Source: Ettlia oleoabundans (Eukaryota > Chlorophyta > Chlorophyceae > Chlamydomonadales). From it: DNA of 46,795 nt. Below are positions 1 through 46,795 of this stretch, piece after piece. Within the stretch, counting starts at the first letter, position 1; every line of letters starts with the position of its first letter. Made by a program: the position numbers and the translations under genes. The stretch covers positions 358 to 47,152 of the forward strand of contig JAAMXP010000513.1 in the NCBI GenBank assembly GCA_019693395.1, in the 5' to 3' direction. Under the pieces are notes generated by a model. It had not been told where the DNA came from and did not search any database. It saw nothing but the letters and a program-made list of their open reading frames with translations.

Positions 1-156
1 CTGAATTGCCCGCTTGGACAACCCTGCCGCCAGTTACTGCCGCCCACTTCCGCACCAGCTTTCTGTGCTCTCCATGGCGACCAGTTGCTTTATGATTAGC
101 CCATTGGTGCCGGACATTACCGCTCTCAAATTTTTGCCACCGTGCCAAATGAGCAG

Positions 157-708
157 GTGGACGTTTGGAGCCTGGGTGTCATCTTCTATCAGATGCTCTT
201 TGGCCGACGCCCCTTTGGGCACGAGCAGAGCCAGGAGCAAATTTTGCGAAATGAGGTCATGCTGAATGCCAAGGAGGTGGCCTTTCCAGCCAAGCCCGCC
301 ATCTCTGCTGAGGCAAAAGACTTCATTCGCAGGTGGGCGGGCCTAGAGGACTGGGTCTCCACGTTGATTGGGAATGTCGTGCGTGTGTCACCTTAATGCA
401 ACAGTGCGCAGGCAGCTGGGCTTTGTGGAGTGATATGGGTGTTGATGTGCATGCTATACTGGCAGGATCAAGAGGGCAGTGACTTGCAGCAGTTTGAATG
501 CGGCGTGCGACACCTTTGTGCCTTAAACTGCGTTGGGCCCTCCTGTACTGCCTGCAGGTGTCTGGCGTACCGCCAGGAGGATCGCATGGACGTGCATATG
601 GCGGCGGCGCATCCATACATGAGCTTCAAAAAGCCCGCCAAGGCGCCCAAGGAGACCGCGGCAGCTGCGGCAGCAGCAGCGACCGTTGGCGCTGGATCCC
701 TCAGTTGA
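157..708 (+). CDS. TLK: Tousled-like serine/threonine kinase, C-terminal part (5' end outside window)
   Basis: Two exons are visible: one ending at 332 (it begins at 157 after a CAG, or somewhat earlier, as the frame stays open back to about 100) and one at 558-708, ending in TGA. The intron 333-557 is GT-AG and keeps the frame (AG|G gives Arg). The translation holds the C-lobe of a Tousled-like kinase: [20 protein letters not shown], then [10 protein letters not shown], then [20 protein letters not shown] and a DVH...HPYM end. The order and wording match the plant Tousled/TLK family, nuclear kinases that phosphorylate the histone chaperone Asf1 and act in S-phase chromatin assembly. The ATP-binding and catalytic loops must lie left of the window. 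After the kinase fold the protein ends in a lysine-, proline- and alanine-rich tail with an alanine run encoded by a GCA repeat. Family assignment is strong; the first visible exon start is uncertain. Confidence 0.88.
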
Positions 709-825
709 GTTGCTGGCAGCCCAGCAGGGGAGGCAGTACTTCCACTGCTGAACTGGACCGGGTCACTGTTCAAATTCTTGGTGGCAACAGACACAGGCCA
801 CCGGTTCGTGGACAGCTGTGAGGCC

Positions 826-830
826 TGTAA
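826..830 (+). promoter_or_regulatory. Putative TGTAA poly(A) signal of the kinase gene
   Basis: A TGTAA pentamer lies about 120 bases after the kinase stop. This motif is the usual near-upstream poly(A) element in chlorophyte algae. The pentamer is short, so the call rests on position. Confidence 0.4.
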
Positions 831-1163
831 TCACTACGTCATGAATGCAAGGATGCCACACAGCGGCCCCAGCATCTCATGTTTAGACCAAGGCTTCTGC
901 GACTATTTGCCAAGCTTTAATGGAACTGAGTTGGCGTCTGAATGCTATCTGGGTCCTTCTTTCGAGAGGGCACTTCACATCTGCATTGAAACACGTCCTT
1001 ATTGAGGAGATTTGAGTACATACACGAAGTGCAAAGCTGAGCCAGGTCAGCAGCATGTGCAGGAAATATGACAGAACACCAGTATCATAAGCAATTAAGG
1101 AACCCAACGTGACTCTTACTCCAAAAATATTTCAAATGGTACTCAAGCCAAGCAAATGATTGA
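831..1163. other. Intergenic stretch between kinase and membrane-protein gene
   Basis: No convincing coding sequence, RNA gene or repeat was seen. It should hold the kinase 3' end and the promoter of the gene starting at 1164. It is richer in A and T than the flanking exons. Confidence 0.5.
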
Positions 1164-2905
1164 ATGAGGGCGTCGTCGGGGCCCCGGGCAGCGCGGCAAC
1201 AAAGTCGGCCCCTTCATCACCTGTATGAGTCGTATGTTGCCGCCAAGGAAGCGGAGCGCGCACGAAGCGATCTCCTCTGCGCCGCCTTGGGCTTTGCCTT
1301 GCACGCCGCAACCCTGCTCAGTGCTGGAGTGTCGAGCCTAGCAGCGCCACGCGCGGTCCTCTCACTCTTCTTGATGCTGCTTTTACAAGCCTCCAGCATC
1401 GTCATCATGACCAGCAGGTGGGCATCCGCCGTTTGCTGGGATGCGTCACTGGCTGGTGACACCCCTGGTGACACCCGCCTTACGGGCCTGGCATGAATGG
1501 GGTATAGCACCCTGGCTGCAAGTCTCTGTGCTCATGCTGACCCGGAACAATATATCCACCCATCACATCACTGCAGAAGGGATTTGTATCTACGGATCCG
1601 CCCCATTGTTTGCGTGGCTGCACGCCTTGGCAGTGCATCCAAGCTGCCTCATCTCACATACCACCGGCAGCCTGCGCCTGCACGCGATCGTCCATTGGCG
1701 GTTGCGACCCTTGCCTGGCAGATCCTGATGAACAGCCGAGCTGTCCCTGTGGGCGTCCAAGCCTCTGCCTGGCGCATGGACCTCTTGCCCCAGGTGAGCG
1801 GCCGTAGAGTCATCTTGGTCCCTGCTCTAGCTACTCCTGCAGCCCGCAGCTGCCACAGCAACTTGAAAGTTGATTGCCTGCCAAGTTTGTTAAGTATTCA
1901 ACATTCCAGCGAGTGCTTGCACTCATCAACATGCAAATCACCGCCACGCCACCCCCAACAGAGGACTGCTCACATCTCACCTCATGCCCACTCCGAGATG
2001 GAATGCAACACAGGTTGCTCTGTCTCTGCTGGCCTTTGTCATGGTCTCCCGTAACAATGGACTCATCTGCAGCAGCGATTTCATGCAACAACGCCAGGTG
2101 CAGGCTGCTTGCAGACCTGTGTTCCTTTACCAGGCTGGTTGGCACATCCCTGATCTGCAACTGTTGCACTCATTTGCCCACATTAGAGCGGAAGTGACAG
2201 CTCTGCCAATGCTGCCTTGTACTTTTGGTGCCTGTGCAGGTCCAAGATCTGCTCAACGTGGCACTTGAAGTGGTGCATGCAGCTTGTTCGATACTGCTGC
2301 CCGGTGTGGCATTGCTGGGCACCCCGCCCTTCAGCTGTCGCAGGGCAGTCGCCTTTATGCAGCTGTCGGTGGGTGTGGCACTTCCCATGGCCTGGCACCT
2401 GTGGCACGAAAGCAGAGCGGCAGCGGCCTTCGTCCGCAGTCAATGGGCACGTATCGTAAATGGCGAAATGTGCATAGCTGAGTATAGCAAGGTGTGCTAG
2501 GGCAGTGCATTGGAATTGCTTTTGTCAAACCGGCTGGGTTGCTGGTTTGCCGGCTGAAATCATGCTGGATTCGGATAGCTCCCTGAATTTACCACCAGTG
2601 GCATCCCCTCCAACCCCAGCAGGCAAGACAGTGGGAGGGATGGGAGCTGCGGTTCTTCCTGTTGCTGTACAACCGTCGGGTAAGTGCGCCACTTTGCAGT
2701 ATTGCCCGTTGGTCTCCTCTGAATTCCCAAGATCATAAAATCACCAACATGCTGCTTGGGAAGATTGAATGCTCGTCTTAAGTATATACTGGGTGTCTTG
2801 CCTGAGCTGCTTTGGCTGCAGAGACGGGATGGCGGCCTGGGCCAATGCGTCATGGCAGGCCTTTGTGCACTGGTCGTCTGTTGGATGCTGGCAGGCTTAT
2901 TGTAA
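1164..2905 (+). CDS. Multispan membrane protein of unknown family
   Basis: Six exons join in phase: 1164-1417, 1577-1793, 2014-2097, 2240-2491, 2620-2679, 2822-2905, giving 316 aa. Every intron is GT-AG and the frame survives all five joins, the main support that the gene is real. The protein opens with an Arg-rich segment, then hydrophobic spans near residues 34-56 and 62-83, a basic loop, a span near 158-170 (VALSLLAFVMVS), spans across about 200-245 (ILLPGVALLG and FMQLSVGVALPMAWHLW), and a last one at about 298-316 (CVMAGLCALVVCWMLAGLL) that runs to the stop. I do not recognise a family or catalytic motif. Such lineage-restricted polytopic proteins are common in green algae. Upstream exons before 1164 cannot be excluded. 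Confidence 0.6.
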
Positions 2906-2969
2906 CGTTGTCAACAACAAGGCTCCGCTGTAGCGGGAATCCACATGCCGTCGCTACAGCATAACTGTG

Positions 2970-2974
2970 TTACA
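2970..2974 (-). promoter_or_regulatory. Putative TGTAA poly(A) signal of PSAN
   Basis: TTACA on the plus strand reads TGTAA on the minus strand, about 213 bases beyond the PSAN stop. Its position fits an algal 3' UTR. Confidence 0.4.
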
Positions 2975-3186
2975 CTGGGGTGAGGTGCGCCCGAATGAGG
3001 GCCTTGTTGCGGCATACACAAGTCTGGGGAGCAGTGGTAGCAAGAGCACAAAAAGGGAGGGGCAAATTCTTCTCAGGGTTGGAAGCGGGGCGCGCAGCCG
3101 CTGCTGCCGTGGCGTGCTGCCTGGAAGTCAGGAAAAGCCGCCACATCGCCAGCTACTGCAGCTGCCACCGCGCAGGAGTCAGCCGC

Positions 3187-5089
3187 TTACTGGCGAGCGT
3201 TGGGAACTGCAAGGGTAGGGTGGGGTGGGTGGCAGTCAGACAGCAGGGGGATGAAGAAGAAAGAGGTGTCAGAAGCGAGTGCCACACACGCAGGGAACTG
3301 ACCCAGCAAACAACCCACAATGGCTTCAGGTGCAGTTTCCTGGGCAACTGGGCATATACAGCGAGCAAAGCAAGAGGGCTGTCATGAGCTGCCACTCACT
3401 GTTGATGTTGCTGGCGCACTTGCCGGCATCCTTGCCCTGCAAAGGGGCAAGACAGAGTGCATTTGACGATTATGGAGCATAAGTGAAACTCGCGGCGCCA
3501 GCAGCAGCATGAACAGGATGTTGTGAACTCTCGTGTGAATGTAATTCATTGCCCCTTGTGCACACCTGTATGCACTGATTGACACACCCAAAACAACCTG
3601 CCATCTACACACTACATACAATCACCACACTGCCCACCTGGCACTCCAGCTTGATGTCGTCGGCCACAAACTTCACATCGCCCGCCACAGCGCCGATGTC
3701 GCAGCCGAACCAGTTGCTTGGGAAGGAGCAGGTGCCATCAGACACAGTGCGGCTGCAAGCCAGGTTGCAGGGGACGGGGAGCGGAAACGGTGGAGCAGAG
3801 GTGGGCAAGGGGCTGGGTGGTACAAACGTGGCAATTTTCAACGAGGAAGCGGTTGCGCTGTGCTGCTGGCAGGTGCCAAATTAGGCCTCCCAGAGACACT
3901 TAAACAATTCGCTGCATGCCCTGCCACTGTTTGTAGCTGAACCCGCCGAGGCAGCCAGGCATAACTGCCTTTTCTGCAGTCGCCGCTGATGCACATCGTA
4001 TGCTTTTCTGCTGGTGCACCAGCTGACACTCCCAGCGGACTGCTACAATATGAAGTGCGAACATGCTTGCTTTGCAACTAGGATGGCTGATTTAGCGAAA
4101 CATCTTTGTTCAGTGCATGGAAATTAGGGCGCAGCCGAAGACACAGCGCAAGAGGCGTTGAGCGCACCTGCGGGCGAAGTTGGAGTAGCTGGTGGCCAGA
4201 CGCTTCTTGTCGTTCAGGGACTTGTTCTCGGCGGTCTTCGCCAGCAGGTCCTCGGTCTGCGAGGGCATATGGGGACAACAGGGGGGAGGATGGATTATAG
4301 GCGGGTGCAAGGGAACAAGGATCATGGAGGAAGAGTCCAGATAAATAGAGTGACGAGCTTGATAACGAAAGTGGGGGGCCCAGAACGAAGGTGCTGGCAC
4401 TGCGACCACTGCCCCTAATCATGCTTAGAGCTGCTGAGAGTTGTTAAAATGGAGTGTTTGTCAGGAGGCAGCGCCATGAACCCAAGCAGCAGCTGTCCTG
4501 CCTGCCAAACAATGCTGGTGCAGGCCTAGAAGCGTGTTGTCAACAAATGATGCTGCCCTGCCTCGCTGCAACGCCAGTCTGTAGGCTGCACTCTGCTTGG
4601 GTTGAGAATCAGCCAGTGCAATCACGACAGTCGTAAGACCTGCAAGGCTAACTCCAATGCCTGCCAGCTGCCTGCTGCCTGCTGTACCGCCCCTGAAAGC
4701 TGCTGCGTAGGCTCGGACCTCACGGCTGCAAGCCCAGCTGCAACACAGCGGTTGCGTTGCTAGATCACCACCATGCCAGCAACCCTGCTGCTCACCAGGT
4801 CAGCCTTGGCCACGGGCGCGTTGATCAGCACGGCAGCAGCCAGGGCAGCGGCGGCGAAGCTGGCAGCGGCGCGGTTGTCGGCGGCAGCCACCACCACGGA
4901 GCGCTGGGCGCGGCGCTGCTGGGTGGGTGCGCGGAACTGGATCTTGGCACTGCGGCAATCACGGGTGTTTTAGAGCCGTCAGGACAGGAGCGTGCGCAAG
5001 ACAGTCATTCTTAGCCTCTTGCTGCCAACCCACTGGGACCGCCCACCGCTCCGCTCCCCAGGGCCTCACCCGGCGATGGCGGACTGCAT
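3187..5089 (-). CDS. PSAN: Photosystem I reaction centre subunit N (PsaN)
   Basis: Minus-strand exons, 5' to 3': 5070-5089, 4796-4949, 4168-4256, 3638-3752, 3400-3436, 3187-3206; 435 nt, 144 aa. All introns are GT-AG and phases agree. Residues 1-57 are a bipartite transit peptide: an Arg/Gln/Ala-rich stromal part, then a hydrophobic thylakoid-transfer segment (SFAAAALAAAVLINAPVAKA) ending in an AKA-type cleavage site. The mature part carries PsaN signatures: ENKSLNDKKRLATSYSNFAR, GTCSFPSNWFGC, and a C-terminal Cys within GKDAGKCASN. PsaN is a small lumenal PSI subunit on the side where plastocyanin docks, and four cysteines are retained in the mature protein. The first and last coding exons are only 20 nt each, so gene finders may miss them. 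The C-terminus (NIPNARQ) differs from the plant SNVFWKW-type end. Confidence 0.92.
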
Positions 5090-5491
5090 GGTTCCGTGTT
5101 TGATGTGTATAAGCAAATCCCGACGCGTTGAAGCTCACCAGAGGCTCATGCCCATCAGATTTTGTCTGCCGGTGCGAGACACCCTGAAGACCGCCTGGGT
5201 CACGCTGCGAGTTCCACTTACCATTTCCTTGGCGTTCGTGACATTTGCAGCTCCAATGTGCTGTATATGCACAGATCTTCGTCTCTGCCTACACGCAGGG
5301 TGCTGCCGAAGGCCATGCTCCCCTGCCTGGGCCAGGGGCTGCAAGCTCCAAACTTCTTGCAGCCGTAAGTTCACGAGGTACGAAGGTAGAGTACAACTTA
5401 GAGGCTGCGGTCCGGCTTAAGATCCGCAGGCCTTACCTGCACCTTTGTCCAACCGGCGTCGCCACCGCTCCCGTCAAGGCGCCTGCAGCAT

Positions 5492-5587
5492 CCTGGTGAT
5501 TCCATCAGCGGCAGCGCTTTTTGCTGGCAATCCCTTTTTCCTGCCTGGTGATCCCATCAGCGGCAGCCCATTTTGCTGGCAATCCCT
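5492..5587. repeat. Imperfect 44-bp direct repeat, two copies
   Basis: 5492-5535 and 5544-5587 are the same 44-base unit, starting CCTGGTGAT and ending TTGCTGGCAATCCCT, with about four mismatches and an 8-base spacer. It lies about 400 bp upstream of the PSAN start codon. It may be a chance duplication or a duplicated regulatory module. Confidence 0.8.
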
Positions 5588-6327
5588 CCTGCTTCGACGC
5601 CGGCAACACAAAGATTTATGCAGTCAACAAGTTACTGTAAGTTTCACCACGCATGAAATGCTGGATTTCTGGGGCAGTTGGGTTGCTTGTTTGCTTGGCA
5701 CAGGAGAACCTGGGTATATGCCTCACTCTGTTGATACCGCACTGTCACTGCCAGCAAGTTTGTTGAAGGCGCCTGCCTGGGTGCCAGGTCGCCTGCTTGT
5801 GACAGTACTGTGGTCAAGCAAACCAGCCCAGAGCGGCTGCAGCCGTTGTTAAACCTGCTGTGGGCATTTAACCAGTAAATCAACGGCCGTACATCACCAT
5901 TGTATCATCACTCGTCCTCAAGCAGCTGCGCCTCTGCACGGTAGTGCCAGCACTGTTGATATCACATTTGTGCCGCATATGGTGGCTCTGTCGCCTCGCA
6001 CGCCTTCATGGCACTGCCGGCAGAAGTGTGCTTCGCATGTTTACAAGTGATTAAGCCAGCAGATCAGGCTGAAGTCGGCTTGGCCATAGCAGTTGTGATA
6101 GCAGTGCATAATGTACGCAGATGACATCAGACACAGTTTGTGAAAGCAGGGGTGGCACCATATGCAAACGACAATTTTTAGATGCCTCCAAAGCATAGGC
6201 ATTGCCAGCGTGAGAGGCAAAGGAGTAACGGGAATTACACGTAAAAACTACAGGTCTGGCTGTGGTGCATCCTTTGTGGCGGGAACGCAAGCGTCTGCTG
6301 CAGGGCCCTGCGCAAGCGTGCTCACAC

Positions 6328-6332
6328 TTACA
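6328..6332 (-). promoter_or_regulatory. Putative TGTAA poly(A) signal of MDP1
   Basis: TTACA on the plus strand (TGTAA on the coding strand) about 50 bases beyond the MDP1 stop codon. Confidence 0.4.
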
Positions 6333-6379
6333 GTCAGGACTCCCGGCTAGCAAGGCAGGGAACGCCCCAGCCAGCTAGA

Positions 6380-7744
6380 TTATGACACCCGGCTGCGCCG
6401 CTTGGCAAACTCCTGCAGCGCTTTCTGCCAGACATCGGCGGTGAGTCCACGTGGCGCATACACCCCGCACACGCCCAGCCCTTCGCAGTCTTCAATGTTC
6501 CACTGCATTGCGGCAGGGAAATAGCCGAGGGTGGCAGCACTCAGCAATCGCAAATCAGTTGGCCGGGTGCAAAAATCAATAGCCGACTGAGGGCTTTGAC
6601 AGGCTGCAGTGTTGTGCTGCACTTTGCACCAGAGCGTAACATGCCATAACCCGACTCTGCTGCACTACAGCTGCTAACCGCCAACTCACATGCCAGTCGT
6701 CCAGGAACTGCAGCAAAGGGCAGCCGGTCAGCAAGGCGCAACTTGAGTACAATGAGAATCACAAGAAAAGGTTATCAACAGCCGAGGCAGTGTCTGCGCA
6801 ACCACAGCAGCACTACACACCCACCATCTGCCAGCCGCCACTGCCGGCTACAAGAATCCAAAGTGTTTTTGGCTTGCTGCTGCCACTGTGCTGCCATCAC
6901 TCGCTCACCAGCATTTCTTCATATGGGATGCGGGTGCGCTCATGTATGCGTCGAAAGTGCGTGCGCTTACTGCCTGGGAAAATTTCGTGATGGTGTGCGA
7001 GTTCATGTAGGCTGCGACCGTCATCCAGCTTCAGCAGCTGAAGGCACTGGTTCGCCCATTCTGCGCCCAGGCATCCAGGAGTTCAGGGTAATACCAGACA
7101 AGAGCACGTGTAGATGTGAGAGGGGAAACAAGGCAGTGAGCACTTTTTGCTCAACAAGCTGTGGCACGCAACAAGGTCAGAAAGTGAGATTGAGAGTTGA
7201 TGTTGCCCTTAAGAGCAGCAACGGCAGCTGGCTCGACAGCAACAGCTGCTACAGCCGCGCAACGTGGAGTCATGCTGCAACAACACTCACTGGGCTTGTC
7301 TGTGCGCGACACGTAGGCAATCTGCGTGCCTGCCCACTTCTCATCCGTCGCAAGCTCATTCAAGATTCGCCAGGATTCACCAATGAGAGAAACCTGCTCG
7401 CCCGCCCGATCTATCACCACCGGCCTTCCCTTGCCAGACTTGCCCAGGCGGAAGGGCGGTCCTGACAGCATATACATCTCTGGATACCTGCAATGGGGTC
7501 GCAGCAGGTCGGCGGGGCAGTGGGGTTGGCTTTGGCTTCCCCCAGTTGACGTCAGCACAGGCGGCGCACAAGCTCGCAAGAGCGGCAGGGATGTAGGTTG
7601 ATGGGCCTGCTGGCTTGCTGCTGTTCTGCTGACAGAGCCAGTTATGGCAGGTCGCAGTGCCAAGAGTACTTGGAGTCCTCCAGCCAGCTGCACCCACCAC
7701 AGCGTGGCATCCAAGTCAAAAGCAATGAGCCGCGGTAGGGCCAT
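6380..7744 (-). CDS. MDP1: Magnesium-dependent phosphatase 1, HAD superfamily
   Basis: Minus-strand exons, 5' to 3': 7698-7744, 7291-7487, 6909-7060, 6690-6707, 6380-6502; 178 aa with phase continuity throughout. The HAD motifs are present. Motif I is FDLDATLW (nucleophile Asp and general acid Asp at about residues 9 and 11). Motif II is in AYVSRTDKP. The motif III lysine is in FPGSKRTHF, followed by FLDDWHWNIEDC with the metal-binding Asp pair. Size and order match MDP1, which in animals dephosphorylates protein-bound tyrosine and fructosamine 6-phosphates; the algal substrate is unknown. The FLDDWH motif is encoded by an 18-nt micro-exon. The chosen start gives the usual MDP1 N-terminus (MALPRLIAFDLD). 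An in-frame ATG at 7837 would add 31 residues, possibly a targeting sequence. Divergent from the helicase gene. Confidence 0.9.
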
Positions 7745-8172
7745 GGTGCCCGAGGAGGTGCGGCGGCGGCGGCTCAATTTCCTAGAGCCAGCGATTGGGG
7801 TTTTGCTTCCAATACCGCCGCCCAAGCTACAGTGCATGAGCCAGGAAATTTTATGTGTCTTCTACAAGTAGCGCTGCTCTCGCTGCAGCGGAGGAAGACA
7901 ATATCCCGCGGCTCTGAGACCCGCTGCCCCCAGCTATTTAATGCATGTCTATCGCGGGATGGCAATGCGCAGGTTAAGCATAGGTGGTTGCGGGCTTCAT
8001 CTGGCGCGCCGCCGTTCTGCGCCTTCCACCCCTAGCCAACAGGGTTAAGCGAGCCGCTAACATTCCCAGCGCCTCTTTCGCTCGTAGGTGACCCCCTGCT
8101 ATCCGTTTCAGTTGTTTGAGGGCATCCTGTGTGGAGTTTTTCGCCACGTCTCTCCGCCGCAAACTCCTAGCC
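7745..8172. promoter_or_regulatory. Shared divergent promoter region of MDP1 and the RH3-like helicase
   Basis: About 430 bp separate the two oppositely oriented start codons, so both promoters and 5' UTRs must lie here. I see no TATA box or other named element that I would defend. Confidence 0.5.
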
Positions 8173-11100
8173 ATGGTGGCCACCACGGTGGCCCGCTCCG
8201 CAGTGACGGTAGCAGGTGGCTCCAGAAATCTCTCCAGCGTGGGCATGCGGGGCTCAGCGCCCCGGCCTCTGCCCGCTCTAGCTAGTGGCTCACAGGCTAG
8301 CAGCAGCCAGGCGCCTCTGCGTCAAGCCATGGGCCTGCGCACCGACGCCCGTCGCCAGGCGCGACTCGCAGTGGTGAGTTCCGCCATGCATGCAGCCTGC
8401 GCGGCCGCTTGGTGACGCCGCTCAGGCGCCGGCGCCCGACGTTGTTTAAGGCTTGCACACTCGTGAACAGCCTGCTCACCAGGGAGCTTTCACCTATTCA
8501 TGCCTGCAGGCTACCGTTGACCCGGAGGTGGAGCAGCAGCCGGCACCGGCAGCGACGGCGGCGGTGGTGGAACGTGTGCCGCTTTCAGAGGTTGCGGCCA
8601 ACCTGGAGGCAGCGCTGCCGCGTCAGACCGCCGCTGGCTCTGATGCCTTTTTGGGGGACTCAACCCTGGACGAAGAGCTTCTGGGCGACTCGCCAGAGAC
8701 CTTCAACCCTGCGCCCCGTAGCTTTGCAAGCCTGTTCACTGATGACGAAGCAGAGGAGGCTGCTGAGGTGGACCCCTCGCTTATGTTGGTTAACTGCGGC
8801 CTGTCGGAGGTGACTGTTCGGGCCCTGGAGGAACGCGGCATCACCTCCCTGTTCCCCATCCAAAAGGTTGTGTTTGAGCCCGCCATGCGCGGCCAGGACC
8901 TCATCGCGCGCGCCAAGACCGGCAGCGGTGAGCAGGCATTCGTGCAGAAACATGCCTTGCTGGCCTGCAGAAACATGCCTTGCGGGCACGCGCTGCATCA
9001 GCACAGCCAGGCAGCCTCCAGCATTGCAGAAAAGTGCACTGCCGAGGCATGCACAATGATGCAATACTTGATGCTGATCAAACAGCACTCGCAGCGCCTT
9101 TCCTTCCACACCCTCACACATGCATCTTGCCACCTGGTGTTGCACAACTCAATGGCACTGCCTGTCCCCCCTTTTGCAGGCAAGACCCTGGCCTTTGCCA
9201 TCCCCGTAATTGAGAAGATCCTGGCGGGCCCCCGCAACCTGCGCAAGCCGCAGTGCCTTGTGCTTGCCCCCACACGCGAGCTGGCCAAGCAGGTGCGCCA
9301 GCGCTTCTGCTGAGAGTTCAGCGGGGACATCATGGCAGGGCATGGCAGGGAAGCGCATGGCCAACATGTGCTGCCCTTTGCTGCCCTGTGGCCTTTTCTC
9401 TGCAGGCCCATCATACCTTGCATCCTGCCTGCCCGTTTTTCAACTGCAGGTGGAGCGTGAGATCGCCGCCACGGCGCCCTCGCTGGCCTTGGGCTGCTAC
9501 TACGGCGGCAACCCAATTGGGCCCCAGCTCAAGGAGCTGAGGCGGGGTGTGGACATTGTGGTGGGCACCCCCGGCCGCATTATCGACCTGATTGACCAGG
9601 ATGCACTGGACCTCTCACAGGTGAACGAATGTGTCGGCTAAGGTGTTATTAATACCCACATGAGAGGTCTTGTCCTGCTGTTCTGTCAAGGTGCATGGCA
9701 CTAGTGAATGTGCTGGCACCAGACAACCACCCTTGCAGCACTGCTCGCATCCAAGCTGCCTAGACCGCTGTTGTGTCGGCACTATTGACCCAAAGGCACT
9801 GTTGTTTGTGTACATGTGGTTCCCCCTGCAGGTTCGTTTTGTGGTGCTGGATGAGGCAGACCAGATGTTGAATGTGGGCTTTGAGAAGGATGTGGAGACC
9901 ATCCTGGAGAACGTGCCACAGGTGAGCGGGTGTGGTGGGGTGGTGCACATGCTGGGCAGTGGTGATTTTTTGTGACCTGGCAAAGCCTGGTCAAAGGAGT
10001 GCGGTTTTTGAGCCTCACCCCTTGCGCCCTAGCAAGTGTAGCTGCACACGTGCTAGCCATCCTCCGTGCACAGCCTTTCCTATCGTGCCTTCCTCTATAC
10101 TCTTGTTGCTGAACATTTCTGACAGCGGGCCCTTTTCTCACAGCGGGCCCAGAAAAGCTTACACGCGTCCTGTCTGACCACTGTTTCCTGCTGCAGGAGC
10201 GACAGACCATGCTGTTCAGCGCCACTGTGCCCAAGTGGGTCAAGAAGCTGGTGAAGCAGTACCTCAACAACCCTGAAAACATTGACCTGGTTGGAGAGGG
10301 CAACACCGGCAAGATGCCAGACTCAATCACGGCGCTGGCTGTGCAGGTGGGTTTGCGGGGTGGAAACAAAGCAGCCAAGGGGTGGGCAATGGCTTTGCCT
10401 TCCGCAGCCTGCACCTGGGCCTGAGGTTGGGGGAATTTCGTGCAGTGGTGGACTGTGCCTGTTTGTTAGCTTCGTTCTTTGCTGAGCGTGATGTCTGAGC
10501 CTCCCCAGCAGAGCATTTCAGCTGCAGCCATGTGTGCAGAGCGTCCCTGCAGTGGCTCTCTTGCTGTTTTACGCTGGCACCACCCATCTGACCGCTTTTC
10601 CCTACGCCTGCATCCCTGAGCTCCAGGTCCCTGCGGAGGCCCGTCGCTCCGTGCTGGTTGACCTGCTGACCGTATATGGCGAGGGCGGCAAGGCCATTGT
10701 GTTCACCCAGACCAAGAGGGAGGCTGATGAGGTGGCAGCCACGGTCGGCGGGCACTTGCGCTGCGGCGCACTGCACGGCGACATGAGCCAGCGGGAGCGT
10801 GAGAAGGTGCTGGCCTCCTTCCGCGCCAACAAGGTGAGGCAGCAGGAAGGCAGTCAGGCAGGGAAGGAGACAGACGGGGAGGGGCATCTCCCGGAAATGC
10901 TGTGCAGCCGGCTAGGCAGACCCGCCTGCACATTCTTCCTGCCCGCTGCTTTCTGGTGCGACTCACCCACGCATCTTCGCTGACTTTTCCTCCTTCCCTC
11001 CATGCCTGCAGCTGTCGGTGCTTGTGGCCACTGATGTGGCTGCACGCGGCCTGGACATCCCTGACGTCGACCTGGTGGTGCACTACGAGCTGCCGCAGGA

Positions 11101-13691
11101 CCCAGAGTCATTCCTGCACCGCTCAGGTGGGTGGCAAGGAGGAACATTCTGCATTGCTGGTGCGCTGCTACTGTTGCTGTTCTGTTACTGGCGCGCTGGT
11201 TAAGGCAGCAACCAGGAGGGACACAGTCTTCCTTCACGGTTTGGGTGGATGATGGGATGGGCAGCCAGCCCGCTGTGCCACACATCGAGTTGACAAGCGT
11301 GCGTGCGCGCTTGGTGGCTTAGCTGTTGGCAGCTGCCTGGGCTGGGCCTTTACCCGCGTAATGTCTAAAGTCCTGTTTGCTGCGCCCCTCCTTACTAATC
11401 TCATTTCATCTACACTCTCCTATGGTTGTCCTTGCTGCTCGCAGGCCGCACTGGGCGCGCTGGTCGCAGCGGCACCGCCATTGCCATGTTCCAGCCCAAG
11501 GAGATTGGCTACTTTAAGCGCGTCCTGCGTGAGACTGAGACGCAAGGAGTGCAGCTCATTAACTGCCCCTCCCCCAAGCAGGTCATCGAGGCAGCTGCCA
11601 AGCAGGTGCGCAAGCTACTGCAGCCTGTACTGGGACTGCACCAGGCTTGTAAAGCAGGCTGCCAAGGTGCTGCTAAGCATGCTGGTTTACAGCAAAGTCC
11701 GGGTTGATGATGCGCCCAGCTTGCACAAATGGCTGCGCTAGGTGCTGAAAACATCAGCGAAGATCAGAGCGCAGCAGCATGATGATGTTGGCAGGCTTTT
11801 GGCAAAGCGGCAGCGACTTGGGCTTTTTTGCTGGCATGCCCTATAACCCAATGCACAGCACCACACGCTCCTTCTCCGCCGCCTTGCTGCACGTGTGACC
11901 CACCTGCCCTTATAATGTCTGTACAGCTCACGCGTGCCCCGCATGTAATGTATGCTTGGCTAACATGTACCGCAGGTGATGTACCGCCTGGACGGCGTGG
12001 ATGCTGAGGTGAAGTCGTACTTTGCGCCCGTGGCCAAGCTGGTGCTAGCGTCACGGGACCCGCAGGATGCCATGGAGGTGGGTGGGGTGGGGTGGGCGTG
12101 GCGCTGTGAAGGCTTTTACTGTTTCAAGCTTGTTGATCTCTCATATCTGCCTGGTGTTACGATTCTTTTTCCCGACCTCCACCATCTGTATCGCTTGCTT
12201 GAACTTCACATCGCTGGGGAACAATGTGGGCCAGAGACTTGCAGATGCAAATGCCCGTTCCACGTCATTTACATCACTTCTTGCGTGTCTGCCACCATTC
12301 GCAGGCGGCGCTGGCGGCGTTGAGCGGCATCCAGGAGGTGCCTGAGCCCCGCAGTCTGTTGACTCTTGAGGAGGGGGTGCAGACGTTGATGATGATGAGC
12401 AAGCCTGGCCGCATCGTGCGCCCCTCGCACATCAGGTGGGGAGGCGCGGGGTGCGCCAACAGCGGCAGCATCTCTGGAAGGTTAACTTGGTGGCAGCAGG
12501 AGCGGGCATGGTGACTGGGAGCTGCCGTGCCTACTTGCCTGCCTATGTGCGCTTCATTATCCGCTCTGGCCCTACCAACCTCAACCCTGCGCTGGCTCTC
12601 ACTCTGCTCTTGACTCCTTGTGTCGCCATCATTGCAGCGCCATTGTTGCCAAGTTGCTTGAGGGCAGCCAGTACAACGCGGGTTCTGTGGGGCGCATCCG
12701 TATGCTTGAGGAGGGCAGCCAGTGTGGTGAGTGCAAAGGTGTTGGTGGTGGGAGGGTGAATGTTCCTGCGAGGAGTGGGTTGAGAGCAGCCCAGCGCAGT
12801 GATTGGTATTAGGGTGGGGAGTGCACCCCTGTCAAGTCGAAAGCGTATGCTGATCGTACGATCACAGCATGACGGCGGCGCAAGCTGTTCCTCGCCGACC
12901 GTGTCCATGCTGTTGCGCCTCATTCCTAGAGATTTCCCGCCTCATCCCTCTGCAGGTGCCGCTTTTGACGTGCCTGTGGCTGTTGCCAAGGAGCTACTGG
13001 CAAAGGTGGATGAGCTGCACAAGCGTGGGGTCACGCTTACTGCCCCCGCCAGCCTGGCGCCTGAGGAGGACTTGTACAGCGTGGGCCGCTATGGCCGCGG
13101 CCGCAGGTGCTTTTAGCTTGCTGCTGCGCTTTGAGGGTTATTGTTGTCGTGGGTAGCAGTTGATTGGGTGAGCTGTGGTTGTGTGTGGCTGCTGCTGCTT
13201 GTAATTGCGAGCGTTTTTTGTGTAGTTTCTGACTCTGCCCGGTTGGGCGCTGGCCAGGTTATGCATCTGCTGCCTCTCGCCTTCAATCGCTTCTTCCCCG
13301 ACTGCTTGCTCAAGCTGAGCCCCACGATGTGTTTCTGTGCCGCAGGGACGACGACTCGAGCTTCTTTGAGCGTCGCCGCATGACCGGCGGACGGGGCGGC
13401 GGTGGCGGCCGCGGCGGCGGCCGCGGCTACGGCGACCGTGATGGTGGGCGGTTTGGTGGGCGGGATGGCGGTCGTGACGGTGGCAGGCGCTATGAGCGGC
13501 GTGATGGCGGCCGTGACGGCGGTAGGGGAGGTGACAGGTATGGCAGCGGCGATCGGCGCAGGACGCCCGGCGGTTTTGAGCGCGGCAGCGGCAGCTTTGG
13601 ACGCGGCGGTGGCAGCCCGGGCTGGGACTTGGGCGGTGACAGCTTTGGCGGAAACCGTGGTGGGGGCAGCAAACGCCAGGAGGCCTGGTAA
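8173..13691 (+). CDS. RH3: Chloroplast-type DEAD-box RNA helicase with GUCT and RGG domains (RH3-like)
   Basis: Fourteen exons join in frame: 8173-8373, 8510-8927, 9180-9292, 9450-9620, 9832-9921, 10197-10346, 10627-10833, 11012-11126, 11445-11605, 11976-12077, 12305-12435, 12638-12726, 12956-13106, 13346-13691; 814 aa. The start ATG lies in CCATGG and opens a Ser/Ala/Arg-rich, transit-peptide-like N-terminus. Helicase motifs follow in order: Q motif (GITSLFPIQ, about 177), I (AKTGSGKT, about 202), Ia (APTRELAKQ), Ib (TPGR), II (LDEADQM, about 308), III (SAT, about 338), IV ([11 protein letters not shown]), V ([13 protein letters not shown]), VI ([13 protein letters not shown]). A GUCT-type domain comes next, then a roughly 110-residue RGG/RDGG tail ending RQEAW. 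Plant RH3 acts in plastid group II intron splicing and ribosome assembly. A nucleolar RH7-type paralogue is the alternative, but the N-terminus argues for plastid. Confidence 0.9.
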
Positions 13692-14472
13692 GCGCTCGGC
13701 ATGCTGCCAAGCAGCGAAGTTGCTCCTGGCTCCATGCATCTGCTGCACTCGAGCCTGTCGCTATAGCTATGGGAGCGGAACGTGTGTTGCACAAGAACGA
13801 ACGAAGCCTCCGCACCGCGGTCTGCCAAGTCTTCTTTACCCGTGCGTGTATCTGTCCCCTCAAACAGTCCTCTTCTTTGGCGGCTAGCCTGGCCCCTGCC
13901 AGCACAGTTTTAGCGTGGCACGCCGCTCATTTTTGCGGCGCTGCCTCCTCTCACTGTACACTACCCAGTAAGCGTCTGCCTTGCCTCTTCCCCCGCTCTG
14001 CCCCCACTTTCTTAGCTACCGCTTTCTTCGCCCCGGAAATGCTCATTGTGGTTTTCATTTGATTTCCATGAGCCCCACCTCGGCTTGAATGCAATCAGTT
14101 ATTCGGCATAACCAACGTTTGTGAAAAACAAGAACAACAAACCTGGTTCAATACAGATTTGCGAGTCGCAGTCATTGAAGGTGGCCAACCGTAGCCAGTG
14201 CATTTGCTGTGGGTGGCATGTGAGGTAGGATGTGTACAGTGCGCTGTACAGGCCACACACCAACCAGCTACCCGCCAGGTGGCTTGCCAGCGGCGCACAG
14301 GTGGCTCACCAAATGTTCCCCAACCAGTGTCATTGATCACTTCATCCCTTCCAATCTCGGGCTTCTCCTGCCTGTACTTTGTTTGTGAACTACTTTCAGC
14401 TTTGCATGTGCCGTCTCCGGTTCTGACCACCCGCGATTATCTCATTCCACAGGCCCGCGGCAAGTGGTGACT
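13692..14472. other. Intergenic region between helicase and GSH1
   Basis: Both genes run left to right, so this 780 bp holds the helicase 3' UTR and the GSH1 promoter and 5' UTR. A CACAG acceptor-like site just before the GSH1 ATG could mark a 5'-UTR intron. No coding frame is supported. Confidence 0.45.
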
Positions 14473-17400
14473 ATGCAGCAGCGTGCTTCTAGAGCATACA
14501 GCACGCCTGTGACGGCCGCGCCAACACAAGTACGCGGCCCAAGGCGGCGCCAGAGTCTGCGAGTGCGGGCCGTGGCAGCCGAGCCAGCCACGCATCGGCT
14601 GACCAAGGATGACCTTGTGGCCTACATAGCATCAGGGTGCAAAACGAGGGACAAATGGAGGTGCGAGAGCTGCAGCCTGTTGGGCGGTGGCGGCAAGGTT
14701 GGGCAGCGGCGGCACGCAGCCGAAGCACCAGCTAGCACGCGGCTCTGCAGCACGGTTGACGATGGGAACTATTGGATGTCCACCGCAAATCGGCTCAGAC
14801 GTCTCAGGCCGGGTTGTGTTGGTACTGGGGCTGGCTGAGGCTGCCTTTCCGCCACGTCCTCGTTCGCCTGCTTCCCCGCTGCTTCCCCACTTGAACTGCT
14901 GCTTCCATGGCGCTCGTCTACCACGTGCGCCTGCCTTGCTCGGCCTGCAGGATAGGCACAGAGCACGAGAAGCTAGGGTACAACGTAGCCGATGGTCGCA
15001 GGCTGACGTATGAGCAGATAGCGGCGCTGCTGACGCGCATCCAGGAGCGCTTCAACTGGCAGCCAATTGTTGAGGAGGGCAACATCATTGGTCTCACACA
15101 GGATGGGCAGAGCGTGACCCTGGAGCCAGGCGGCCAGTTTGAGCTGAGTGGAGCCACACTGGACACGCTGCACAAAACCTGCGCGGAGGTGAACAGCCAC
15201 CTGTACCAGGTAAGCCTGCCGATTGGATCGACTTGTGCACCACGATAACCGCCGTGCTGTCTTGAGTTTCATCTGTCATTCTTCCTCCATTTTGAAGAGT
15301 ATGGGGTGGCGCGTGAAGGCATTGATGCCTTCTTGGCCTGCTTGTGCAGCAGTTCCTGTATCTACCTGCTTTAACCCGCCTGACTGGGTGCCGGGCTGCC
15401 TGATACTGCTGATGGTGGTGCCTGCTCACGTACCGTCCTTGTACTGCCCATAGGTGCGGTCCATTAGTGAGGAGCTGGGAATTGCCTTCCTGGGTGTGGG
15501 ATTTGACCCCAAGTGGCTTTACGAGGATGTGCCCAAGATGCCCAAGGCCAGGTGGGTGCTAAATGGTGGCTCATGGGTGCTGGTGGGTGGTGGCCAGGTC
15601 TCTACTGGCGCGTTATGCTGTTGAACAAAGCTTCCAACCGCCACCACTAAAAGTTAACCACGTACTAATCAATTTCCAAGAAGCACACGCTAATTTGCAT
15701 GTGTTGTGCTCTGCTTATGCTTTCTTTTGTTCAATCAATATGCATTTTTTTCTGTTCAATCAATCTGCAGATATGGCATAATGCGTGACTATATGCCCAC
15801 CCGTGGCTCCCTGGGTCGCGATATGATGTTCCGCTCTTGCACCATACAAGTCAACCTGGACTATGAGAGCGAGGCCGACATGGTGGAGAAGATGCGCATT
15901 GGCATAGCACTGCAGGTGGGCACCAGGGGCGGCACAGAAACACTTCACATGTGGTAAATCATATACAGCAGCAGTGGCAGCAGAGATGTTGTTCAACTGG
16001 CCGGGCTGGGGCGGCTTACATCCAGGCCCGGCTGCTTCCTTTCTCTCATAGTGTCTTTCCTTTCTTGCGCGCCCACACTGCCTTGCAGCCTGTGGCCACC
16101 GCGCTGTTTGCCAACTCTCCCTTTAAGGAGGGTAAGCCCACGGGTCACCTGAGCTGGCGCAGCCACGTGTGGACCGACACAGACCCGGACCGGTGAGTGG
16201 CGGGAGGGTAGTGGTTCGATGACAGCAGGCCCCAGGGGCAGGGGCGGAGCAGTTGGGCAGGCAGGAAAGCTGCCACCGGCCATCTATGCAGATTTTGGGC
16301 AGCAGGCACAGCAGCGCAAGCTAAGGGTGCTAACGGGCCTGGTGCCAATCGGTGCTGACTGGTATCGACTCAAAACAGTTTTTCCTGGCCTCCCTCTTTA
16401 CATGCTCTGCTGCATTTATAATGCACCTAGACGTGCTGCGCGCGCAGCTGTGTTTATGGTGCATCTTTGGTTTGGAACCGCCATGACTTCCCTCATGCAC
16501 ACTCTCATGCACACTGAAGAACATTCAGTCCACCCCACCCCCCTTTTACAGGTGTGGCACGCTGCCATTTGTGTTTGACCCCGGGTTTGGGTTTGAGCGG
16601 TATGTGGAATACGTACTGGATGTGCCCATGTACTTTGTGTACCGCAACGGTACCTACCACAACGTGGCGGGACAGTCCTTCCGGGACTTCATGCAGGGCA
16701 AGCTGCCCGGGCTGCCAGGTGGGTGGCTAGCGGTGGGGGTGGGGCATGTGTGCAGTGGTACCTACTGTGATCCTCGACCCGTGTGCCTATTGATAACCTC
16801 TCGCTTTCCTGCCTACCTTGTATATTGCTGGCCAGCTCTGCGCCCATTCGTATCATGGAACAGCCAGTTGCCATGCCGCCGTGCACCTCTCAACCTGCAC
16901 CTGTGTAGTCTCTCCTAGTCTCAACAGGCGCTGAAGCCGCCTCCACACCTGTTTGTTCTGCAGGCGAGCTGCCCACCCTCAAGGACTGGGAGACACACCT
17001 CACCACGGTGTTTCCAGAGGTGCGGCTCAAGCGGTTCATAGAGATGCGGGGGGCAGATGGCGGCCCATGGCGGCTCATTTGCGGCCTGCCAGCCCTCTGG
17101 GTGGGATTGCTCTACGACAAGCAGGCGCAGGTGGGTGATGGCTATTCCTTATATTTGGGTGGCTGCATGCTGTTGTGCTGTGTCAACAAGGCATGTAGCT
17201 TTGTGACTTGCAGAGGGGCGTGTGACACGGTGTGGGGGGCCTGTAACCATCTATTGGTGCTTCAACAGCGTCATTCAGGAGCCCACAAGCGACGTTTATA
17301 CCCTGCTCTGTATTCTGGATATTTTCAACAACCTGCAATTCTGTTCTCGTGAAGGTCACCTGCTGCTCTTGTATATGTGCTGGTTGCATTCCCAAATGCT

Positions 17401-18280
17401 ACTTTTGGCTATCATTTGTGCAGGAGGAGGCAGCAGCGCTGATTGCTGACTGGACAGCAGAGGAGCGGGAATACTTGCGGGACGAGGTGCCACGTACCGC
17501 ACTACGCACCCCCTTCCGTGGCGGTACCGTGCAGGACCTGGCCAAGCAGGTGGGTTGCAGCCTCTATGCGTAGAACAGCTTACCAAGCGGAGCCTTTCAT
17601 TCTGGGCGAATTGCTGGGGCAGGGCTGGCAAACCTTGCAAGGTGCTTTGCCGAAGCTTGGGGAAGCGGGTTACCGTTCCTGTGTTTGTGCTCCCAACTGA
17701 GTGCGCGGCGCCGTACCTGGTACTCCTGGCTCAGCTCGTCCTTTGCGCTCCCCTACCGTCGCTCACCCTGTCCTGTTTGCCCTTTTGGTGTCTTCATTTT
17801 GCAGGTGCTGGCCATTAGCAAGGGTGGGCTGCAGCGACGAGGCAAGGAGGAGGGCAAGTTCCTAAAGGAGCTGGAGGCAATTGCTGAGAGTGGCGTGACA
17901 CAGGTAAAGCTAAGCAGCACTACTAGCCGGTGATGTTGGCACAGAAGGAGTGCTTCTTGTACGGCCGAACCTGCCCAGGGGCATTACGGCAGCTGCAGCA
18001 ATGCCTGCGGGTAGGCTTTTTGCAAGTGCAGTGCGTGCGTAGGCCTCTGCAGCTCCAATGCTGCAGCATTAGATGCTACCACCCAACTAGTATTCCAGCA
18101 GAACAGCAAACATCTCGCCATGGTGTCGTGTGGGTTAATCTGACTGCTTTTGAATCGACTGCTGAGCCGGCTGCAGCCCTGCCTGCTTGTGCTCTGCAGG
18201 CGGAACACCTGTTGAACTTGTACTATGGGCCTTGGCACGAGAGCGTGGACCCCATCTACTCCCCCGAGTTCACTTACTGA
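14473..18280 (+). CDS. GSH1: Glutamate-cysteine ligase, plastid-targeted
   Basis: Ten exons: 14473-14660, 14951-15209, 15454-15551, 15771-15915, 16089-16192, 16552-16718, 16964-17130, 17424-17549, 17805-17903, 18200-18280; 477 aa, frame kept at every join. The enzyme makes gamma-glutamylcysteine from glutamate, cysteine and ATP, the committed step of glutathione synthesis, in the plastid of plants and algae. Residues 1 to about 40 (Arg/Ser/Ala/Thr-rich) look like a transit peptide. Family signatures include [67 protein letters not shown], and the C-terminal [20 protein letters not shown]. This is the plant/alpha-proteobacterial GCS2-type ligase rather than the animal form. The plant-type redox switch was not assessed residue by residue. 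Confidence 0.95.
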
Positions 18281-19047
18281 GCAGCGCGCGGGCTTTTCAA
18301 GCCAAGTCGGCAAACATGTCGGGGCAAGCAGCGCTTTTTGCCTCGCCCAGGAGCTTGCCGTGTTAAGGATTAGCAGTTATGGTCGTCACGGTTCACCTAC
18401 CAGCTTATTTGAGCGCCATATGGGTTTGAGCCCCACTGACAGCAGCCTTCTCCAGGCGCCAACTGTTGTGGTGAGGGCGATGCTGCCTCGGTAGAGTTAT
18501 TTTTTCCCTTATCCATGCAGTTTACCCATCCTGGCACCCTAGATTTATGCGCATTAGCAGCGATGCACTGACAGATACCTTTACTTCAGCTCACCCTACT
18601 GTCCTCTGATGTGTTTTAGCAACCATGTAAAGACACTGTTTCAGCCAACTTGCAAGTAGATGCCGTGTCAATTTTGTGAGTGGTGGAGGTGGCACAATGT
18701 TCAAAGTCTTGTTTCAACGGGAAGGTTTGGCACAATCATGGCATGCCATGTAGGCAGAAAAGTCCCTGCCAGCAGACAGCCAAAGTGCTCCACCAATGGT
18801 TGCCGCCCCCTGGCAGTTGCTGCCTTCCGCTGCTACTATTTTGCGGGTCTTGCTCTTCTTGCAGTGGGCCAGGCTGTGCATGCCCCAAACTGCCCCCAAA
18901 AGGTGGGACCATCCAGGAGATTAGCTAGTTCCAGTCAGCGATTGCCAGCATCAGCTGCTGGATTCCATTTTCAGTAGCGCCCGCTCATCATGGCCAGCCT
19001 AGCAGCTGAGATATGCATGTTGAGTCCAGGCGCGAGCGCAGCACTGT
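18281..19047. other. Intergenic region between convergent genes
   Basis: GSH1 and the small membrane-protein gene converge here. A TGTAA at 18626-18630 could be the GSH1 poly(A) signal, about 346 bases after its stop. No coding frame or repeat stands out. Confidence 0.45.
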
Positions 19048-20230
19048 TCAGTCAACCTTGTAGGGGTTCTCGTACCCCTTCCATAGGCACAGCCCCCCCA
19101 GCACTCCCATGCCCACGGCGCTGGCTGTCGATATGTCACGCAGCTGAGTGTTGTTCTGCAAAAAAGGTTTGGCAACACGTGCTTGGATTGAAAAACCATA
19201 GAGTTGTGGTGTTGGGCTTTCACGGAGCCACTGGGACTGGGAGGGTTTTAACTCTTGGGCCTTCTTAGAACCATGTTGATGGCGGAGAAATACAGGACGA
19301 GCACAAGCTAGAGCATGACGGGCAGGCATGCCAGGTTTAAGGACTGATGGGTGGCCCTGTGAACGCTGCGCACACTCTCGAAGTTGGCTTGTCACTGTGC
19401 CCAGTACATCCCATCAAGCTGCAACATCGGCATCTGCATCTGCTGCTGCATTGACCTGACCTGCACGTTGTATGCGTGGTGCGCGGCGCACGCCAGCCAG
19501 CCCAGGCCCGCCACCTTGAGCATGTCCTTCTTGGTCTCCTGCTTGCTAGGTGTGTGTGGGTGGGTATTGGGTGTGGTGTGGAGAGGGAGGTAGTGCACTG
19601 CTCCAGTGGCAGAACACATGGGGCGTGCAGGCTGGCTGGCAGGCAGGCAGGCAGACAGGCAGGCAGGCAAGCCACCGCTCTTTGTTCAGGGCAGAAGGGC
19701 AGGCCTCCGCAGAGCCACGCACCTTGGTGGAGTAGTCCGACACGCTCATCACGAGCTGCTCGCTTCCCAGCCAGGAGGCCGTGATGCCAGACCAACGCGT
19801 GGTGGGCTCAGAGTACACAGCAGTCTGCCACAGAACGGCGTACGCACATGTATTGTTGTACTTGATGTGGGTCAGGGGCAGAAAGGGCCCTGCCCGGCCC
19901 AGCGGCGCCACGAAGCGGCAGAGCAGGGAGCTTAGCCCCGACAGGCGGTGCAGTTGGCGGCCGCGCGCTGCAATGCCTTTCAAGGTTTGCTACAACCAGT
20001 AGCTGCACCCCAGGGCGGCTCTATCCAGCCCTGTTGGGGTGGGCCTTCCCCTCGGCATGGTCAGGTGCATTGCAGTCCCACCCACCCTGTCCGCCCTACC
20101 ACACCCTACTCACGCTGCTGTGGTAAAGGTCGTGGAAGGGTTTGGGGGATGCAGCAGCAGCCACGCCGCACACCAGGGCAGCAGCGCCTGACACCCTAAG
20201 CAGGGTAGTCTCATCCAACTCAAACTTCAT
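19048..20230 (-). CDS. Small conserved-looking membrane protein, function unknown
   Basis: Minus-strand exons, 5' to 3': 20114-20230, 19723-19824, 19461-19538, 19272-19307, 19048-19155; 441 nt, 146 aa. All joins are in phase 0. Hydrophobic stretches lie near residues 11-27 (LLRVSGAAALVCGVAAAA), 82-95 (VAGLGWLACAAHH), 100-108 (LVLVLYFSA) and 120-134 (ASAVGMGVLGGLCLW). The protein ends KGYENPYKVD. Between them is a polar segment with TRWSGITASWLG. The second-to-last exon (36 nt) uses a weak GTTCTA donor and is the least certain part. I recognise no family. Its 5' end lies only 102 bp from the transposon target-site duplication, so the insertion sits in or near its promoter. Confidence 0.6.
19630..19672. 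repeat. GGCA-type tetranucleotide microsatellite
   Basis: Roughly ten tandem GGCA/GGCT units, slightly degenerate, lie in the second intron of the small membrane-protein gene. Confidence 0.9.
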
Positions 20231-20332
20231 TGTTGTAGCTTGTTTCGGAGTGCTACGAGCTTACATGTATGGATAGAGTGTCGCAACACAGTTTGTGCAG
20301 CCCAAGGGAGGGTGGAAAGCCCGACTAGAACG

Positions 20333-20339
20333 TGGTGAA
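20333..20339. repeat. Left target-site duplication TGGTGAA
   Basis: TGGTGAA directly precedes the left TIR and recurs directly after the right TIR at 29585-29591. Eight bases (GTGGTGAA) match if the last G of the right TIR is counted as flank. Confidence 0.85.
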
Positions 20340-20466
20340 CAGCTAAGGGCCCACGAAGGGCCTATGCTGCGTCACCTCACCCGGCTCAATGGCCTCCCAT
20401 AGTGAACTCGAATGACTTCTCCCAAGCACTTCCCAAAACAGGCTGCAACTTGGCCGCTAAAGCGTT
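20340..20466 (+). repeat. Left terminal inverted repeat, 127 bp
   Basis: Begins CAGCTAAGGGCCCACG and ends CTAAAGCGTT. Similarity to the right arm continues with a few mismatches to about 20478 (ATTGCTGT shared). It contains an internal GGGCCC...GGGCC palindrome-like motif near the tip. Confidence 0.95.
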
Positions 20467-20586
20467 AAATTGCTGTTATTTTGTCGTCTTTTGGCAGCCC
20501 TGTGTTCAAGTGGCGAGTGAACGCAGCGCTTGTTGGCCAGATCATTTCTGGCGTGGCGCCTGGGGGTTCTCTGGCCAGTAAGTTTG

Positions 20587-23500
20587 ATGCAATATGATTC
20601 AGAGCTTTGGGAGCACGACATGGGCTCCGAAGACCCGGCAGCGGAAGGCGCTTCGGCCAGGGATGATGACAGCCTCGCAACGCCTGGCAGCGGCAGGAAA
20701 AGGAAGCGTGGGTTTCCATGGGGCAAACATCCGGAACTGGAAGCGTTGGTGAAGAGGTTCAAGCAGAGCAACCCCAGCCTTCGCGGCGGCAGTGGCGCTG
20801 CCGGCGGCTTGAAGGCGTTTCAGGCATTGGTTACAGCAGAGAACAGCAGGCGTCAGTCAGAAGGCTTGCAATTGATAGAATTTCCTGCAGAGATCAGTGA
20901 GCGCGTCTTCAAAACAAAGTATCAGAGCACCCAGGCATCCCGTGCCAGATATGATATCAACAGCGGTTCCCCAGTTGTAAGCGCTGGCAGGGTGGGTGCC
21001 GCAATCGGTGCAGGCGGCAGCAGTCAACAACAGCCGCTGCTGCCGTCGCAGCAGCAGCAGCAGCAGCTGCAGCAGGCATTTGACGGTTTTGAAAGCGTCA
21101 TAGGTGTGCCTCCTGAACAGGTGGTTGTGCATTTACTTGGGAGTGCATGCTTGCCATACGCCGATGGTTGCAGACTGTTACAGCATTGTTCCCTGCGTAT
21201 GGCTGGTATTGCTCTTTGATTGCCTGCAGTCGATTTCCCAGAGGTGGATGAGCCTGGCAAGCAGCACGCCCAGCAAAGGCATGCGAGGCGGAAAGGTCGA
21301 CCTGGGCAGCTGGGCTCCATTGTTGGAAGTGATAGCAGGGGCGGGGATGCAGTTGAGGGCGGGGTAGAGAGTGCAGATGAGGCAGGGAATGCACTGATGG
21401 AGTTGGTTGAGTCCAAAACCAGTGTGAAACGGTTGCTGGATAATCATATGAAAGTGATGGAGATGTATCCGTTCCTTCAAGCACTGGTTTATTATGAGTT
21501 TCCGGACGGGCACAACTTTCTGGACACCAGGTTGGTCTGGTTGGACCTGTTGAGATTAATTGCTGGCACTGTTCTGCACAGCTGCACATGGATAACAGCC
21601 CTGTCCCTTGTAGCTTCTTACCGGAGGGCATGTGCACGCTCTTGCAACCTCTTGTGCTTGCTCATCCCCTTCCCGACGGCTCTTTGGAACAGGGGATTTT
21701 TGTTTAGCTCTCCCGAGATTCGCGAACAAATCTTAAAGGGATTTTTGGGCATTCGACAGGTTAGTACGGTAGGCAGCTGTCGCCAAGCATGCATAGTCGG
21801 CATGATAAACACAAATAGTTGACAGGGGTAGCGTGCACCACCTTGCGGCAGCCTCTGCGCAGCCCGTCCTTCAGAGCTGATTCAATTTCTAACTACATTC
21901 CTCTTGCGTTGCTTGCAGAATGGCCTTGTTAAGCTGGCAACGGGTGAGCTGCAGTTGCCTAGGGAAGCCCCCCCAGCTCCTCACAGGAAGAAGGGGCGAC
22001 CGGATGCGTTCGGCGCTTTTGCGCTGTATCGCAATGCACCTCAGAACAAGGAGCGCTGGAACCTGGAACTTGCAAACGGCGCCGTCTCTGACACCAAGAG
22101 CAAGCTTGCAGCAGTCTCCAAAGTGGCGAGCAATGCATGGAAAGCAGAGCCACCTAGCGTGCGTGACATGTGGGTGGAGAAAGCTCGCCAGGCCGGGATG
22201 GCAAACGCTGCAGGTTGGTATCAAGCGTACGGCTCATGTGTTCTATTTTTAGTATGTTGCGCACCCACCATATATTGTGGACCCTGGTGTCCATGGCAGG
22301 GGAGGCTCAACCAGCAGACTCAAATATGCGTTCAGAGGCCATCAGTGGCAGCACGCATCACCTGGGTGCTTTCACGTCACTTTTGACTGTTTGATGAACT
22401 GCAGCCCGCACCTCCAGCGCTGGCGTTGCAGCGGACTCGGAGGGTACTACATCTGGGGCTCCTAGCCAGGTAGGCAGTGTTGGATGGCGAACAACAATTC
22501 AGCTAGTCACCCTAGATGGTGCCACTGCCATAAAGTTGCATCCACAGGCATGCTGCTGGCAAGTGCTTCTGTCCAAAATCTTCTTCGACCTGTCTCACGC
22601 AGGCTGGGCGCATCCGTTTAGCTCACAACGGTGCGACCTCGCGGTTGGCTAACTCACAAGAAATGGCAGGTAAACACATAGTCAGCTTCGAGCAAAGCCG
22701 TTGTTTGCAACCATTTAATCACGATTTCTGCCTTTTTCACTGCATTTCTAGCTTTTGCAGCGGTGCTTCCTGGCCAAGCAGATACCAGTTTGCTAGGAGC
22801 TGCAAGCTTGCACATGGAGCCAGCAGTGAGTTGATGTGCTGACTGGATGGGGTGCTCGCTTATTACGGTGTATGCAAACATAACTCGCTGGTGCTCAATG
22901 CGGCTGGTGTCCCTGCAGTCCATTATTGAGTGGTCCTTTATTGCTGCAGGTGGCTGCCGCCGCGGCTACAGCACCCGCCTGCTATGATGCGCTGCTCCAG
23001 CCACGGCCTTCCACGGCAATGGAGGCTGCTCTGTTCAACATGGCAGGTCAGTGAGGGATGCGTTGCTGTTGATCTGCTGTGCTTGCAGCGCGCGCTGGGA
23101 GTACAAGAGATCAACAGTTCTGTCGAGCCTGCCTTGCACCCGGCGGGTGCCTGCTCCCTACAACAGCACGGCTGCCTTGCCTCGACCCAGATGGGAACTT
23201 GGTCTTTATCGCCTTCTTGCTTCCTTGCTACGTTTCTCGTGTTGTTCGAGCGCACGCTGCACTGGGCACGAATCTCGCGGGAAGCGTACACATGTGATTG
23301 CGGTTCGGGGGGCGCCTTTGTATAGCACCAAACAGCTTGAAATGATGCATAGATGTTACCTGGAAAAGGTGGGATGCTCCGGTTTGAGTCGACAAAATCC
23401 GATGGCTGTGACAGAGGCTTGCACCCCCCCCCCCCTTGAAGCCCTGCGACATAGGGGCCATTCCCCCAAAAGTTGAGTTTGGCCTCCAAACTTGATTTCC

Positions 23501-24758
23501 TACCGTTTGAACTATTTTGATCACAAGTACAAGTCGATAGTTGGATCACGTAGGTGTCAGGACCTTTCTGACTGAAATGTGTGGCATGTCTTGTGCAGGT
23601 TCGACGCCCGTCGTGGATCAGCCAGGCAGGCAGCAGCAGCCCAGCAGACAGCTGCAGCAGCCTAGTAGCCAGCAGCAGAGGCCTGCCGCACCCCAGCCTA
23701 GGCAGCAAGCGACTGCAGGGGATACATCGTCTGCAAGCTCAGTACTCGGTGGTCGATATGCATGCTTACAGCCTTTCCTGGCTGAGTTACAGCCCTTACG
23801 TGGTCTGGAGGAGTTGGAAGGCCTTCTTCATAGTGGCCTTGCCATCAACATCCTGCACTCTGACCCGCCGTTGCAGCTCGCGCTGACCTGGCTGTGCCAG
23901 TCAGTCAGCATGTGCTCACCTGCACGAGGCAGTATCGACAGCATCTTCTTAAACGGGGCGCTGCGGTCGAAGTGGCGTGAGGCAGAGGTGCCAGTGCTGC
24001 AGGCCTGGCTGCAGCTATATGCAGCAGTGGTGCCACGGCAGAGGAACAAAGAAGCCCTGGTCAGTGCTATCTTGAAGGAGCTGGGCAACCCTGATCGGGA
24101 GCAGCACCAGCGGAATGTGGTGTATGACAGAGCTACCTTGCTGATCAGGCAGGCTGCGCAGCAAGCACGTCTACAACGCACTGCCCCAGCTGGCAGCAGA
24201 GCGGCTAGCGCAATAGCTGGGGGCGGACTGTTGCCAGCTGGCACCGCGGGTGCGATGCCCGCAGTGCTGGGTACCAACACGGGCACAATATCCGTTCAGG
24301 AGCAGCAGCAGAAGCAGCAACAGCAGCAACAAGTATCAGCTTTTGTTGACATTGCTCCTACCTCGGCAGGCTCAGGGGTGCCAGCTGTCGGCTGTTCTTT
24401 GCATGCAATTCCTGGCGCCATGAGCTATGCGGGCGTGGCGGCCCCAGCCGTCTCAGCGGCCCAGCCGCTGCCGCAACAACATGAGCACCAGCATGGACAT
24501 TCCTTGGCAGTCGCTGGTGTCCCTGGCATGGCAGCAGATGCAGATCTGGCGGCTGCATTGGCAGCCGTTACGCCCACCATGCCAGCGGCCAGCGACTTCG
24601 CGCCATTTCCAGCGTCGAGCTCTTCCATTGCTGCGCTGGCGTCACAGTTTTTACCTCACATGCCTATGCTGCAGTTGCCCCTACCCTTCCCGCCCATGCC
24701 GATGCCAGATAGGAATGCAGCCGCAGCATCAGCAGTGCAAGACATGCCTCAGCCGTAG
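20587..24758 (+). CDS. Transposon companion protein with HMG-box-like domain and AT-hook-like motifs
   Basis: Nine exons join in phase: 20587-21103, 21230-21530, 21708-21759, 21919-22213, 22405-22469, 22603-22669, 22752-22825, 22950-23046, 23599-24758; 2,628 nt, 875 aa. The N-terminus is acidic, with a nuclear-localisation-like GRKRKRGFPWGKHPE. A glutamine run from a CAG repeat follows near residues 146-165. Two AT-hook-like cores come next (RRKGRPGQL and KKGRPDAF); the second opens an HMG-box-like segment (about 310-380: DAFGAFALYR...NAWKAEPPSVRDMWVEKARQ). Residues near 618-652 (VPVLQAWLQLYAAV...NKEALVSAILKELG) resemble a SAP-like helical pair. The last third is Ala/Gln/Pro-rich. All this suggests nuclear DNA binding, perhaps to the TIRs; that role is inference. 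Exon 3 (52 nt) is the weakest join. Confidence 0.72.
21021..21074 (+). repeat. CAG-rich tract encoding polyglutamine
   Basis: Repeated CAG/CAA codons in exon 1 of the transposon companion gene. A second, CAG/CAA-mixed tract lies at about 24301-24332 in its last exon. Confidence 0.9.
23047..23598 (+). other. Long intron of the companion gene with a C12 tract
   Basis: At about 550 nt this is the longest intron in the element. It contains a run of twelve C at about 23424-23435. A minus-strand open frame crosses it (23228-23524) but shows no recognised domain. Confidence 0.5.
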
Positions 24759-24852
24759 ATGTAGTTGAACCTCCAAGCATTGCAAGCAGTGTTTCTATAA
24801 CAGCGTATTGTTGCAGTTTCGAGCCTGTGTATTATGAATGGGCATCCACAGG

Positions 24853-24857
24853 TTACA
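24853..24857 (-). promoter_or_regulatory. Putative TGTAA poly(A) signal of the transposase
   Basis: TTACA on the plus strand lies about 145 bases beyond the transposase stop, in the short gap between the two convergent transposon genes. Confidence 0.4.
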
Positions 24858-25002
24858 AGTGGCTGCTATGTCTCTGAATCTGCTACTTTTCACCGCCTCT
24901 CTACATGGACTTATATTTATTCCAAGAAGCATCCGACGATAGGTTGATCAAGGCTGATAGGTTGGTCATGACAGCTGTGGATAAAGCCTGCCAACAGGTA
25001 GA

Positions 25003-28000
25003 TTATGTTGATGCAGGCATGATCCAACCAGCTTCTGTGAAGGCCTTTGCTGCTTGCATCTCCTGCGCCCCAACTTGTATTGCCCACGCGTTCAGCACGT
25101 GTTTCCGACCCTGGCACATGGCCTGCCCAGTTGGCGTCTCTGCTTGCTGCTCTTCATCGCACTGTGCTGCCAATGCAAGCTCCAGCAGCCGTCGCTGGTG
25201 CTGATAATACTGCAGCGCATTCAGGGCATCCTGTGGAAGGAAGCGCAATTCTTCCTCACAACGTTTGAGTTCCTGAGTGATGCAGTACAACCTGTACCGT
25301 AGATGCTGCTCAGTTAGGCCCTGAGCTGCAGATGCTGCTGTCCACGGAAGCACATTACTGAAAATATCTGCCTCTTCCCAGGCAGGGAGCTGAAAACATG
25401 GCGGTTGGTTAAAGCGCTGCCAGGCCTCCCAGACAGCCATCAGCTCCCGAATCTGCCGCACACGGTACCTAATCCTGCAAATATACAGCGGGATGCCCAA
25501 ACCCCAGAATTACATGTGTGTTTGCAAAAAGGCTGACATGGATGGAAAAAAAATGAACTAGCGAATGCATAATAAACCATACGGGTACACAAAGAAGGCA
25601 ACTGTACAACAGGGAACAGTCCCAGCATCAAACTAAGCCTTGAATTGCCCAGAGTCATCAGCTCCACCCGTACTCACTTGTCTCGGATGAGGCCTGTGTT
25701 GTGCCCTGACTGTACCTCCATGCCGCGGTCTTCTTGCAGGGTAGCCAGGAAGGAAACGTGACGCTCAACCTTCACCTCAATGTTGCGCACGCTGGTGGTC
25801 CGCAAACCCTCGGCGGCTTCCTGCTTAGTGCATGGCAGCAACAACCGTGTCCCATGCGCTGAAGACTGCGAGACGGCTGCAAATGCCACCAAATGAATGT
25901 AGCCTGCATTGAAGCACTCCGACAAGATGATGCTGACGCCCACAAGCCAGCGATAAAACCAAACACAGGTCTTAGGTGTCATTTGTATGACAAGTGACAC
26001 CTGCAGCTTGTCATACAGGTGAAAGGTATGACTGCACCTGATACTGCGGGTCGACCGGCTGCCAATCTTGCGCAGTTGTGGAGATGCCCAGCCTCCTACG
26101 CAGCCGTTTGAGGTCAGCTTCCAACTTAGGAAGGTACTTGGGATCGTTGACCTGGACCGCCAGCGCCCGCCCGGTGTTGCTGTCCAGCCCTGCGATAACA
26201 GCGCTGCCGCCCCGTGCAGTCAGGCTCTCATACAACCCCCTAGCTGCCAACGTCTTGACATACAGCTCTGGGTCAGTCAGCTTCATCGCTCCTACACAAG
26301 GGAAATGCTTCACGCTGTTGAGAACAACGCATGGAGGCTCTAGGTTGAGATGTGGGAATACATTTAGTAGCAGCTTTGTTTCTGAGAGTCAAGACTGTAA
26401 ACCCTCAAAAGCAAAAGCAAAGCAGCATCGGCTCACCCTGCTCTGGCTGCTCGAAGCGGGCATCTGGGTCAAGCTGAAAACCCTGCTGAGCTGCGAAAGC
26501 CAGCGTTGCGTCCCGCTCGCCTAGCAGTTTGCTCTTACGTCGCTCTGTGTGGCGTAGGGTCTTGCAAAGGACAAAAAAGGAAACGCAGGCACCCTATTGG
26601 CTGCCAAATCTGCTACCAGCATCCAGCTGTCCAATGGCAGGTGACCCACCTGCACCAGCAACTCTGCGCTGCGCCGGTACTTGCGGCTGGCCAGGTGAAT
26701 AAGAGCCAGCTCCAGCGTTAGAATGCGGTGCGGCTTTGCCTGGTACCGTTGGATCCGTGCAACTGGCTTGAGCTCTGCCTGCATAAGAAGAAAGGATTTG
26801 CTGCTGTTGAAGAATGAGCCCGTGGACTTGCTGTGCCAAGCAAAGGTGGGCACTATAACTGCAATAAATTGGTGCGGTGCAACACTAAAAACACAATGGT
26901 GCGGCAGGTCACGATGCTCACACTGCCATCAAAGGCAGGGAAGGGCCCAAAGGACTTCCACGCACCCAAATACGTTCCATGACCTCTCCATCAGTGCGGC
27001 CCAGCCCATCACCAAACATGGCACTGAACTCCAGCTGGCAATCCAGGTTGTGGCCGGCCTTGGCATGCAACCAGCCAATATAGCAGCGCAACTTCTTGGC
27101 AAGGTTGGGGAAGTACTTGGCAAGGTGCTTGGAAAACTGGCAGTTGATGTCCAACACAAACTCCTTGACTTGCGGCAGCGCAGCCGGCTGGTCCTTGGTG
27201 CCATACAGCACAACCATCAGCAGCGCAACGTACTGCGCAAAGTGCTCGTGGTAAGGGCTGGACATGAACGTCCCGCAAACCGGCACATTGTGCTTGCAAG
27301 CGCCGCCACTGATATTCTTTTCATCAACCACAGTGCTGCCTCCACTTTTCGCTGTCTCCCGCGAGCATGTCAGGTTGGCCTCGCATGTGGCAACATCATC
27401 GCCTACACAGTAACATAACCAACTACGACATCAAACACAGGACACCAGCCACAATTAAGCACACCTGAGCACACCTGTCAACAATTCAAAACCAGAGGAG
27501 GACGCAAGTCCACGCACCTGGCGTGTCGCCATCATCCCGAAGCTGCTCAGCTGCGCCACGTAGACCCATCGCTAGCTCGCCAGCTCGGGTGAAATATATG
27601 CTGACCTGTGGTTGTAGACCAGCGTGCTCATATGCAGCTGTGATTGCGTTTCCACATGCACCATAGTGGTTCTGCTTTGCATTGCCATCAGCTGAGAGGC
27701 TTAGGCTGCGCTGCTCTGCTTGTACACCAGACCGCAACACGTACTGCCACGTCTGTGCTTGAGACATCTGCACTCAAAATCTGCTCAACACAATGGTCAC
27801 AAATGTAAAGCGCAACAAGTAGTAGAAACAGATAAAATAGATAATCCATGACTAAACACTCACAATGCCAATTGCTTAACGCGCAACACCAGCTCACCTT
27901 GGGAAGCAGCTGATAGTTGGGTGCCTGTTGTAGGGATGGGCAAGTACTGCCGGCCGCACCGATTGCCAGCAGTATGCCAGCAGCGCCATTTTCCTCGAAA

Positions 28001-29334
28001 CCTGCTGCCTCAGCGCCAACCCCACCAGCCTCTGGGGCTGCTCCTCCTATTGCCGGCACCACAGCAACCGTTTGAAAACCCTCTCGTGCCGCTGCGAGTG
28101 GTGCCTGAGCTGACAACAGCTGATTGCTTTGTTGCTGCCCTGCGGTTACGTCTGCCCCAACCAACTGCTGCAACTGGGCACCAGCACAAGGAGGACAGTG
28201 GCCAATGCTGCTGGAGAATATGTCAGCGCCGCACCTTGCAGGGCTGTTGGCAAGGTATTGCTCGACCCGCGCATGCCGCAATGCAGGCCCCAAGATTTTA
28301 GGAACTAGAGGCAGAGTTTTGCGGGGCTGCACTTGCAGCTGCTCGGTATATTCAGCGTATTGGCTAAGCACAGAAGCAAAATTATTCACAGCCACGCCCG
28401 CCTCAACCTCCAGCAAGCCGTGCAACAAAACCAGCGGCCCCTCCAGCCAGGAATGGGCTGCCACAGGAGAGGTGGCATGACAGTCGATGGCTGCTGGATG
28501 CATTTCAAAAAGGGCACACCCACAGCTGCAGGCACAAACCAAATCACTGGGACATACTGTAAGCCAGCGGGGTGAACTGCCCACCAGGTGACACATTGGA
28601 AGCTGTGCACACTTTGAACGGCATGCTCACGTCAATGTGAATGCATGAATTTGACCCCAGCATACCTCGGCGAGGGGATGGATATGGCCCCGGTGCCACA
28701 CATTGTTCTCAACAGGACCTTGCGCCAGCCAACAACCTGGGCTTTACCGCTGCACGTGCAATTAGGCTGCGCTGCTTCTTGTATGTATTGTAGCACCCGT
28801 TGCTGGTACAGCTGCAACCGCTGCTGTAAGTCCTGACGGCGGTATTCTGCTATCTGCGGGGCTCGCATGATGCGATACTGCACACCTAGCTCATCATGCT
28901 CACGGAACTGCTGCTCAAACTTTGCACAGCGTTGGCCGTGGGCTGACAAGCCGGCGTCGGCTTCCGGCAACCACAGGTTGGTGGGCTTGTTGCCAGGTTG
29001 TGCACTGCCGTGGTGTTCATCAAGGCTGTCATAGACACCACAGTCATCATCAAAGAACACATTTTCATCATCCCCAAGCAGTGCTGCTGCAACCTGCCAG
29101 TTCGCCCTGCTACGGTTGAGGCTGCGGCCCTTTGCCGCCGCCTGTGCCGCCTTGGCAGCTTCTGCTGCTTTGGCTACCCTCGCATGCTCAGCTGCTTGTC
29201 GGCGTTGTTCTTCCGCTGTGGGCTTCTTGTAGCGCAGATTCCAGCCTGCAGCCTGGGACGCACTATGACAACCCTCAGGCCAAGAACCCCTCCCCCGATA
29301 TTGCGCCGCGGAAAGCTTGGTCTGCACCTTTCAT
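25003..29334 (-). CDS. KDZ (Kyakuja-Dileera-Zisupton) superfamily transposase
   Basis: Minus-strand exons, 5' to 3': 29328-29334, 28666-29245, 27898-28576, 27518-27767, 26966-27402, 26650-26778, 26437-26560, 26038-26291, 25678-25970 (or to 26000), 25003-25474; about 1,074 aa. An Ala/Glu coiled-coil-like N-terminus is followed by a cysteine cluster (CTC near 175-185, then CPSDLVCACSCGC from about 204) and CPPCAG. The core shows KDZ hallmarks in order: LSADGNAKQNHYG (D about 449), VVDEKNISGGACKHNVPV, VLDINCQFSKHL (D about 590) and GRTDGEVMERIW (E about 645). The Asp, Asp and Glu are the likely DDE catalytic residues. The C-terminus is helical and charged (IRYRVRQIRELMAVWEAW). It would excise and reinsert the element by recognising the TIRs. 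No frameshift was seen. The 7-nt first exon (ATGAAAG) is inferred from phase. Confidence 0.85.
25984..26017. repeat. 11-bp perfect inverted repeat inside the transposase gene
   Basis: TGTATGACAAG (25984-25994) and CTTGTCATACA (26007-26017) are separated by 12 bases. The hairpin overlaps the intron following exon 8, where the acceptor choice is ambiguous. Confidence 0.85.
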
Positions 29335-29457
29335 GTGTTTGCTAACATCAACTTATGATGAACAGGGTCCGTGTGCACGTTGACAACAACCACGGCGTTC
29401 GCCTTAGGCCCTCGCGGGCAAGCACAACGCGATAATGACCTTATAATACAGCAATGC

Positions 29458-29584
29458 AACGCTTTAGCGGCCAAGTTGCAGCCTGTTTTGGGAAGTGCTT
29501 GGGAGAAGTCATTCGAGTTCACTATGGGAGGCCATTGAGCCGGGTGAGGTGACGCAGCATAGGCCCTTCGTGGGCCCTTAGCTG
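29458..29584 (-). repeat. Right terminal inverted repeat, 127 bp
   Basis: The exact reverse complement of 20340-20466 by base-by-base reading. Confidence 0.95.
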
Positions 29585-29591
29585 TGGTGAA
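29585..29591. repeat. Right target-site duplication TGGTGAA
   Basis: Second copy of the 7-bp sequence flanking the transposon. Confidence 0.85.
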
Positions 29592-29794
29592 AAGGAAGCA
29601 CGATTTCCCAAGCCATGTCCTCTCAAAGCAGCAATCGCTGGATGGGCAGGGTTGCCTTGGCTTTTGGCCTCACCCGGGGTGAGAGGACCTTCAGTCAACC
29701 TTGGATACGCAAGCCCTCTTGAGGCAGGGTCGCTCGGCTGCTGCAGGTGTGTAGGTGACTCACCCAGATCTCCGCTGTCCTTGCTGCAACAGGG

Positions 29795-30652
29795 ATGTTC
29801 TCATGCACAGCTGCCGGCTGCCGCCGCGCCTTGTCAGCGGCCCAGCTAGGCGCCGCCGCGGCCCTGTGGGTAACGGCGCTGTCGATGTTCTGCAGCGAGC
29901 TGTCTGAGAACGTTGCTTGGAGAGAACTCCTGAGTTGCAGACACAAAAATTCAAATGCTCAATCTGAAACAAATTGCATTCTCGATGTGCAGGGCAATCG
30001 GGCTGGGAAGCTAGAAGCTAGGCTTCGTGGGCTTCACAAGGGAGCAATGCCCAAACTGTGCTGGCCCTACCTGCTGCCTGGCACAGCGCTCGTCACTGTG
30101 GCTGGCCTCATGTCGGTAGCGGTAGCGCTTGCTGCAGCGTCGGCAGTTGAGCCGCAGCGCTCCCGGGCGCACTGTCTGAAAAAGTTTCTGGATTTGTTGT
30201 TTTGGTTCAGCCTGTTTTTCCTCGTGCCGCTGCTGGGACCCTTTCTGTTAGCTCTCTTCTGCACGCTGATCTCCCGTGATGACCCTCTAGACATGCGAAG
30301 CATGGCCGCAGCCTTGACTGCATCTCTGCTCTACAGCAGCGCCTTTGTTTCTTTCCTTGGAGCAGGCGTGTTCTTGCTGGTGCAGGGGGCAGCGGAACCT
30401 GGATGCTCCGGAAATGCTGCTGCGGCACCCGTCTTTTCCGGCGTGGCTGCCGGCACAGCGGCGCTCACCATGATTGTCATTTTTTTCTGGTGCCTGCATG
30501 GACTCCGCCTTGTGATGCCCCCACCAGTCAATACCTTGTTGTGCCGTGTTGTTGCTCATGTGAGCGGGAGAGCCTCCATGCTGTTCTGCAAGTCTGTTGA
30601 AGATGACGGTATTGCCTCTGTTGACAGCAGCTCTGTCGCAAGCTCTGTGTAA
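29795..30652 (+). CDS. Multispan membrane protein, single exon, function unknown
   Basis: One uninterrupted frame of 285 aa from ATG to TAA. An Ala-rich N-terminus (residues about 13-32) is weakly hydrophobic. Four strong spans follow near 90-113 (PYLLPGTALVTVAGLMSVAV), 128-150 (LDLLFWFSLFFLVPLLGPFL), 166-187 and 204-228 (AGTAALTMIVIFFWCLHGL). The tail is acidic and Ser-rich (DDGIASVDSSSVASSV). No family is recognised. The stop overlaps a TGTAA motif and another lies near 30849. An intron hidden in residues 40-85, where sequence is less hydrophobic and Asn-rich, is possible. Its start is 204 bp from the transposon end, so its promoter may be split or displaced by the insertion. Confidence 0.6.
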   Translation: MFSCTAAGCRRALSAAQLGAAAALWVTALSMFCSELSENVAWRELLSCRHKNSNAQSETNCILDVQGNRAGKLEARLRGLHKGAMPKLCWPYLLPGTALVTVAGLMSVAVALAAASAVEPQRSRAHCLKKFLDLLFWFSLFFLVPLLGPFLLALFCTLISRDDPLDMRSMAAALTASLLYSSAFVSFLGAGVFLLVQGAAEPGCSGNAAAAPVFSGVAAGTAALTMIVIFFWCLHGLRLVMPPPVNTLLCRVVAHVSGRASMLFCKSVEDDGIASVDSSSVASSV

Positions 30653-31244
30653 AGGTTTTGCTGTGACATTCCAGTGACACCAGCAACAATAACACCGCTG
30701 CTATTGCCACCTCGGCATCCAACCCTAACACAGCCCAGCAGCCGAGCAACTTCTCAAGCTCTTGCAAAGAGGTTAAGGGCAGCAGTCCAAGTCCTTTTAG
30801 GGCTCTCGCTGTCCTTTTCCGGCCCGCTTGTGTGCACGTATCGCAAGCCCTGTAAGTGTCGGTTGAACAGATGCGCAGGGTTACAGACAGTACATGTTGC
30901 CAAATGCCCATGCGATAGCCCTTTGCAAACCGGAAATACGAAAGGGAACAAATCGAACGCAAAGAAGACTTGGAAAGGCACGAAGCAGGAGGGCAGGGGA
31001 AACTGGGAGTTGGATGGTGGACCGGGCAGAGGTCAAGCATTGCTCAGCGCAAGAAGCCTGTGCACTATGGGAATGGGTAAGAAGATGCCAAGGCGCTTCT
31101 GTTTGCGGAGGAGTGCCAGCGCAAAGGTGTGCAGGCGAGTGGCATCGGAGAGTGGCAAACGTTGAACCAGGTGGCATGCTTGCTGTGGGGAGTGTGCGAG
31201 CGAAGCAGGCAAAGCACGCCCCAAGCCATTGCAGGCACGCGGCA
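30653..31244. other. Intergenic stretch, nothing supported
   Basis: About 590 bp with several open frames on both strands but no domain, splice logic or RNA signal that I can defend. Confidence 0.4.
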
Positions 31245-31637
31245 CTAATTTCCACTGCGTGGCAGAAAGGGCAGCTGGGCAAGGACACACTCAGTAAATA
31301 AAAGAGATAATTGTGGGTACGGTGGGCTAAGGCGCAAGGACTGGAGGGCAGTGAATGCCGAGCTGGCATGAATCAAACGGCATGCCAGCTCCACATCAGA
31401 GGTGCGCAAAAAATCCATTGTAGAACTGAGTGCAACGTCCAGCGGCGTGTCACCAGAATGGTCCACTGCCTCGCAGGTGTCGGGTGCTACAGCAACAAGC
31501 AGCTGCACCGCAGTGGAACGCAGGTGCATTGCCGCCAGATGCAGCGGTGTACGACCCTGGTCAGTTTTGAACCATGCCGCTGCTGGTGCTTTCCGCAGCA
31601 GCAGCTCAATTATTGCAGGTGATGTCTCGCATGTCTG
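31245..31637 (-). CDS. Ankyrin-repeat exon, probable 3' end of a minus-strand gene
   Basis: On the minus strand a frame beginning after a GGCAG acceptor reads CETSPAIIELLLRK, then DQGRTPLHLAAMHLRSTAVQ, then DHSGDTPLDVALSS, and ends at TGA (31245-31247). These are two clear ankyrin repeats: the TPLH and TPLD turns and the helix pairs are in place. Ankyrin repeats bind other proteins, so no specific function follows. The upstream exons were not found; the next sequence on this strand is the antisense of an LRR exon. Either the gene is truncated or its upstream exons lie further away and overlap other genes. The last 30 or so residues before the stop may be intron or UTR read-through. Confidence 0.55.
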   Translation of the reverse strand, partial: QTCETSPAIIELLLRKAPAAAWFKTDQGRTPLHLAAMHLRSTAVQLLVAVAPDTCEAVDHSGDTPLDVALSSTMDFLRTSDVELACRLIHASSAFTALQSLRLSPPYPQLSLLFTECVLAQLPFLPRSGN

Positions 31638-31656
31638 CCATCCACGCTAGCAGCTG

Positions 31657-31880
31657 CAACACGCCTGGAGACGTTGGACTTTTCAAACAACCACCTGCTG
31701 GCTGCCACCTGCAGCGAACTAGATCAGCTGCTGGAGAGCCTACCGGCACTTCGCAGGGTAAATTTGGCAGCAACTGGGATTGAGGAGCGGGTGTTGCAGC
31801 ACCTGCGCAAAATTGCGCCAAGCCATTTAACCATCGTGCCACAGCCAAATCAGGAGAAAGACTATTGGATACCATGGTGA
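31657..31880 (+). CDS. Leucine-rich-repeat C-terminal exon (partial gene)
   Basis: The plus strand reads RLETLDFSNNHLLA, then LDQLLESLPALRRVNLAATG, then RVLQHLRKI, and ends in a W-I-P-W tail and TGA. The leucine spacing and the Asn-containing turns are those of leucine-rich repeats. The exon starts after a CTAG or GCAG acceptor at about 31650-31658, in phase 1. No upstream LRR exon was identified in the 1 kb to the left, so this is either the end of a gene with a very long intron or a gene fragment. Confidence 0.5.
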
Positions 31881-31918
31881 ACCCTGCTGAGGCCAATGCC
31901 GCCTGCTATCCATTTGAC

Positions 31919-32520
31919 CTAGCATGGCGCACCAGGTGGAGGCCGCTTTGGCGGCATGAAGCTGCCTTCCTCATACATCACTTCCGGCCGACAACCTGTG
32001 GCCAGTCCGGTTTCCAACGCTTGCTGCCCTCTCGGTGGCAAGTGCACAGATTCGCTGCATTACAACCAGTTCCAGCTTGGAAAGGCAAACCGTTGCGTTC
32101 ACAACGAGTCAAAACAACAAACGGCTAGTTGGTAGGACCAACGACATGCACGAATGCTGGTGCCAGCAGCCACAGGCTCTGCTATCTTACTTGCCATCGG
32201 TCTTATTCCACTCGCCAGTGTTCCCTGTACAAGGCTCATGACCTGCTGCCGATAAGGTGTGAGGAACCGCAGACGTTCCGGCTTGTCCATGCCACAGTAG
32301 TTGCACACTCATTAAAAACACTGACTAATCGCATACCATCGCCGTCAATGGTATGTTACTTGTGCATGAGGAGCTTGCCCGTGTCAACAGTCGCTGTTGT
32401 AGCATGGACCTCTGCCGCCAAGCGCGGGCGCAGCGCTGCGCTCAGCGCTGCCCGCCAGCTAGGCATCCAGCTCAATGTTGGGTTACCATGCTGGTGAATG
32501 GATCATTCTGCGGCGCTGGT
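31919..32520 (-). CDS. Unassigned minus-strand gene, structure incomplete
   Basis: The last exon (31919-32054, minus) is persuasive: after a GCAG acceptor it reads ESVHLPPRGQQALETGLATG and PEVMYEEGSFMPPKRPPPGA, then Cys and TAG. Upstream on the same strand a Cys-containing piece (CNYCGMDKPERLRFLTPYRQ, about 32240-32315) and a possible start exon (MQPAPQNDPFTSM, about 32470-32510) lie in line. I could not connect them with consistent phases. The CNYCG motif hints at a small zinc site. No family is recognised, and the true gene may be two genes. Confidence 0.35.
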
Positions 32521-32664
32521 TGCATCGTTCCTTTGGTGCTGTGGCTGACGCCGCCTAGGCGAAGGATCACGGAGGATGTCGGGCGATCAAGAGGAAATAG
32601 AGGGTTTGAGCCGCGTGCTCACGCGATTCGCGCTGACAGAAGATCACCGACTTGAACAGGCGAG

Positions 32665-35600
32665 ATGACGACACGGCTGGCTGCCCGCCTTAACCTCAAC
32701 CTGGCGCCGCTACCGGCACCCTCCACCCCTCCGCCTGCTGCCATGTATGTCCCATTTCTGGGTCTGTGATCAGGAGTATGAAAATCTTTCGCTACCAAAG
32801 GCTTGATTTTGTGGTTCAGCACCTTTGCCGGGCTGCCACATCAGACCCTGCCGCTGCTCTTTGTTTACCCAGGTTCTGTCCAAGCTGCTTCCTATTGTCA
32901 TCAGCAAGTTGGGACCTGCCGCAAGCCCAGCGCTGCAAAAGAAAGTGCTGGAAATCTTGTCGCACTGCAACAAGCGCACCCGTGCGCTGTCCACGCTACG
33001 CCTGCCGCTACACGAATTGGCGGTGCTCTATACAGGTAGCTTGCCGTGCTGGCTTGACCAACCTTGTTTTACCAACTAACTTGCGTTGTAGCAGGATAGG
33101 AGCATGCGTGGAATGCCCACCCATGACGTTGCCGCATTGCTGCGATCTTGCAAGCACCCACGTAGCACTGAGAAGCTAGTAGTCTCGAACCACTAGCCCA
33201 TTGTTTGCCATCTTCTAATCGCTTGTCTTGTCTCCTTATCCGTCCATGCTACAGCACCCTCCACCAGCCCTATGGCCCGCAACTTTGCCATTGTGTACCT
33301 GGAGCAGGCTATCGCACGTGCTTCATTGGCAGATCGCTTTGCTGAGGCGAGCAGCCGTGGCGTTCACAGGGTTGGGCTTTGTGCCTGGTTGGGCTGGGTG
33401 TCGTCGTTGTTGGTAGAAAGTAGATGCCCGTTGGCTCCTTGGAGTGGTGGCACTGTACTTTCGCTGACAGCTCATATTTATGGCCATCGTATTTGGCTCG
33501 TGCCTCGTTCTGTTTCCATCCTGCACCCCGACTATGCAATTGATGCAGCTGCCCTCCCTCCTCACTGGGATTTCCACACGCCCCCAGCAGCACCAAGAAA
33601 TGCTGCAGCGCATGGCGGCGCAGGTGCGCACTGTCACCCGGCCACTGTGGCTTCCCAGCTTCTGCCCACGTCACCAAGCTCTCTCTTGCTTTGTTGGCTG
33701 GTTGAAATGTTCATATCATAATGGACACGAACCCGTTCCAGCTGTTCACGTGCTAGTCAACACTCCAAGGCCCTTCTCTCCCAATTATTCATTTGCCTGC
33801 TTGTTATGCAGTGCTGGGAGCACATGGCAGCTGCTGGGAACAGCCTGGCCCGCAAGAGCGAGCAGGAGTTTGCAGCCGCTTACCCGTTCCTCCAAGCAAG
33901 TGCACCTGACTCAGCAGCTGGTACTGCCCCTAGTGAAGCAGGAGGGAGTGCTGCGAGCGCTGGCAGTGCCACTGCCACTGCCGACAGGCAGCTTTTATTG
34001 CGCTTTGCGCTGCTGCTCATGCTGTATCAGCCAGCATCAAACAAGGGGCCCAACAATCCTCTGGCGGCAGCGCAGACAGCTGCTGCAGGCCGCGGCAGGA
34101 GTGGGCCCCAACCAATGGATGTTGATGCGAGTTCGGAAGCCGTGGCAGCGCTGCCAGGAGGCATGAGCCGACAGGATGTGGCAATAGTAGAGGGCAAGTC
34201 ATCTCCCACAGGTGAGTGAGCTACTTTTATAAGCGCTGCCCTGCCGATGCAGCCATCTTTCCGCATAGATCGATGGATGGAGATGGGTATGTGTGGGGCA
34301 CTCGTGTATGCTTCACGCTGTCTTTAAGCAGGTTGTTGTGTCTACGGGCCAACTAGAAGCGAAGCACCGGCGTTATCAGCTCAAGGTCTCGATTCCTCCT
34401 GTAGGGGAGGTACTGCTGCGCCAGAAGATGGGGTTCCTCAACTTCTCGGCGGCTGCCGGAATGGACTCTGCAGAGGTCCTGCGCATTTATCTGGCCGCTG
34501 CCTGTGACCCAAATGAGCAGGTACTGCCACCAAATCCAGTTCTTGCCGCCTGTAGCAGCGTAGCTGCCCTCCACAGCATTCACGCCGCACCAGGCTGTCA
34601 GCACGCAACTGCCTGGTTGGCGGCTCGCCTGGCCTTGCTGGCTGCTGAATGGACCACATGGTCGCATCACGCTCCTGCTGATGGATTCTCCCTTGGCCCT
34701 GCTGGCTTGCAGGTGTCTCGGCGGGGTGACGAGCTGTTGAAAAAACGCTGCGGCATTGACTCAAGCAAGCCACCAGGTCAGGGGGCAGCAAACCCCGCGC
34801 CATCCCGCTTGTACAAAGATTTTTCACTCTGTTGCTGCTCACGCCACATGCACTTCCGCTTGCGTTCGCGCGCTGCTGGCTGTCCCGCTTCTGCCTCCTC
34901 CACCGTGCCACCTGATTCACTTATGGTCACACAGCCTTCAACAGTTCTCTCGTTCTTATGTGTAATTCTGTCCAACTGCAGTGAATTTGGAGGATGGGCG
35001 GAATGTGGAACCTCTGTTCGAACTCTTCCATGGCAGCGCCAATGACCAACAGCTGCCAGAGCAGGCAGGCGCTTTGAACTGCTTGGAGGGCATTCCAATG
35101 GCTGAACCCTGCCATCTGCACCCTGATGAGGCATATGGCATTGCTCTTGCTTGTGCTGATACTTGAGCCGCCCTGGATATCCCCTTCCCTGCCCATCTGT
35201 AGGAGCGGCGTGCACCCGCAGGCATGGCACTGCGTGCCCGCCTGCTCTCCCTCTTCTGCAAGAGCATCGCCGCAGCCAACTGCTTCCCACATTCCCTCAC
35301 GGTAATCTGAACTGCCCAGCAACTGCATGTGTGCCTTGAATTTCCAATGGCTTGTCACGTCTTCAGCAGGTAGGTAGCCAAGCAACCCATCTTACCCCAA
35401 CTGTCTGTTGTTCCTGCGAGTTGCTATCCAGCTGGCTCGTTTCTTAACCCTGCTGCAGACAGTCACAGTGTGTCTGTATGGCCAGCAGACCTCCCCGCGC
35501 CTTCGCCAGCTTGGCATGGAGTTTGCTGTATGGGTGTTCAAGCACGCTGCACCTCAGCAACTGGCTCCTGCCGCCGCGTCGATCCTTGAGAGCCTGCTTC

Positions 35601-38600
35601 AGCTTCTGGATGATGGTGAGATAGCCTGACTGGCCACAAGCTATGTCTCCAGCCGTCCTGTGCTTATCGTGTCAGCTGTGTGTGGTCCCATTCCCAGTTC
35701 TGTCATGCCTGGGTGTCGTCCATGTCCCTCCTGCACATCCTTTCCCTAATAGACTGCTTTCGCAATCGACAGTTGCCTGCCAACCTGTTGGCAAAGCCTG
35801 CCCTTCCATCCTGCCACAGGCAGCACGCGCAGCGGTGACAGCACAGCGCTGGCTCTCAGGGGCTTCACCTATCAGGCTGTGGGACAGCTGGCTCAGCGAC
35901 AGCCGCAAGCCTTCACGGGCAAAACCGACATTGCCGCTAGGTGCATCGCTATACGGCGGTGTATGGGGGTAGGGGAGGGTCGTCCACCTTGACGCATGTT
36001 GTTTGAAGAAGATATTCTGCTAATACTGTTAGCTTTCATACAATGTTCTGGTTGTGGGCTGCCTGCAACTAGGTTGGTATCCATGCCAAGCAGTATATGC
36101 TGACCCAGTGCATTGCCTTCTGTTGCTTTCTATGTGCCGCCATACCGTCGCAGCTTCTTCCGGGCGCTGGCCACAGAGCCACCGGGAGTGCGGGCGGCGG
36201 TACAGGAGGCAACAGCCAGCCTGGCATCGGCTTTCAGGTAAAAAACGCTGCCTGTTTGCCGCTTGCCGTGAGGTGCCATGCCGTGCTCTGTGCTGCCGAT
36301 ATGGCCTGCTCCATGTCCTGCCAGAACCACCACCAACACCTGCCGCTCCATGCGCATGCCTCTCCGAGATCTGTCTTCCTTGCTATCTGCATGCTGGGTT
36401 GTGTGTTTTCCTCCTGGTGTGCAGGGGCGCCGAAGGCGAGACCGCCGTTGCCCTTCAGCAACTGCTGCTGGACTCTGTAGGGCAGCAGCAGCCCGAGGCA
36501 GTTCGGGCGGCAGCGTTGCAGGTGAATGGATGGCTCCATTTATCGCGTGGTCACATGTAGATTTACCGAAGCTGCAGAGTACGGCATGTTCATTGTGCAG
36601 GGGTGGGGAACCGTAAGACCATGGGTGCATCTTCTGATTCGCTTCGCATGACTGCAGCCGCAGCAATTTGGCTGGAAAAACAGTAGACCTCCGGCTGGCA
36701 AGCATATTATGCGCTTTCGCTGCCCCGCTTTGTGCACTGCAGTGGGCTGTCAAGCTGTTTCCCTTTGGACACATCCCCGCCCGGTACCTCTGCATTCTGT
36801 CAGCAGCGGATCCTCGCTTTCAAATTGCCGAGGCAGCAGCAGAGGGGCTGCAGCCCAGCAAGTTTGCGTCAGGCAGTAGCAGCGCAACAGGGAGCAGCGG
36901 CGCCGGCGAGCTGCCCGCCTACCCTCCATTCGCCCACATGTTACAATACCTGCAGCAGCAGGTGCCCCAACTGGGCCGCCGGCCCGTGGAGGGCGGCTCC
37001 CTGGCACTACCTCCCAAGGTGAGGCAGAAACAAGTTATGGTGTTTGCTGGGTCAGCTGCTGCAACATCAACTGACATGCTATGACAGCAGGGAAGCATGT
37101 GCCTGCTTGTAATTCCGTTTGTATTATTGAAGTTAGACTACAAGAGTTGTTTTTTTGGTTTGTGTGCTGACCGACCTGTGCCGCAGGCCTTCTTGGCTGC
37201 CATCCGTTTCCTGGAGGCGTGCCGCCGCCAGGCATCCACCGGTGCTACCAACACCGGCGGCGGTTTGACTGAACATTCAGCAGCCGCCTACCTGTTGCTG
37301 TTGGAGAATGCCCTGCTGCCGGCAGCTCCCAGCGAACTTCATGCCGCAGCGTTGGTCGCAATGCTGGCAGTATCAGCCGCGCAGCCTGGCGCATTTTCTG
37401 TGGCGTTTGCTGCCGACCGGCAGCGCCAGCAGCTGCTGCTGCACCTGCTCGGCCACGTGGATGCGACGGCACGGCAGGCAGCAGCTCAGCTACTCGGGAT
37501 GTTGGTACCTCACCTTGATGGGACAGGGCCAGAGGCGGGGGTGGCAGCTCTGTGCGAGGCGTTGCTGCGCACGCTGCGGGTGGGGGGCGCCGAAGGTGCG
37601 AAGCATGCCAAGCAGGAGCAGCTGGAGGGGGCGGCTGCAGCGGCAGGCTACGTGGCGGCGCACCTCATTCAGGGTAATTGTTTAGAACCATGTGCTTCCC
37701 ATTCTGGCATGTTGCTTTGCAAGCGCATGCTGCCCTGTCTATTCATGCCTTTTATCTAGCGTCACCTCTTCCCCTTTGTGCGCTCCATGCAGGTACGCCT
37801 TCCGTCCCTCAGGACCTCCTGCTGTCGCTGCTGCGGCAGCTGCGCCAGCTGCTGAAGACCCCTGCGGCTGCCGCACCAGCAGCTGGCACCACCACTGCAG
37901 GCACCGGCAGCCTGTGTGCTGCAGCGGCTCTGGGCCTGGCCCACGCAGCCCTGCCCCTGGCTTCAACAGGTCATGTTGCAGAGGGTGGCAAAAGTGTCCC
38001 ATTGGGCAAGCTGCTGCTGTCCGAATTGCCAGGAGCTGGTGAGGTGGCAAAGGAGGCTGCGTCTTTGCTGATAGATAAGGACCCAAAGGTATCAAAGAAA
38101 GCGGCGGCAGCACTGGGATACCTCTGCTGGGCCCATGCCGGCACCCCAGCAGCCGACACTCTAACCGCTGGCACCTCCACAACAGTCGCCGCTGCTCCTT
38201 CCACAGAAGCCGCTGGCTCGGCTGCAAATGCTGGCAGCGGCCAAGCAGCGCAGCCAGAGACCGGCTCCACGTCTGCGGCTAATGCTGACACTGGTGCTGG
38301 TCGTGCTGATGCAATTGCTACTGGTGCTTCTGCCAGTATCACCCCCAACAGCGGCGGTGGTGGCCTGCTGGACTCTGCTGTATCAGCATTGCTGGCACTG
38401 AGGACCAGCAAGAATGAGGAGCTTCTGTTCGCTGTGGGAGAGGCGCTCTGCTTCTGCTTTGGAGGTGGGAACTGTGCTGCATTTTATCGCTGTCTGTTGT
38501 CCAATTCTGCTCATTTGCCGGCTTGCAGCGCAATCTCATGCGCAGAGAAGCAAAGCATTCTGCACCCCGCGCTGCGAGTGCGGTCGCACCTTTTGGCTGG

Positions 38601-41600
38601 TGGCAGCAGCAACAAGCATTCATATGCAAATATAGTCACGGTCCTGCTGTTCGTTTATTCCGCATGCCCCCCTGCAGGCGTGCAAGTAACAGCAAACGAC
38701 ATCCTACACACCCCGTTCAAATCTTTGGCTGATTGGAAGCAGCAGCAGCAGCGACAAGAGGGTCCTCAGCAGCAAGCCCAGCCCTCAGCAATGGACGTGG
38801 AAGAAAAACATGCTGGTGCTGATAGCACCAAGGATGCAACAGCTGGCGATAGTAGCCTGGGGCATGCAGCGGCCCAGCAAGAGATCCTTAGCGCACTAAT
38901 GGATGAATGCTTGCTCAACTCCCGAGTGGAGGTGCGTAGATTATTGAGTGGGCTGTTTGCACTGTGCAGATGTGCGGTCAGGACAGCTGGGAGTTGAGCA
39001 TGTGCTTGATTCTTGGCAACAGCCTGCAAATCACCTGCATTGCCGTCTATTGCACGGTGAAGCTTCTTTAACTGTATGCTGGACCTACTACTGTGCCCGG
39101 CCTGCCCCACCCTGCAGGTTCGTTGCGCTGGCGCCGTGTGGCTGGTGTCCTTGTTGCTCTACTGCGGGCGCCACCCGCGTTTGGTGCCACTGCTGTCGGA
39201 TGTGCAGCAGGCGCTAAGCTCTTTGCTGGGGGATCAGAACGAGCTCACGCAGGTGGGTGCATTGCAGCGCACTCATGTGTGCGCGCGTCCCAGTGCGCGT
39301 TCGCGTGCGCACGTGTTCGTGCGCGTGTGTGTTGGGGGTTGGGTGGGTGGGTGTGGGGTAGGGAGGGGGGGACGGGTATCATGCCTGTGCGTGAGTTGGT
39401 GGTTGGTTGGATGAGGGACTGGGTTTTATTGGCGCATATTGGCTCTGTGTTACTTGACAAAATGTTGAGGAGCTGCCGAGCTTGCAAGCTGTTGATACTG
39501 GGAATCGCTGCTTGTAATGTCGTGCAGGAGATGGCCAGTCGCGGGCTGGCTGCTGTGTATGACATGGCTGATGAGGGCACCCGCAAGGCCCTGCTGGACT
39601 CGCTTGTAGCCACGCTGAGCGGTGAGTGGTCGGCATGCTGCTCCGCTTGTCCTGGTAAACCCATGGCTTCCCTCGTTCTCATCCCTGGCCTTACCCCTTC
39701 GTCTCACCCCTTTGCATTCTTGCACATAACAACCCTTGCACCCCCTTTGCTCGTACCCTGCAGGCGCGCCCCAGAAGCGGCGGGCCGTGAAGCTGAGTGA
39801 GGAGAGCCAGCTGTTTGAGGCGGGCCAGCTGGGGTCAGCACCTGGCGGCGGCGGTCTGTCGACCTACAAGGAGCTCTGCTCTCTGGCTACAGAGATGGGG
39901 CAGCCTGATTTGGGTGAGGCAGGCAGGCGGGGGAGGTGACAGGCGGGGTGCATAGTTGAAGTAGCAGACAAGTAGGGAGCCGCTGCCGGCGCAAGCCTCC
40001 TACCACCATGCTCTCCCATGACCGGGGGTGTGCACTCATGGTACCCTCTTGTGTTGAGTATTGCTGGGGTAATTTTGCAGCTCAGCGGCTCAGACGCAGT
40101 GGTTTCGCCCGCCCTGTGCCTGGCCTACCCACTGTGTTTGTCTGGAAACCTCCCAATTGCCTCGCAGTGTACCGCTTTATGGAGCTGGCAAACCACCAGG
40201 CCGCAGTGAACAGCAGCCGGGGTGCTGCCTTTGGGTGGGTGGGCAACGAATTAGGCCGTTGGGTTGCACACTGTTGTCCTGCGGGCGTTTGCGTGGCATC
40301 AAACAGACACACCCCTCTGCGCTGAGTATTGGCCTGCTGTTCTACATAAAGCATTGGCAGACCATTATCTCTCTTGGTCAACAGTATTCCGTCCTTCCAC
40401 ATGCTCCCCACCTTACCCTTGCAGCTTTGCTTCCATAGCCAAGCTGGCGGGGGAGCAGCTGGGGCCACACATCGCCCGCATCATCCCCCGCCTCTACAGA
40501 TACCAATACGATCCCAACGGAAGGGTGAGTATTAGAGGGCAGCACACTGAGGAGCGCACTGAATGGCCAGCTGGACAACGGGTTGAAAAACTGCGGTGCT
40601 GTTGGCTACGAAGCTTGTAGCATGGGCCTGAGGTTCAATTCTTCTGCCCATCTGGCTTCTTTGCTCCTGTGCATACCCTTACATCAATGTCCTTTGCTGC
40701 TGCATCTTCTTCCTCGCTGGCAGGTGCGAGACGCCATGTCCCACATCTGGAATGCGCTGCTAGATGACCCCAAGGCATCAATCACACAGCACTTTGATGG
40801 TAGGTGGACATGGGTGGGTGGCACTGCTGGTTGTTTTGAAAGCTATGGCAAACTGTGCTCGTACGATAGCTAGCATGAACTTGACTGCAACGGTCTTTGC
40901 TGCGGCTGCATCTTTGTACCTCACAGCTGCCCATCCAGACCTCTACTCACCCATTCGCGTGTTTCTTGCCCTGCAGCCGTCATGAAAGCCTTGCTGGCTG
41001 ACATGGGCGGTGGGCAGTGGCGGGTGCGCGAAGCGTCAGCCCTGGCCATGCGAGACCTGCTGCAGGGCCGGCGCTGGGCGGAGCTGCAGCCCCACTTTGA
41101 GCAGCTGTGGGTGATGACGATAAGGTGAGGAGGCAAACAAGAGCGGACCATTGCTCCCTGCAGCATAGCCGCTGTGCGGAAGTGCTTTCCTGCCTCTGAC
41201 CATGTAGGCTGCTGATGCTCACAAGCACTGTTGTGTTCTCATTGCTGCTTTTCGATCTCCTGCAGCTACCCCCCTGTGGGGCCATTGCATGATTTACAGT
41301 AGTGGCATCAAGGCGGTTGTTGTCCCTTGCTAAAACTCAACAACTTGCAGAGTCATGGATGACATCAAGGAAAGCGTGAGGCAGGCGGGCATCGCCCTGG
41401 CAAGGTGAGACCACTGAGGGCCACTGCTCAGCCAGGTTGGGCTTGCGCTGACTGCCACAAAACCATTTGGCAGTGTTGCTGTTGCTCATTTGCGTGCCTC
41501 TCGTTTGATTTCTATTCCAAAAGTGCAATGCAAGCCAGCCTTTCTCTGTCTCCATTGAAGATCAGCCCACAGCATCATCCATGAACCACGAATATGTGAC

Positions 41601-44600
41601 CTCAAGACTGGCTGTTGGTTGGGTTGTAGGAGCGTGCGTGGCCTGACACTGCGGCTGGCTGATGCGGAGCTCACCCCAGCCAGTGAGGGGCGGCAGGCAG
41701 TGGGCATCGCACTGCCACTGCTGCTGGAGAAAGGCAAGCCCGCTAGCCAGCCACAAAGCCTGCCTACCTTCCTGCTTGCCTCTCCCTGCTAGGTTGGCTG
41801 CCTGCATTACCGGCTGCTCACTTGCTTGCCAGCCTGGCAGCCAGACTCCAAGGACTTAGACGTGTCTTGGCATTGCGACTTCTCCAGCAAGGCATCCATT
41901 AGCTGCTCATGGCCTGTGGCATTGAGTAACCCTTTCTAAGCGCCACAAACCATCAGGACGGACACTTCAGCATTACACGTCACCACTTACCACCTGACTT
42001 GTGCAGGTCTGCCCTCTCAGGTGCGTGAGGTGCAGGCGCTGGCGCTGGACACCACCTGCAAGCTGGCGGCAGCGGCGGGGCCGGAGCTGTTGCGCCCCCA
42101 CATGCCGCTGCTGGTGCCGGCCATGCTTGAAAGCCTCAGGTGGGAGTCTTCTGTGCATTGCGTGGCACGCTTGTTGTGAATGTGCAGGAGGCAAGTGGTA
42201 TGGAGCAGTGGTATGCCATCATGAGGAATGGGGCAACTGCTGCCTTTCTTGCAGCACCCATTGTTTCGGATGGGATTTTTGCACTGCTACCTCGGCTGTT
42301 TCCCAAGCGAATCGTGGACTGACCCGATTCTGACTGCTGTTTTGCGAGCACTGCTACTTCCATCCATCCTCCGCGTGTTACGCAACCAACTCATGTCACA
42401 TCCCACCTCACCCACTCTCCCCCAAACCACCTGCACTCCTTTATTTCCATGCAGCGGCCTGGAAGACACCCGGCTGAATTACATTGAGCAGCATGCGGAG
42501 CGACTGGGCGTAGATGCGGGGCGGCTGGAGGGTGCGCGTGTGGCAGCAGCGCAGGGTGGCCCAGCTGGCGAAACGTTGGACCTGTGCGCCAGGTGGGAAG
42601 AAGGCTCTTGTTGGTGGTGGCAGAATCTTTCTGATGCATGGAGGGGTGCAGGAGCACTATCAAGGCGATCACCGTCTGGCACTCGCATTCTTGTGTCTCA
42701 GCGCCAGCTGTGGGAGCGCCTGGTAAAGAGTTAAGAGGTACCATGTTATGCATCCTGGCTATGTGTTGTGCTTGACTAGCTGGTGGTGTCATACCCAACA
42801 CCAGCATGGAGATGCCTGTGCTGTTCATGCCATCTGGGCAGGTATGTTGATGCTGCAACTATGGTCGAGCTGGCACCCCGGCTGGCGGCACTGGTGCGAC
42901 GCGGTGTGGGGCTCAACACCCGCGCCGGTGCTGGGCGCTTCATAACCCAGGTGGGTGCATGGGGCTGGGATGTGCCATCTATTGGGCAATATGGATTTGA
43001 CGAGGGGTCGGCAGCTGTGATCCCTTGAGGCACGCATGCTAGGCACAGTTACAGGCGAGACGCTGTTTGCACACCATGGCTTTCCAGGAGGCATGTCCCG
43101 GCCCAGCTGCACTCCTTATTGCACTGAAATGTGCCATGCGCAGGTGGCTCGGCGCCTGGGTAGCGACATGCAGCCCCTCGCTTCCCAGCTCATCAAGGTG
43201 CGCTGTGCTGTGCCACACTGTGCTGTGCCGTCCTCTGCGTAACAGGACGCAGTGAAGCTGCACTTCCTGCCGCACGTAACATCCACAGCACCCACCATCT
43301 CCTGCTTGTCTGCTCCACCTGCCTGCCCGCCTCCTCATGTGCCCCACCAACTTCACAACCCAGCACCAACTCTTGGCTGCTACAGGCCCTCACCGAGGCC
43401 TGCCGCTCCGACCGCAGCTCAGCTGTGCGCAAGGCATATGCGGGTGCTGCCGCCTTCTTGTGCCGCCACGCGCCGCCTGCACGTGTCGACCGCTTTGTGT
43501 CTGATGCACTGGCGAGGTTCGCTGGCGAGCACGCTGATAAGGACGACAGATATGTGGCAGGTAGAGTTACTCGTTGAATGCCGGGGCAAAATGTGCGCAC
43601 CGCATTCAAGAAGTGGTGTGGGTTGGGCTCTTCAAAGCAGCGCCAACCCTTGTTGCACAAGCGACAGGCCCCCTACTATATGTTGCGGTTGCGGCCCCGC
43701 ATCGCTCCCATGCCCACGGTGCTGGTTGCAGTGCCACAGACCCGCTAGTGTGTGTTGTGGTTGCTGCGCCGCATTGCCCCCATCCCACGGTGCTGGTTGC
43801 AGTGCCACAGACCCGCTAGTGTGTGTTGTGGTTGCGGCCCCGCATGCTCCTATACCGCTGTGCTCATTGCGCTGCCATCACAGGCCTGCTACTGCGAGAG
43901 CTGGGCCGTGAGTCTTCGGATGTGTTGGCGGCCCATGCGGGCGAGGTGGCACCACCGGCTTTCATGGCACAGGTGCGCCGCATCAGACACCTTGTCTGCT
44001 TGCCGTATTCCTGGAGCTCCTACTCCGCCAACTTGCCCAGCAGCCCTTGTTGCACAGTTGAGCATGTGGATGAATGAAAGGGATCCATTTGCTGCGTTCC
44101 CAAGCTTGCCCCCCTTTCTGTCCCGCACTCACATACACACCCACATGGACTCAATTCACACATATGCATACCAACCTTCCCCGGCTTCCTCCTTCTTGCA
44201 GTTTGACGAAGAGGGCGATGTGGCAGCAGTGTGGCGTGAGGTGTGGGAGGAATGCACAGCCTCAGCAGGCGCCGGCTTGCGGTTGCACATGGCGGAAGTG
44301 GTGAAGGTGGGTGTGGGGTGGGGCGGTGGGGTAGGGAGTAGGGGCAAGAGAGTCTCACCACCCCGGTTCGAACGGGGGACCTGAGGATGACGGTTGTGTC
44401 CGATTGGAAATGTTTACAGTCCTTCGCTCTTCCAACAAGCTATGGTGAGAAGCGCGAGGGATAGTAATCCGACGGGCTTCCGAGAGGGTTGGAGGGACCC
44501 GTCGGATGACCTCACATGCCAGATCGAGTTTCGGGCTTTGCCCTGGCTCCCTTGCCTTGCCTCACCTCTTCCCATGCCCCTGCGTTTGCCCGTGAGGTGC

Positions 44601-45922
44601 ATTGTTGCAGACCGTGTAACACACAGCACCACCAAGCCCTGCGTTTGCCCCTGCAGCTGATCGTTGGAGGACTACAATCGGCCCAGTGGAGCCGAAAGAA
44701 GGCATCAGCGGCTGCGGCTACCAAGCTGTGCACGTCTGGCGCGGATGCACTAGCACCTCATGCGCCGGCATTGCTGGACGCGCTATTGAAGGCAAGAGGG
44801 CGTCACAATTCAACTACACAACTTGCCAGCAACCCGGGAGCTCTGGGGCGTTAATGCCACCTGTTCTGATCATGCAGGAACTTCCTGGGCGCATCTGGGA
44901 CGGCAAGGAAGGAGTGCTGAGTGCCACAGGCGCGCTGGCCACGGCATGCGGCGCTGTGCTGACGCCAACTCACCGTCGTTGCCTGGTGGGTGCGCTGCTG
45001 GAAGCGGCAGGCAAGAAGCGGGCTGCCTACCGCAAAGAGGCTCTAGTGCAGCTGGAAGCAGCTTTGGATGCGTTTGCAAAGACCAGTGCAGCAGCCAGCA
45101 GCGCTAAGGCGACTGGAAATGGCAGCGGCAACATTGCAACGGTTACTGATGGTGGGGCCGCAGCTGCTGAGGGTGCAGCAGAAGCCGGTGAGTTTTACCC
45201 GCTCATGGCGCCTCTCCTGCTGGAGCTTGCAACCAGTTACGTTGAAGCAGCCCAGGGCAGCAGTGCTATGGACACGGATCAGCAGCAGGGTCAGCCACAG
45301 GGCCATCAGGACGAGGCTGAACCGCACCCGGGCAAGGTGGTGCCCGCAGCGCAGGTGGCTGCCTGTTTGGGAGCTGCTTTTGCTACAGCATCACCTAGCA
45401 CGGCCCGGCAGCAGGTAGATGTCGTAGCTGCGTCTTTGGCAGCGCTGTTGGGTGCCGTCAGCAAAGCAGCAGACCAGCTGGCGGCGGCGTCGGCAGGTTG
45501 CCGCCTGGCACAGCACGCCTCTCTTGTGCCGCAAGACCAGGAGCCCGTGTTGTCTCCCAACCAGGAGGGTGTCACGGCACTGCTGAAGGCGGCCTTGCAA
45601 TTGGCTGAGGAGGGAAAGGTTTCACAGCTGCGAGAGGAATGCTTCAAGCTTAGGTACGGAGTTACAGTTACAATAACAGGGATAGCCCTCTTGTTTTGGT
45701 CAGCTCTACATCTTTTAGTTCGATTTGCGCAATGCTGATGCCTTGCTGGTATGTGTCTTGCCTTGCAGCCGGCTGTTGCTCGAGCAACTGTGGCCAGCTT
45801 TGCCACAAGATGAGCGTGCATTGGTCCTGTCGCGGCTGGGCACGGCGGAGGGGCGGGAGAAGCTGCCAGCAATCAAGGCGCAAATATCCCAGCTAGCAGC
45901 CAGGCTTGGACAGCTGGGTTGA
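32665..45922 (+). CDS. ECM29: Proteasome adaptor and scaffold protein ECM29
   Basis: HEAT-repeat protein that tethers the 26S proteasome core to its regulatory particle and to membranes. Signatures: VLEILSHCNKRTRALS, SRRGDELLKKRCGIDSSKPP, RLRQLGMEFAVWVFKHA, YKELCSLATEMGQPDL, FMELANHQAAVNSSRGAAFG, PRLYRYQYDPN, DDIKESVRQAG. Exons in phase: 32873-33035, 33255-33370, 33549-33623, 33812-34211, 34357-34520, 34713-34776, 34982-35064, 35203-35301, 35459-35615, 35820-35940, 36154-36237, 36425-36521, 36743-37018, 37187-37673, 37793-38464, 38678-38931, 39118-39252, 39528-39621, 39764-39913, 40168-40234, 40425-40524, 40724-40799, 40977-41124, 41351-41404, 41630-41733, 42007-42139, 42455-42592, 42842-42950, 43144-43197, 43386-43560, 43884-43972, 44202-44306, 44657-44791, 44878-45653, 45769-45922 (2,035 aa). 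An exon from ATG 32665 would supply the start, but its donor is unclear. Longer than animal ECM29, partly from an Ala/Thr/Gly-rich insert at 38110-38360. Confidence 0.92.
39256..39420. repeat. GT/GC-rich simple-sequence tract
   Basis: Degenerate GTGC, GTGT and GGGT repeats inside an ECM29 intron (39253-39527). A shorter GTGT tract occurs near 46402-46426. Confidence 0.8.
43648..43883 (+). repeat. 71-bp tandem repeat in an ECM29 intron
   Basis: A unit containing GGTGCTGGTTGCAGTGCCAC and AGACCCGCTAGTGTGTGTTG recurs with a 71-base period (GGT at 43718 and 43789), with a first partial copy and a degenerate third that runs into the acceptor of the exon starting at 43884. Each copy carries a GTTGCAG acceptor-like site. 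Confidence 0.85.
44353..44449 (-). tRNA. tRNA-Tyr (GTA) with a 25-nt intron
   Basis: On the minus strand the 7-bp acceptor stem CTCACCA/TGGTGAG is perfect, with C1-G72 and discriminator A73, the eukaryotic tRNA-Tyr identity set. The D stem is GCTT/GAGC. The anticodon stem AAGGA/TCCTC has one A-C mismatch at its base. The loop reads CTGTAAA with anticodon GTA. The variable loop is AGGTC and the T arm CCCCG-TTCGAAC-CGGGG. A 25-nt intron (44389-44413) follows the base after the anticodon, the canonical place. The D loop is one base short (GTTGGAA, apparently lacking A14), and no T-run terminator lies just downstream, so it could be a decayed copy. It lies antisense in the ECM29 intron 44307-44656. 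Confidence 0.7.
44467..44507. repeat. 10-bp perfect inverted repeat near tRNA-Tyr
   Basis: ATCCGACGGG (44467-44476) and CCCGTCGGAT (44498-44507) flank a 21-base loop. It lies immediately upstream of the tRNA on the tRNA strand. Confidence 0.85.
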
Positions 45923-46795
45923 AGAATTATGGTTGCTGGCACGGCTGCTGTTGCTATGCCAGTTTCATCAGTATCACCAGCTTGAGCAATTGGTAATCGT
46001 GCGTTCTTGGTTACAAAGGATATAGAATCGTACTTCCAGGATGAATTGGGGTCAGCAGCAGCACGGAACGTAATCCCAAGGAGTGGCACTACAATCACCT
46101 GCAGGCCATGCACTGCACCAGGAAGATCAGCAGGCACGTCACCAACAGGGTGCAAATGGGTCGGAGCCTTCGACACGCTGTCCATGGCGTCAACAAATTG
46201 TTGCATGGCATCCGGGAAGGCTGGCACCCATCAAGGTTGTGGCATGCGTAGGACAGCTCATTCGCTGTCACCCCATCGTGCGTGCTATGCTAGGCCATGA
46301 TGTATTGTGTCTCCCTGGTCTGATCCACTCTCTTGTTCGTGGCTTCCAGCATCGCCATCGCCGCTCTCACTGGCCTCGCCGCCAGCTGGGTTTTCAGGGG
46401 CAGTGCGTGTGTGTGTGCGTGTGTACCAAATGGGACCAATCACTGACTCAGAGACGTTACATAGTCTGCGCCAGGATGCCCTCTGGCGGGGAGGTACAAT
46501 CAGATATGAACGACTTAATGCATCAACCACTGCCCTACCAGTTGGAATCAGTTAGTTTTGAGTATGATGAATGGGTTTGGGTCGGGTGTGTGGAAGTCGG
46601 TAGGGATGGGAAGGGTAGTAAGGCATGGGTGGGTTCAGTCAATCGAGGGCAGGCGGCCGCCACCGCCCCTACCGGGCCAGTTAGCGCTGCCCACTGCTAC
46701 CACCACCTACGCTAGGCACAAGGAGCTTCATGTGTTGCGTGCTGATCTGGCACCTCGCCGGATCGGGAAAGTCGCCTGCGGCGCGATTGTTTCGC
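45923..46795. other. Downstream of ECM29: possible 3' part of a minus-strand gene
   Basis: On the minus strand, 46060-46230 reads DAMQQFVDAMDSVSKAPTHL and GLQVIVVPLLGITFRAAADP in a frame with coding-like composition, and 46310-46430 reads an acidic stretch (GEASESGDGDAGSHEQESGS). The two pieces could not be joined with certainty and no domain is recognised. If real, the gene converges on ECM29 and extends beyond the right edge. Otherwise the region is ECM29 3' flank. Confidence 0.3.

Follow-up and report, generated by a model that had tools for sequence, protein, structure and literature searches.

A predicted KDZ-superfamily transposon with perfect 127-bp inverted repeats and complete ends in a Chlorella-like green alga

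The 9,245-bp segment at positions 20340-29584 of the analysed stretch of DNA (46,795 nucleotides, hereafter the window) is very probably a DNA transposon of the KDZ superfamily with complete ends, predicted to move by cut and paste. It bears the marks of the superfamily, namely a core matching PF18758, conserved acidic motifs, and terminal inverted repeats (TIRs) accompanied by a 7-bp duplication, and both borders agree to the base with those of the initial annotation. The assignment to KDZ proposed there is borne out, since PF18758 matches both the core exon and the spliced gene model, and 11/11 relatives are KDZ proteins. The exon structure and the present activity of the element are what we infer from its sequence. 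In the mechanism that we propose, the predicted transposase encoded by the element would bind the two identical ends of 127 bp, presumably through a Cys-rich stretch located before the core, and would then excise the element and reinsert it elsewhere. Insertion likely made the 7-bp TGGTGAA duplication, and a convergent companion gene may help, its role in end binding being a guess.

The left TIR (20340-20466, plus strand) and the right TIR (29458-29584, minus strand) are identical at 127/127 positions, as the initial annotation had it. When both arms are compared inward, positions 128 and 129 differ and positions 130-137 match again, so that with two mismatches the repeat extends to 20476 on the left and begins at 29448 on the right. 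An inverted-repeat search with a minimum length of 40 bp retrieved this pair as the sole inverted repeat of the window. The element terminates in CAGC..GCTG and is flanked by TGGTGAA on the left (20333-20339) and on the right (29585-29591), identical at 7/7 positions; when pairs of window positions were drawn at random, their 7-mers agreed in 25 of 200,000 draws. The length of the duplication had been given as 7 bp, or 8 bp with one ambiguous base. Our results retain 7 bp, with the ends of the element symmetric; a length of 8 bp requires that the last G of the right TIR (29584) be shared, that is, counted as duplicated target, to give GTGGTGAA on both sides. The alternative 8-bp reading contains a mismatch (TGGTGAAC versus TGGTGAAA).

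A Pfam scan of 10 ORFs yielded one match to PF18758 (KDZ), in the minus-strand ORF 26918-27430, with 66.8 bits against a cut-off of 26.6 bits. This core belongs to a predicted transposase gene on the minus strand (25003-29512), modelled with ten exons (29512-29450, 29321-28666, 28546-27898, 27767-27518, 27402-26966, 26778-26650, 26560-26437, 26291-26017, 25865-25678 and 25474-25003) that encode 1,080 aa. All nine introns of the model are of the GT-AG type, and its reading frame is free of internal stops. Against PF18758 it scores 80.6 bits, the match covering profile positions 3-212 of 217; the strong profile match anticipated for the minus-strand protein was obtained with the ORF and with the spliced model. 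The gene model was produced by a simple dynamic program, after which four exon boundaries were altered by hand (26966, 26778, 26560 and 26291). Two other versions were dropped: one read through the donor after the W of the core, and another was cut at this W with the old downstream exons kept, and was outscored by the refined model (64.4 bits, profile positions 3-193).

Because the first coding scores had been trained on DNA containing stretches of N, training and splice search were redone without them. All four hand-altered boundaries reappeared unaided in 3/3 retrained runs, in which 27898, 27767-27518, 27402-26966, 26778-26650, 26560-26437 and 26291 recurred. The retrained runs differ from the ten-exon version upstream of 28493, shift 26017/25865 to 26038/25820, add an exon at 24824-24664 at 2/3 penalties, and also yield a few meaningless exons that are few bases long or empty. 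The start varies as well, lying inside the TIR in one version and at 29334 in the retrained ones. The core exon and the exons adjacent to it are therefore stable across model runs, while the N-terminus changes. Of the two undamaged multi-exon genes described at first, the catalytic half of the transposase gene is upheld, and the rest of both genes is only plausible.

Three acidic sites are predicted in this protein: the Asp of ADGN (27687-27689, minus strand, residue 483), identified in the model by its motif; the Asp of LDINCQFSK (27149-27151, minus strand, residue 624); and the Glu residues of GEVMER (26975-26986, minus strand, residues 679 and 682). The Asp of LDINCQFSK and both Glu residues are invariant in 12/12 aligned sequences. 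The ADGN Asp, the LDINC Asp and the GE..E Glu are putative catalytic residues of the predicted transposase. A 2013 paper still listed Zisupton among the superfamilies without a DDE transposase (PMC3706591). The Cys-rich stretch precedes the KDZ core in the model, whose N-terminal exons vary between runs, and no Pfam match to a CxC zinc-chelating domain, which fungal KDZ members are reported to have at the N-terminus, was found in the ORFs or spliced models scanned. Structure prediction for the core exon gave a poor model (mean pLDDT of 52.1).

Searching with the core exon retrieved 11 database proteins among 61 candidates, all of them (11/11) with PF18758. They are 53-65% identical to the element over 47-100% of the core exon, and come from contigs of 1.1-6.4 kb. 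In the alignment of the core with its 11 relatives, LDINCQFSK, GHNL and GE..E..WV are invariant in 12/12 rows. The V that follows W in 12/12 rows is consistent with a common intron donor after this W. The Glu motif occurs in two forms, DGE.MER.W in the element (window 26966-26990) and in relative P0005, and GE.(I/V)EQ.W in the remaining ten relatives, which perhaps reflects two subfamilies among P0001-P0011 and the element. When the first spliced model was used at full length, none of the 7,989 scored candidates reached an E-value of 0.001 or better. No match to the core exon was found in the viral collection, where 18 stretches fitted a pattern from the 12-row alignment and none passed tblastn; nor was there a match to the KDZ core in the plasmid collection or among PDB sequences.

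The other half of the element holds a predicted companion gene on the plus strand (20587-24758), convergent with the transposase gene and encoding 1,054 aa in one version; in the model, the two stops are 245 bp apart, tail to tail. The better-supported exons are 20587-21103, 21230-21759, 21919-22213 and 23541-24758, with a middle that varies between models, the retrained runs giving exons 21242-21530, 21987-22213 and 23599-24758. Coding scores were compared with those of 100 simulated sequences (maximum 10.3, 95% point 9.2). The eight highest-scoring frames within the element (32.4, 19.0, 18.1, 14.6, 14.4, 11.1, 11.0 and 10.3) all fall in exons modelled for one or other of the two genes. In the companion gene, the first (14.4) and last (ORF 23541-24758, 32.4) exons are coding-like; its second exon (9.1) and its HMG-like exon (9.6) score near the 95% point, and their coding is not secured.

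Both Pfam and fold comparison give a weak hint that one companion exon (21919-22212, plus strand) resembles an HMG box. The exon matches Pfam HMG_box with an E-value of 0.0097 and 16.8 bits, below the cut-off of 25.4, and the whole companion model does so with an E-value of 0.075. A single-sequence structure model of the exon was poor (mean pLDDT of 54.0). Used in a fold search, it gave 30 matches, 27 of which (ranks 1-12 included) we take by title to be HMG-box proteins; the best E-value was 0.56, and no PDB match reached 0.001 or less. No homologue of the exon was found in the database (1 candidate, not passing), and the ORF around it matched only a ribosomal protein among PDB sequences (E-value of 0.22). 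Hence, of the companion DNA-binding gene initially annotated, a coding-like gene is present, and DNA binding is backed by weak HMG-box evidence. Harbinger elements require a Myb-like second protein for transposition. By analogy, an HMG-box companion might bend or package the long ends and be required for transposition, making this a two-protein KDZ transposon; we regard this as unlikely. If it were true, some KDZ elements would be obligate two-component systems.

To place the element within its genome, 32.9 Mb of assembly were searched; all copy counts are lower bounds. A 21-bp end pattern, with up to 3 mismatches allowed, was found in at least 3 places (the two ends described here and one on contig C610), the reversed control giving 0. 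The genome search for other TIR copies recommended by the initial annotation thus delivered one further end. Positions 18097-19627 of C610 match window 29584-28051 with 94.75% identity (1.53 kb, on the transposase side); the match then stops, and no second element end was found on that contig. This copy differs from the element by 7 indel events, of which four, measuring 1, 1, 7 and 1 bases, fall in modelled exon 2, and by substitutions in the TIR (6/127), in non-coding sequence (20/253) and at codon positions 1, 2 and 3 (13/380, 7/381 and 18/382, in the frame of the model). In codons, the differences amount to 16 silent ones and 19 residue changes, none of them to a stop. The C610 copy is a truncated, frameshifted and broken relative. 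Since it carries the same end, this end belongs to a repeated family, and the lower number of changes at codon position 2 than at position 3 indicates that the reading frame of the family was under some selection. The companion-gene half had 10 matches, consisting of itself, the two other ends and 7 matches of 35-59 bp, so that no other copy of it was found in this lower-bound search. A KDZ family search located at least 1 place in the assembly and retrieved no second KDZ core. Copy number of the family in this assembly thus appears very low.

The 0 mismatches in 254 TIR bases limit change per base to about 1.2% or less (3/254) since the arms were alike, if repair is ignored. Insertion was likely fairly recent, as the initial annotation had argued from the mismatch-free TIRs; these are confirmed, although TIRs date an insertion less reliably than LTRs do, since their sequences may be kept identical by repair.

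The host was described as a green alga, and the assembly supports this: its RbcL is identical at 475/475 residues to that of Chlorella sorokiniana in PDB 8q04, a Rubisco structure of this species (PMC11570498). The contig of the window (C184) would come from the same alga as the plastid RbcL of the assembly. In the joined flanks, the insertion point is crossed by a weak open frame (10.8, first scoring) and by no strongly coding one; insertion is therefore likely to have occurred between genes. About 170 bp to the right of the element, window 29759-30652 holds a hydrophobic-rich open frame of 297 aa that is coding-like (42.6, first scoring), with no Pfam match at an E-value of 0.01. Further away, an ORF at window 8450-9313 matches a DEAD-box helicase (E-value of 1.2e-14) and is probably an exon of a host gene, and window 43681-43845 contains a tandem array of ~71-bp units (2.3 copies, 91% matches), seen as 3 partly alike copies in the repeat search.

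These data bear on whether the element can still move, and show no sign of movement at present. It could be silent or dead, that is, complete in outline and immobile at present owing to a defect in its start, splicing or companion gene. This reading is compatible with KDZ identity, and we hold such present immobility to be a substantial possibility, if not the favoured one. It draws on the recovery of at least one full copy and at least one dead fragment in 32.9 Mb, and on the start, N-terminal exons and companion-gene middle that differ between models. Against it, the transposase model keeps an uninterrupted frame of 1,080 aa together with its acidic motifs, the TIRs are identical, and codon position 2 has changed less than position 3 (7/381 versus 18/382).

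Two other explanations were weighed. A domesticated host KDZ gene lying by chance between inverted repeats would agree with the finding of only one KDZ core in the assembly, but the borders of the gene carry perfect TIRs and a 7-bp duplication, and another contig holds a truncated copy bearing the same end, which makes domestication highly improbable. That one arm was duplicated by misassembly is harder still to credit. A perfect repeat of 127 bp would be close to short-read length; however, the match between the arms fades gradually (positions 128-137) before their sequences diverge, the same 7 target bases flank both of them, and a third, diverged end with 6 differences in 127 exists on C610. 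A KDZ transposon with complete ends thus remains our reading of the segment.

As such, the element is a well-preserved but ordinary example, since KDZ elements, active ones included, are already known in algae. No description of a KDZ element in Chlorella was found in the literature among the matches listed, and the two papers in which both names, Zisupton and Chlorella, occur refer to Chlorella in unrelated contexts. With both ends, the duplication and a modelled transposase, the element offers a defined KDZ reference in a Chlorella-like alga, algal members being little described. It also has long perfect TIRs alongside CA..TG termini and a duplication of 7 bp, a combination of features that are separated in the descriptions of fungal clades (PMC12730594). 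Beyond this reference value and mixture of marks, it does not change ideas of how KDZ elements work.

The view that KDZ elements are best known from fungi and fish is incomplete, as reports from Chlamydomonas and its relatives exist for both Zisupton and Kyakuja (PMC8226300), and an insertion of Kyakuja-3_cRei into Chlamydomonas CBA1 is in print (PMC10828217). Chlamydomonas Kyakuja, as described in these two papers, resembles our element in superfamily, green algal host, short duplication and inverted ends; the fresh Kyakuja-3 insertion differs in its 8-bp duplication and imperfect inverted repeats, against 7 bp and perfect repeats of 127 bp here. Movement of a 31.7-kb KDZ element in Chlamydomonas is cited in PMC12477816, which also describes giant KDZ elements in the brown alga Ectocarpus; these are likewise algal, but reach 30.3 kb and number 6,403 copies in 8 families. 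A close parallel in dimensions is KDZ2 of Cryptococcus neoformans, whose movement has been observed; it measures ~9.2 kb and carries TIRs of 139 bp, against 9.2 kb and 127-137 bp here (PMC12810828). According to the same source, duplications measure 4-8 bp for KDZ2 and KDZ3 and 8 bp for KDZ1; KDZ1-KDZ3 differ from our element in their fungal host and in a CxC1 transposase domain, unmatched here.

Fish Zisupton shares with the element the KDZ core, a multi-exon gene, a protein of >1,000 aa and TIRs, but its duplications are of 8 bp (PMC12730594, PMC9297572). Two Kyakuja families of the fungus Laccaria are described with 7-bp duplications and CA..TG termini, as here, but without TIRs and with a TET/JBP gene (Kojima 2025, PMC12730594). 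No Pfam match to a TET/JBP dioxygenase was found among the 10 ORFs and spliced models scanned. The label Zisupton-type given initially is not established by these marks, a 7-bp duplication together with CA..TG termini being published for Kyakuja. Though it departs from the fungal families in having TIRs, the element has both of these Kyakuja marks, and from the published clade descriptions we tentatively lean, within KDZ, towards Kyakuja by its termini.
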